Of a stretch of 42,849 nt of DNA, positions 1 to 42,849 are shown piece after piece. The first letter of the stretch is position 1. Every line of letters begins with the position of its first letter. The stretch covers positions 1 through 42,849 of the forward strand of contig PGXU01000023.1 in assembly GCA_002839335.1 (NCBI GenBank). Direction: 5' to 3'. Position numbers and translations under genes: made by a program. Origin of the DNA: Spirochaetae bacterium HGW-Spirochaetae-4 (GTDB lineage Bacteria > Spirochaetota > Spirochaetia > Sphaerochaetales > Sphaerochaetaceae). The notes beneath the pieces are model-generated. The model made no database searches. It was given only the letters and a program-made list of their open reading frames with translations, and had not been told where the DNA came from.

Positions 1-388
1 TATGGGGAACCCGTATCTCATGATGTACGGGTGTGTTGTATTTCTGCATGTAATTGGCATACGAGGCGCCCAAGGTAGCCGTCTCACGCGGATTCACGAT
101 TCCACGGATGCCGATGAACGCATCCATCTTCTTCATCCGATACGCATCGCAGTCCGCCCACACTGCCAGACTCTCGTCGGTCGCACCGGCAGCCATGGCC
201 CGTTCGATCCGAATGGAGGTGAGGTTCACCTGGGGATTCCCACCAACCTCGTACACGGCAGCCACCAATTCCTCGACCATGGGAAGCGGCACATCCACGG
301 CGTTGATCAGACAATTCTCTCCAGGTTGGAGATCTACGGAAAAGCGCACCAACAACCGGGCCAATTCCCGTTCCCTAGGATCAGTCAT
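1..388 (-). CDS. Aminopeptidase, M29 family (N-terminal part, cut by window edge)
   Basis: The gene starts at an ATG complementary to 386-388, behind an AGGAGA ribosome binding site, and stays open for 129 codons to the left edge of the window. The translation carries blocks typical of M29 metallo-aminopeptidases (AmpS/PepS/aminopeptidase T type): a start resembling ELARLLVRFSVDLQPGE, then NLTSIRIERAMAAGA, then DAFIGIRGIVNPRE. These enzymes remove N-terminal residues from peptides in the cytoplasm using two metal ions. The metal ligands lie in the C-terminal half, outside this window, so catalytic completeness cannot be judged. It is read divergently from nothing on its right; the next gene (pseudouridine synthase) is on the same strand, about 100 bp upstream. 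Confidence 0.8.
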   Translation of the reverse strand, partial: MTDPRERELARLLVRFSVDLQPGENCLINAVDVPLPMVEELVAAVYEVGGNPQVNLTSIRIERAMAAGATDESLAVWADCDAYRMKKMDAFIGIRGIVNPRETATLGASYANYMQKYNTPVHHEIRVPH

Positions 389-486
389 AGTATAGTTCTC
401 CTCAGTTTCATGTGTCATTGCGGGCTGCTGGTGAAAAGTTTTGAATTCGTCAGATCACAAGGCCCCGCCAACCACTATAGCGCAAC

Positions 487-1251
487 TTATCGTGTTTCGA
501 AAGGGGTTGCCCAATCTGGTGGGTTTGCCCATCGTACGGTCAGGATATCTCCTCCCTCGGGACTCGGAAACCGGATCTCCAGTGCCGCCAAATGCAAGGA
601 ATCGGCATAAAATCCCCCGTACACGGCATCCCCTACTATTGGGGTTCCCATCCAAGCCAAATGGCACCGCACTTGATGCCTGAACCCATTGTCCAGCGAA
701 CAGGAAACCAGCTGGTGGCCACTGGCATTGGCACCAGATTCCAGGACTCGCGTGGTGTAGGTCCGATCCCCGGCTTTTGCCTGTACAAGGGGTGAAGAAT
801 CCACGGTGACTGGCCGGACTGACTTCCTTCCACTTCCATACGCTCTGAATTTGCTTGAAAGGCACGACTGTGAAGCACCGTGATCGTAAATTGGAAACGG
901 TGGGAACCCATCCGAAGGTCGCGCACTCGACACCGCCGCCATATACGTCTTGCTGAAATTGCCGGAGAGTTGGGCTTGTTGGAGTGATGCATAGGCCTCT
1001 GGATCCCGTGCGACCAATACCAAGCCACAGGTGTCGGTATCCAGGCGATGCAGGACCCCACCTTCATGCCCGTGCCGCCCCATGGGATGCAAGACTTCGG
1101 CAAAATCAGCGCCGACCATAGCCAACAGGGAGGGTCCTTCTTGTCCGTGAGCCAGGGGAACTGTCGGGATGCCGCCAGGTTTTGCCACCACGAGGAAGCG
1201 CGAATGTTCGACCACCAGGTCATAGGAGAAGGAATGCATGCTCCCCAGCAT
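487..1251 (-). CDS. RluA-family 23S rRNA/tRNA pseudouridine synthase
   Basis: The 254-residue protein shows the RluA-family catalytic motif: HRLDTDTCGLVLVA around residue 68, where the Asp of HRLD is the nucleophile that isomerises uridine in rRNA or tRNA. The Ser usually following the second Thr is Cys here. The segment VVAKPGGIPTVP near residue 23 is the usual first family motif. There is no S4 domain, so it is the short catalytic-domain-only type and the RNA target cannot be told from sequence. The start may instead be the ATG at 1239, which gives a start resembling MHSFSYDLVVEHSRF; a TATGCT box ends 7 nt before it. The gene is divergent from the CBS/ATPase gene. Confidence 0.85.
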   Translation of the reverse strand: MLGSMHSFSYDLVVEHSRFLVVAKPGGIPTVPLAHGQEGPSLLAMVGADFAEVLHPMGRHGHEGGVLHRLDTDTCGLVLVARDPEAYASLQQAQLSGNFSKTYMAAVSSARPSDGFPPFPIYDHGASQSCLSSKFRAYGSGRKSVRPVTVDSSPLVQAKAGDRTYTTRVLESGANASGHQLVSCSLDNGFRHQVRCHLAWMGTPIVGDAVYGGFYADSLHLAALEIRFPSPEGGDILTVRWANPPDWATPFETR

Positions 1252-1286
1252 ACCAGAATCGCTTCTCTTGCACCATGGACCTGTAG

Positions 1287-1298
1287 TATACTAGGGCC
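1287..1298 (+). promoter_or_regulatory. -10 element placed for a leaderless mRNA
   Basis: TATACT at 1287-1292 is followed by six bases and then the ATG at 1299, and no Shine-Dalgarno sequence precedes that ATG. The expected transcription start falls on or next to the start codon. No good -35 is seen at 17 bp. The inference rests on the same spacing recurring at other genes in this window. Confidence 0.45.
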
Positions 1299-2273
1299 AT
1301 GCAGACGATACCTATCAATACGTATAACTCGCCGACTGTCATCCTGGAGCTCATCTACCGGTTGAAAGTGAAGGATGTCATGACCCGCTCATTGGTGAGT
1401 GTCCCCCTGGGAACCACCATGCGGGCTGTCCAGCATCTCATGCGCGAGAAATCGATTACCGGTGTTCCCGTCGTATCCGACAGACGGTTGCTGGGTATCG
1501 TGAGCATGGACGATATCATCCAGGCGCTCGACTTCGGGTATATCAACGAACCGGTCGAGCTGCACATGACGAAAAACCTGATCGTATTGGAAGACGACAT
1601 GCCCGTATCGTTCGCCATCAGCTATTTCGACCGGTACCGGTACCATCGCTTCCCCGTGCTCAGCAAGGACAAGGCGCTGGTGGGAATGGTCACGACCCGC
1701 GACATCTCCACCCGTCTCTTGTGGGAAATAAACCACGAAGTCGAGAATCTGGAGCGCATGAACCAGTCGACCAAGGTCACCGACGGCCTTTCACGCGATA
1801 TCCAATCGTTCGCCATCCTCAAACACGATTTCGAAAACGCTGGGTTCGCCTCGACAGAAGTGAAGAAGAAATTGAAGCAGAGCAATGTGTTCCCCAGGAC
1901 CATCCGCCGGGCGGCCATAGCCTCCTACGAACTGGAAATGAACATAGTCGTGCATTCCAATGGGGGGAGGATCACGGCCGAATATGGACCACACGAGGTG
2001 GTGATCACCAGCGAGGACAGCGGGCCGGGGATTCCCGATATCGACAAGGCCATGGAAGAGGGCTTTTCCACGGCAAACGAATGGATACGCTCCCTCGGCT
2101 TCGGAGCCGGTATGGGCTTGCCCAATGTCCGGTCGGTCTCCGACGACTTCTCCATCACCTCCAGTCCTTCGGGAACGACTGTCGTTTCCACCATACGGTT
2201 CAGCGACAATGAGATGAAACCAAAAACCACCAAAGATCCAACCAAGGAGAATGAAACGAATGATGAACGTTAA
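1299..2273 (+). CDS. CBS-pair protein fused to a HATPase (anti-sigma/RsbW-like) domain
   Basis: The 324-residue protein starts with two CBS repeats (about residues 24-80 and 88-145, with VKDVMTRSLVSVP and the second-repeat segment LVGMVTTRDIS). CBS pairs bind adenosine nucleotides and act as sensors. The C-terminal half (about 195-300) resembles the GHKL ATPase fold of serine-kinase anti-sigma factors: YELEMNIVVHSNGG is the N-box, EDSGPGIPDID the G1 box and LGFGAGMGLPNVR the G2 box. It probably phosphorylates or sequesters a partner in response to nucleotide levels; the partner is not known. The stop overlaps the start of the DRTGG gene, so the two are translationally coupled. Similar trios are known next to [FeFe]-hydrogenase genes in anaerobes, although no hydrogenase is in this window. 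Confidence 0.75.
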   Translation: MQTIPINTYNSPTVILELIYRLKVKDVMTRSLVSVPLGTTMRAVQHLMREKSITGVPVVSDRRLLGIVSMDDIIQALDFGYINEPVELHMTKNLIVLEDDMPVSFAISYFDRYRYHRFPVLSKDKALVGMVTTRDISTRLLWEINHEVENLERMNQSTKVTDGLSRDIQSFAILKHDFENAGFASTEVKKKLKQSNVFPRTIRRAAIASYELEMNIVVHSNGGRITAEYGPHEVVITSEDSGPGIPDIDKAMEEGFSTANEWIRSLGFGAGMGLPNVRSVSDDFSITSSPSGTTVVSTIRFSDNEMKPKTTKDPTKENETNDER

Positions 2274-2598
2274 GGAACTGTCGACCAAGCTGGAATACAC
2301 GGTATTCGCCCTACCCGATCCCGTGGCCCAAGTTACGGACGGATACACCTCGGATCTTCTTTCCGACGTCATGGGCAATGCGGCAGAGGATAGTGTGCTG
2401 ATCACCATTCAGGCCCATAGGAATACCATTGCTGTCGCATCGTTGATTGGCATCAAGGCGATTGTCCTGTGCAATGGCAGGATGCCGTCGCCCGACATGG
2501 TGGTTGCGGCCGAACAGGAGACTGTCGCCCTTTTGGGAACGGCGGAAAACCAATTCACCACCTCCCATCGCATCGCCGCCGCCCTGGGAATTTCCTGA
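2260..2598 (+). CDS. DRTGG-domain protein
   Basis: This small cytoplasmic protein (112 residues from this start) resembles the DRTGG domain, a ligand-binding module of unknown function also found beside CBS domains and in HPr-kinase-like proteins. The visible pattern is a start of VTDGYTSDLLSDVMGNA, then a long stretch resembling VLITIQAHRNTIAVASLIG, then AIVLCNGRMPSPDMV. An upstream ATG at 2251 is only one base from AAGGAG (2244-2249), so 2260, with a spacing of 10, is preferred; 2263 is also possible. It overlaps the end of the CBS/ATPase gene and is followed three bases later by the PHP gene, so the three form an operon. Confidence 0.65.
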   Translation: MMNVKELSTKLEYTVFALPDPVAQVTDGYTSDLLSDVMGNAAEDSVLITIQAHRNTIAVASLIGIKAIVLCNGRMPSPDMVVAAEQETVALLGTAENQFTTSHRIAAALGIS

Positions 2599-2601
2599 TA
2601 C

Positions 2602-3312
2602 ATGCGATACTGCATCGATCTGCACAACCACTCCTGCCTCTCTCCCTGCGGGAGCGATTCCTTGCTCCCCGCGGTATTGGCCATGGAAGCGGCGGACAAG
2701 GGGATCGATATGCTTGCGTTGACCGACCACAACAGCGGCAGGAACCTTCCGGCGTTCGCCGAGGCCTGCGAGATTGTCGGCATAACGGGTATTTTCGGAT
2801 TGGAGGTCACCACGCTCGAGGAAATCCATGTGCTGACCTTGTTCGAGACAGTACGGGATGCGCTTGAATTCGGGCAATGGATCGAATCCATCCTTCCCCG
2901 TGTCCACAATTCGGCACGGTTGTTCGGCAACCAGTTTGTCTGCGATGTGCGGGGCACCATAATCGAAGAAGCCGACCTGTTCCTCTACGGGCCGGCGGAT
3001 ATCACCTTCGACGCTTTGATCGAACAGACACTGGAGTATGGCGGACTGGCGATTCCCGCCCATATCGACCGGCCGGCCAACAGTGTCACGGCCAACCTCG
3101 GTTTTCTCCCCGACCTTCCCTACTCGGCTGTCGAATCCATCGCCATGCCGCCCACGGTGGAGACCCTTGGCTATACGGTCACACAAGGATCCGACGCCCA
3201 CTACATCGAGCACATTGGAAGAAGGCGTTGCTTCATCGAATCGGCTTCCGATGGATTCTCCGGATTGCGCTCGGCATTGGCGGCAGGGGCCGTCTCGTAT
3301 CTGGGATTCTGA
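2602..3312 (+). CDS. PHP-domain metal-dependent phosphoesterase
   Basis: The 236-residue protein has the PHP signature: DLHNHSCLSPCG near residue 6 (motif I histidines), LALTDHN near residue 37 (motif II), an HID near residue 145 and a final GSDAHYIEHIG near residue 190. PHP domains hydrolyse phosphoesters with a trinuclear metal centre; stand-alone members act on nucleotides, histidinol-phosphate-like sugars or 3'-phosphates. The substrate cannot be assigned. It is the third gene of the CBS/ATPase-DRTGG-PHP operon, with only three bases after the previous stop and no clear ribosome binding site, so translation is probably coupled. Confidence 0.8.
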   Translation: MRYCIDLHNHSCLSPCGSDSLLPAVLAMEAADKGIDMLALTDHNSGRNLPAFAEACEIVGITGIFGLEVTTLEEIHVLTLFETVRDALEFGQWIESILPRVHNSARLFGNQFVCDVRGTIIEEADLFLYGPADITFDALIEQTLEYGGLAIPAHIDRPANSVTANLGFLPDLPYSAVESIAMPPTVETLGYTVTQGSDAHYIEHIGRRRCFIESASDGFSGLRSALAAGAVSYLGF

Positions 3313-3321
3313 GGCCTCATC

Positions 3322-3354
3322 CATAAAACAAAACGCCCATCTTTCCGATGGGCG
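3322..3354 (-). terminator. Rho-independent terminator of the nitroreductase gene
   Basis: An 8-bp perfect stem CGCCCATC/GATGGGCG (3334-3341 and 3347-3354) is followed, on the minus strand, by a T-rich tract (complement of 3322-3333). It sits just behind the minus-strand nitroreductase and also between converging genes; there is no T-tract for the plus strand. Confidence 0.8.
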
Positions 3355-3385
3355 CATATATGGTTACAATGGCGGTCTTAGTGGA

Positions 3386-3940
3386 TTATCGAATGTAGGA
3401 GACCTTCCAATCCCTGGTCTTGGCCGCTGTATCAGCCTGTGCCGGATACCCGAGGGCAATGGCGAATATCGGCTTGTATCCTGCGGGAAGGGAAAACCTC
3501 TCCAACAGTTTCTTTCCGGAGGGATGCTCGAAGGCCTGGACGAACGATCCGATATAACAGGAGCCCAAACCGAGTGCTGTTGCCGCAAGACACATGTTCT
3601 GGCTGGCGTTCGCACAATCCGCCGACGAATAGTGGCTGCCGTCACCGGCAACGAAGATTACCGTCGGTGCATGGTGGAAACTGCTGAAACCACTGCTTCG
3701 TGCCCGCTCGATCAAGGAGGGGACGCCGGAATCCACCAGGACAGCTCCGACCGCACCTGAAAAGGCATCGAGCAACTCCTTGTCCTGGACAACAGTAAGA
3801 TACCAGCTCTGGCGGTTCATTGCAGTCGCGGCATGCAAACCGGCATCGACGATTTTTCGGATCTCCTCGTCACCCACCTGGTCGGCAAGAAAATTCCTGA
3901 CCGAACGTCGTGTCATCAATACTTCAAGGGCGTCTGCCAT
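3386..3940 (-). CDS. Nitroreductase-family FMN flavoprotein
   Basis: The 184-residue protein has the nitroreductase fold signature: an N-terminal RRSVRNF (residues 11-17), whose Arg/Ser contact the FMN phosphate, then HAATAMNRQSWYLTVV, then a C-terminal LGLGSCYIGSF and a final FAIALGYPAQ. Such proteins are NAD(P)H-dependent reductases acting as dimers on nitroaromatics, quinones or flavins. Its length is typical. A GGAGG ribosome binding site precedes the ATG. The natural substrate is not known. A terminator follows; the BI-1 gene lies 12 bp upstream on the same strand, so both may be in one transcript. Confidence 0.85.
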   Translation of the reverse strand: MADALEVLMTRRSVRNFLADQVGDEEIRKIVDAGLHAATAMNRQSWYLTVVQDKELLDAFSGAVGAVLVDSGVPSLIERARSSGFSSFHHAPTVIFVAGDGSHYSSADCANASQNMCLAATALGLGSCYIGSFVQAFEHPSGKKLLERFSLPAGYKPIFAIALGYPAQADTAAKTRDWKVSYIR

Positions 3941-3952
3941 GCGAGTCCTCCG

Positions 3953-4660
3953 TTAGCGGTTGTTTCGTCCAAAGATCCTGAGCATAAAGAGAAATATGTT
4001 TATGAAATCGAGATACAGCATCAACGCACCGATAATCGACAGCTTGATGTAGGTCTCCTCATCCATGTTACCGGCATACGCGTCGTTCATGCGTCGGATC
4101 TTCTGCGTATCCCAAGCGGTCAAGCCCAGGAATACCAGCACGCCGATTATGGAAATGATATAGTAAACGTTGGCGCTCCCGAGGAACATGTTGATCAGCG
4201 AGGCTATGATGATTCCCCACAACCCCATGACAAGATAATGCCCGATACCATCCAGGTCCCGCTTCGTCGTCATGCCGTAGAAGCTCATGCCCCCGAATGC
4301 GGCTGCGGTGGTGAAGAAAGCCCGCGAGATCACCAGTCCGCTGTATGCGTAGAAAATGACCGAAAGGGTTATTCCAGTCAGAATCGAATAGGCCCCGAAC
4401 GATGCTATCGCGGTTGTCGAGGTCATCTTGTCCAATCGGGCCATGAGAAAGAACACCACCGCGAATTGCGCGATCACAATGAACAGGAAACTGACAGTAC
4501 TACCAAGGAACATCCTCATGAGCGACTCGTTTGTCGCCACGAGATACGAAACCACACCCGTCAGGGCGAGACCGGCAGTCATCCAAAGGTATACATTCTT
4601 CAAAATGCTCCGTTCACGGCTTTTCACCTGTGAGAGCATCTGGGCGCGTTGTTCGGTCAT
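3953..4660 (-). CDS. Bax inhibitor-1/YccA-family integral membrane protein
   Basis: The 235-residue protein is almost entirely hydrophobic, with about seven membrane segments, and carries the BI-1/UPF0005 features: an N-terminal LKNVYLWMTAGLALTGVVSY, a central FGGMSFYGMTTKRDLDGIG, then LTAWDTQKIRR and a C-terminal IGALMLYLDFINIFLFMLRI. The paired Asp residues near the last helices are the family's pH-sensing, calcium-leak pair in characterised members. Its role in bacteria is uncertain (YccA modulates the FtsH protease in E. coli). An AGGTG-type ribosome binding site precedes the ATG. A structured repeat element begins only 15 bp upstream of the start codon. Confidence 0.88.
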   Translation of the reverse strand: MTEQRAQMLSQVKSRERSILKNVYLWMTAGLALTGVVSYLVATNESLMRMFLGSTVSFLFIVIAQFAVVFFLMARLDKMTSTTAIASFGAYSILTGITLSVIFYAYSGLVISRAFFTTAAAFGGMSFYGMTTKRDLDGIGHYLVMGLWGIIIASLINMFLGSANVYYIISIIGVLVFLGLTAWDTQKIRRMNDAYAGNMDEETYIKLSIIGALMLYLDFINIFLFMLRIFGRNNR

Positions 4661-4674
4661 GAGAACACCTCCAT

Positions 4675-4830
4675 ATGAAAGGTATCAATACCCCCAGGGC
4701 AAGCCCTGGACCCAGGAGGCTCCGCCTCCTTTTTCGCCCCAAGGGGCGAGGTATGGATCCTTACGTTGCCTGCACTCGCTCGGGAGAGTGACCATTGCAT
4801 GGTCCCTTTCCCCTCGCTTCGTTTGGCAAT
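4675..4830 (+). repeat. Dispersed structured intergenic repeat, copy 1
   Basis: The 156 bp are matched by 157 bp at 17841-17997, by eye more than 80% identical, in the same orientation. Consecutive short inverted repeats occur in both copies: CCAGGGC/GCCCTGG, GGAGGC/GCCTCC, CGCCCC/GGGGCG, ACTC/GAGT and GACCAT/ATGGTC. Loops and some stem bases differ between copies while most pairing is kept. It has no convincing protein: the 64-codon frame across it lacks a ribosome binding site. It could be a REP-like element, a processed RNA structure or a non-autonomous mobile unit. Confidence 0.75.
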
Positions 4831-4873
4831 CCGTACTTTCACTAATTTCACATGTTTCGGTCAGAACGTCAAC

Positions 4874-6247
4874 TCAAACGCGATGATTCAACCAATTGGA
4901 TTTCCTGTACAAGACATACCTGGTAACCAATTCGCCGACATCGCCGAAAAGGATCGCAAGCCACAACCAGAGAATGGGCCCCTTCATGACCAGTGTCGCG
5001 ATCAACGCGAACGGTATCATGACACCCCACTGCCCGACGATGCTGGCTATCAAGAGGGGTTGGTTCCTTCCCGAACCGGTGAATGCAGCTCCCATGCCAC
5101 TCATCGCCGCCCCTATCAGCAGTGCCGGTCCGATTATCCGCATGATCAGCACCCCTTCCGGTCCGACTGTCTGGCCACCCATGAATATCGAGAGGATTTG
5201 GCCAGGAAACAATATGACCGGAAGGGCGAGCAGTCCGACAAACAGTATGCAGTCCACCGTTGACAGCCGTACCGCGCGTAGGGCGCGATCGGGCTTCCCC
5301 GCACCAAGGTTCTGTCCGATTATGATCCCACTACCCATCATGAGCCCCCACCCGGGCATCATCCCGAACGAGTAGACACGGAAGACGATACCGGCAATGG
5401 CAATCGACTGGGTTCCATACAACGCCACCATCCGAAGGAACATGGCGATCGACAGGTTTCTCAACAACAGGTTCAGACCGGAGGGCAATCCGATGGAAAA
5501 GAGTTTCCTTGCGATTTCCTTGTCCAGACGGAACAGGTTCCTTAGGTTCACCCGTACGGCTGCCTTCCCGGCAACCAGCAGGACCATGCCGACAGTAAAG
5601 GCAAGGGTTATGGAACCGACCGTAGCGATCGCCGCTCCACGCATCCCCCACCCCAACCCCCGCAAGGAAGTCCCGGGAATCGTTTCGAACATGAGCAGCG
5701 GGTCGGCCACCATGTTGAGCAACGAGGCTCCCACCATAAGTTTCATCGGCGTCTTTCCATCACCCGTACAGCGGAAAATGGTGTTAACACTGTAGGAGGA
5801 GAAGAAGAATGGGAGGAAAAATACCCGGATCAATCCGTATTCCATGCCATACGCTATGACCGACTGGTCGGAAGTGAATATCTGGAAGAGTGTCTTCAGG
5901 CTGGCACCGAGTACCAAGGCACCGATTACGGCCAGCACGAATTTGAAACCGAGAACCTGCTCGACGATCTTCTGCGTCCGTTTCGTGTCATTGGCCCCAT
6001 AACTCTGGGAGATCAAGGAAACGCTACTGGTTCCGACAATCTCGTTGAGCACCTCGACCATCCAGAAAAAGGTGTTGAACAAGGTGGCCGCGGCAATTGC
6101 CGAGGGGTTGATGAACCCGATCCACAACATATCCACCAGATCGTAGACCGCCTGCAGAAGCATCCCGATCATCGTGGGGAAGGAGAGCCTGAGAATTTGG
6201 GCATTCACAGAACCTGTTGTAAGGTCTTCAAGGTGTTTCGGGGACAT
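4874..6247 (-). CDS. MATE-family efflux transporter
   Basis: The 457-residue protein is of normal MATE length, with about twelve membrane helices in two similar halves. The first half has LRLSFPTMIGMLLQAVYDLVDMLWIG near residue 20 and ISQSYGANDTKR near residue 80; the second half has GLPSGLNLLLRNLSIAMFLRMV and GSGIIIGQNLGAGKPDRA. The GQN-GAG motif is typical of prokaryotic MATE pumps, which export cationic drugs or metabolites in exchange for Na+ or H+. The substrate is unknown. It is divergent from the lipoprotein gene. Confidence 0.9.
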   Translation of the reverse strand: MSPKHLEDLTTGSVNAQILRLSFPTMIGMLLQAVYDLVDMLWIGFINPSAIAAATLFNTFFWMVEVLNEIVGTSSVSLISQSYGANDTKRTQKIVEQVLGFKFVLAVIGALVLGASLKTLFQIFTSDQSVIAYGMEYGLIRVFFLPFFFSSYSVNTIFRCTGDGKTPMKLMVGASLLNMVADPLLMFETIPGTSLRGLGWGMRGAAIATVGSITLAFTVGMVLLVAGKAAVRVNLRNLFRLDKEIARKLFSIGLPSGLNLLLRNLSIAMFLRMVALYGTQSIAIAGIVFRVYSFGMMPGWGLMMGSGIIIGQNLGAGKPDRALRAVRLSTVDCILFVGLLALPVILFPGQILSIFMGGQTVGPEGVLIMRIIGPALLIGAAMSGMGAAFTGSGRNQPLLIASIVGQWGVMIPFALIATLVMKGPILWLWLAILFGDVGELVTRYVLYRKSNWLNHRV

Positions 6248-6275
6248 GGCGGATTACTTTATCACGCGCAATGTG

Positions 6276-6311
6276 TTTCCACAAGCTGATGCACGTGGTA
6301 TATTTCCAGTC
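6276..6311 (+). promoter_or_regulatory. Promoter of the lipoprotein gene (likely leaderless)
   Basis: TTTCCA (6276-6281) and TATATT (6299-6304) are 17 bp apart. The ATG at 6312 follows the -10 box by seven bases, and no Shine-Dalgarno sequence is present. Confidence 0.5.
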
Positions 6312-7067
6312 ATGAAATCACCGATTCCAAGTCCGACTGCCCGAAAGCTCAGGTACCTGATCATTGCCGGTCTGGCGATCCTCATGATCTCGGGTTGCCG
6401 GACCCAGGAAATTGTCGTCAGGACCCCTGAAGAGATAGTTTTCGCACGGCTGGCCGTTGTGGAGATGATGGAAGTTACGACGAAAGCCGCAGCCGACAAT
6501 TTCCAGCAGAACGGTACGTGGAACGGCTCCTTCGCCGAACTTGTACCTCCCCAGGCAGCCGAAATACTTCCCTCCATGGAAACGATACCGGGAATCCGTC
6601 GGCTTATGGACAATTACCTGACTGGTATGAACAGCGCTGTCGCGTCCATCGCCAGGGATATTCCCCAGTACTTGCAGGACGAAGTCTTTCCCGATTTGGA
6701 GATCGCCGACCCGTTCCGGCTCATCGAAGGACAAAACGATGCGGTCACACGGTATTTTGCCACCACAGTATCGGGGGATTTGGAGAAGTGGATCGAATCC
6801 AGGCTTACCGGGGAGCAAGGTTCGCAGGCAGTGCTGGCATGGGATACCATGGTCAGGACCTACAACACCTATGCCAAGTCGCAGAACCTCCTGCATGCCG
6901 GGGATCCCGACCTCGAATGGGTATTGTTGGACGCGGATCCAATTCGCACGGTGCTGGTGTCGATGCTCAGGGCACTGCTATCGGTCATGACCTCCCAGGA
7001 AGCGTTGGTGAGGACCATGGCCCCCGCATACGACAACCCGTTGATCACCATCTATGCCGGACGTTGA
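6312..7067 (+). CDS. Putative lipoprotein of unknown function
   Basis: The 251-residue protein begins with basic residues (RKLR at 11-14), a hydrophobic segment and a lipobox ISGC with the lipidated Cys at 29, so it should be an exported, membrane-anchored lipoprotein. The mature part is largely helical and soluble, without Cys or recognisable catalytic motifs. I do not recognise the family. The open frame extends upstream to 6174, but the start at 6312 is favoured because it gives a proper signal peptide and lies directly behind a promoter. It ends 72 bp before rarA, which has its own promoter. Confidence 0.7.
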   Translation: MKSPIPSPTARKLRYLIIAGLAILMISGCRTQEIVVRTPEEIVFARLAVVEMMEVTTKAAADNFQQNGTWNGSFAELVPPQAAEILPSMETIPGIRRLMDNYLTGMNSAVASIARDIPQYLQDEVFPDLEIADPFRLIEGQNDAVTRYFATTVSGDLEKWIESRLTGEQGSQAVLAWDTMVRTYNTYAKSQNLLHAGDPDLEWVLLDADPIRTVLVSMLRALLSVMTSQEALVRTMAPAYDNPLITIYAGR

Positions 7068-7104
7068 CGGGTCGGCACCGACCCGATCCGGTCCTGAATC
7101 TCGG

Positions 7105-7139
7105 TTGTATCGTCGACATACGTGGAGTATAATCGCGCC
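7105..7139 (+). promoter_or_regulatory. rarA promoter, positioned for a leaderless mRNA
   Basis: TTGTAT (7105-7110), a 17-bp spacer and a perfect TATAAT (7128-7133) are followed by six bases and the ATG at 7140. The predicted +1 coincides with the start codon. This is the clearest example of the leaderless arrangement in this window. Confidence 0.7.
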
Positions 7140-9323
7140 ATGAACCTCTTTGAACAGAACACAGGCAATGCACACCAGCCCTTGGCCTATCGTATGCGTC
7201 CCAGGACGCTCGACGAATATGTGGGACAGGACCATATTGTCGGAAAGGGCCGGCTGCTTCGCCGGGCGATCCAAGCGGACCAGCTTTCCTCCATCATATT
7301 GTACGGACCTCCGGGAACAGGCAAGACCACCCTCGCCCGCGTGATCGCAAACACCACCCGCAGCCATTTCAGCACCCTGAATGCCGTCCTTTCAGGGGTA
7401 AAGGAATTGCGTTACGAAATAGATGAGGCCAAGAGCCGGCTCACCCATTACGGGAAGCGGACCATCCTTTTTGTGGACGAGGTGCACCGCTGGAACAAGA
7501 GCCAGCAGGATGCGTTGCTCCCCTGGGTCGAGAACGGAACGTTCATCCTGGTTGGAGCGACCACCGAGAATCCCTATTTCGAGGTCAACTCGGCGCTTGT
7601 CTCCCGTTCACGCATATTCCAACTGGTTCCGTTGGGATCGAAGGAACTGATGGCGATAGCGATGCAGGCCTTGGCCGATTCCGAACGGGGCTATGGGAAA
7701 TGGCACGTCGAATTCGAGAAGGGTGCATTGGACCATCTGGTCGATATCGCAAATGGTGATGCCAGATCGCTCCTCAACGCATTGGAACTGGCGGTGGAGA
7801 CCAGCGGCGAGAAATTCCCTCCGGATGAAGGTTCGATCATCATAATATCCAAGGAAGCCGCCGAAGAGAGCATCCAACGGAAAGTGGTCCTGTACGACAA
7901 GGAGGGCGATTACCATTTCGATATCATCAGCGCCTTCATCAAATCGATACGGGGAAGCGATCCCGATGCCGCACTGTATTGGATGGCGAGGATGGTTGCC
8001 GCGGGCGAGGATCCCAAATTCATCTTCCGCAGGATGATGATCAGTGCGTGCGAGGATGTCGGTATGGCCGACCCCTATGCGATCATGGTGGTGGAGGCCG
8101 ATGCCGCGGCATTCGAGCGCATCGGACTTCCCGAGGGGAGATACCACCTGACACACGCCGCCTTGTATCTCTCCACTGCTCCAAAATCGAATACCGCGTT
8201 GGGTTTCTTCGATGCCCTGAAATCGGTCGAGGATGAACAGAATGCCGAGGTTCCGAACCATTTGAAGGACGGTAGCCGCGACAAGAAGGGGTTCGGCCAT
8301 GGCGAGGGGTACCTGTATCCGCATGCATACCACAACCATTGGGTGCCGCAGCAATACTTGCCGGGAGAGCTTCAGGGCAAGGTGTTCTACCACCCTTCCC
8401 ATATGGGTTACGAGGAGAAGGTCCGCGAGGAGGTCCTGCGCAAGCGGGAATCCCAGCTGGAAGCTGTGGTTCCGGACGCCTATGTGGGCAATCTCACCTA
8501 TTCTCCCAACGACACCCAACGGGAACGGTGGGCCCAACGGACCACCGGAGAGCGGGGGACGTTCCTGGAACGCATCAGGATCGCCCTGTTCGGAGAGTTG
8601 CAGATACAGCGGCACCATAGGATACTGGTGTTGAATGCGGGTCATGGCATGTTCGTCTGGGAGGCGTTCAGGCGGGCCCCTGAAGGTCTTGTGGTGGCGA
8701 TGACTCCGGAAGAGGAACACTACCAGCACATGCTCCATTACGCCAAGACGCTCGACGAGCTCGAGCAGCCCAAGATCCTCTTGGGTCAGGCGACCGAGCT
8801 GCTGGATTCCCTGGAAACCGGCTTGACGTTCGAGTTGGTCCTCGGTCGCAATATCGCTACCAGACTCTCGGAAAGCACACCACTTGTGCAATCCATCCGA
8901 GGTAGGCTCGGTGCACAAGGGGTACTCGCAACGGCCGAGACAATCCCCTCCGCGGGTTCCCGACTGTCGGAATTCGCCGTTGATCCCGTGATCCGGGTCC
9001 TTCTGGAAACAGCCGAGTCGCATATATATGGCCCTGGGGGAAATCCCATGTCCTCCTGGAACGAATCCGACCTGATGGGGATGTTCCGTTCCTCGGGATT
9101 TTCGGTGCAGTCGCACAAGCTGACGGGAATGGAGAACCGATTTGTTACCACAGAGGGGCTTGACCGATGGCTCGATAAAAGCTATGTTCCGGCATGGCGA
9201 CAACTCGGAATCGTTGTCGACCGGGATGGGATAGGATCCCATTTGGCCGCTACATGCGCAAACCGGTTTGTGGCATGGAGACAGGTGGTGATGGTGATTT
9301 CCTGTACACCTGCAGTCGATTAG
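7140..9323 (+). CDS. rarA: Replication-associated recombination protein RarA fused to a methyltransferase-like domain
   Basis: Residues 1-425 are a complete RarA/MgsA AAA+ ATPase. Walker A is GPPGTGKT (56-63), Walker B is FVDEVH (111-116), and the C-terminal oligomerisation region includes DVGMADPYA and the late segment [14 protein letters not shown]. RarA acts at stalled replication forks as a tetramer with SSB. Residues about 430-727 are extra: [15 protein letters not shown] near 496 resembles motif I of SAM-dependent methyltransferases, and the end ([19 protein letters not shown]) resembles the last strands of that fold. The usual RarA is about 420-450 residues, so this is a fusion. The frame could begin at 7122, but the promoter supports 7140. 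Confidence 0.88.
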
Positions 9324-9381
9324 TGGCCTGGAAGTTTCCTGCGGTTTTGCTTTTTTTTTCAGTAACTTCTTCGTATTGCTA

Positions 9382-9412
9382 TTGACAAAAAAGCATGAAT
9401 CGGACAGATTAT
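9382..9412 (+). promoter_or_regulatory. Promoter of the tRNA cluster
   Basis: A consensus TTGACA (9382-9387) lies 17-19 bp before CAGATT/GATTAT (9405-9412) and about 45 bp before tRNA-His. The only hairpin between rarA and this promoter is weak, although a run of Ts at 9351-9359 may help end the rarA transcript. Confidence 0.55.
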
Positions 9413-9457
9413 CGTACGTTGATTTGCGCTGGTGGAACCGGACTGCAAAGACATCTT

Positions 9458-9530
9458 GGTGGATGTAGTTCAATGGTAGAGCACCAGATTGTGGATCTGG
9501 TTGTTGCGGGTTCGAGCCCCGTCATCCACC
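9458..9530 (+). tRNA. tRNA-His (anticodon GTG)
   Basis: The cloverleaf is complete, with the extra G at position -1 pairing with C73 as required for histidine tRNAs. The anticodon GTG is at 9491-9493. No CCA is encoded. It is the first gene of a five-tRNA cluster. Confidence 0.95.
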
Positions 9531-9565
9531 CTTGTATAGCATTGCTGTGCATACGTGGTAGTGAT

Positions 9566-9639
<74 letters not shown>

Positions 9640-9662
9640 AATTGGTTTTTTTACAAGTATTT

Positions 9663-9735
9663 GGGCCGCTAGCTCAGCTGGTAGAGCAGCAGACTCTTAA
9701 TCTGCGGGTCAAAGGTTCGATCCCTTTGCGGCTCA
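9663..9735 (+). tRNA. tRNA-Lys (anticodon CTT)
   Basis: The acceptor GGGCCGC/GCGGCTC has a single G-T pair, and the anticodon loop CTCTTAA reads CTT. No CCA is encoded. Confidence 0.95.
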
Positions 9736-9775
9736 TAACATGCATTATCATCCGGTCAAACGGATGGAGACCACT

Positions 9776-9856
9776 GCGAGAGTGGTGGAATTGGCAGACA
9801 CGCTAGACTTAGGATCTAGTACCGTAGGTGTGAGGGTTCAAATCCCTCCTCTCGCA
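9776..9856 (+). tRNA. tRNA-Leu (anticodon TAG)
   Basis: This is a type II tRNA with a long variable arm. The acceptor GCGAGAG/CTCTCGC is fully paired, the anticodon loop CTTAGGA reads TAG, and no CCA is encoded. Confidence 0.95.
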
Positions 9857-9899
9857 CTTGACCTTGGGGGCGTAAGTCAGTAAGATGCAACGAATGTTT

Positions 9900-9971
9900 G
9901 CGAGAGTAGCTCAGTGGTAGAGCTCCACCTTGCCAAGGTGGATGTCGCGGGTTCAAGTCCCGTCTCTCGCT
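9900..9971 (+). tRNA. tRNA-Gly (anticodon GCC)
   Basis: The acceptor GCGAGAG/CTCTCGC is fully paired, the discriminator is U, and the anticodon loop TTGCCAA reads GCC. It is the last gene of the cluster, directly before a terminator. Confidence 0.95.
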
Positions 9972-9978
9972 CTCTTGA

Positions 9979-10006
9979 GCGACCCGGAAACCCGGGTCGC
10001 TTTTTT
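9979..10006 (+). terminator. Rho-independent terminator of the tRNA cluster
   Basis: A 9-bp GC-rich stem GCGACCCGG/CCGGGTCGC with a short A-rich loop is followed by TTTTTT (10001-10006), eight bases behind tRNA-Gly. Confidence 0.93.
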
Positions 10007-10049
10007 ATTCGGTATTTGTTATGATTGTTTCGGTTAAACCGCATGGCCC

Positions 10050-10078
10050 TTGCCGAGGAGCTTTGGCATGCTTACTAT
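10050..10078 (+). promoter_or_regulatory. Promoter of tig-clpP-clpX
   Basis: TTGCCG (10050-10055), a 17-bp spacer and TACTAT (10073-10078) give a start about 22 nt before the tig ATG, so this mRNA should have a leader, and it has a Shine-Dalgarno sequence. Confidence 0.6.
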
Positions 10079-10106
10079 AGATAAACCAAGAGAAAGAGGA
10101 AATAGG

Positions 10107-11450
10107 ATGATCGCTGAACAGAAAGTCAAAGAACTTGAGAACTCAGTAGTAGAGCTGGCCATTACGGTCAAGCAAGAGGCTATTGCCAAATCGTACACCA
10201 AGGTGTTGCAGAAATACGTAAGTACACTCCAGTTGCCTGGATTCCGCAAGGGAAAGGCTCCCGCATCGGTTTTGGAGCAGAAGTTTGGAACAGGCATACG
10301 GGAAGAAAGTGTCTATACCCTTATTGACGAGGCTGTCCAGGAAGCCTTGAAGCAGGTCGAGGACAAGTACAAGCCGTTGCCCTACAGTTCTCCCAGTCTG
10401 GTCGACGAGGAAAACATCTCGACCGATATCGAGAAGGACCTGCAGTTTGCCGTCACCTACGATATCATGCCGTTGTTCGACCTTCCCGCCTATACCGGAC
10501 TTTCTGTTGAAGTGCCCAAAGTCGAGATTTCCGATGAAACCGTAACCAAGGAAATCGACAAGCTCCGCGACCAGAACGCTCTTGTGGTCGAGAAGGACAA
10601 GAGCGTCGAGAATGGAGACATTGTCACGTTGGATTACGTCGAGCTCGACTCCGACGGGAATGATGTCGCCGGTACCGAACGCAAGGATTTTGTGTTCACC
10701 GTTGGAAGCGGCACGAACTTCTACAAGCTCGACGACGAAGTTGTCGGCATGGCCAAGGGCGACTCGAAGACCGTGGAAAAGTCTTTCCCGGAAGATTACG
10801 AATACTCCGAATACGCCGGCAAGACCGTTTCGCTGAAGTTGGAAGTCAAGCAGATCAAGGTTCGTGAAGTTCCCGAACTTGACGACGAGTTTGCCCAGGA
10901 TGTCAGCGAAGAGTACAAGACTGTCGCCGACCTCGTCTCATCCACCAAGGCGAAACTCGCGGCCAGCCTCGAAAGCCACCTCAAGGAGACTAGGTTGAGC
11001 GTCCTGCTTGACAAGATGCTCGAAGATGTGACGATCGCAGTTCCCCAATCGATGATCGATATTGAAGTCGATTCCTCGTGGAGGCGGTTTGTGTCGCAAT
11101 CCGGTATGCCCGAAGCACAAATCTTGAAGTTCCTGGAATTCCAGGGACAGACCAAAGAGGATTTCACCGCATCGTGGAGGGAATCCGCAGGCAAGAACAT
11201 CCGGATCCAGCTGGTCATGGAAAAGATCAAGGAGAAGGAGAACTTCACCGTGGATGCCGCAGAGTTGGATGCCGAAGTCGAAGCACAGCTCAAGGACATT
11301 ACCGATGAAGAGACCAAGGAATACTACCGCACCATGATCGAAGACGATATGAAGACCAAGAAGGCCGGCGAGTACTTGCTCGGGAACAATACCATCACGG
11401 AAGGAACGGCTGTATCGTACGAAGATTTCATGGCCGGTCATCAACACTGA
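10107..11450 (+). CDS. tig: Trigger factor (ribosome-associated chaperone/peptidyl-prolyl isomerase)
   Basis: The 447-residue protein has the full trigger-factor layout. The N-terminal ribosome-binding domain carries the signature GFRKGKAP near residue 44, which docks on ribosomal protein L23. An FKBP-type PPIase domain follows at about 150-240 ([13 protein letters not shown], then [19 protein letters not shown]), and then a long helical chaperone region. It binds nascent chains at the ribosome exit. The start at 10107 is chosen because AGAGGAAA lies upstream and the next segment fits the conserved N-terminus; the longer frame from 10050 runs over the promoter. It is first in the conserved tig-clpP-clpX order. 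Confidence 0.95.
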
Positions 11451-11476
11451 TTCCAAAAGGATTCGATGGGGGACAC

Positions 11477-12085
11477 ATGCTTGATCAAAGGACTGAACCA
11501 AAATCATCTCTCGTTCCGGTTGTCATAGAACACTCGGGCGTGGGTGAACGTTCATTCGATATTTTCTCACGGCTCTTGCGGGACCGCATTATCATTCTCG
11601 GAGAAGAGATCAACGCAACCATCGCCAATGTGGTGGTTGCACAGTTGTTGTTCTTGGAATCCGAGGATCCGACCAAGGATATCAGCTTGTACATCAACAG
11701 CCCGGGTGGCAGTGTGACCGCCGGCCTGGCAATCTACGATACCATCCAATATATCAAGAGCGATGTCCAAACCATATGTCTCGGTCAGGCGGCCTCCATG
11801 GGAGCCTTGCTGCTCGCCGCGGGTACTGCCGGAAAGCGGTATATCCTGCCGTCCGCCCGGGTCATGATCCACCAGCCTTGGGGCGGCGTGAACGGACAAG
11901 TCTCCGATATCGCGATACATGCCCGTGAATTGCTCAGAATCAAGAAGATGAGTATCGAGTACTTCTCAAGACACACGGGGAAAAGCTATGAGACGATAGC
12001 CGCGGATTTGGAGAGGGACTTCTTCTTCACTGCCGACGAGGCTGTCTCATACGGGCTGGCCGACCATATCATGAAGAGGAGTTAA
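11477..12085 (+). CDS. clpP: ATP-dependent Clp protease proteolytic subunit
   Basis: The 202-residue serine protease has the complete catalytic triad: Ser107 in GQAASMGA, His132 in MIHQP and Asp181 in ERDFFF. It forms the double-heptamer chamber that degrades proteins unfolded by ClpX. The N-terminal sequence [24 protein letters not shown] is canonical. A GGGGGAC ribosome binding site lies just before the ATG. It lies 26 bp behind tig and one base before clpX, indicating a single operon. Confidence 0.97.
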
Positions 12086-12086
12086 C

Positions 12087-13328
12087 ATGGCACGCAATAG
12101 CAAAGTCTGTTCTTTCTGCGGGCGAAGTTCCAAAGAAGTGAAACGACTGATAGATGGCCCTGGGGTAGCGATATGTGAGGATTGTATCCACACCTGCAAT
12201 GACATTCTCAAGGCAGACCCCAGTCCCAGTGCGGTACCAGACGAACTGTTGGGGGTAATCCCAACCCCGAAAGAAATACATGATTATCTCGATGAATATG
12301 TGATCGGTCAGGACGATGCGAAGAAAGTGTTGTCTGTTGCCGTGTACAACCACTACAAACGGGTGAAGTTCCAGGAGAAGTTCAAGGCCGAAGGTCTTGA
12401 GATGGACAAGTCCAACATCCTCATGATCGGTCCGACCGGCACGGGAAAGACATTGCTTGCGAAAACCCTGGCGAAAAAACTCCAGGTTCCATTTGCGATC
12501 GCCGATGCCACTACCCTTACAGAAGCCGGGTATGTCGGTGAGGATGTCGAGAACATCCTGCTCAAATTGATCCAGAATGCGAATGACGATATTTCGGCTG
12601 CCGAACATGGTATTGTCTTTGTCGATGAGATCGACAAGATTGCCAAGAAGGGCGAGAACGTCTCCATTACACGTGACGTTTCCGGAGAAGGTGTCCAACA
12701 GGCACTGTTGAAGATCATCGAGGGAACAGATGCCAGCGTTCCACCCCAGGGAGGACGCAAGCATCCGAACCAGGAGATGCTCAAGATCAACACACGCAAC
12801 ATTCTGTTCATATGCGGCGGAGCATTTGTCGGTCTGGACAAGGTGATCGAAAAGCGTGTTTCCGCACACCAGATGGGTTTCGGTGCCACGATAATCGGCG
12901 GACAAGAGAAGGACACGGCCAAGTTGTTCAAGCAACTGCATCCCGACGACCTGATCAAATTCGGTTTGATTCCCGAGTTCATCGGCCGTCTTCCGATCCA
13001 TGTCGCCCTAGACAACCTGGACAAGGAAGACCTGATGAGGATCATCACCGAACCGAAGAATTCCATAATCAGACAATATACCGCCTCGTTCAAGTTGGAT
13101 GACGTCGACCTGGTCTTCAAACCCGATGCGATCGAAGCGATTGCGGAGAAATCCATTGCACAGAAGACCGGTGCCCGAGGCCTCCGATCGATTGTCGAGA
13201 ACATCATGATCGAGGTCATGTATGATATTCCATCCCGCAAGGGGATCAGGCGTGTCACAGTAAATCGGGATACGGTTGAAAAGGCAAAACTCCCCGAGCT
13301 GGAAATCGATTCGGCAGAAACGGCGTAA
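12087..13328 (+). CDS. clpX: ATP-dependent Clp protease ATP-binding subunit ClpX
   Basis: The 413-residue unfoldase has an N-terminal C4 zinc-binding domain (Cys8, Cys11, Cys30, Cys33) for substrate and adaptor binding, then an AAA+ core with Walker A GPTGTGKT (115-122) and Walker B IVFVDEID (176-183). The MGFGA segment corresponds to the ClpP-docking IGF loop. Length and order are normal. It begins one base after the clpP stop, with AGGAG inside the end of clpP as ribosome binding site. Confidence 0.97.
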
Positions 13329-13341
13329 CGGAGAATCGGCA

Positions 13342-14325
13342 ATGTTTACCTACCCCGATGTATCGCCAAAGATCATCGACGAGATCCGTAGCTGTTCCCT
13401 AGCCGTTGTGGTCGGCCATGTCGGCCCCGACGGTGATTGCATCCACTCCCAGATTGCCACGCAGAAATTGTTGCAGCGGTTGGGCGTGGAAGTGCACCTG
13501 GTCAATGCAGGGCCCTTCTCCCGCAAGGAGATCAAGAAATACGAACCTTTGTTCGCACCCCATGTGGACAAGCAGTTGTACGACCGGAATCCGCTCGTGG
13601 TCATGGTCGATTGCTCCACATTGGATCGGATAGGGTATCTTGGTGACGAGATCAAAGGTCTGACCCTACTCACGATCGATCACCATGCCTCCGGGTCCAA
13701 GTTCGGGGACCTGACGTATATCGTTCCCAAATCATTCTCCACCTCGCTGTGCGTCATGCAATTGTACAAGGCCCTCGATGTCGAGATGACGTACGAAATC
13801 GCAGACCACATCTTCTTTGGACTCGCCACCGACACGGGATTCTTGAAATTCATCGGCCCCTATCGGGGGGAAACTTTCCAACTCATGGGGGAATTGGTCG
13901 AATTGGGCGTTTCACCCAACGACATCTATAGTCGCATGGAGGGTGGAAACACCTTCGCTTCCCAACGATTCTTGGGAAGACTGCTGCAACGGGCAGAACC
14001 TTTGCTTGAAGGCAGGATCATGTGCGTGATTGAAGAGCCATCCGATTTGGATGAATTCTCATCGAAGGATCGCCCTTCCGATGCGTTGTATGCCCATTTG
14101 CTTAGTGTCGATGATGTCGAAGCCGTGCTCTATTTCAAGATAACCGGCGAGGACCTGTGGGAAATCGGTTTCAGGGCTTCCCATGCATCATCCTTGGATG
14201 TAGGTGCCATCAGTGCCAGCCTGGGTGGTGGCGGACACCGCAAAGCCGCGGGTGCTACAGTCAAGGGCACGCTTGCCGACCTGAAGTCAAACCTGATCGA
14301 AACATTGAGAAGCATCCTCGACTAA
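13342..14325 (+). CDS. DHH/DHHA1 phosphoesterase (NrnA-like oligoribonuclease/pAp phosphatase)
   Basis: The 327-residue protein carries GHVGPDGDCIHS (25-36), MVDCST, the DHH motif LLTIDHHASG, and a C-terminal DHHA1 glycine-rich loop (SLGGGGHRKAAG). These are the motifs of NrnA/RecJ-like enzymes that hydrolyse nanoRNAs, pAp or cyclic-dinucleotide breakdown products with manganese. The exact substrate is not determined. The start at 13342 is 13 bp behind clpX, with GGAG upstream; the longer frame from 13276 would overlap clpX and is rejected. Confidence 0.88.
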   Translation: MFTYPDVSPKIIDEIRSCSLAVVVGHVGPDGDCIHSQIATQKLLQRLGVEVHLVNAGPFSRKEIKKYEPLFAPHVDKQLYDRNPLVVMVDCSTLDRIGYLGDEIKGLTLLTIDHHASGSKFGDLTYIVPKSFSTSLCVMQLYKALDVEMTYEIADHIFFGLATDTGFLKFIGPYRGETFQLMGELVELGVSPNDIYSRMEGGNTFASQRFLGRLLQRAEPLLEGRIMCVIEEPSDLDEFSSKDRPSDALYAHLLSVDDVEAVLYFKITGEDLWEIGFRASHASSLDVGAISASLGGGGHRKAAGATVKGTLADLKSNLIETLRSILD

Positions 14326-14426
14326 TATTCAAATCCTTTCCTGAAAAAACATTGCCATGTAATGGAATTGTCGCTTGGCATACTTAGTGCGTGCAGGTTG
14401 TCCTACTAGAGGAAGGAGGTACGGCC

Positions 14427-15374
14427 ATGAGCACGGATTTGACTCGCAAAGTTTTGTTATATCAGCAGTTGCTCAAGTCCAAGGACAAACGGGACCAAGA
14501 TGGGAGGGATAAGCTTTTTCGATCACTTGTCAACACGTGTCATATTTTCTTTTATACCTATCCGGTAAAAATCCGAATGTTGAAGGAAGAGGATGCATCC
14601 GAGCTGCTTATCTATGTCGCTCCGCGCATCCCCACCATGATCCGGACATTCCGATACGAAAGGATCTCGTTCGATCTCTATCTACGGAAGATCGCATACC
14701 TGCAGACCAAATGTTTCCTCAAGCGAAAGAAACGCAACGAGCGCAAAATCTGGTATGAGTTCACCCCCATCAACGATATCGAGGATTGTCTCGCTTCCGA
14801 TTTTCCCTTTCCCTATGAGGTAATGGAAGCGACAAGAGTTGAAAGAAACCCCGATTTGAATTGGTCGACCGAAACGAAAGCCAGCGAACTGGTACGTAAA
14901 AAGATCAGGCATAGCAAGATTTTCCGTCGCCGGTTCATCCTTTTGATTCTACTCAGTTGCGATGCCCTCGGTGCCCAGCACATTGCCTTCTTGGCCGAAT
15001 ATCTCGGGATGGGTGAACAGGAATTGGCCAGTCTCATATCGAGAACCCATGAATGTTCCATAGACAAACGCGAGAGGACCCGTCATCTTGCCGGTATTCG
15101 GAATATGCATTTCTGTCGAAAGATGTTCTACCAGCGGGAACTGGAGATGATGGAATCGTTCAATGCCGATCCACTCTTCCTTGAACCGGTGCGCAGGAGT
15201 CTTGCATATGAGGAATACTATTTCAAGCAACGATGCAAGGAAGTACAGGACCGACCGAATTCCATTACCCACCGCCAGCTTGCCCTATTGAGCGGGATTC
15301 CCAAAGGCACTGTCGATTCGGGGTTGTCCACAATACGCAATTTCCTCGATGGGATTATGGACGGTTCCGGGTAA
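14427..15374 (+). CDS. Unknown protein with sigma-70-like features
   Basis: The 315-residue protein follows an optimal AGGAGGT ribosome binding site; the longer frame from 14391 is rejected for that reason. The N-terminal third is helical and resembles a sigma region 2-type module (a segment near residue 40 beginning HIFFYTYPVKIRMLKEEDASELL, then SFDLYLRKIAYLQTKCFLKRKKR). The C-terminus has a helix-turn-helix-like stretch (THRQLALLSGIPKGTVDSGL) as in region 4. It could be a divergent sigma factor or RNA-polymerase-binding regulator; the resemblance is by eye only. It is followed 18 bp later by rdgB, which appears to have its own promoter inside the end of this gene. Confidence 0.6.
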   Translation: MSTDLTRKVLLYQQLLKSKDKRDQDGRDKLFRSLVNTCHIFFYTYPVKIRMLKEEDASELLIYVAPRIPTMIRTFRYERISFDLYLRKIAYLQTKCFLKRKKRNERKIWYEFTPINDIEDCLASDFPFPYEVMEATRVERNPDLNWSTETKASELVRKKIRHSKIFRRRFILLILLSCDALGAQHIAFLAEYLGMGEQELASLISRTHECSIDKRERTRHLAGIRNMHFCRKMFYQRELEMMESFNADPLFLEPVRRSLAYEEYYFKQRCKEVQDRPNSITHRQLALLSGIPKGTVDSGLSTIRNFLDGIMDGSG

Positions 15375-15392
15375 ATCAGCTATGTTCCTACT
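15358..15392 (+). promoter_or_regulatory. rdgB promoter (likely leaderless)
   Basis: TGGACG (15358-15363) and TATGTT (15381-15386) have a 17-bp spacer, and six bases separate the -10 box from the ATG at 15393. There is no Shine-Dalgarno sequence in front of that ATG. Confidence 0.45.
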
Positions 15393-16013
15393 ATGATACT
15401 CCTATTCGCATCCCAGAATACCCATAAGCGCATTGAAATGGCATCGTTGCTGATTCCCCATGAAATTTCCATGCCCAAGGATTTCGGCCTGGAATTCTCA
15501 TTCGACGAGACCGAACCGACATTCATCGGAAATGCGCTCGGAAAAGCGGACCATCTGTTCAACCTCACCGGCAAGCCTTCGATAGCCGATGATTCCGGTC
15601 TGGTTGTGGATGCATTGGACGGTGCCCCAGGTATATTCAGCGCACGATACGGCACGGATGTTTTTGGAAGGACCTTGGACTCGTCCGAAAAGAACCGGTA
15701 TCTCTTGGACAACCTGAAACAGGTTCCCCGAGAAATGCGTACCGCACGGTTTGTCTGTGCCATGGCGCTGGTGGTATCGCCCTATCGCCGCTACGTCGTG
15801 CAGGAAACGGTCGAAGGTTATATCGCCGACAAGCCGTTCGGCGATGGAGGATTCGGGTACGACCCGGTATTTCTGATTGGAGAAACGGATAGGACCATGG
15901 CAGAGCTTACCGATACGGAAAAGAATGCCATAAGCCATAGGGGTCTTGCGGCACGGAGTATGCTTGCGATCCTGGACACCATCGAGCAGAAGGAGGTTTT
16001 TCATGTCTGCTGA
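15393..16013 (+). CDS. rdgB: XTP/dITP diphosphatase (Ham1/RdgB)
   Basis: The 206-residue protein has the Ham1 signature motifs: FASQNTHKRIEM at the start (Asn and Lys bind the triphosphate), the middle motif DDSGLVVDALDGAPGIFSAR with the metal-binding Asp pair, GFGYDPVF, and a C-terminal SHRGLAARSM. It removes deaminated purine nucleotides (ITP, XTP and deoxy forms) from the pool. It overlaps the pepF start by 11 bp, so the two are translated from one transcript. Confidence 0.93.
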   Translation: MILLFASQNTHKRIEMASLLIPHEISMPKDFGLEFSFDETEPTFIGNALGKADHLFNLTGKPSIADDSGLVVDALDGAPGIFSARYGTDVFGRTLDSSEKNRYLLDNLKQVPREMRTARFVCAMALVVSPYRRYVVQETVEGYIADKPFGDGGFGYDPVFLIGETDRTMAELTDTEKNAISHRGLAARSMLAILDTIEQKEVFHVC

Positions 16014-17817
16014 TACACCGAAGAAAACCATACCGGAGAGGAAACACGTCGCCATACAGGATACGTGGGATCTCAGCGCACTCTATAGTGATGAGAAGGC
16101 CTGGGAACAGGATTGCAACCGTATCGAAGATGCCTTGGAAGAGTCGTCCCGTTTCAAGGGACACGTCGCCGATAGTGCCGAGTCGTTGCTCGAAGTGGTC
16201 ACCTGGATGTCAACGAACGGACAGATTGCCGAACGGGTCATGCAATATGCATTCCTGTTGCACGCTGCCGATGGCGGCGATTCGGCCAACCAACGTCGGC
16301 AAAGTATCTCCAACCGGATCATGACACGGTTCTCCGCCGCGACCAGTTTCATCGAGCCCGAGATCCTTGCTGTCGATACCGGTACAATCGCCTCCTGGTT
16401 GGAACGTCCTGAATTCAACGACTACCGGATCATGGTGGAGAAGATGCTGCGCTTCAAGCCCCACGTGTTGGGACCGGATGAAGAGAAGATCATGGCCCTG
16501 CAGGGTGAGGTTGCCAACAAGGCGCACGAGACATTCGGGGCACTGACCAATGTCGATTTCAATTTCGGATCCATCAGGACTGCAGAGGGCCTGGTTCCCT
16601 TGACCCAGAGCACGTATGGATATCTGCTGCAGAACCCGGATCGGAAGGTCCGTGAACGTACCTATCGGAAATTCTATCGTGTATTCGAGGGACACAAGAA
16701 TGTCTTGGCCAACCTGTACGATGCGAGTGTGAAGCAGGATCTGTTCAGGGCCAAGGTCCGCTCGTATCCCGATTCGAGGTCCATGTTCCTGTTTCCCGAC
16801 AATGTGGATGGTTCGGTGTATGACAACCTGGTCGCGGCTGTGCATTCGGCATTGCCCCAGCTGCACCGCTACTACGATATCCGACGACGTATGCTAGGGC
16901 TAGAGAAGCTTGCGCATTACGATGTGTACGTTCCGCTGGTCAAGGGTATCGAGGTGACCCACTCCTACGGCGAGGCGGTCGATGTGATCTGCGCCGCGCT
17001 GTCTCCTTTGGGCACCGACTATGTGGCCACATTGCGCGAAGGGCTGACTTCCGCCCGGTGGGTGGACAAGTACGAGAACAAGGGCAAACGGTCGGGTGCG
17101 TTCTCTTCGGGAATCTATAGCGGCCTCCCCTATATCCTCATGAACTATCAGGAGGATGTCCTGCGGGATGTGTTCACCTTGGCGCATGAGGGAGGGCATT
17201 CGATGCACTCCTACTTCAGCGCGAGGAACAACCCCTTCCCTTCCTACGACTATACGATCTTCGAGGCCGAGGTTGCCTCCACATTCAACGAGCAACTGCT
17301 TGCCGACCATTTGTTGCGCCATGCCGACAGCAAGGAGATGGCTGCCTATGTCCTGGGCAAACAGATAGACGATGTCGTGGCGACGTTGTTCCGGCAGACC
17401 ATGTTCGCCGAGTATGAGATGCTGGTGCACAGCCAGGTCGAACAAGGCGAACCCATAACTGTCGATTCCTTGCGTTCCACCTACCGTAAGTTGCTGAAGA
17501 CCTATTTCGGTCCCAACGTGGTATTTTCGAAGGCCAGCGATATGGAAGGCTTGAGGATTCCCCATTTCTATCGGGCCTTCTATGTCTACAAATATGCTAC
17601 CGGGATCAGTGCCGCAATCGCGTTGGCCAACAAGGTCATGCACGGGACCGCGGAGGACCGCGACCGCTATCTTGCGTTCCTGCAGTCGGGTGGCTCACGG
17701 TATCCCATGGAATCGCTGCGGTTGGCGGGTGTGGACATGTCTACTCCTGAACCTGTCTCCAAGGCTCTGGAGGCATTCGCAGGATTGCTCGACAAGTTCG
17801 AATCACTGGTTATGTAA
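16003..17817 (+). CDS. pepF: Oligoendopeptidase F (M3B zinc peptidase)
   Basis: The 604-residue protein is of standard M3B length and contains the zinc motif HEGGH (His395, Glu396, His399) followed by the third ligand in FEAEVAST. The N-terminal DTWDLSALYSDEKAWEQD is the family start. These enzymes cut short peptides (about 7-17 residues) in the cytoplasm. The start at 16003 follows AAGGAGG inside the end of rdgB; the longer frame from 15946 would duplicate rdgB. A structured repeat follows 23 bp behind the stop. Confidence 0.93.
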   Translation: MSADTPKKTIPERKHVAIQDTWDLSALYSDEKAWEQDCNRIEDALEESSRFKGHVADSAESLLEVVTWMSTNGQIAERVMQYAFLLHAADGGDSANQRRQSISNRIMTRFSAATSFIEPEILAVDTGTIASWLERPEFNDYRIMVEKMLRFKPHVLGPDEEKIMALQGEVANKAHETFGALTNVDFNFGSIRTAEGLVPLTQSTYGYLLQNPDRKVRERTYRKFYRVFEGHKNVLANLYDASVKQDLFRAKVRSYPDSRSMFLFPDNVDGSVYDNLVAAVHSALPQLHRYYDIRRRMLGLEKLAHYDVYVPLVKGIEVTHSYGEAVDVICAALSPLGTDYVATLREGLTSARWVDKYENKGKRSGAFSSGIYSGLPYILMNYQEDVLRDVFTLAHEGGHSMHSYFSARNNPFPSYDYTIFEAEVASTFNEQLLADHLLRHADSKEMAAYVLGKQIDDVVATLFRQTMFAEYEMLVHSQVEQGEPITVDSLRSTYRKLLKTYFGPNVVFSKASDMEGLRIPHFYRAFYVYKYATGISAAIALANKVMHGTAEDRDRYLAFLQSGGSRYPMESLRLAGVDMSTPEPVSKALEAFAGLLDKFESLVM

Positions 17818-17840
17818 GGATGTATTTGGAAATGCAAGGC

Positions 17841-17997
17841 ATGAAAGGTATCAACCCCCCCCCAGGGCAAGCCCAGGAAAGTGGAGGCTAAGCCTCCTTT
17901 TCCGCCCCCAGGGCGAGGTATGGATCCTTACGTTGCCTGCACTCGCTCAGGAGAGTGACCATCGCATGGTCACTTTCCGCTCACTTCGTTTGGCAAT
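17841..17997 (+). repeat. Dispersed structured intergenic repeat, copy 2
   Basis: This is the counterpart of the repeat at 4675-4830, 157 against 156 bp, in the same orientation. Stems are kept although loops change: GGAGGC-taa-GCCTCC against -tcc-, and GACCAT-CGC-ATGGTC against -TGC-. It stands between pepF and the prophage attachment site and may also end the pepF transcript. Confidence 0.75.
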
Positions 17998-18040
17998 CAA
18001 TTCTTCACCTTGCGTTTCCGGCATTAGCCCAGAAACAAGT

Positions 18041-18074
18041 AGACCCTCACCATGTTGTAACATGATAAGGGTCT
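18041..18074 (-). terminator. Hairpin behind the tRNA-Leu fragment
   Basis: The stem AGACCCT/AGGGTCT encloses an inner CATGTT/AACATG stem. It lies 8 bp downstream of the minus-strand tRNA-Leu 3' end, where the terminator of that tRNA gene would be expected. There is no long T-run, so efficiency is uncertain. Confidence 0.45.
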
Positions 18075-18081
18075 ATGTAGT

Positions 18082-18135
18082 TGCGGCAGACTGGACTTGA
18101 ACCAGCACAAGCTCTCGCCCACTAGCACCTCAATC
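18082..18135 (-). other. Prophage attachment site: 3' half of a tRNA-Leu(GAG) gene
   Basis: On the minus strand the sequence runs from an anticodon loop reading GAG, through the end of an anticodon stem (GCTAG), a type II variable arm and a T-arm (CTGGTTCAAGTCCAG), to the acceptor end CTGCCGC plus A. The 5' half of the tRNA is missing: to the right the sequence changes to AT-rich phage DNA. Phages that integrate into tRNA genes leave exactly such a fragment at one end, and the phage-borne copy restores the gene at the other. The intact tRNA-Leu should therefore sit at the right end of the prophage, beyond this window. Confidence 0.8.
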
Positions 18136-18253
18136 GTAATTCCGGTAATTATTTAACATTCTAGGTTGTTCCTTATTACGACTAATTGCTTATCATGATT
18201 AATAATGAATGTATCATAATATTCCTTAATGTTCTACTATATTACTAATTTAT

Positions 18254-18333
18254 TGGTGTCACATGTGGTGTCATATTTGGTGTCACTCAACGTGACACCA
18301 ATTGAAATTCATCTAATTAGAAATCAATTGGTG
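18254..18333. promoter_or_regulatory. Cluster of TGGTGTCA boxes next to the attachment site (candidate integrase/excisionase arm sites)
   Basis: TGGTGTCA occurs directly at 18254, 18266 and 18278, at an exact 12-bp period, and inverted at 18293-18300. The last pair forms a perfect 10-bp stem TTGGTGTCAC/GTGACACCAA. A further inverted repeat CACCAATTGA/TCAATTGGTG (18296-18305 and 18324-18333) overlaps it. Repeats of this kind 120-200 bp from a tRNA core site are typical arm-type sites for tyrosine recombinases and Xis proteins. The following 240 bp (18334-18574), up to the helicase gene, are AT-rich and show no further gene. Confidence 0.6.
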
Positions 18334-18574
18334 CTTCCGGACGATGTTGTTGCCCCCCCCTTTGTAAACATCGAATTATTTCTGCGTACCATGAGAAACT
18401 AAAACTACCGTTCAAACTGATAGTCTCTTAGGATTAGTGTCAAGTTGCACATATTTAGCGATTGACCTTCTTCAAACAACTACGTAACAGTTCGTGATTG
18501 GCACTTATATCTAGGAATGGATCCCTAGAATTTTCCAATTAAATTGAAGGGAAATACTGTCGATTTCAATGTGT

Positions 18575-21148
18575 CTATGTTAATTTTTTCCTACCGATTC
18601 TTTTCCTAAAGGGTATTACATAATTTGCCTGAATTTTTTCGATATCAAGATTTGAATTAATTAAGGCACTTTGAATACTTGAAGGCGTTATTTCTTCAAG
18701 AATATAACCTGAGAATTGGTGTATGAAAATTTTAATTTGGGTTTTAAAGCTTTCAAGTTCGGGTTTTGACATGATTTTAACCTTATCATTTGCATATGCA
18801 TCATGCGAAAGTATATTTGTAGGGATTGTCCAAATTGCAATATATCTAGCAGTCGGATATTCATCCATAAACCACTGGAGATGCTGGTTCATCTGTCCTG
18901 CTTCAGATTTAGATATTTCACTTCTAGAATCTTTTACTTCATTCTTGCACTCGAAAAGCAAGAATTTATCTCCCCCAAGATGCCACAGATTATCCGGGCC
19001 TTTTCCTAGCGACTTATCTGGTCTCTGGCAATTGAAACCCAATAAATTACCTATTGAATCAATCGAAGCTTCAAATTTTTGATAATCGTTTCCGAAATAT
19101 AACTCTTCCAAATAATATTCTACATTGATACGTAACTCATCATAATTTTCATAATTAGTAAAATTTTTAATTATTTTCTCAATCTGATTCAATGGAATCA
19201 GTGGAAGCTTGGTATAATTAATTCCTGCTCTTGGTTTTAATAGTTCACTATTTTTTCTATATGCAAATACCTGATACTTATCTGAATCGGCAATATTGGT
19301 GAAAGAACTAGCTAATGCTTTTTTCTGTAAGTACCATCCTTTATCAGATGGATCATCCACTAAATCAATGATCTCTTGGTATCTTGATTGGGCCAAAGAA
19401 AAATTTTGTTTTACTAAAGCTGTTTCGGCATCATTCTCTTTGACTAATATCTTATGTAGCAATGAATCGTCTGGAATTCTCTCTTGAATAGAATCCATTC
19501 CCTCGGCATAATAATCCTTCCAGCCTTGGTCTCGCTGCAAGAATTGATTCATCAGCGCAACTAGAATATGAAAGTCGTCGTTGTTTTCTGAACTTTTCTG
19601 AAGTAGATCTGCAAGACTTTTCCCTATTTCAATTTGCTTGAGAGTTTGTGGGGAAAGATATTTTTTCGAGTCTTTACTACAAATAAATTTTACTAGATCA
19701 GCTCCAAGAAAAATAATAATACTAAAATCTTTTTCCCCTCGTACACTTCTGCCATACCCTTGTTCAATTTTCTGGGCAATCTTTATATTACTAATATTGC
19801 TATTGATTCTACATCTTTCCTCATATCGGTCAGATAAAGAACCAGATATCGGTGTTGAGTCTATTATAAGTATCCTGCACGATCTATCAGGCAAGTCAAT
19901 CCCATCATATCTATTAACAAGAACATAGAGGCCATCTTGAATTTCACCGCCCTTTAATTTTTTGATTGCATTTTCAACGGTGATTGAATTACCATCAATT
20001 ATAATTGCTTCGTTTTCTCTATATATCTCAGAATATTTTTTGCTATAACTGGGAATTAATGAAACAACTCCAAACCCGAATCTTTTTTGCCTTTTGAAAA
20101 AGTAATCAAGAACAGTCTCTCGATTAAATTTTTCCGAAACCATTGAAGGAATAATCACCATTTTTTCTCCTGACCACCTTTGATCAGGGACGGTAAGTGG
20201 TGACTTTATAACCTTAGGAGAGAAATTAAATCCTTTAATAAAAAATGAATCATTTTGGGTAGTTGCAGACATGAGGATTCTTTGGTTTGCTCTACTAAAG
20301 GTTCCAAATTGTTCAATTGGGAATTTGAAAGGTTTTATTTCAATTCTCTTACTGCATATGAAAGCTTCGCAATATCTTAATGAATCCCTGTATAACGGCC
20401 AAATATATAATAAATAATCTTCTTCTGAATACTTTGATAGTACTTCTGTTACGATATCAACTTTTTGGTTCCACGACCAGTAGGGGATAGGAATAACAAC
20501 ATCACTCTCTTCATTATTAAGGTCTAAATAACTTCCTGCTCCCTGCATTTTTAAAGAATCTGAAAATAAATCTTTTAGTTCCGTATAAGCTTCGATACTT
20601 TTTCCTTTATATGTTGAAGGTATCTTTATCGTTAACCCTTCCTCTATAGCGGCAATACAAGCATGAGAATCATCTAAAACAATACTCTCAACTTTTAGAG
20701 ATGCAGATCCCGTTTTAAATATCGATCTACCATTAAATAATTTCTGAGCCGTAGTAATTAAAATGCTATTGGCATCAAGGAATTCTTGAGGGAATCTATT
20801 ATTTGTGTAATCTATTAGACATGTTGGGATGCCAAATTTATCAGCATCCCAAAAAACTTGATCCACCAGATACCTATTGGGACAAAGATAGATACACGGT
20901 AATCGTTTTTCATTCATTGTTGAAAGTAGTATTAATAGTCCTATTAAGGTTTTTCCTTCTCCTGTATGTAATTTTATAAGTAGGTCATGATCATAACGGT
21001 GTGAATTGTCCCAATCGTTTAAAATATTTTCTTGTGAAGGTCTCAAGGGGCCAACTTCACTATTCCGATCAAGATCGTCATATATTTCTATTGGATTTAT
21101 CCTTTGTTTAATAGTTTTCTTTTTTAGTTGTTTGGTAAAATCGATCAT
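18575..21148 (-). CDS. SF2-type helicase with C-terminal PD-(D/E)XK-like nuclease domain
   Basis: The 857-residue protein has helicase motifs in order: HTGEGKT (61-67, Walker A), CPNRYLVDQV (89-98, Ia), LDDSHAC (158-164, an unusual DDSH in place of DEAH), LMSATT near 305 (III) and QGYGRSVRGEKD near 490 (VI). The C-terminal part has a spaced acidic residue and FLLFECKNE, near residue 730, matching the D...E-x-K core of restriction-endonuclease-fold nucleases. The likely role is ATP-driven DNA or RNA unwinding coupled to cleavage, as in several phage-defence systems; no exact family is recognised. AGGAGA precedes the start. The DNA is clearly more AT-rich than the host genes, and the gene shares strand with the prophage repressor. 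Confidence 0.7.
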   Translation of the reverse strand: MIDFTKQLKKKTIKQRINPIEIYDDLDRNSEVGPLRPSQENILNDWDNSHRYDHDLLIKLHTGEGKTLIGLLILLSTMNEKRLPCIYLCPNRYLVDQVFWDADKFGIPTCLIDYTNNRFPQEFLDANSILITTAQKLFNGRSIFKTGSASLKVESIVLDDSHACIAAIEEGLTIKIPSTYKGKSIEAYTELKDLFSDSLKMQGAGSYLDLNNEESDVVIPIPYWSWNQKVDIVTEVLSKYSEEDYLLYIWPLYRDSLRYCEAFICSKRIEIKPFKFPIEQFGTFSRANQRILMSATTQNDSFFIKGFNFSPKVIKSPLTVPDQRWSGEKMVIIPSMVSEKFNRETVLDYFFKRQKRFGFGVVSLIPSYSKKYSEIYRENEAIIIDGNSITVENAIKKLKGGEIQDGLYVLVNRYDGIDLPDRSCRILIIDSTPISGSLSDRYEERCRINSNISNIKIAQKIEQGYGRSVRGEKDFSIIIFLGADLVKFICSKDSKKYLSPQTLKQIEIGKSLADLLQKSSENNDDFHILVALMNQFLQRDQGWKDYYAEGMDSIQERIPDDSLLHKILVKENDAETALVKQNFSLAQSRYQEIIDLVDDPSDKGWYLQKKALASSFTNIADSDKYQVFAYRKNSELLKPRAGINYTKLPLIPLNQIEKIIKNFTNYENYDELRINVEYYLEELYFGNDYQKFEASIDSIGNLLGFNCQRPDKSLGKGPDNLWHLGGDKFLLFECKNEVKDSRSEISKSEAGQMNQHLQWFMDEYPTARYIAIWTIPTNILSHDAYANDKVKIMSKPELESFKTQIKIFIHQFSGYILEEITPSSIQSALINSNLDIEKIQANYVIPFRKRIGRKKLT

Positions 21149-21358
21149 TATATTCTCCTAATTTGTTACATGGATGTTGTTTGTATAAAGGGATGATTAT
21201 AAGAGGCCCCTCTTGCATTTGTTTAATTTCATAATCTCGATACTAACAACAATATTTTTTTGTATTTACTTGATCTTGAACACATTACTTTTCTATTGGT
21301 ATTGGTCCAACCGTAAAAGCGATAATCATTGCACTAATTGCAATTACATGAGAGTTTT

Positions 21359-21472
21359 TTAACTTGAAATTCTCTTGAGGTTATATTTGACAATAATCAT
21401 GGTCGTTAAACTATAAGCAGTTGTCAGTATTGCCATCACAAAGCCGTGGTTCAGATTAATCCAGTCAATCAA
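21359..21472 (-). CDS. Possible small membrane protein, 37 residues
   Basis: A TTG start five bases behind AGGAGA opens a short frame with one strong membrane segment (GFVMAILTTAYSLTTMIIV). The start, with INLNHGFVMAIL, resembles the N-terminal anchor of a common family of small single-span proteins seen in many Firmicutes and spirochaetes, so this may be a truncated remnant: after the stop, another frame continues with hydrophobic sequence. Around it, 21149-21358 and 21473-21693 are AT-rich with no other gene that I can support. Confidence 0.4.
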   Translation of the reverse strand: MIDWINLNHGFVMAILTTAYSLTTMIIVKYNLKRISS

Positions 21473-21693
21473 TATTTTCTCCTACAGATAATCATCTTCT
21501 CACTGTTTTAACCGGAAACAGGCAAATCGATAAAATAACAAAGAAGTGCGTATGTTTTTGTAATATAGCGATTTAAAATTTTCACTCAGTATGTAACTCT
21601 CTTCCGTTTCTATGAGAAAAGAAACGGCCTCAACTCATCACCGGAATCTTCACGAATTCTCTTAGGGGAATAACTTAATTAGGTTATTGGTAT

Positions 21694-21858
21694 TTAAGCT
21701 TTACTAACAAGAATCCAAGTTGTAGCGTGACCAATTCCTGTACCACCTTTACAAGGCGGGAAAGTTTCACCCTTAGAAAGAGGGATGGTTTGAGTTGGAT
21801 GAATACTGCATTTGTAGACTCCACTCTGCTGACATTTTTCACCAGTTTTTCCCTGCAT
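21694..21858 (-). CDS. Small zinc-ribbon-like protein (YjzC-type)
   Basis: The 54-residue protein is preceded by a good AAGGAG ribosome binding site. It has three Cys residues and a His in a CxxSGxYxCxxHP pattern followed by IPLSKGETFPPC and a final GHATTW. This pattern is found in small rubredoxin-like or YjzC-like proteins of unknown function often carried near phage and defence genes. Metal binding by the Cys residues is inferred. Confidence 0.65.
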   Translation of the reverse strand: MQGKTGEKCQQSGVYKCSIHPTQTIPLSKGETFPPCKGGTGIGHATTWILVSKA

Positions 21859-21986
21859 AGTTATCTCCTTTATTTATTGGAAGTTACCAAGGACAGTATG
21901 GCTAATCTTGCTTACTGAATAAAGAATTATTTTTCGAAGTAATACTTCGATAACCATGGATTTACTGGGAGAGGTCAATAAATCTA

Positions 21987-22964
21987 CTAATCAACTATAA
22001 TTTTATTCATCTCATCAAACAGATATGGGGCTAAAGTAATCGATTTATACTTCTTTTCCGCTCTGCTGAATGCCTCAATATTTTCAAACATTTCCATTCG
22101 TCCTTCCACCCTTCCAATCTGCCTTATCAAAGTATCTCTTCCTTCTTGGCTAAGCCATTGGTGGAAACGCGCTCGTCTAGAGCCATCATCTCTGATATTA
22201 AGTTTGTTCAGTTCATTCTTGATATATCCGTTCTCTATCGGATTGTAAATATATTTATTGATGAACCCCCCATAGTATTGGGGGCGACGATTTGATGTGG
22301 TTCTTTCGTTATCATAAAGCCTATCAAGTTGTTCAAAAAATGAATCAGGAAACGTTTTAACCCAATTCTGCAGTCCTTCGGCAATATATCTAGTAAGAAG
22401 AAGTCGAAGAGCGTCGTTTGATCTTGCTTTTTGATAGCCAGTAGCTTCGTCAATTATTGCAGCAATTCCAACCTTAGCAAAGGCTGTAAGAAGCAGTTCT
22501 GCTTTGTCGGCCTGAGGTAATTGAGAGGCAGTTAATACTCCATCTCTTCTTGCCTTTAAGTACATTTCACACAGATCGGCAAGTAGTGCAGCATCATATC
22601 CAGACTTTATTGTATTACCGTCCTTATAATCTATCAACTTTGATCGTTCAATAATCTCTTTGCTTATGTAGGGTTCTAGATTCTTCGCAGCTATAAATGG
22701 AGGTAGTCTGGTCCCTTCAATCTCTAGTCTGTCATTCATCCCTTTTCTACTCTTATTAAATGCTTTAAATATTGATGCGGCAGTTAAAATGCGTGTTTCA
22801 TCATCTAGAACAGCACATTGTAAATCAATATTACCCATGGGTAATGGCCCACTAAGAAGTGCATACCTCTTTTGATCAGTATCTTTTTCAAGTACTGCAT
22901 TAGTTTCAATCATATTTGAATTTTCGAGTATCTGTTCAAGTTCTTGGTCTCGCTCTTTTTCCAT
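21987..22964 (-). CDS. P63C-domain phage protein
   Basis: The 325-residue protein contains AAIIDEATGYQKARSNDALR near residue 168 and FFEQLDRLYDNE near 210, followed by YYGGFINKYIYNPI. This is the pattern of the P63C domain found in phage and prophage proteins of unknown biochemical role. The N-terminal part (residues 40-100) has a DNA-binding-like character but no clear motif. AAGGAG lies six bases before the start. It lies on the minus strand with the repressor and the cyclase-like gene and is AT-rich, so it was probably acquired as part of the lysogenic region. Confidence 0.75.
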   Translation of the reverse strand: MEKERDQELEQILENSNMIETNAVLEKDTDQKRYALLSGPLPMGNIDLQCAVLDDETRILTAASIFKAFNKSRKGMNDRLEIEGTRLPPFIAAKNLEPYISKEIIERSKLIDYKDGNTIKSGYDAALLADLCEMYLKARRDGVLTASQLPQADKAELLLTAFAKVGIAAIIDEATGYQKARSNDALRLLLTRYIAEGLQNWVKTFPDSFFEQLDRLYDNERTTSNRRPQYYGGFINKYIYNPIENGYIKNELNKLNIRDDGSRRARFHQWLSQEGRDTLIRQIGRVEGRMEMFENIEAFSRAEKKYKSITLAPYLFDEMNKIIVD

Positions 22965-23013
22965 TCATAGCTCCTTCTATGTTATAAATGTGCGCTCCTG
23001 CCATGAAATTTCT

Positions 23014-23120
23014 GTCTCTCGTCAACCCTCTTCACCCGGGAACTTGTAAATCACGTAAGAATCGTTCCTCTGTTCACACCTTCCCACGGCAATAGGTCAC
23101 TCCTTCCCGTGTCCAGAGTA
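23014..23120 (-). pseudogene. Remnant of a second repressor gene (3' end only)
   Basis: Read on the minus strand, the segment ends in DTGRSDLLPWEGVNRGTILT and a stop, clearly related to the last residues of the intact repressor (DTWRIDRVPGEGVNRGAILA). The similarity continues for about 30 bp behind the stop codon and fades a few codons upstream. The rest of 22965-23332 shows no other gene. The fragment and the real gene end form direct repeats around the cyclase-like gene. Confidence 0.7.
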
Positions 23121-23332
23121 TAGTCCAAATATTTGATATATCACCAAACTTATTGACATGTTTTCGATGACTAACAATTCATATAAGATCGCCCGAAAAG
23201 AAATCAAATATTAAGCAAGAGCTTTGGTGTGGCCGCTACCCCCACCGCCGTAAATGGGATCCTCCCTTCCTTGTGATTTTTGGGTATATCCCCAGGAATG
23301 AATCATTGACTCAATTCTAAACAAACTCCAAT

Positions 23333-24085
23333 TTACCAATTTGGCAAATGTAAGTTCATTTCTTTACATTGGTCATCCAACCAAGTATATTTTTGATATA
23401 AACTTTCCTTTAAACTGGGGTCAGAACATTTTTCGGCTTTTTGAAACCCCTTTTCTATAATTGATTTCATATCAGCTAAATAATAATGAGAATCATATTC
23501 ATCAAGTTCACTTAATGCCGGAACAAAATAATCGATATAGAACTTATTTTTACTATCTTTCTTAACCATTCCTTTTAAATCTGAGAAGAAATAACTATCA
23601 CGAGTTAATGATTTCACATAGTTAAAGACTTCTTTATCGATAACAATTCTCGGAAAACTGGCAATCTTACTTTCTAGATAGTATGCTCGATTGACAGCAG
23701 GACCAAACACCTTATCTCTAGTATGAACACATTTGCCAATTGCTATTCCACCTCGACATAACACCCCTAGTTGTATTAATTCAATCTCCAATAAAAGTAA
23801 ATTATAGAATAAATTAAAATAGCTTTCTTTTTTATTACAATCAAATGAAATTATTGCAGAGTCAGAAAAGAGAGTCGCTTTCATTTTGAAATTCTTTAAA
23901 ATATCTGGAGCCCAGCTCTCTCTGATCAAATCCAACGCTTTGTTTAATTTGGTGAAATTCTCTCTGTCTGTTGTATTGTCTGGTAATATTGTATCGTCGA
24001 TTAGGTCTTTGAAACCTAAAATATCGATAAAAACAACAACTCTTTCTTTATAATCCTTATAAAAGCTCTTCCTTTCATTTCTCAT
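23333..24085 (-). CDS. Nucleotidyl-cyclase-like protein (Pycsar PycC-like)
   Basis: The 250-residue protein has the spacing of class III nucleotide cyclases: VVVFIDILGFKDLI with the first metal Asp (21), TLFSDSAIISF with the second (75), CRGGIAIG (110-117) and VFGPAVNRAYYLES (127-139). Stand-alone proteins of this shape include the pyrimidine cyclases of Pycsar anti-phage systems, which make cCMP or cUMP upon infection; others are uncharacterised. Both metal ligands are present, so activity is plausible, but no TIR or transmembrane effector with a cyclic-nucleotide-binding domain is adjacent, which a complete Pycsar system would need. GGAG precedes the start. The gene is AT-rich and flanked by duplicated repressor ends. 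Confidence 0.5.
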   Translation of the reverse strand: MRNERKSFYKDYKERVVVFIDILGFKDLIDDTILPDNTTDRENFTKLNKALDLIRESWAPDILKNFKMKATLFSDSAIISFDCNKKESYFNLFYNLLLLEIELIQLGVLCRGGIAIGKCVHTRDKVFGPAVNRAYYLESKIASFPRIVIDKEVFNYVKSLTRDSYFFSDLKGMVKKDSKNKFYIDYFVPALSELDEYDSHYYLADMKSIIEKGFQKAEKCSDPSLKESLYQKYTWLDDQCKEMNLHLPNW

Positions 24086-24169
24086 TACTTTGCTCCGACA
24101 GAATTAATTTTATTGATAGCTTTACAATTATCATGTCTCACCCCACCTCTCCACTGGGAAATTTGTAGA

Positions 24170-24562
24170 TCACGCAAGAATTGCTCCTCTGTTCACGCCT
24201 TCCCCCGGCACTCGATCAATCCTCCAGGTGTCAAGCAAGCTGTTTACGCAATGGAGTTGTTCAGCGTCGCACTTTGTGAGACGGAGGGTAATATGTTTGA
24301 TGGTGGGATTTGATTTGAGAAGTGAGGTGATGAAGTCTGAAGTTTCCTTCCCGGAGATGAGGAAATCAATACTTGTCTCAAGAACTCCTGCAAGAAGAGC
24401 AAGAGTTTCTACATTAGGAAGAATATTCCGTGTTCTTTGCTGCGTCAGGGTTCGATACACCAGCTCAGGTTCCATCTCGCAAAGCTGAGTTAAGGACAGA
24501 TCCAGAGAATTCCGGAGTTCATCAAACCGATTCCAGAACAAACGTGCGTCTATGGTTTTCAT
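24170..24562 (-). CDS. C1-type phage repressor (helix-turn-helix)
   Basis: The protein has 130 residues from the ATG at 24562. The N-terminal 70 residues form a Cro/C1-type HTH (LSLTQLCEMEPELVYRTLTQ, then PNVETLALLAGVLETSIDFLI). The C-terminal part has no peptidase signature, so this is not a LexA-like self-cleaving repressor; induction may need another factor. The longer open frame to 24661 crosses the promoter region and is rejected. There is a TATAAT six bases before the ATG and no Shine-Dalgarno sequence. It is divergent from the ribbon-helix-helix gene, as in a lysis-lysogeny switch. Confidence 0.75.
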   Translation of the reverse strand: MKTIDARLFWNRFDELRNSLDLSLTQLCEMEPELVYRTLTQQRTRNILPNVETLALLAGVLETSIDFLISGKETSDFITSLLKSNPTIKHITLRLTKCDAEQLHCVNSLLDTWRIDRVPGEGVNRGAILA

Positions 24563-24652
24563 GTTGTAATTATACTTTACCGGTCTACCTGCGTATACAA
24601 AAAGTTTAAGAAATATGTTGACATTACTACTTATGTAGACAATAATGGGCAC
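24563..24652. promoter_or_regulatory. Divergent lysogeny-switch promoters with operator-like repeats
   Basis: Rightward: TTGACA (24618-24623), 17 bp, AATAAT (24641-24646), six bases, then the ATG at 24653. Leftward: TATAAT (complement of 24569-24574), six bases, then the repressor ATG at 24562; its -35 (TTGTAT, 24595-24600) is weak and at 20 bp. GTAGAC occurs at 24635 and 24677 and inverted (GTCTAC) at 24583, and GTATACAA occurs at 24593 and 24667. These repeats are candidate operators for the repressor or the ribbon-helix-helix protein. Both mRNAs appear leaderless. Confidence 0.65.
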
Positions 24653-24928
24653 ATGGAACAAAAACTGTATACAATGGTAGACAGGACGAGCATGGTGAGA
24701 GTCACTACTCTTTCTTCAGAAGAGAGGGAATTGGCAAATCATGCTTCAAGGCTCTTGGGTCTGCGCAAATCAGAATTCTACCGCCGAGCAATAATCGAGA
24801 AAGCCCAGTCAGTCCTTTCATCAACAATCAATGGACCCAAAGAGGCATATTCTGTCCGTGAACCATCGCGGAATGAAGGTGCCTCTTTTTTGTCGGAGGA
24901 TAGCCATGACACTGCTAACGACCACTGA
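24653..24928 (+). CDS. Ribbon-helix-helix-like regulator (Cro position)
   Basis: In this 91-residue protein, residues 13-55 (SMVRVTTLSSEERELANHAS, then LGLRKSEFYRRAIIEKAQSV) look like a short beta strand followed by two helices, as in Arc/CopG or DUF1778-type DNA-binding proteins. It occupies the place of cro, directly right of the repressor, and may counteract it. The tail (60-91) is polar and probably disordered. No ribosome binding site is present; the promoter places the transcript start at the ATG. It overlaps the next gene by 23 bp. Confidence 0.55.
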   Translation: MEQKLYTMVDRTSMVRVTTLSSEERELANHASRLLGLRKSEFYRRAIIEKAQSVLSSTINGPKEAYSVREPSRNEGASFLSEDSHDTANDH

Positions 24929-25088
24929 AGCTGCCCAATATCTCCGCTATGCGCCTTCTTACCTAAGGAAACTGGTGATGCTGAACAAGGTCCCGTACAT
25001 CAAGTTCGAAAAGGCAGTCAGGTTCAAGAAGGATGATTTGGACAAGTTTATAGATGACCATCGTGTGGATGCTAGATCAGCATACTGA
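24906..25088 (+). CDS. Excisionase-like helix-turn-helix protein
   Basis: The 60-residue protein consists of a single MerR/excisionase-type winged helix: TTTEAAQYLRYAPSYLRKLV, then KVPYIKFEKAVRFKKDDLDKF. Such small proteins bind and bend DNA; in phages they act as Xis or as early regulators. GGAGG lies six bases before the ATG at 24906. The longer frame from 24831 overlaps the upstream gene and is rejected. If it is Xis, the TGGTGTCA boxes beside attL are a natural target. Confidence 0.7.
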   Translation: MTLLTTTEAAQYLRYAPSYLRKLVMLNKVPYIKFEKAVRFKKDDLDKFIDDHRVDARSAY

Positions 25089-25276
25089 TTTTTCTGATAA
25101 GGGTCTGCCGTAACTGACAACTCCATCCGGTGAGTCGTCCGGATACTAACGTCGGCCCGTATGGGTGGCGTACTCCAAATGGATATCGTTATACACATCA
25201 AAGTCGGACGGGGTTACGTCAAACCTTCATTGGCCGGAGTGGCACACCGGGAGATCCGCGAAACGTGCTGGATTTG
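25089..25276 (+). other. Intergenic stretch with hairpin and weak small ORF
   Basis: A 6-bp stem ATCCGG/CCGGAT (25125-25130 and 25139-25144) is visible, with further short inverted repeats. A 41-codon frame (25161-25286, ATG to a stop inside the following tRNA-like gene) has host-like codons but no ribosome binding site, so I do not call it. It is the front part of a roughly 700-base zone dominated by RNA structure. Confidence 0.4.
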
Positions 25277-25373
25277 GGGACCGTAGCCCAGCTGGTTGGG
25301 GCACCGGGTCGAGGGTTAGTACACCACCCATCGTCAACTCCGGGGGACGCAGGTTCGAATCCTGCCGGTCCCA
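25277..25373 (+). ncRNA. tRNA-like gene 1 with a 30-nt anticodon loop
   Basis: The acceptor GGGACCG/CGGTCCC (25277-25283 and 25366-25372) with A73, the D-arm GCCC-AGCTGGTTG-GGGC, and the T-arm GCAGG-TTCGAAT-CCTGC (25349-25365) are perfect and correctly spaced. The anticodon stem CCGGG/TCCGG (25304-25308 and 25339-25343) pairs, with a normal 5-nt variable region ending in C48. But the loop is 30 nt (25309-25338) instead of 7, and contains its own small stem GGGT/ACCC (25313-25316 and 25326-25329). No seven-base loop with T33 can be drawn, so an anticodon cannot be read. No CCA is encoded, as in the host tRNAs. It may be a degraded tRNA, a tRNA with an insertion, or a tRNA-shaped regulatory RNA. 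Confidence 0.7.
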
Positions 25374-25391
25374 TCAAACAGAGGAGGTTCT

Positions 25392-25532
25392 ATGACAGCG
25401 TTCGCAAGTACAGTGATCGGATTGTTCCTGATAGCCATCGGGGTTGGACTGTATCTGATCGTGAAGGTTGGCGCCATGAGCGATAGCGATCGGGAATCCT
25501 ACGGCCATGGTCCGAAGGGTCAGGGACGATAA
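25392..25532 (+). CDS. Small membrane protein, 46 residues
   Basis: An ATG four bases behind a perfect AGGAGG starts a 46-residue protein with one membrane helix (about residues 6-26, TVIGLFLIAIGVGLYLIVKV) and a polar, Gly/Ser-rich tail. The gene lies between the two tRNA-like genes. Its function is unknown; phage early regions often carry such single-span proteins that act on the host membrane. Confidence 0.65.
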   Translation: MTAFASTVIGLFLIAIGVGLYLIVKVGAMSDSDRESYGHGPKGQGR

Positions 25533-25534
25533 CA

Positions 25535-25661
25535 GCGGCTGCCTGTAGGGGTGCCGCATCCAATGAAAATTGGTGGAATATGGCCTTTCCCTGCTGGTCA
25601 ACGAGTAAAGGGGGCGTCCTGTGAGGACGTAAATATCACGATACAGCCCGGTGACACGGGC
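25535..25661 (+). ncRNA. Row of hairpins upstream of tRNA-like gene 2
   Basis: Four stems follow in 127 bases: GCGGC/GCCGC (25535-25557), CCAAT-GAAA-ATTGG with a GNRA loop (25560-25573), CGTCCT-GTG-AGGACG (25615-25629) and GCCCG-GTGACA-CGGGC (25646-25661). No coding frame with a ribosome binding site crosses them. The density of stems suggests a folded RNA, perhaps co-transcribed with the tRNA-like gene that starts six bases later. Confidence 0.5.
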
Positions 25662-25666
25662 ATTTC

Positions 25667-25777
25667 GGGACCGTGGCGGAAATGGTAGATGCCCGGATGG
25701 AAACCGCAGGTCGAAAGCAGTACCTGAGCAATTACATCCGGTCTTAACAAGTGCAGGTTCGAATCCTGCCGGTCCCA
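25667..25777 (+). ncRNA. tRNA-like gene 2 (type II) with a 37-nt anticodon loop
   Basis: The acceptor GGGACCG/CGGTCCC, A73 and the T-arm are identical to tRNA-like gene 1; the last 25 bases of both genes are the same. The D-arm (GCG-GAAATGGTAGA-TGC) and 12-nt variable region with a CTT/AAG stem resemble type II (Leu/Ser) tRNAs. The anticodon stem CGGAT/ATCCG (25694-25698 and 25736-25740) encloses 37 bases holding a second perfect stem CAGGT/ACCTG (25707-25711 and 25722-25726). In an alternative fold, ATGGAAA (25697-25703) would be a Ser loop reading GGA, but its stem would have only three pairs and the variable arm would be far too long. Confidence 0.7.
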
Positions 25778-25805
25778 TACATGACACCAGATCTAAGGAG
25801 GCAAC

Positions 25806-26132
25806 ATGAAAGACCTGTATCTTACCGGTCCGATCACACACAACAAACAGGCCGAGGATCAATTCGGGAAAATATCCGAGATCCTCAGGTCGGCGGGGTA
25901 CACCGTGGTGAATCCCTTGGAATTGGACCATCCTGCAGAGGCCACATGGGAAACCCATATGGCGATCGATATCAAAGCGATGATGGACGTACTCCTCTTT
26001 GGCGGGGAACTTGCCATGGTCGATACCCATCTGCCTTCGAAGGGCATGGCGCTGGAGATCTCCATAGCCGTATCGCTGGGGGTGCCGGTCAGGCCGTGGC
26101 TCGATTACCTCGAGGAAGCGCTACGGCCATGA
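25806..26132 (+). CDS. DUF4406 protein (nucleoside 2-deoxyribosyltransferase-like fold)
   Basis: The 108-residue protein follows AAGGAGG at optimal distance. The start (KDLYLTGPITHNK) and the middle (AGYTVVNPLELD, then DIKAMMDVLLFGGELAMVDTH, then SKGMALEISIAVSLGVPV) match the DUF4406 pattern, a Rossmann-like fold related to nucleoside 2-deoxyribosyltransferases, common in phages and often annotated as a nucleotide-metabolism protein. Activity is not established. It overlaps the HNH gene by four bases (ATGA). Confidence 0.75.
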   Translation: MKDLYLTGPITHNKQAEDQFGKISEILRSAGYTVVNPLELDHPAEATWETHMAIDIKAMMDVLLFGGELAMVDTHLPSKGMALEISIAVSLGVPVRPWLDYLEEALRP

Positions 26133-26401
26133 AGAAACGGAAAAAGCGGGGAATCTGCAGGCGCTGCGGGAAGTACGGATCCACCGAATGGCACCATGTC
26201 TTCGGCGGGTGTTTCCGGAAGATTTCCGAACGGGAAGGATTTGTGATGGAGCTCTGCCACGATTGCCATATGGAGTTGCACGACACACCCGGTATCGGCC
26301 GGGTATACAAGGAGCATCTCCAGAGGGAATGGGAAGGCAAGCCTGGTCGAAACCGAAATGGATGGATGAGCCTGATGGGCAAGAGCTGGTTGGTGGATTG
26401 A
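26129..26401 (+). CDS. HNH-like zinc-binding protein
   Basis: The 90-residue protein has two CxxC pairs (CRRCG near residue 10, CHDCH near residue 45) around WHHVFGG and followed by MELHD. This is the layout of small HNH or treble-clef nucleases encoded in phage recombination and replication regions. The start at 26129 overlaps the preceding stop and is chosen over the much longer frame from 25751, which would cross the tRNA-like gene. Nuclease activity is inferred only. Confidence 0.65.
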   Translation: MKKRKKRGICRRCGKYGSTEWHHVFGGCFRKISEREGFVMELCHDCHMELHDTPGIGRVYKEHLQREWEGKPGRNRNGWMSLMGKSWLVD

Positions 26402-26784
26402 TGGAACGCTACGGAATCGATCTGGAGATTATGCCCAAGGCGGTCCGGGAAAAGATGGGAAAAGCCGTGCTCAGGCTGGAAGCTGTGGGGAAACAAGCCA
26501 ACCGGGTTGCTCCCGACAGCTTCGTCCATCTTGGGCCGGAGGATCGGACTGTGGCCGGTGGGGCGAAGGAGCTTGGACTCATGCGGGTATTCCACTGGGC
26601 AGGTCCATTGTTGCCGCCACAGCATCTGGAAGCCTTCGTGAGCTCCGTTGGAAGGAATGTCTGCGGGATATTGCTGAATATGAGGTGCGACCAGTGTCCG
26701 GCGAAACGGTATCGGAACGACAACAACGAGATTTGCCAGCGGGCACTGGGACACTGGTGCCTGAAAGAATCTGGAAGGGAGTGA
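26401..26784 (+). CDS. Hypothetical protein with Cys-rich C-terminus
   Basis: The 127-residue protein's ATG overlaps the previous stop (TGATG). The N-terminal third is helical (IMPKAVREKMGKAVLRLEAV), and the C-terminal end has four Cys (CDQCPAKRYRNDNNEIC, then HWC) that could bind a metal. I do not recognise a family. The frame is accepted because the operon is tightly packed and the next gene starts five bases after its stop, but another open frame runs through the second half. Confidence 0.5.
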   Translation: MERYGIDLEIMPKAVREKMGKAVLRLEAVGKQANRVAPDSFVHLGPEDRTVAGGAKELGLMRVFHWAGPLLPPQHLEAFVSSVGRNVCGILLNMRCDQCPAKRYRNDNNEICQRALGHWCLKESGRE

Positions 26785-26788
26785 CGGC

Positions 26789-27667
26789 ATGAAATACACG
26801 GTATTGGGATTCTCCCAACAGCGGCTGATGGAGCTGGGGTTGGGAATGGATGAGGCGATGATCCTCAGGTGGTTCATCGATTACCAGGCGACCGGGAAGA
26901 TGCGGAAGATGACCATCGACGGGGTTGGATGGGTATGGGTCAACTATGCGGGCGTGCTTGGGGATATCCCGATCGTCGGTGGATCCGCGAAGACGATATC
27001 GCGCCGATTCGAAAAGCTGCAGGCCTCTGGGGTGATGGAGCATACCACACTCAGGGAAGGTGGGACGTTCAGCTGCTACCGTATCAACGAGGCTGTCTAC
27101 GCCACCTTGATAGACGATGCCTGGGCCCAGATGGAACCGGTGGACGACGACCCTGTATTCGACCCGGAATATGGTGGAGAGGGTCGGACAGAATTGTCCG
27201 AGGGTGGGACACTTTTGGGTGAGGGGGTCGGACAGATTTGTACCAGGGGGTCGGACAAAAGTGTCCGACCAAAAGACTCTTCTACTAGAAAGACTCTTCT
27301 ACTAGATAAGAAACAGGAAGGGTCTGCAGAAAAACAAAAACCAGGCGACCTGCAGATTTCAGATTCCATCACGAATTCCAAGCTCCGGGAAGCGGTCCTG
27401 GAATTCATCGCCTACCGGTCCAAGACCAGATCGCCACTGACCCAGGTCGGGCTGGACAAGCTGGTCAAGAAGCTGGAGCGGGATTGGTCCGACGACGACT
27501 CGCGGATCCGGGATATCCAGGAGGCGATCATACGCGGGTATCGCGGGGTGTTCCCGAACAAGGATTTTAAGACCAACAACAAAGCCGCCACCAGTGAGCA
27601 GCAGTTCCGTTCGGGGCGGTTCAACGATGCCTGGGAAGGCAAGACCACCCGGGAAGTCGAGTTATAG
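26789..27667 (+). CDS. Phage replication initiator (replisome organiser type)
   Basis: The N-terminal 110 residues of this 292-residue protein form a winged-helix-like domain (MDEAMILRWFIDYQATGKMR, then SAKTISRRFEKLQASGVMEH). A linker (about 125-195) of low complexity encodes origin-like DNA repeats, and a C-terminal helical region (about 195-265) is of the kind that binds the helicase or its loader. It is followed at once by a DnaC-like loader. The order initiator then loader, with an origin inside the initiator gene, matches lambda O/P-type modules. The start follows GGGAGTGACGGC. Confidence 0.7.
   Translation: MKYTVLGFSQQRLMELGLGMDEAMILRWFIDYQATGKMRKMTIDGVGWVWVNYAGVLGDIPIVGGSAKTISRRFEKLQASGVMEHTTLREGGTFSCYRINEAVYATLIDDAWAQMEPVDDDPVFDPEYGGEGRTELSEGGTLLGEGVGQICTRGSDKSVRPKDSSTRKTLLLDKKQEGSAEKQKPGDLQISDSITNSKLREAVLEFIAYRSKTRSPLTQVGLDKLVKKLERDWSDDDSRIRDIQEAIIRGYRGVFPNKDFKTNNKAATSEQQFRSGRFNDAWEGKTTREVEL
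27184..27306. repeat. Candidate phage replication origin inside the initiator gene
   Basis: TCGGACA occurs at 27184, 27228 and 27251, the first and third as dyads with TGTCCGA and a four-base loop (27184-27201 and 27251-27268); GGTGGGACA at 27204 is a degenerate copy. Directly behind are two perfect tandem 17-bp repeats (AAGACTCTTCTACTAGA at 27273-27289 and 27290-27306), more AT-rich than the flanks and suitable as the unwinding region. The repeats encode the protein's linker. Iterons inside the initiator gene are the lambda-type arrangement. Confidence 0.65.
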
Positions 27668-27678
27668 GAGGAATGACC

Positions 27679-28485
27679 ATGGATAGGCCGTTGACGAACG
27701 CAGCGCAGCACATCGGGAACACGACATTCGGCACCAAGCTTCGTAGGATTATTATCCAATGCCCGAAGCATGGGCCTGTGGGGGTGTTTGCGACGACCGA
27801 CCAGTTCGGCATCGAATATATCGGGAAATGCTTGAGATGCGTGGAGGAGGAGTCGGCTGCCGAGGCCACCGAATTCAAACGGAGGCGGGAGGATCCCGCG
27901 TTGCAGCTGCGCAACAGGATGATCGATGCGGGGATCCCCGACGATTACCTGGACGAATCCTTCCAGACATTCGCCTTCAACGGGTGGGATGATCCCCATC
28001 GGGTATTTGTCGAGTATGCCCAACTGTTCGCGGAGAACAGGGACAGGACCTTGGTCGTCCTTGGTAAACCGGGTGTCGGTAAAACCCACGTCGCCTGCTC
28101 GATGTTGCGGGAAATGATCGTCCAGGGATCCACCGCCTTGTATGTGACCGAGGGTGCCTTACTCAGGCAGATCCGATCGACCTTTTCCAAGAAAGGCGGA
28201 CCTACCGAGGAGGATGTGTTCAGGCGCTACACCTCCTGCGATGTGCTGGTGATGGACGAGATGGGAGTTGCTCCCTGGAGCGATTACAGTGTCCAGGCAT
28301 TGGCGGACATCATCGATACCAGGGTGAGCCGGAAGAAGAAGACTGTCTTTTTGGGCAATATGGATATGGAAACCTTCAAGAGGCACCTGTCCGATGCGAG
28401 CATCTCCCGGATATCGATGGGGAAGACCTTCGAAGTCACAGGGGACGATTATCGGAAGCTGAAGAAGCGGCAGGGGCGGGTATGA
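27679..28485 (+). CDS. DnaC-like helicase loader (AAA+ ATPase)
   Basis: The protein has 268 residues from the ATG at 27679, seven bases behind AGGAGG (27666-27671); an ATG at 27673 is too close to it. Walker A is GKPGVGKTH near residue 134, Walker B is CDVLVMDEMG near residue 192, and a sensor is FLGNMD. The N-terminal part has CPKHG and CLRCVEEE, a possible zinc site. It should deliver the host replicative helicase to the phage origin. It overlaps the next gene by four bases (ATGA). Confidence 0.85.
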   Translation: MDRPLTNAAQHIGNTTFGTKLRRIIIQCPKHGPVGVFATTDQFGIEYIGKCLRCVEEESAAEATEFKRRREDPALQLRNRMIDAGIPDDYLDESFQTFAFNGWDDPHRVFVEYAQLFAENRDRTLVVLGKPGVGKTHVACSMLREMIVQGSTALYVTEGALLRQIRSTFSKKGGPTEEDVFRRYTSCDVLVMDEMGVAPWSDYSVQALADIIDTRVSRKKKTVFLGNMDMETFKRHLSDASISRISMGKTFEVTGDDYRKLKKRQGRV

Positions 28486-29114
28486 CTGGACCGAAGCAGC
28501 TGGAAGGCATGCGGGAATTGGCCAAGAGTGTGATCTCGGTGTCCCTGAAGGATCTGGATCCGAAGAAGCCGTACGCAAAGCGACAGGAAGCTGTACTGTT
28601 TTTCGAATCCGGACGACATTTCAGCCTAATGTGCAACCTAGGGGATCTGGACGAGTCGGACGTTCTCAAGAAGTACCATGACATCGTCGATGACCACCCG
28701 TTGAAGGAACCGGAAGCAAAGGTGAAACCCAAACCGGAAGTCGTGGTCCCAGAGTGGTACCGCAAGGGTCTGATCGGGATATTCCAGGGAAAGCAGATGT
28801 TGAAGGCAACCAGTACAGTCAAGGAAGCTGCAGAATTCACCGGTTTATCCTCACAGAGTGTCTATTCATCGCTCAAGACGGGAAAAGAGGTCGGTGGGTA
28901 TCGGTTCGATCGGAATATCCTGCCGAGAAGGGACATACACATCGAAAAGTCTATCCAGGTGTATTTGAAGGGAAGAAAAGTCGGCAAACTCAAGTCCCCC
29001 ACCGAAGCTGCGGCCATGTGCGGGCTCTCCTGGCAGACGGTGCTCACCTATATCAGCTCTGGAAGGACAACCAAGCGGGGATATCGTTTCAAGCGGGTTG
29101 GGGAGAAGGTATGA
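28482..29114 (+). CDS. DNA-binding protein with two NUMOD1-like repeats
   Basis: The 210-residue protein has two similar C-terminal modules: STVKEAAEFTGLSSQSVYSS followed by GGYRFDRN, and SPTEAAAMCGLSWQTVLTYI followed by RGYRFKRV. This pattern is that of NUMOD1/IENR-type helix-turn-helix units usually attached to homing endonucleases. No GIY-YIG or HNH nuclease is visible, so it is probably a regulator or the specificity part of one. The N-terminal 60 residues are unrecognised. It overlaps its neighbours by four bases on both sides. Confidence 0.55.
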   Translation: MTGPKQLEGMRELAKSVISVSLKDLDPKKPYAKRQEAVLFFESGRHFSLMCNLGDLDESDVLKKYHDIVDDHPLKEPEAKVKPKPEVVVPEWYRKGLIGIFQGKQMLKATSTVKEAAEFTGLSSQSVYSSLKTGKEVGGYRFDRNILPRRDIHIEKSIQVYLKGRKVGKLKSPTEAAAMCGLSWQTVLTYISSGRTTKRGYRFKRVGEKV

Positions 29115-29323
29115 CTGGAAGCAGGACTCCTGTGATCGCCAACTGGTGGATAGACGAGCAGAATCACGGGTACGAGAGCTATGAGAGCATTGCTGCTGCG
29201 GCCGATGCGGCGGAAGTGGACAGTGTCGAGATCTATCGTGCAATCAAATCGGGTGATCCTATCGGAAACGTCTACTTCGACTACGAGTTCAATGTCACCC
29301 ATCTGAAGGGGAAACGGAAATGA
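29111..29323 (+). CDS. Small NUMOD-like protein
   Basis: The 70-residue protein resembles one unit of its upstream neighbour: SYESIAAAADAAEVDSVEIYRAI followed by a GN-VYFDY end. It is read by ATGA overlap from the previous gene and overlaps the next gene by four bases. Function unknown; probably a small DNA-binding accessory protein that arose by duplication of one repeat unit. Confidence 0.5.
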   Translation: MTGSRTPVIANWWIDEQNHGYESYESIAAAADAAEVDSVEIYRAIKSGDPIGNVYFDYEFNVTHLKGKRK

Positions 29324-29604
29324 GAGGATACACATGTGCGGGCAGCCGGGTGAATTCTCGAACCTATGTTCCAGAGAAGCATTATCAGTGTCCCGAGTTG
29401 TCGGAATTGAACACCGGGTTGCTCGAGGCCATACCCTATTGGCCGGACACGGTGGATCTGCTGGACCTGGCGAAACGGTTCAGGATCACCCCGAAATCGG
29501 TGGACAGGCGGCTGGGGACGCTGCAGGAGGATCATCTGATTTTCCAGGATGGCAACGAGTGTTCCCGTTTCCGTACCGACCTGTCGAATGTGGATGCGAG
29601 GTAG
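29320..29604 (+). CDS. Small winged-helix-like protein
   Basis: In this 94-residue protein, residues 43-75 (TVDLLDLAKRFRITPKSVDR followed by RLGTLQEDHLIF) look like a helix-turn-helix with a wing. The start is coupled to the previous stop (ATGA). It lies in the early operon just before an HNH nuclease gene and may be a late-gene regulator; the exact role is unknown. Confidence 0.5.
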   Translation: MRGYTCAGSRVNSRTYVPEKHYQCPELSELNTGLLEAIPYWPDTVDLLDLAKRFRITPKSVDRRLGTLQEDHLIFQDGNECSRFRTDLSNVDAR

Positions 29605-29607
29605 GTC

Positions 29608-29967
29608 ATGGCGAAGCGAAATACCGTTTCCTGGTGTGCTGTGAAGCGAAGGATCTGCGATCCGGCCTCCCCTGCCTGCCAACAGTGCGAGAAACGCGTG
29701 TCCAGACCCAAGCGAGAATCTCCGGGTGCGCGGGGATATGGCGGCACCTGGCGGAAGATACGTGAGGAGGTGCTGCAGGGTTCGGGGATTCCCCGGCACC
29801 TGTGGCCCGAATACGATGTGGACCACAATCCTCCGTACAATCCGGAGATGGAGCCTGACCACCGCAAGTATGTACTGGTTCCCCGGCTTCGTTCGGAGCA
29901 TTCACGAAAGACGGCAACGGAGGACAACAAGAGGGATTATAAGGGCAGATTTATAAAGAAAAAGTAG
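29608..29967 (+). CDS. HNH endonuclease
   Basis: The 119-residue protein begins with a four-Cys region (WCAVKRRICDPASPACQQC) and then has RGYGGTWRKIREEVLQ, YDVDHNPPYNPEM and a C-terminal HSRKTATEDNKRDYKG. The DH...H/N layout is that of phage HNH nucleases that act with the terminase in HK97-like phages. It lies upstream of the methyltransferase rather than directly beside the terminase. Confidence 0.75.
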   Translation: MAKRNTVSWCAVKRRICDPASPACQQCEKRVSRPKRESPGARGYGGTWRKIREEVLQGSGIPRHLWPEYDVDHNPPYNPEMEPDHRKYVLVPRLRSEHSRKTATEDNKRDYKGRFIKKK

Positions 29968-30047
29968 AAATTTGACTTTTGCATATAATGAAATCCGGGA
30001 ATGTACAGAAACAGCTGTGAAATAATTACTTCAGAGGGGTATATTGG

Positions 30048-31313
30048 ATGAATTTCATGAAAAAGCAGATCGCTTCACTGGTCTTTGCCGGCTACAACCC
30101 GAGGAAGGACCTGCAGCCGGGAGATGTCGAATATGAGCAGATCCGGCGGAGTATCCGTGAACACGGATATGTGGACCCGGTCATCGTCAACAGTGACAAC
30201 ACTATCATCGGCGGTCACCAACGGGTGAAGGTGCTTCGGGACGAGGGGTACACCGAGATCGATGTTGTTGTCGTCGACTTGGACAAGGCTCATGAAAAGG
30301 CCTTGAATCTAGCTTTGAACAAGATCACCGGTTCATGGGATGATGAGGCATTGGCTGCACTGCTTTCCGAATTGAAGGACAGTGGGCTCGAGACAGGGTT
30401 TGCCGATGAGGAGGTGTACAGGCTCCTCGAGGAGCTTGGGAAAAACACATCCAAGGATGATGATTTCGATATCACCGAGGAGCTCGACGCCATCGAGGTT
30501 CCCCAATCAAGGTTGGGAGACCTCTATCGCCTTGGTGATCACCTGCTGCTTTGCGGGGACAGCACGGATGCTGCAGATGTTTCCCGACTTATGGGACAGG
30601 ACAAAGCCTCGATGGTATTCACCGATCCGCCTTGGAATGTGGATTATGCCCAGGTCGGGCACAACGAGGCGAAGCGGGGAATCCTGAACGATTCGATGAG
30701 TAGCGAAGATTTCCGAAAATTCCTCTCCGCGGTCTTCACCAGGGCTCTCGAGGTTGCAGAGTCCGGATGTATGACGTATGTGGTGATGTCCACCAGTGAA
30801 TGGGCAACCATGATGGAGGTTATGGAGTCCTGTGGATTCCATTGGTCGACGACGATCATTTGGGTGAAGGATTCGTTGGTCCTTTCCCGAAAGGACTACC
30901 ATACGCGGTATGAACCCATCTGGTACGGATGGGCTGGTGGATCCGCCCGGCTGTGCCCTTTGGAGGATAGGACGCAATCGGATGTATGGGAAATCGATCG
31001 CCCGAAGCGAAGCGAGGAGCATCCGACCATGAAACCCGTTTCGTTGGTTGCGCGGGCTGTCATGAATAGTTGCGGGCAGGATGCTGTCGTGCTCGATCTG
31101 TTTGGAGGATCCGGAACGACGTTGGTTGCCTGCGAGGAAGTGGGCCGGCGATGCAGGATGATGGAGTTGGATCCGAAATATTGTGATGTGATCGTGAAAA
31201 GGTGGGAGAACCTGACCAGCAAGAAGGCTGAATTAGTACAGAGGAGTGAACTTGATGGCCAAGAAGAAGGTTTCGTTGTCTACGGCTCAGAGTGTCGCGG
31301 AAATGGAGACTGA
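30048..31313 (+). CDS. ParB-domain/DNA (adenine or cytosine-N4) methyltransferase fusion
   Basis: In this 421-residue protein, residues 1-85 are a ParB/Spo0J-like N-terminal domain (ending with IIGGHQRVKVLRDEGY), which often gives specificity to phage methyltransferases. The C-terminal domain has DPPW (193-196) before FGGSGTT (about 352-358), the motif order of the beta class of amino-methyltransferases. It probably methylates phage DNA against host restriction. No cognate restriction enzyme is present. The next gene starts inside its end (31255), in another frame. Confidence 0.85.
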   Translation: MNFMKKQIASLVFAGYNPRKDLQPGDVEYEQIRRSIREHGYVDPVIVNSDNTIIGGHQRVKVLRDEGYTEIDVVVVDLDKAHEKALNLALNKITGSWDDEALAALLSELKDSGLETGFADEEVYRLLEELGKNTSKDDDFDITEELDAIEVPQSRLGDLYRLGDHLLLCGDSTDAADVSRLMGQDKASMVFTDPPWNVDYAQVGHNEAKRGILNDSMSSEDFRKFLSAVFTRALEVAESGCMTYVVMSTSEWATMMEVMESCGFHWSTTIIWVKDSLVLSRKDYHTRYEPIWYGWAGGSARLCPLEDRTQSDVWEIDRPKRSEEHPTMKPVSLVARAVMNSCGQDAVVLDLFGGSGTTLVACEEVGRRCRMMELDPKYCDVIVKRWENLTSKKAELVQRSELDGQEEGFVVYGSECRGNGD

Positions 31314-31605
31314 TGGGAAATCGGAGGATGAGATTGCCGGCTCCCTAGGAGTTTCCCTGGCGCAGTTGCAGAGTTTCGTCAGGGAGAACCGGGTCGATAT
31401 CGATTACTACAAATCAAGATTACTTGGGAAGCGGGATGAATGGTTGCAAGCACTCAGCAGGCGGGCTGTCGGGTACGAATACAAGGAACGGAAAGTCACC
31501 ACCACGGAATTCAACGGCAAGAAGAAGGTGTTCACAGAAATCAATGAGCGGCACCTTCCCCCGGATACTCAGGCTCTGCTTTGGCTAATTGAGCATGCAA
31601 AGTAG
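31255..31605 (+). CDS. Terminase small-subunit-like DNA-packaging protein
   Basis: The protein has 116 residues from the ATG at 31255, with GAGGAG at 31241-31246 as ribosome binding site. It has an N-terminal HTH-like stretch (AEMETDGKSEDEIAGSLGVS) and a C-terminal RRAVGYEYKERKVTTTEF followed by PPDTQALLWLIEHAK, which resembles small terminase subunits of the phBC6A51 type. Since a P27-type small subunit is also encoded at 33638, this one may be a second packaging or regulatory protein. The AT-rich cassette begins directly behind it. Confidence 0.5.
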   Translation: MAKKKVSLSTAQSVAEMETDGKSEDEIAGSLGVSLAQLQSFVRENRVDIDYYKSRLLGKRDEWLQALSRRAVGYEYKERKVTTTEFNGKKKVFTEINERHLPPDTQALLWLIEHAK

Positions 31606-31780
31606 TGTCTCTAAAACATTAGTAAAATGGTATATACCGAGTTTTCAACAAATTGAAGGTTGAATTTCGGGAATCGGGGAAGTTCTTTCAGTCGTCCTCC
31701 GGTCGATACCTCCTGAGGTTATTGTTTTATTACCCATCTATGCAAACAGTATCTCAAGCTAAATGGCAACTACGATTATT

Positions 31781-31825
31781 CAACAAATTTGTTGAGATTA
31801 TTACATTTTGTGATAGATTGTCCGT
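31781..31825 (+). promoter_or_regulatory. Promoter and palindrome of the AT-rich cassette
   Basis: TTGAGA (31792-31797), 16 bp and TAGATT (31814-31819) are followed by six bases and the ATG at 31826, again without a Shine-Dalgarno sequence. A perfect 14-bp palindrome CAACAAATTTGTTG (31781-31794) overlaps the -35 box and could be an operator. The rest of 31606-31780 shows no gene that I can support. Confidence 0.5.
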
Positions 31826-32338
31826 ATGTATAAAACAGCTCGCCAGGAACAATTTAGTGTAGCTTGGGTTAGAGCCATGGCAGCCACTCTGGGTTTAAAC
31901 ACTAGCAAGCCAGATGTAGATGATGATAGTGTCGACCTTTCTCTATTTGCAAAGGATTGGGAAGGGGGCAAGATTTCAAGACCACAGATTGATGTCCAAA
32001 TAAAATGCACTACACAAGAATTTAATGATGACGGTAACTTACATTATGTATTAAGCGCTAAGAACTATAATGATCTATCAACTACAGATGTAATTTCTCC
32101 TCGTTATTTGTTCGTTGTTACAATTCCAGAGGAAAAAACTAAGTGGGTGACAATAACTAGCAAGGCAATGGTTCTAAAAAACCTTGGTTATTGGTTTTCT
32201 CTTAGGTCGTTTGACGAACTAGCTCCAGGACAGGAAAGTAAGACAATATTGATTCCACGGGCGAATGTTCTTACAAAAGAACAATTATATGAATTAATGA
32301 ATCGAGCAAGTTTGATGGTGGATATAGATAGTGATTAA
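31826..32338 (+). CDS. DUF4365-domain protein (PD-(D/E)XK-like)
   Basis: The 170-residue protein has the DUF4365 pattern: EQFSVAWVRAMAATLGL near the start, then a VDLSLFAKD segment near 37 and IDVQIKCTT (55-63), where D...DxQxK resembles a nuclease core with Gln in place of Glu, then RYLFVVTIPEE. DUF4365 proteins occur in defence islands and on mobile elements and are thought to be nuclease-fold proteins; activity is unproven. The gene is AT-rich, with its own promoter, and overlaps the next gene by eight bases, so the two are a unit. Confidence 0.65.
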   Translation: MYKTARQEQFSVAWVRAMAATLGLNTSKPDVDDDSVDLSLFAKDWEGGKISRPQIDVQIKCTTQEFNDDGNLHYVLSAKNYNDLSTTDVISPRYLFVVTIPEEKTKWVTITSKAMVLKNLGYWFSLRSFDELAPGQESKTILIPRANVLTKEQLYELMNRASLMVDIDSD

Positions 32339-33509
32339 ACCAAATGAAATTGAAATGATTAAAAATGTACCTATCTCAAGTGTCCAAAGATTTCTCGGTT
32401 CAGCAAATTGGGAGAATACTTTTTCCCAGGCAAACGTTCTTGAGATATGGAAGACCCAGTTTGAAGACAAGTCCTTCGAGATTATATTACCATTAAGGGA
32501 TAGTTTTAAAGATTTCTTACAGAAGTATATTCAAGTCTTCAATGAGCTTAGCATTAGATATAGTAAAAACTTAGAAGGAATTATAAATCTTATCAATAGT
32601 CAAGCGACTGATATAATCCAGGTAAGAGCTAAAGGACCTGATCTTATTGATGGATCGATTCCAATGGGCGAAGGTGTAGACTTATTCATCAATGCTAAAG
32701 AGATGATGTTAGCTGCTGCCCTTGCTGCTTATAAAAAGAAGAAAATGTTTTTAGGGAGTCTTCCAGACATGACAACAGACTATCTAAATTCATTATATTT
32801 TGGACAAACTGAAATTGGTAGTTATGTAGTAAATATTAAAGTTCCAATTAACGCAAGCACAAGTTTAGATCCTGAGAATGTTGAAAATGATGGACTTGGC
32901 ATTAACTCAACCTATTCGAGGAAAGTCACAAAAACTCTCTCGGAAGGTCTGAGATCTTTGAAGATGACAACCAGAGAATATATTAGTTCTCGAGATGAAG
33001 CGATTTTCGTTGAAGCAGTAGAACACGGCGTAAGTTCAAATCTTTGTGATGCAATAGTTGGTATAAGCAATAGAATTTCAAAACGCGAGATTGCTATTTC
33101 CGTTCGTTATCCTGTGAGTATAGATGAGAATATTGAAGAGGTTATTGAATTTAGGAAAGATGATATAGAAGTCATTGAACGGATTTCTTCTGTTTTTAAA
33201 GAGGAGACGACTCAACAAAATTTTACAGTTAGTGGTTATGTATTAAAATTGCATCGAGATGAAAAAGAAGAAGCTGGAAAAATCACTTTAAAGGCACCTT
33301 TAGACGGGATCGAAAAAAGTGTGAAAATTTCACTGAACAAGGATGACTATGAGAAGGCAATTATTGCCCATGAAAAGAAATGTAAACTTCAATGCACTGG
33401 ATTTCTAGTGGTAAAACCTAGGAAAATTCAATTAGTTGATGTAATAAATGTGCAAGAATTAACCGAAGAGGCACCTGACCTATTCAACTCGCCGCCTTCA
33501 GAGCAATAG
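32331..33509 (+). CDS. Unknown protein, partner of the DUF4365 gene
   Basis: In this 392-residue protein the N-terminal 100 residues are helical. The centre has VRAKGPDLIDGSIPMGEGVD near residue 98, then a hydrophobic helix (MMLAAALAAYKKKKMFLG), and the last 130 residues look like mixed beta structure (QNFTVSGYVLKLHRDEKEEA, then ITLKAPLDGIEKSVKISLNK) that could be a binding domain. I do not recognise the family. It shares low GC and codon habits with the DUF4365 gene and differs strongly from the flanking late genes. A role as regulator, antitoxin or second subunit of a defence pair is a guess from context. Confidence 0.6.
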   Translation: MIKPNEIEMIKNVPISSVQRFLGSANWENTFSQANVLEIWKTQFEDKSFEIILPLRDSFKDFLQKYIQVFNELSIRYSKNLEGIINLINSQATDIIQVRAKGPDLIDGSIPMGEGVDLFINAKEMMLAAALAAYKKKKMFLGSLPDMTTDYLNSLYFGQTEIGSYVVNIKVPINASTSLDPENVENDGLGINSTYSRKVTKTLSEGLRSLKMTTREYISSRDEAIFVEAVEHGVSSNLCDAIVGISNRISKREIAISVRYPVSIDENIEEVIEFRKDDIEVIERISSVFKEETTQQNFTVSGYVLKLHRDEKEEAGKITLKAPLDGIEKSVKISLNKDDYEKAIIAHEKKCKLQCTGFLVVKPRKIQLVDVINVQELTEEAPDLFNSPPSEQ

Positions 33510-33637
33510 ATAATTTAAATATTGAAATACTTTTCTCAGTCTTCCCCCGGGGGGTGGGTAGAATACCTGCAACCTGACGGTTTTATACCGTGGGTGAACC
33601 TGGCTGTGCACAGGTGCAAAATGGGAATTTTCATAAA

Positions 33638-34135
33638 ATGGCTGGAAGACCGAGAAAACCGAGTAAGACAAAGATCATCCAAGGCACCTTCAAACCCTCC
33701 CGGAACCCGGTGAGGGAGCCTGAGCCGGCACCTCCGATCGACACGAAAATCAAGCCGCCGGCCAGCCTCAACAAATGGGCCAAATCTTTTTGGAACGAAT
33801 ACATAGAGGAGCTCATGCAGACCGGAGTCCTCACCAGTGTGGACCTCTCCTCCTTCGAGGTGACCGCAGCCACCTACGGCCAGTGGAAGGAAGCCGAGTA
33901 CATCGTCAACCACGATGAGTTCAAGCGCAAAAGGACGTTGGAAAAATACATGAAATCGCGTGGTTTTGAGCGAAAAAACATGCCCGAACTGATCGTGATG
34001 GAAAAGGCCCGCTCCGATTTCCTCCGCTACTCCACCCAGTTCGGATTGAATCCGGCTTCCCGGAACCGCATCGACGTGTCGGATGGGAAGAAGGAAGTCG
34101 ACCCGATGGAGGAGCTGTTGTCGGAACATGCCTAG
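33638..34135 (+). CDS. Phage terminase small subunit, P27 family
   Basis: The protein has 165 residues from the ATG at 33638. GRPRKPSKTKIIQGTFKPSRNP at the start is the typical P27 N-terminus; the rest is helical with LTSVDLSSFEVTAATYGQW and a C-terminal FGLNPASRNRIDVS. The protein recognises the packaging site and stimulates the large subunit. The frame extends upstream to 33590, but the family start fits 33638. No strong ribosome binding site is seen. It overlaps the large subunit gene by eight bases. Confidence 0.88.
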   Translation: MAGRPRKPSKTKIIQGTFKPSRNPVREPEPAPPIDTKIKPPASLNKWAKSFWNEYIEELMQTGVLTSVDLSSFEVTAATYGQWKEAEYIVNHDEFKRKRTLEKYMKSRGFERKNMPELIVMEKARSDFLRYSTQFGLNPASRNRIDVSDGKKEVDPMEELLSEHA

Positions 34136-35837
34136 AAAACCGGTAGTGGGAGACGACCACAGGGGTAAGCAATACATCGACGATATCTTGAACGGTAAGA
34201 TTCCTGCATGCCTGTTTGTCCGGCAGGCGGTCCAACGGCATGTCAGGGACCTGGAGCGTTCGAAGGATCCCTCCTTCCCCTACCGTTTCGATGAAAGCAA
34301 GGCCCTCAAGTCCATCCGGTTCGCCCAGCTGCTGAAACACTCGAAGGGGATATGGGCGAAGCGCAACGAGAATCTCCGGCTGGAAGGTTGGCAACAGTTC
34401 ATAAAATGGTGCCTGCACGGATGGATCCGCAAGGACAACGGGTGCCGCCGGTTCAGGAAATCCTACATCGAGGTTCCCAGGAAGAATGGGAAGACCACCA
34501 TGGCCGCGACCGAGGCATCGGACGTGTTCTTCCTCGATGGGGAGGCGGGTGCTGAAATCTATTGCGCCGCCACAAAACGCGACCAGGCCAAGATCTGCTG
34601 GAACGAGGTGCGGGCGCAGATCATGAAGCAACCCTCGCTACGGAAACGGGTAGACATCTACAAGACGTTCTCCACCATCAAGCAGAAGGGCGGGGATTCC
34701 ATCATCAGGGCATTGGGAGCCGAGTCCGATACCGAGGACGGCCTCAATCCGCTGCTTGCGATCATCGACGAATACCACGCACACAAGACGGCCGACATGG
34801 TGAACGTGCTTGAAAGCGGCATGGGAGCCAGGGAAGAGCCGCTGCTGTATATCATCACCACAGCCGGTTCCAACCGCAACGGCCCGTGCTTCCAGGAGGA
34901 GCGTGAACTGGCGGTGCGCACGTTGGCCGGGGATGGTCCGGACGATTTCTTCTGCATCATCTACACGCTGGACGAGGGGGACGAATGGGACGATCCCGAG
35001 GTGTGGATCAAGGCAAACCCGAACCTCGGTGTCTCGGTGAAGTACGAGTACCTGAGCTCGAGGGTAAAGCAGGCGTTGGCATCACCCAGGAAGCAGAACG
35101 ACGTGAAGACGAAGAACTTCAACGTCTGGTGCGATTCCCAGACAGCATGGATCGGCTCCGAGGTTTGGGACGCGTGCGGGGGTGCGGTCGATCCCGAGGC
35201 GTTGGCCGGCAGGAACTGTTTTATCGGAATGGACCTTGCGAACACCGACGACCTGTCCTCTGTCGTCGCGGTCTTTCCTCCGGTGGACCTGGAGACCGAT
35301 TACACGATCCTCGCGAAGTTCTACATGCCGGAGGATGCGATCGATGAGAAAAGTAAAAAAGACAAGGTCCCCTATGCCTTGTGGCGGGACCAGGGATACC
35401 TGACGGCCACCCCGGGAAACATCATAGACCAGGACTTCATCGAGGCGGACCTCCGTGGTCTCGCCGACACATATCACGTCGTGGCAACGGGATACGACCC
35501 TTGGAATGCGAGCCAGATCGTGACGCACATGAAGTCCGAGGGGATGGTGATGGCGGCGGTGAGGCAAGGCTTCGCGACCATGAGTCCCATGTCGAAGTTC
35601 TTTGAAACGCTTTTCACCGGAAAGCGGCTCCGGCATGGTAAGAATCCAGTATTGGCATGGAATGCCGCTTGCGTGGAGGTCGAACAGGATCCCGCGGGGA
35701 ACATCAAGCCGGTGAAACCCGACAGGCGCAAGACCGGCAGACGGATCGATGGGATCGTGGCGACAATCATGGCCTTGGGCCTGTCGATGCAGGACGAGGG
35801 TGAAGAGGAGGACGATGGCAGCCTGTGGGTAGTCTGA
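34128..35837 (+). CDS. Phage terminase large subunit (HK97/Terminase_1 type)
   Basis: The 569-residue protein has an N-terminal packaging ATPase with Walker A PRKNGKT (117-123) and Walker B LLAIIDEY (209-216), and a C-terminal RNase H-like nuclease with FIGMDLANTDDLSS as first acidic site and RRIDGIVATIMALG as the last. It pumps DNA into proheads and cuts the concatemer. The start overlaps the small subunit stop; the longer frame from 34083 is rejected. The portal gene starts inside its last codons. Confidence 0.93.
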   Translation: MPRKPVVGDDHRGKQYIDDILNGKIPACLFVRQAVQRHVRDLERSKDPSFPYRFDESKALKSIRFAQLLKHSKGIWAKRNENLRLEGWQQFIKWCLHGWIRKDNGCRRFRKSYIEVPRKNGKTTMAATEASDVFFLDGEAGAEIYCAATKRDQAKICWNEVRAQIMKQPSLRKRVDIYKTFSTIKQKGGDSIIRALGAESDTEDGLNPLLAIIDEYHAHKTADMVNVLESGMGAREEPLLYIITTAGSNRNGPCFQEERELAVRTLAGDGPDDFFCIIYTLDEGDEWDDPEVWIKANPNLGVSVKYEYLSSRVKQALASPRKQNDVKTKNFNVWCDSQTAWIGSEVWDACGGAVDPEALAGRNCFIGMDLANTDDLSSVVAVFPPVDLETDYTILAKFYMPEDAIDEKSKKDKVPYALWRDQGYLTATPGNIIDQDFIEADLRGLADTYHVVATGYDPWNASQIVTHMKSEGMVMAAVRQGFATMSPMSKFFETLFTGKRLRHGKNPVLAWNAACVEVEQDPAGNIKPVKPDRRKTGRRIDGIVATIMALGLSMQDEGEEEDDGSLWVV

Positions 35838-36985
35838 GGGGATTTGTTACCAGAAAACTGTTCGGACTCATGGATATCGGGGAACTTGCGGCCAACCTGC
35901 GTGAAAGCGGGTACGTCACCATGAGTGGTGAGCAGGTGAGCGTGGAAAGCGCCCAGCGGCTGTTCGCCGTGTATGCCTGCGTGAACGTCCTGGCCGAAAC
36001 GATCGCTACCCTGCCGTTGAAACTGTACCGGACCGACCGGGACGGGAACCGCGAAGTGGTGAAGGACCATGCCTTCGCGAAGACGCTGAAGAAGCCGAAT
36101 CCCACCGACACCCCGTTCGAGTTCTTCGAACGGGTGATCTGGCACCTTGCCCTCCGGGGGAAGTTCTTCGCCATCAAAGTGCGCGTGTTCGGCGAGGTCC
36201 ACGACCTCCTTCCGGTGTCGAATCCGGACCTAGTGACCGTGGTCGACACCGCGGACCATGGGTACGAGTTCATCATCGACGGCAAGCGGTACTCGCAGGA
36301 CGAGGTCCTCTACCTGATCGTGCATGACGGAAAATCGGTGATCCGCTACCAGGCGGACACGTTGGGAAAGAACCAGGCGATCAACCGCTACGGATCCGCA
36401 TTCTTCCGCAACGGGGCGATGCCGGGTCTGGTGATCAGGAATCCGAACAAATTCAAGGACGAGGGTGCGTTCAAGCAGTTCAAGAAGCGGTGGGAAGACA
36501 CCTACGGGTCTGCCAGGAACGGGAACAAGGTCGCCATCCTCGACGATGGGAAGACCATCGAGAAGATATCGCTGACCAACGAGGATAGCCAGTTCTTGGA
36601 CACGAACAAATACTCGGACTCGCAGATCGCGGGGTTGTTCCGGGTTCCAGTGTACATGATCGGAAACTATGACAAGGCGACATTCAGCAACATCGAGAAC
36701 CTCGGCCAGCAGTTCGCCAGGTTCACGATCGCACCCTGGTGCCGACGGATCGAGAGCGCCGTCACTCTCCAGTGCCTGCAGGATCCTTCCCTGTACGGGG
36801 AATTCCTGATCGATTCGCTGGAACGGGGAAACCTGCTCTCCCGGTACCAGGCGTATCAGGTGGGCCGGAACTCGGGATTCCTCTCAGCGAACGAGATCCG
36901 GAGGAAGGAGAACATGAATCCGTATGAAGGCGGGGACGAGTTCCTCAAGCCGATGAACAACGAGACTGCCGGGACAGGAGGCTGA
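35825..36985 (+). CDS. Phage portal protein (HK97 family)
   Basis: The 386-residue protein starts at a GTG overlapping the terminase end by 13 bp, with AGGAGG at 35806-35811. VSVESAQRLFAVYACVNVLAETIATLPLKLYR is the family N-terminus, and FRVPVYMIGNYDKATFSNIEN and a C-terminal ANEIRRKENMNPYEGGDEF are also typical. Twelve copies form the ring through which DNA enters and leaves the head. The next gene follows one base later. Confidence 0.92.
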   Translation: MGSLRGFVTRKLFGLMDIGELAANLRESGYVTMSGEQVSVESAQRLFAVYACVNVLAETIATLPLKLYRTDRDGNREVVKDHAFAKTLKKPNPTDTPFEFFERVIWHLALRGKFFAIKVRVFGEVHDLLPVSNPDLVTVVDTADHGYEFIIDGKRYSQDEVLYLIVHDGKSVIRYQADTLGKNQAINRYGSAFFRNGAMPGLVIRNPNKFKDEGAFKQFKKRWEDTYGSARNGNKVAILDDGKTIEKISLTNEDSQFLDTNKYSDSQIAGLFRVPVYMIGNYDKATFSNIENLGQQFARFTIAPWCRRIESAVTLQCLQDPSLYGEFLIDSLERGNLLSRYQAYQVGRNSGFLSANEIRRKENMNPYEGGDEFLKPMNNETAGTGG

Positions 36986-36986
36986 T

Positions 36987-37778
36987 ATGGGCAAATGGTA
37001 TCGGATCGTGGCGAAAGCCGAATCCGCCGACATCTACATCTATGACGAGATCGGCATGTGGGGAGTCACTGCCCAGGCGTTCACCAACGCGCTGCAGGCG
37101 GTCAAGGACAAGAGGTCGCTGAACCTGTACCTGAACAGTCCCGGTGGGGACGTGTTCGAGGGTATGGCTATCTACAATGCGCTCTATCCCCTGAAAGACA
37201 AGATCACGGTCCATGTGATGGGATTGGCCGCATCGATGGCAAGCGTGGTGATGCTCGCCGCCTCGCACCGGATCGTGTATACGGGAGCGATGGTCATGAT
37301 CCACAACCCATGGGGATGTGCGCTGGGGACAGCCGGGGAAATGCGCAAGACTGCGGAGACCCTGGACAAGATCACCGACCAGATTGTGGACATCTACGCG
37401 AATGCGATCGGAAGGGAATCCGACGAGATCAGGCGGCTCATGGATGAGGAGACCTGGTTCAATGCGTCGGAAGCCATGGAGATTGGATTTGCGACCGAGG
37501 AGACCGAAGTCGAGGCTGCGGCCTCGCTGAAAAGGAAATATGCCATGAAATTCCACCACGCTCCGTCGGAGATTGTGGTTGAAGACGAGCCGACGGTCCG
37601 GGAAGCCGAGGAGGCCCTGCGGGATGCGGGTTTCTCCGATTCCCGGGCAAAGGCAATCCTCGCGAAAGGCTTCTCCCTCCGGGATGGAGGGGAAGCGGAA
37701 CACCGGGATGGTGGCCAGGATTTCGCTCCCGCGCTCCGGCTTGTCGCAGGCATTCGGAAAAATTTGGAGGTATTCTAA
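36987..37778 (+). CDS. ClpP-like prohead maturation protease
   Basis: The 263-residue protein has a ClpP-fold serine protease domain: NLYLNSPGGDVFEGMAIYN, the nucleophile Ser83 in GLAASMAS, and His106 in MIHNPWG; the acidic member is probably in the DEETWF segment near residue 150. Phages of HK97 type use such proteases to trim capsid and scaffold during maturation. The C-terminal tail (from 190) is variable and may be removed itself. Its stop overlaps the capsid gene start. Confidence 0.92.
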   Translation: MGKWYRIVAKAESADIYIYDEIGMWGVTAQAFTNALQAVKDKRSLNLYLNSPGGDVFEGMAIYNALYPLKDKITVHVMGLAASMASVVMLAASHRIVYTGAMVMIHNPWGCALGTAGEMRKTAETLDKITDQIVDIYANAIGRESDEIRRLMDEETWFNASEAMEIGFATEETEVEAAASLKRKYAMKFHHAPSEIVVEDEPTVREAEEALRDAGFSDSRAKAILAKGFSLRDGGEAEHRDGGQDFAPALRLVAGIRKNLEVF

Positions 37779-38950
37779 TGGACGAGTTGATGAAACAACT
37801 GAAGGCCCTTGCGGATTCCATCGCTGCGATCTCCGGTCGCATCGACGCTTTGGAGACGGCCAGGGGCTCCACCGGAGATATGGATGCATTGAAGGCGGAG
37901 ATGAAGAAACAGAAGGATGAGGTCACAGCGATATTGGCCAAGGTCCAGCGCGAGGGTATCACAGGACTGGATGCGAAGGGTGCCAAACGGGCGGAGGCTA
38001 TCGCCGCGTTCGTCGGTGCGGTGAGGGGCAATCTTAGCGCCGTCACCCGGACCAGTTCGAACGAGGACGGGGGATTCTTCGTCACTCCCGAGATCGAGGC
38101 GGGCATCATGCATCTGGCGGCGACCGAAGGAAGCATGCGTTCGATCGCGGATGTTCGCGGCACCAACAGCGACGAGGTGGTGATCAACGTCCGGGTGAAA
38201 GGAGCCGCGGCTGGACATGTCGGGGAGAATGACGAACGCGAGGAGACCGAGACTCCCAAGTACGCACAGATCCGTATTCCCATCCACACCCAGTACGCAG
38301 AACCGGTCATCAGCAACCAGGCGCTCGAGGATCCGGACGAGGATTTGGCGGCCGAGCTGACCTTCGCCATCTCCGAGGCTCTCGGTGTGCAGGACGAGGA
38401 GGACTTCATCCTGGGCAACGGGGTGAAGAAGGCGCGTGGGATCCTCAGTTATCCGACCAAGCTTTGTGCCAAGAAGAAGGATTTGGAATGGGGCAAGGTT
38501 CCGGTGGTGAAGACCGGAAAAGCCCTCTCGTTCGCAGACGCGAATCCCGTACAAGTCTTCCGCAACGCGAAAAAATTGCTGAAGGTCGCCTACCGGACCG
38601 GTGCGGTGATCGTCACAAACTCGGACACGGCAGCGGTCATGGAAGGGTTCTTGGACGACAACGGCCGGCCGCTGTGGGTCGATTCCATCAAGGATGGGCA
38701 ACCCGACCGTCTGATCGGCCTCGGGGTCGTCATCAACGACTACATGCCCGACATCGACAATGCCGAGGGACTTCCGTTCGCTGCGTTGATGAATCCGAAG
38801 AAAGCCTACGCGATCCGCGACCGCAAGGGGATGACCATGATCCGGGATCCCTACACCAGACCGGGATTCGTGAAGTTCCACACCGAGAAGCGCACCGGTG
38901 CGGGTATCAAGAACTATGAAGCCATCGTGCTCATCAAGGCAGAAGCCTAA
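37778..38950 (+). CDS. Major capsid protein (HK97 fold)
   Basis: The 390-residue protein has about 100 N-terminal residues that are coiled-coil-like (KQLKALADSIAAISGRIDAL, then MKKQKDEVTAI) and correspond to the scaffolding delta domain removed by the protease. The body begins at GGFFVTPEIEAGIMHLA and contains HTQYAEPVISNQALED and FVKFHTEKRTGAGIKNYEA, typical for HK97 capsids. GGAGG precedes the ATG. Confidence 0.92.
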   Translation: MDELMKQLKALADSIAAISGRIDALETARGSTGDMDALKAEMKKQKDEVTAILAKVQREGITGLDAKGAKRAEAIAAFVGAVRGNLSAVTRTSSNEDGGFFVTPEIEAGIMHLAATEGSMRSIADVRGTNSDEVVINVRVKGAAAGHVGENDEREETETPKYAQIRIPIHTQYAEPVISNQALEDPDEDLAAELTFAISEALGVQDEEDFILGNGVKKARGILSYPTKLCAKKKDLEWGKVPVVKTGKALSFADANPVQVFRNAKKLLKVAYRTGAVIVTNSDTAAVMEGFLDDNGRPLWVDSIKDGQPDRLIGLGVVINDYMPDIDNAEGLPFAALMNPKKAYAIRDRKGMTMIRDPYTRPGFVKFHTEKRTGAGIKNYEAIVLIKAEA

Positions 38951-38961
38951 GGAGGATCCGG

Positions 38962-39363
38962 ATGAAGGACCAGAAGAGCTTGATTGATGCCAGGATTGCC
39001 GTACCGGTCACGGTGGGCAAGGCCTCGGTGGAGGGAAATGCTATCGATCGGACGGGATTCGAGGCGGTGACCATTGCCGCGGTGATCGGATCCGGCGCAT
39101 ACGCAGCTGACAAGACGGTGAGGACGGTACTCCTCGAAAGTGAGGATGGGATCGCATTTACCGAAGTGCCTGCGAACAAGGTGGTCGGATATCCGGTTGT
39201 CGCGGACGCCGTTCTTGGCGACGACCTGGTGGTCACCCTCGGGTACATCGGGGATGCCAAGTTCGCCCGTCTCGACTACGAGGTCGAGGGAGTGTTGGCT
39301 GCGGATGTCACCCTGTATGCCATGGCGGTGCTGGGCCATCCGGCGCTCTCTCCGGTAGCGTGA
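38962..39363 (+). CDS. Small virion protein, probably head-associated
   Basis: The 133-residue protein is beta-rich with short Gly/Ala segments (VTVGKASVEGNAIDRTGFEA near 16, LGYIGDAKFARLDYE near 92). It lies between capsid and connector genes, where HK97-like phages carry decoration or head-fibre proteins. The family is not recognised, so the call is from position. AGGAGG lies seven bases before the start. Confidence 0.5.
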   Translation: MKDQKSLIDARIAVPVTVGKASVEGNAIDRTGFEAVTIAAVIGSGAYAADKTVRTVLLESEDGIAFTEVPANKVVGYPVVADAVLGDDLVVTLGYIGDAKFARLDYEVEGVLAADVTLYAMAVLGHPALSPVA

Positions 39364-39417
39364 TACGATCGGTCGGGGTGGACTTGACGGCCCACCCCGA
39401 CCTTGGAGGGATGTGTG

Positions 39418-39990
39418 GTGGTTTTGCATGGGGATGCCCTGGTCAGCTGGGAATATGTGGCCGGGATGCTTGGGTACCAGGAGGCTCAGAAGGATCGGGT
39501 GGTGGGACTGATCAACTGGATATCAAGCCGGGCAGTGGCGGTTGCCGGACGCGAGATCATCCGGCGGGAGCGCGTCTATATTGCCGACGGGCTCGGTACC
39601 GCCCGGATATACCTGCCGGTCGTTCCTGTCGTGTCGGTGGAGTCGGTCGTCATTGACGATCGTCATGTGTTCGACAACCCGTGCTTGGATCCATCCGAAT
39701 ACCATGTTGAGGAACACAGCGGCATCGTCACCCGGTACGGCGGGATCTTCGCCGAGGGGATGCACAATGTCCGCATCTCCTATACCGGCGGATATGCGGT
39801 GGAGACCATGCCGGACGACATCCGCAAGGCGTGTCTCGAGGCCATACAGACGGCTTGGAACCGCCAGATGGACAATTCCTATGGCGTATCGTCCAAATCG
39901 ATGTCGGACGGGTCGAACCTCAGCTACGAGCTGAGGCTCTCGGCGGACGTGTATGGGGTGTTCAGCGGCCTGCGGCTGGCGGTGATGTGA
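39418..39990 (+). CDS. Head-tail connector protein (gp6-like)
   Basis: About 190 residues. GGAGGG (39405-39410) is followed by GTG codons at 39415 and 39418; 39418 has the better spacing. ISYTGGYAVETMPDDIRKACLEAI near residue 120 is the hallmark of gp6-type head-tail connectors, which sit below the portal. The N-terminal VAGMLGY segment and the central RIYLPVVPVVSVESVVI support this. The stop overlaps the next start (TGATG). Confidence 0.8.
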   Translation: MVLHGDALVSWEYVAGMLGYQEAQKDRVVGLINWISSRAVAVAGREIIRRERVYIADGLGTARIYLPVVPVVSVESVVIDDRHVFDNPCLDPSEYHVEEHSGIVTRYGGIFAEGMHNVRISYTGGYAVETMPDDIRKACLEAIQTAWNRQMDNSYGVSSKSMSDGSNLSYELRLSADVYGVFSGLRLAVM

Positions 39991-40445
39991 TGGGAAGGCA
40001 CGTGGCGATTGATACCCGGATAATCGGGGAGCTGAGGGGATTCGATGCCGACCAGGGGGTTGTCTCCCGTGTGGTCGGGGCCATGGCGCTCAGCCTGAAG
40101 CAACAGGCCAGGAAGGAACAGGAACGCACCTTCACGCAACGCACCGGCAAGTACCGGAGGTCCATCTGGTACAGGCAGCGGAGGGGACAACCGAGGGCGG
40201 TATTGTACGCGGGGAACCTGTCGTCGATCTACGAGCACCGTGGGGCCCTTATCCAACCCATGAAGGGACTTGCGCTGCGGTTCGAGATCAACGGGAAGGA
40301 GATCTTCTACCGGGGTGTCATCAAGGTGGAGGCCCGGCCTTGGTTCGATATCGCGATAAGGCGGGCACGGGCAAGGGAGATCGATGTGAAGGCCGCTTCG
40401 AGCCAGATGGAAAAGGAATTCAGGAGGCACAATCTTGGAAACTAG
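39990..40445 (+). CDS. HK97 gp10-like tail-component protein
   Basis: The 151-residue protein begins at the ATG overlapping the preceding stop. The middle QERTFTQRTGKYRRSIWYRQ followed by LYAGNLSSIYEHRG, and the C-terminal EARPWFDIAIRRARAREID, match small tail-neck proteins (HK97 gp10 type) that connect head and tail. The order in the operon supports this. It overlaps the following gene by 11 bp. Confidence 0.72.
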   Translation: MGRHVAIDTRIIGELRGFDADQGVVSRVVGAMALSLKQQARKEQERTFTQRTGKYRRSIWYRQRRGQPRAVLYAGNLSSIYEHRGALIQPMKGLALRFEINGKEIFYRGVIKVEARPWFDIAIRRARAREIDVKAASSQMEKEFRRHNLGN

Positions 40446-40878
40446 GTTCACCACCAATGCCACCCTCGATGAGATCGTCGCTTTGATCGGCTCAAGGATC
40501 TCCGACCATACGCGGCCGGGTCTCATGCCGTTCAGGACGGTGCGGAAGAACTCCGATTATTCGAACAGCAAGTACGAGCGGCCGATGGTGCTGGTGTTTC
40601 CCACATCCTCGGAGCTCGATGATGCCGGACAGTGTGTTGGGGACGACCTGTTGGGAGTGGAGTTGGCGGTGTTCGTGAACGGACCGGATGGAGAGGCGAA
40701 CACGAACGATCTGATCGATTACGCGGACGCGTTGCGTTCGCTGTTCCTCGAGCACGACCGTTTGGAGAATTCCTGGGATATCTCGATCGGGATGGTCGAA
40801 TACTTCTCGTTGGGCAGCACGACGGAAAAGATGGCAAGCCTGCAGCTGGAATGCAAGGCTTCGGTGGTCAGGGGGTAA
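40435..40878 (+). CDS. Tail completion/terminator protein
   Basis: The 147-residue protein starts with TTG seven bases behind AGGAGG (40422-40427); no ATG fits. The content is mixed alpha/beta, with FVNGPDGEANTNDLIDYADA and a C-terminal EKMASLQLECKASVVRG. Position between the gp10-like gene and the tail tube gene is that of the tail terminator. The family is inferred from position more than from sequence. Confidence 0.6.
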   Translation: METRFTTNATLDEIVALIGSRISDHTRPGLMPFRTVRKNSDYSNSKYERPMVLVFPTSSELDDAGQCVGDDLLGVELAVFVNGPDGEANTNDLIDYADALRSLFLEHDRLENSWDISIGMVEYFSLGSTTEKMASLQLECKASVVRG

Positions 40879-40881
40879 CGA

Positions 40882-42174
40882 ATGGCACCAAAGAAAGGGT
40901 TTATGAAGGCCTCGATGGGAGGCATGGAGACACAAGCGGGAACCGCGGTAGCACGTACGGCCCGGTTGGCGATGACGGATTTCGGCTATCTGGTGGAGAA
41001 ACCCACCAAATCGTCCAAGGATGTGATAACCGGCCGGAATTCCCAGGCGGGATATGATCTGGATGCGATCGATTACTCGGCCGAGATGCCGACCAATCTC
41101 ACCGTGTGTCCCGCGTTGGCCATGATGCTCCATTCCTTGATGGGAAGCATGTCCGCACCGGTTGCGGTGGGGTGCGGGATCCTCCTCATCTATACCGGTG
41201 GCGAGGACTCGTGCGTTGTTGAGGCGGATGAGGATGGGAAAAGCCTCTCCGCCCGGATCGGGAACCGTGGCGAAGAGCTGCCGGATCCGGCTTTCGGAAC
41301 ACTGGGGGTGTTGGACCTCACCACACTGACGTTGGGCAACCTGATCGATACGGTCAATGGCTTCGGCGGCTACACCGCCACGCTGTTGTACGGGGATCCC
41401 GCCGCGGCTTCCGAGGTGCCGGTACCGGTCGCGTATGCCCAGGCGAAGGGACGGCCGGTCCCGCTGCATTTCACTTCGCCGGCCTCGACGGTCAAGCTGC
41501 GCATCTTCAAGCCGAACTACACGAATACGGAGAATGCGACCTTCTCCATCCAAGTGGACGGAGACGGGGACAACCGCCTGGGTAGCGGCGCGGTCGTCGA
41601 CAGTGCGACGATCAGCGCGGATTTGAAGGCGAAGGCCAAGGCGAGCTGGTCCCTGTTGCTCCTGAAGGTACTGGGGGGCCAGGAGCCGACCTCGCTCGGG
41701 CTGACAGCCGATGATCTGGATGTCATGAAGTTCAACGAGGGGGAAACCCTGATCGCCGGCCAGAAGCATTGCTATGTGAAGAACGTGTCGGTGACCGTCG
41801 CGAACAACCACAGCGACGACGAGGGGTATTGCCAAGGGTCGCTGATGAAGGCCACCCATGTCCGCGGTACATTTTCCGTAACCGGCAGCATGACGCTCTC
41901 GGTGGGCGAGGATGGCGCGGATCCCTCCAGCGAGAAGGAACGGAAGAAGAACCTGTCGAACGACATGACCTCGGTGCAGCTGCGGTTTGTCGGTCGTCGG
42001 ATCGCGGACGGTATCCGTTCGATGATGGTCCTGGACATGCCGTACGTGCAGTACACCGACGACTCGAAGAGCGCCGGGGACAATAGCTTGGAGCAGTCGC
42101 TTTCATTCGAAGCGGTGGATCCGTCCGGGGCGGAGGACCACCTGCAGGTCCACATGGTCGGAGGGTGGGCATGA
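40882..42174 (+). CDS. Major tail (tube) protein
   Basis: The 430-residue protein is beta-rich and located directly before the tail chaperone genes, the usual place of the tail tube gene. The N-terminus (KASMGGMETQAGTAVARTA) and the segment NLTVCPALAMMLHSLMG near residue 75 fit tube proteins, while the larger size suggests additional surface domains (about 150-260, with IFKPNYTNTENATFSIQVDG). The start lies three bases behind the previous stop. Confidence 0.7.
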   Translation: MAPKKGFMKASMGGMETQAGTAVARTARLAMTDFGYLVEKPTKSSKDVITGRNSQAGYDLDAIDYSAEMPTNLTVCPALAMMLHSLMGSMSAPVAVGCGILLIYTGGEDSCVVEADEDGKSLSARIGNRGEELPDPAFGTLGVLDLTTLTLGNLIDTVNGFGGYTATLLYGDPAAASEVPVPVAYAQAKGRPVPLHFTSPASTVKLRIFKPNYTNTENATFSIQVDGDGDNRLGSGAVVDSATISADLKAKAKASWSLLLLKVLGGQEPTSLGLTADDLDVMKFNEGETLIAGQKHCYVKNVSVTVANNHSDDEGYCQGSLMKATHVRGTFSVTGSMTLSVGEDGADPSSEKERKKNLSNDMTSVQLRFVGRRIADGIRSMMVLDMPYVQYTDDSKSAGDNSLEQSLSFEAVDPSGAEDHLQVHMVGGWA

Positions 42175-42689
42175 AGGATTGGCAAAAGCACATAAGTCGG
42201 CAGCGTATCGGTGAGAAGACCGAGTTGAAGAGCGTGGAAGGGTTCTGGGTGAAGCCACGGAAATTCTCTGTGGAGGAGAACGACCGTATCCAGGCAGCGA
42301 ATGTCGCCGCGCTCTCCAAGGTCAAGCGGTCCGCCCTTGCCCAGGCGACGCAGAAGCTGAGGGGACAAGCCGAGACGAATCCCGACGCGCTGGTAATGGA
42401 CCTATTGGACGAGAAGGAGCTGGAGGCGCTCATGGACGTCCAGTTCGCCCCGGCGGCGGAGATCGTGAAGCTGCAGATCCTGTATGGCGTGGCCGAGCAC
42501 AACTTCTGCGAGGAGGAGAGCACCACCCATATGGACGGGAAGCTGGTCGAGGAGATCATGCAGGCTCCGGAGATCGCCGGAGAGATCGCGCTGGTGGCGC
42601 AACGGTTCAACGACCCTTTAGCCAAGCGGACCTCCGGGATATCCGGGACGTCACCGGATGGGTCCACGGCGGAGCGGAGTTCGAACTAG
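42171..42689 (+). CDS. Tail assembly chaperone G (short product)
   Basis: The 172-residue protein starts at the ATG at 42171, five bases behind GGAGGG, overlapping the tube gene stop. It is helical and charged (FSVEENDRIQAANVAALSKV near 35). The order tube gene, chaperone, and an overlapping second frame behind a slippery site is that of lambda G and GT. G and GT coat the tape measure during tail assembly. Without frameshifting the protein ends at 42689. Confidence 0.8.
   Translation: MKDWQKHISRQRIGEKTELKSVEGFWVKPRKFSVEENDRIQAANVAALSKVKRSALAQATQKLRGQAETNPDALVMDLLDEKELEALMDVQFAPAAEIVKLQILYGVAEHNFCEEESTTHMDGKLVEEIMQAPEIAGEIALVAQRFNDPLAKRTSGISGTSPDGSTAERSSN
42614..42665 (+). other. Programmed -1 frameshift signal (G to GT)
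   Basis: The heptamer CCCTTTA (42614-42620) is a canonical X XXY YYZ slippery site in the G reading frame (C CCT TTA). Seven bases behind it a stem GGACC/GGTCC (42628-42632 and 42661-42665) encloses a smaller CCGG/CCGG stem. After slipping to the -1 frame, translation continues without a stop to the window end. Confidence 0.85.
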
Positions 42690-42849
42690 ACGATCCCTTT
42701 CCCGACGGAAGGAATCCGGCCGACCTGCTGGAGCAGTGGGGGCCCTGGGTACGCGATTGCGTACGCATGTTGGATGGGGAGGGGACCTACCGCACGATGT
42801 TGTACGCCGGGGGACTGCTCGAGCAGCCGGCGATCGACATGGCGGTTAT
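42620..42849 (+). CDS. Tail assembly chaperone T region (frameshift extension, cut by window edge)
   Basis: In the -1 frame relative to G, an open frame runs from the slippery site to the end of the window (76 codons). It contains DVTGWVHGGAEFELDDPFPD and DLLEQWGPWVRDCVRMLDGE. There is no start codon with a ribosome binding site, so it is made only as a G-T fusion. Its composition is coding-like and matches the neighbouring late genes. Confidence 0.8.

Follow-up and report, generated by a model that had tools for sequence, protein, structure and literature searches.

Two elements in the early gene block of a Spirochaetia prophage look to be tRNA-shaped, non-decoding RNAs that have apparently been kept by selection, not decayed tRNA genes. 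Judging from comparative sequence data, we consider it an evenly balanced proposition that they act as RNase P / RNase Z processing signals and so punctuate the polycistronic message transcribed from the early genes of a temperate phage. Both lie on the coding strand in the window, by which we mean the whole 42,849-nucleotide stretch analysed here, part of the 3.6-Mb genome of Spirochaetae bacterium HGW-Spirochaetae-4 [Table 1]. The prophage spans roughly 18-43 kb or more of the window and encodes, among others, a helix-turn-helix (HTH) protein, a replication initiator, a DnaC-like loader, a ParB-methyltransferase, a terminase, a portal and a major head protein.

The tRNA-like shape of the two elements is confirmed at positions 25277-25777, where the original prediction had located two tRNA-like genes. 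Both exceed the gathering score of 29 bits of the Rfam tRNA model (RF00005) in cmscan, element 1 with 53.8 bits (E 6e-9) and element 2 with 35 bits (E 9e-4). ARAGORN called all five ordinary tRNAs found at 9.4-10.0 kb of the window and called neither element as a tRNA; its tmRNA search of the window was likewise negative for both, and neither the reading frame of a tag peptide nor the tmRNA fold was found in them. The acceptor stem (GGGACCG/CGGTCCC) and T-arm (GCAGG TTCGAAT CCTGC) expected of a functional tRNA are perfect in the two elements, whose last 25 bases are identical, as had been described. The other expected feature, a 7-nt anticodon loop with U33, is present in neither, be it directly or after excision of one block. 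Element 1 has a normal D-arm and an anticodon loop of 30 nt; in element 2, the loop measures 35-39 nt (about 37) depending on where the stem is closed and the variable region is long. These sizes agree with the loops of 30 and 37 nt first proposed, and the further small hairpin that had been noticed inside each enlarged loop is indeed there. The earlier description of all stems as intact is accurate for the acceptor stems, the T-arms and the D-arm of element 1 but not for the D-stem of element 2, which is weak (3-4 pairs) and ambiguous in register. Since the folding energies are unremarkable (z of -1.2 and -2.0 for elements 1 and 2, respectively), the evidence for these structures is the tRNA covariance model together with the comparative data presented below, not their stability.

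Table 1. Positions of the two tRNA-like elements and of the features flanking them in the window.
Feature	Position	Strand	Remarks
Promoter-like site TTGACA-17-AATAAT	24618..24646	+	Upstream of early genes; consensus match only
Helix-turn-helix (HTH_17) gene	24831..25088	+	Upstream of element 1, same strand
Imperfect (bulged) hairpin	25252..25275	+	Just upstream of element 1; fold below strong-hairpin threshold
tRNA-like element 1	25277..25373	+	97 nt; RF00005 53.8 bits; ARAGORN negative
46-aa ORF	25392..25532	+	AGGAGG ribosome site; 19 nt downstream of element 1; homologue in G001
Hairpin GCCCGGTGACACGGGC	25646..25661	+	Ends 5 nt before element 2
tRNA-like element 2	25667..25777	+	111 nt; RF00005 35 bits; ARAGORN negative
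Nucleoside 2-deoxyribosyltransferase-like gene	25806..26132	+	AAGGAGG ribosome site; 29 nt downstream of element 2

A search of the coding strand from 24600 to 26200 revealed no terminator-like site, and both this absence and the common strand place the elements between co-directional genes of one putative transcription unit. In a DNA search, a same-genus genome, G001, was the only close relative to be found. The hairpin preceding element 1 is weakly supported because its outer pairs are broken in this relative. Near the left end of the prophage, the window also contains an isolated tRNA 3' end, GCTGGTTCAAGTCCAGTCTGCCGCA, at 18083-18106 (-), which is probably the attachment site.

Further matches to a 24-mer taken from the T-arm/acceptor end were found in viral contigs, and BLAST searches of the region or of the relatives' elements against annotated phages and plasmids gave no match. 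Relatives were collected as several hundred phage loci anchored on a conserved neighbouring protein, which we take to be DUF2303, and on the terminase. A descriptor combining a 7-bp acceptor stem, a 5-bp T-stem, a TTCRA loop, any interior and a B-box filter, and thus requiring an intact top, recovered from these phages about 30 unique ARAGORN-negative elements, a few of which are fragments of ordinary tRNAs or doubtful cases, versus 0.2-0.3 per shuffle of the same DNA. By chance, the combination of acceptor stem, T-arm and B-box was matched 0-1 times per dinucleotide shuffle of 2.3 Mb. The elements measure 43-144 nt in total, with mutually unrelated interiors of 20-110 nt, and 19 of the 21 in the first set share the strand of the anchoring gene. 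When this protein family served as the anchor in additional Firmicutes DNA (80 loci, 1.3 Mb), one such element was obtained, indicating that they are not general in Firmicutes phages. A clostridial pattern scan of the viral contigs gave no match, and a GGGANYG-type sequence pattern retrieved only the five known prophage elements from 395 Spirochaetia genomes.

Comparison of these relatives bears directly on the possibility that the elements are phage tRNA genes in decay, their lower half lost or scrambled and no function remaining. This is unlikely in our estimation, even though the elements derive from tRNAs and prokaryote genomes often contain tRNA fragments that come from mobile elements (PMC9897764). 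The loss is clearly one-sided, the top being kept and the lower half lost. As the descriptor itself demands an intact top, a mirror search was run for a canonical D-arm together with a canonical anticodon arm, irrespective of the top; this search, which recovers only about half of ordinary tRNAs, found 49 cases with an intact top, three with a broken top and none in the shuffle, so that a canonical lower half under a damaged top is almost absent. Sites picked by synteny instead of by the descriptor display the same one-sided loss, with one partly eroded case (L034, a mini-element with an acceptor mismatch and an odd T-loop) that, together with an acceptor mismatch at the site L028:3748 of the G001 prophage, speaks for decay. 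Homologues with normal 7-nt loops, which had been named as a sign of plain degradation, are absent from the syntenic sites examined; a 10-nt loop in L026, named tRNA-Pro by ARAGORN, and the eroded L034 are mild exceptions.

Where the outer half is kept, its pairs change in compensation and the interiors are exchanged en bloc between flanks that are nearly identical, neither of which is the pattern of an eroding gene. At the site of element 1 in the G001 prophage (L028:1695), some 130 nt upstream are nearly identical and the T-arm is the same, the interior is different, and C-G at acceptor pair 5:68 of one sequence corresponds to U-A in the other. Where element 2 has its counterpart (L028:3748), the preceding 60 nt, which contain the hairpin, show no difference, and the 66-nt G001 element retains a D-arm and has no anticodon arm. 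Two prophages of another genome, G084, carry elements of 138 and 103 nt (L364 and L365) whose flanks match on both sides and whose interiors are unrelated. The interior of L364 recurs in L050; the two elements differ by four changes in 139 nt, two of which form a compensatory change of pair 1:72 and a third of which converts G.U to G-C at 7:66. These observations support the earlier view that the elements are not decayed tRNAs.

The sequences around the elements speak for processing signals. With thresholds for the hairpin and the start codon that were fixed after viewing the same data set, 18 of 32 elements, representing 14 of 27 families, were found to have a strong hairpin ending 3-6 nt upstream of the acceptor stem, the distances peaking sharply at 5 nt, compared with 46/1155 random positions (4%), 43/640 shuffled sequences (7%) and 11/89 ordinary tRNAs (12%), while a Shine-Dalgarno sequence and an ORF lie within 60 nt downstream of 17 of 34 elements, versus 16 of 91 ordinary tRNAs (18%) and 14% of random positions. 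The stereotyped spacing of the hairpin, unlike the surroundings of ordinary tRNAs, is a further argument against decay. Element 2 fits the spacing rule exactly, element 1 has an imperfect hairpin only, and about half of all elements are without a strong hairpin at this distance. A pyrimidine occupies position -1 in 25 of 33 elements.

If the elements are processing signals, the host RNase P would recognise the acceptor/T helix and cut before the first base of the element, leaving the upstream mRNA with a 3'-terminal hairpin followed by about 5 nt. Such an end would be terminator-like and resistant to exonucleases, and would be formed while transcription continues. On the other side, a cut after the discriminator base by RNase Z or by 3' exonucleases would release the downstream mRNA, whose 5' leader would be short. 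The helix formed by acceptor stem and T-arm, with its T-loop, is what such a signal calls for and is present in the elements; the T-loop has been reported to be needed and the D-loop to be dispensable (PMC4919913). Since the excised tRNA-like piece would need no anticodon, nothing would prevent its interior from varying or from accommodating other sequence. Of the roles initially suggested, that of a regulatory RNA may hold in one form only, namely mRNA processing in cis; no antisense match of the interiors to their own phage was found. Counted against punctuation is the interior shared by L364 and L050, which is better conserved than its surroundings, a conservation that simple punctuation does not need. 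Because of this pair, the interior may also carry a payload.

An alternative built on the same observation is that the elements are natural tRNA scaffolds, in which the top half merely ensures that the RNA is processed and stable, while the payload lies in the exchangeable interior and could be an aptamer, a loop that binds a protein or an RNA directed at a host target. The exchange of interiors as cassettes between near-identical flanks would suit a scaffold, as would the single change in about 107 nt of the L364/L050 interior against 104 mismatches in 1280 aligned columns of the downstream flank. We nevertheless find a scaffold role by itself distinctly unlikely, given that some relatives have almost no interior at the same sites (the 66-nt element at L028:3748 and the mini-element L034) and that complementarity of the interiors to their own phage is not above that of shuffles. 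The comparison of the interiors with their own phage, in which no run longer than in shuffles was found for the elements compared, also led us to reject an antisense immunity RNA of the P1 C4 / P4 CI type.

The shared acceptor/T-arm sequence could also be a recombination joint, that is to say a conserved linker for the exchange of phage modules. Several homology blocks between related prophages do end at or inside the elements: those between the window and G001 end at 25287 and 25689, that between L364 and L050 starts 5 nt before the element, and that between L365 and L050 starts inside the element, near the T-arm. A linker acting at the level of DNA needs no RNA pairing, however, yet the acceptor changes are compensatory; it explains neither the strand bias nor the spacing of the hairpin, and the exchange may be a side effect of a sequence similarity that has some other cause. 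We thus attach little probability to a joint. The least probable of the explanations considered, and by a verdict we hold with some firmness, are a tRNA with a small intron, a decoy against anticodon nucleases and an attachment-site fragment. The enlarged loop sits where tRNA introns usually do, and phages are able to make up for damage to host tRNAs with tRNAs of their own, but in neither element does any single-block excision down to 7 nt of loop yield U33, a nuclease would find no anticodon loop to cut, and the relative of element 2 at L028:3748, like several others, is without an anticodon arm, so that the small insertion and the decoy put forward in the original prediction are both unsupported. 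Fragments of tRNAs are common at integration sites (PMC9897764) but keep the 3' part only, whereas here both acceptor strands are present, the 5' strand being kept and covarying, and the elements, two per phage, are internal to the early operon and not at a prophage end beside an integrase. Altogether, decay, intron, decoy, attachment site and antisense immunity fit the data less well than processing signals do.

A precedent for punctuation by tRNA structures exists in mitochondria, where such structures, located between genes on a polycistronic transcript, show RNase P and RNase Z where to cut. The likeness to the phage elements resides in the placement of tRNA structures between genes of one transcript; mitochondrial punctuation, in contrast, relies on decoding tRNAs, whereas the elements described here belong to a phage genome, come after a hairpin and either lack the anticodon half or have another sequence in its place. 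The phi80 M3 RNA and the C4 antisense RNA of P1/P7, both cut by RNase P (PMC11143913), resemble the elements as phage transcripts that are natural non-tRNA substrates of the bacterial enzyme. Unlike these RNAs, the elements sit between genes as repeated modules, and unlike the C4 RNA, an antisense immunity RNA, they have interiors in which no complementarity to their own phage was found. The tRNA-like domain of tmRNA, which is an upper tRNA half without an anticodon arm (PMC3929946), shares that architecture; tmRNA differs in having a tag reading frame, which the elements lack, in line with the negative ARAGORN search.

The streptococcal sRNA SpF41 (Rfam RF02435) is likened to the elements here without any claim of homology, as a phage or satellite RNA in which a T-arm-like hairpin, CCGGTTCGAATCCGG, is closed by a covarying outer helix. 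It is only partly tRNA-like: a bulge interrupts the outer helix, whose register also differs, and the T-loop varies. Its copy at L051:12163-12269 and the homologues of that sequence have a strongly covarying closing helix with a GGAG bulge, and in phage A25, SpF41 is placed before the gene for the terminase small subunit. As the covarying helix differs from the helix of our descriptor, we rejected SpF41 as a full member of the group and retain it as a possible relative.

Extending the proposal from the window to the whole group, we tentatively suggest, with somewhat less than even confidence, that anticodon-less tRNA-like elements are a standard module consisting of a stem-loop, about 5 nt, a top half with an exchangeable interior, and a ribosome site. 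The module, which occurs chiefly in temperate Spirochaetia phages and sporadically in phages of the Clostridia type, would exploit the tRNA-processing enzymes of the host to split early operons into mRNAs that are each stabilised on their own, and may at the same time serve as a scaffold that carries exchangeable payloads of RNA. If this is true, these phages would divide their messages by means of essential tRNA-processing enzymes of the host, as mitochondria do with real tRNAs, and the position of the stem-loop would make the cut mimic a terminator without stopping transcription. It would also explain phage tRNA-like genes that make no sense for decoding and are missed by tRNA finders, and would provide a compact natural design for stable mRNA ends. 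Substrates of RNase P are already on record in phage RNA and in mRNA (PMC11143913), as is tRNA punctuation in mitochondria; of anticodon-less tRNA-like punctuation elements in phages we found no description in the open-access literature searched.

A number of other tRNA-like structures were encountered in the phage loci. A tRNA-like gene with a 20-nt anticodon loop, at L029:12881-12963(-) and identically at L031:4139-4221(-), is located on the opposite strand of a G001-type phage and has no upstream hairpin. On the 317-kb viral contig IMGVR_UViG_3300040801_002079, two phage tRNAs (L022:8671-8758(-) and L023:514-601(-)) possess long variable arms; they have in common with the elements of the window the acceptor and T-arm end, and bear the Lys anticodons CTT and TTT. 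A long variable arm is the class II shape usual for Leu, Ser and Tyr tRNAs, and it is possible that these two are chimeric or recoding tRNAs. Structures between tRNA-like genes at L025:4980-5230(-) (viral contig IMGVR_UViG_3300048912_000251) have closing stems apparently far longer than 7 bp, as exemplified by GGAAGCCACGGCGCCGAC ... GTCGGTGCCGTGGCTTCC around a T-arm, and appear as unusual tRNA-like RNAs of a GC-rich phage. In two Clostridium prophages (L165:10985-11195 and L184:11875-12090), similar stem-loops, GCAGGGATTAAGTTCCCTGC and GGTAGGATTAAATTCCTACC, precede tRNA-like elements, and in the first of these a similar stem-loop also precedes a normal tRNA-Asn. A 52-nt mini-element of the same two prophages displays paired double changes in its acceptor stem and inner hairpin.
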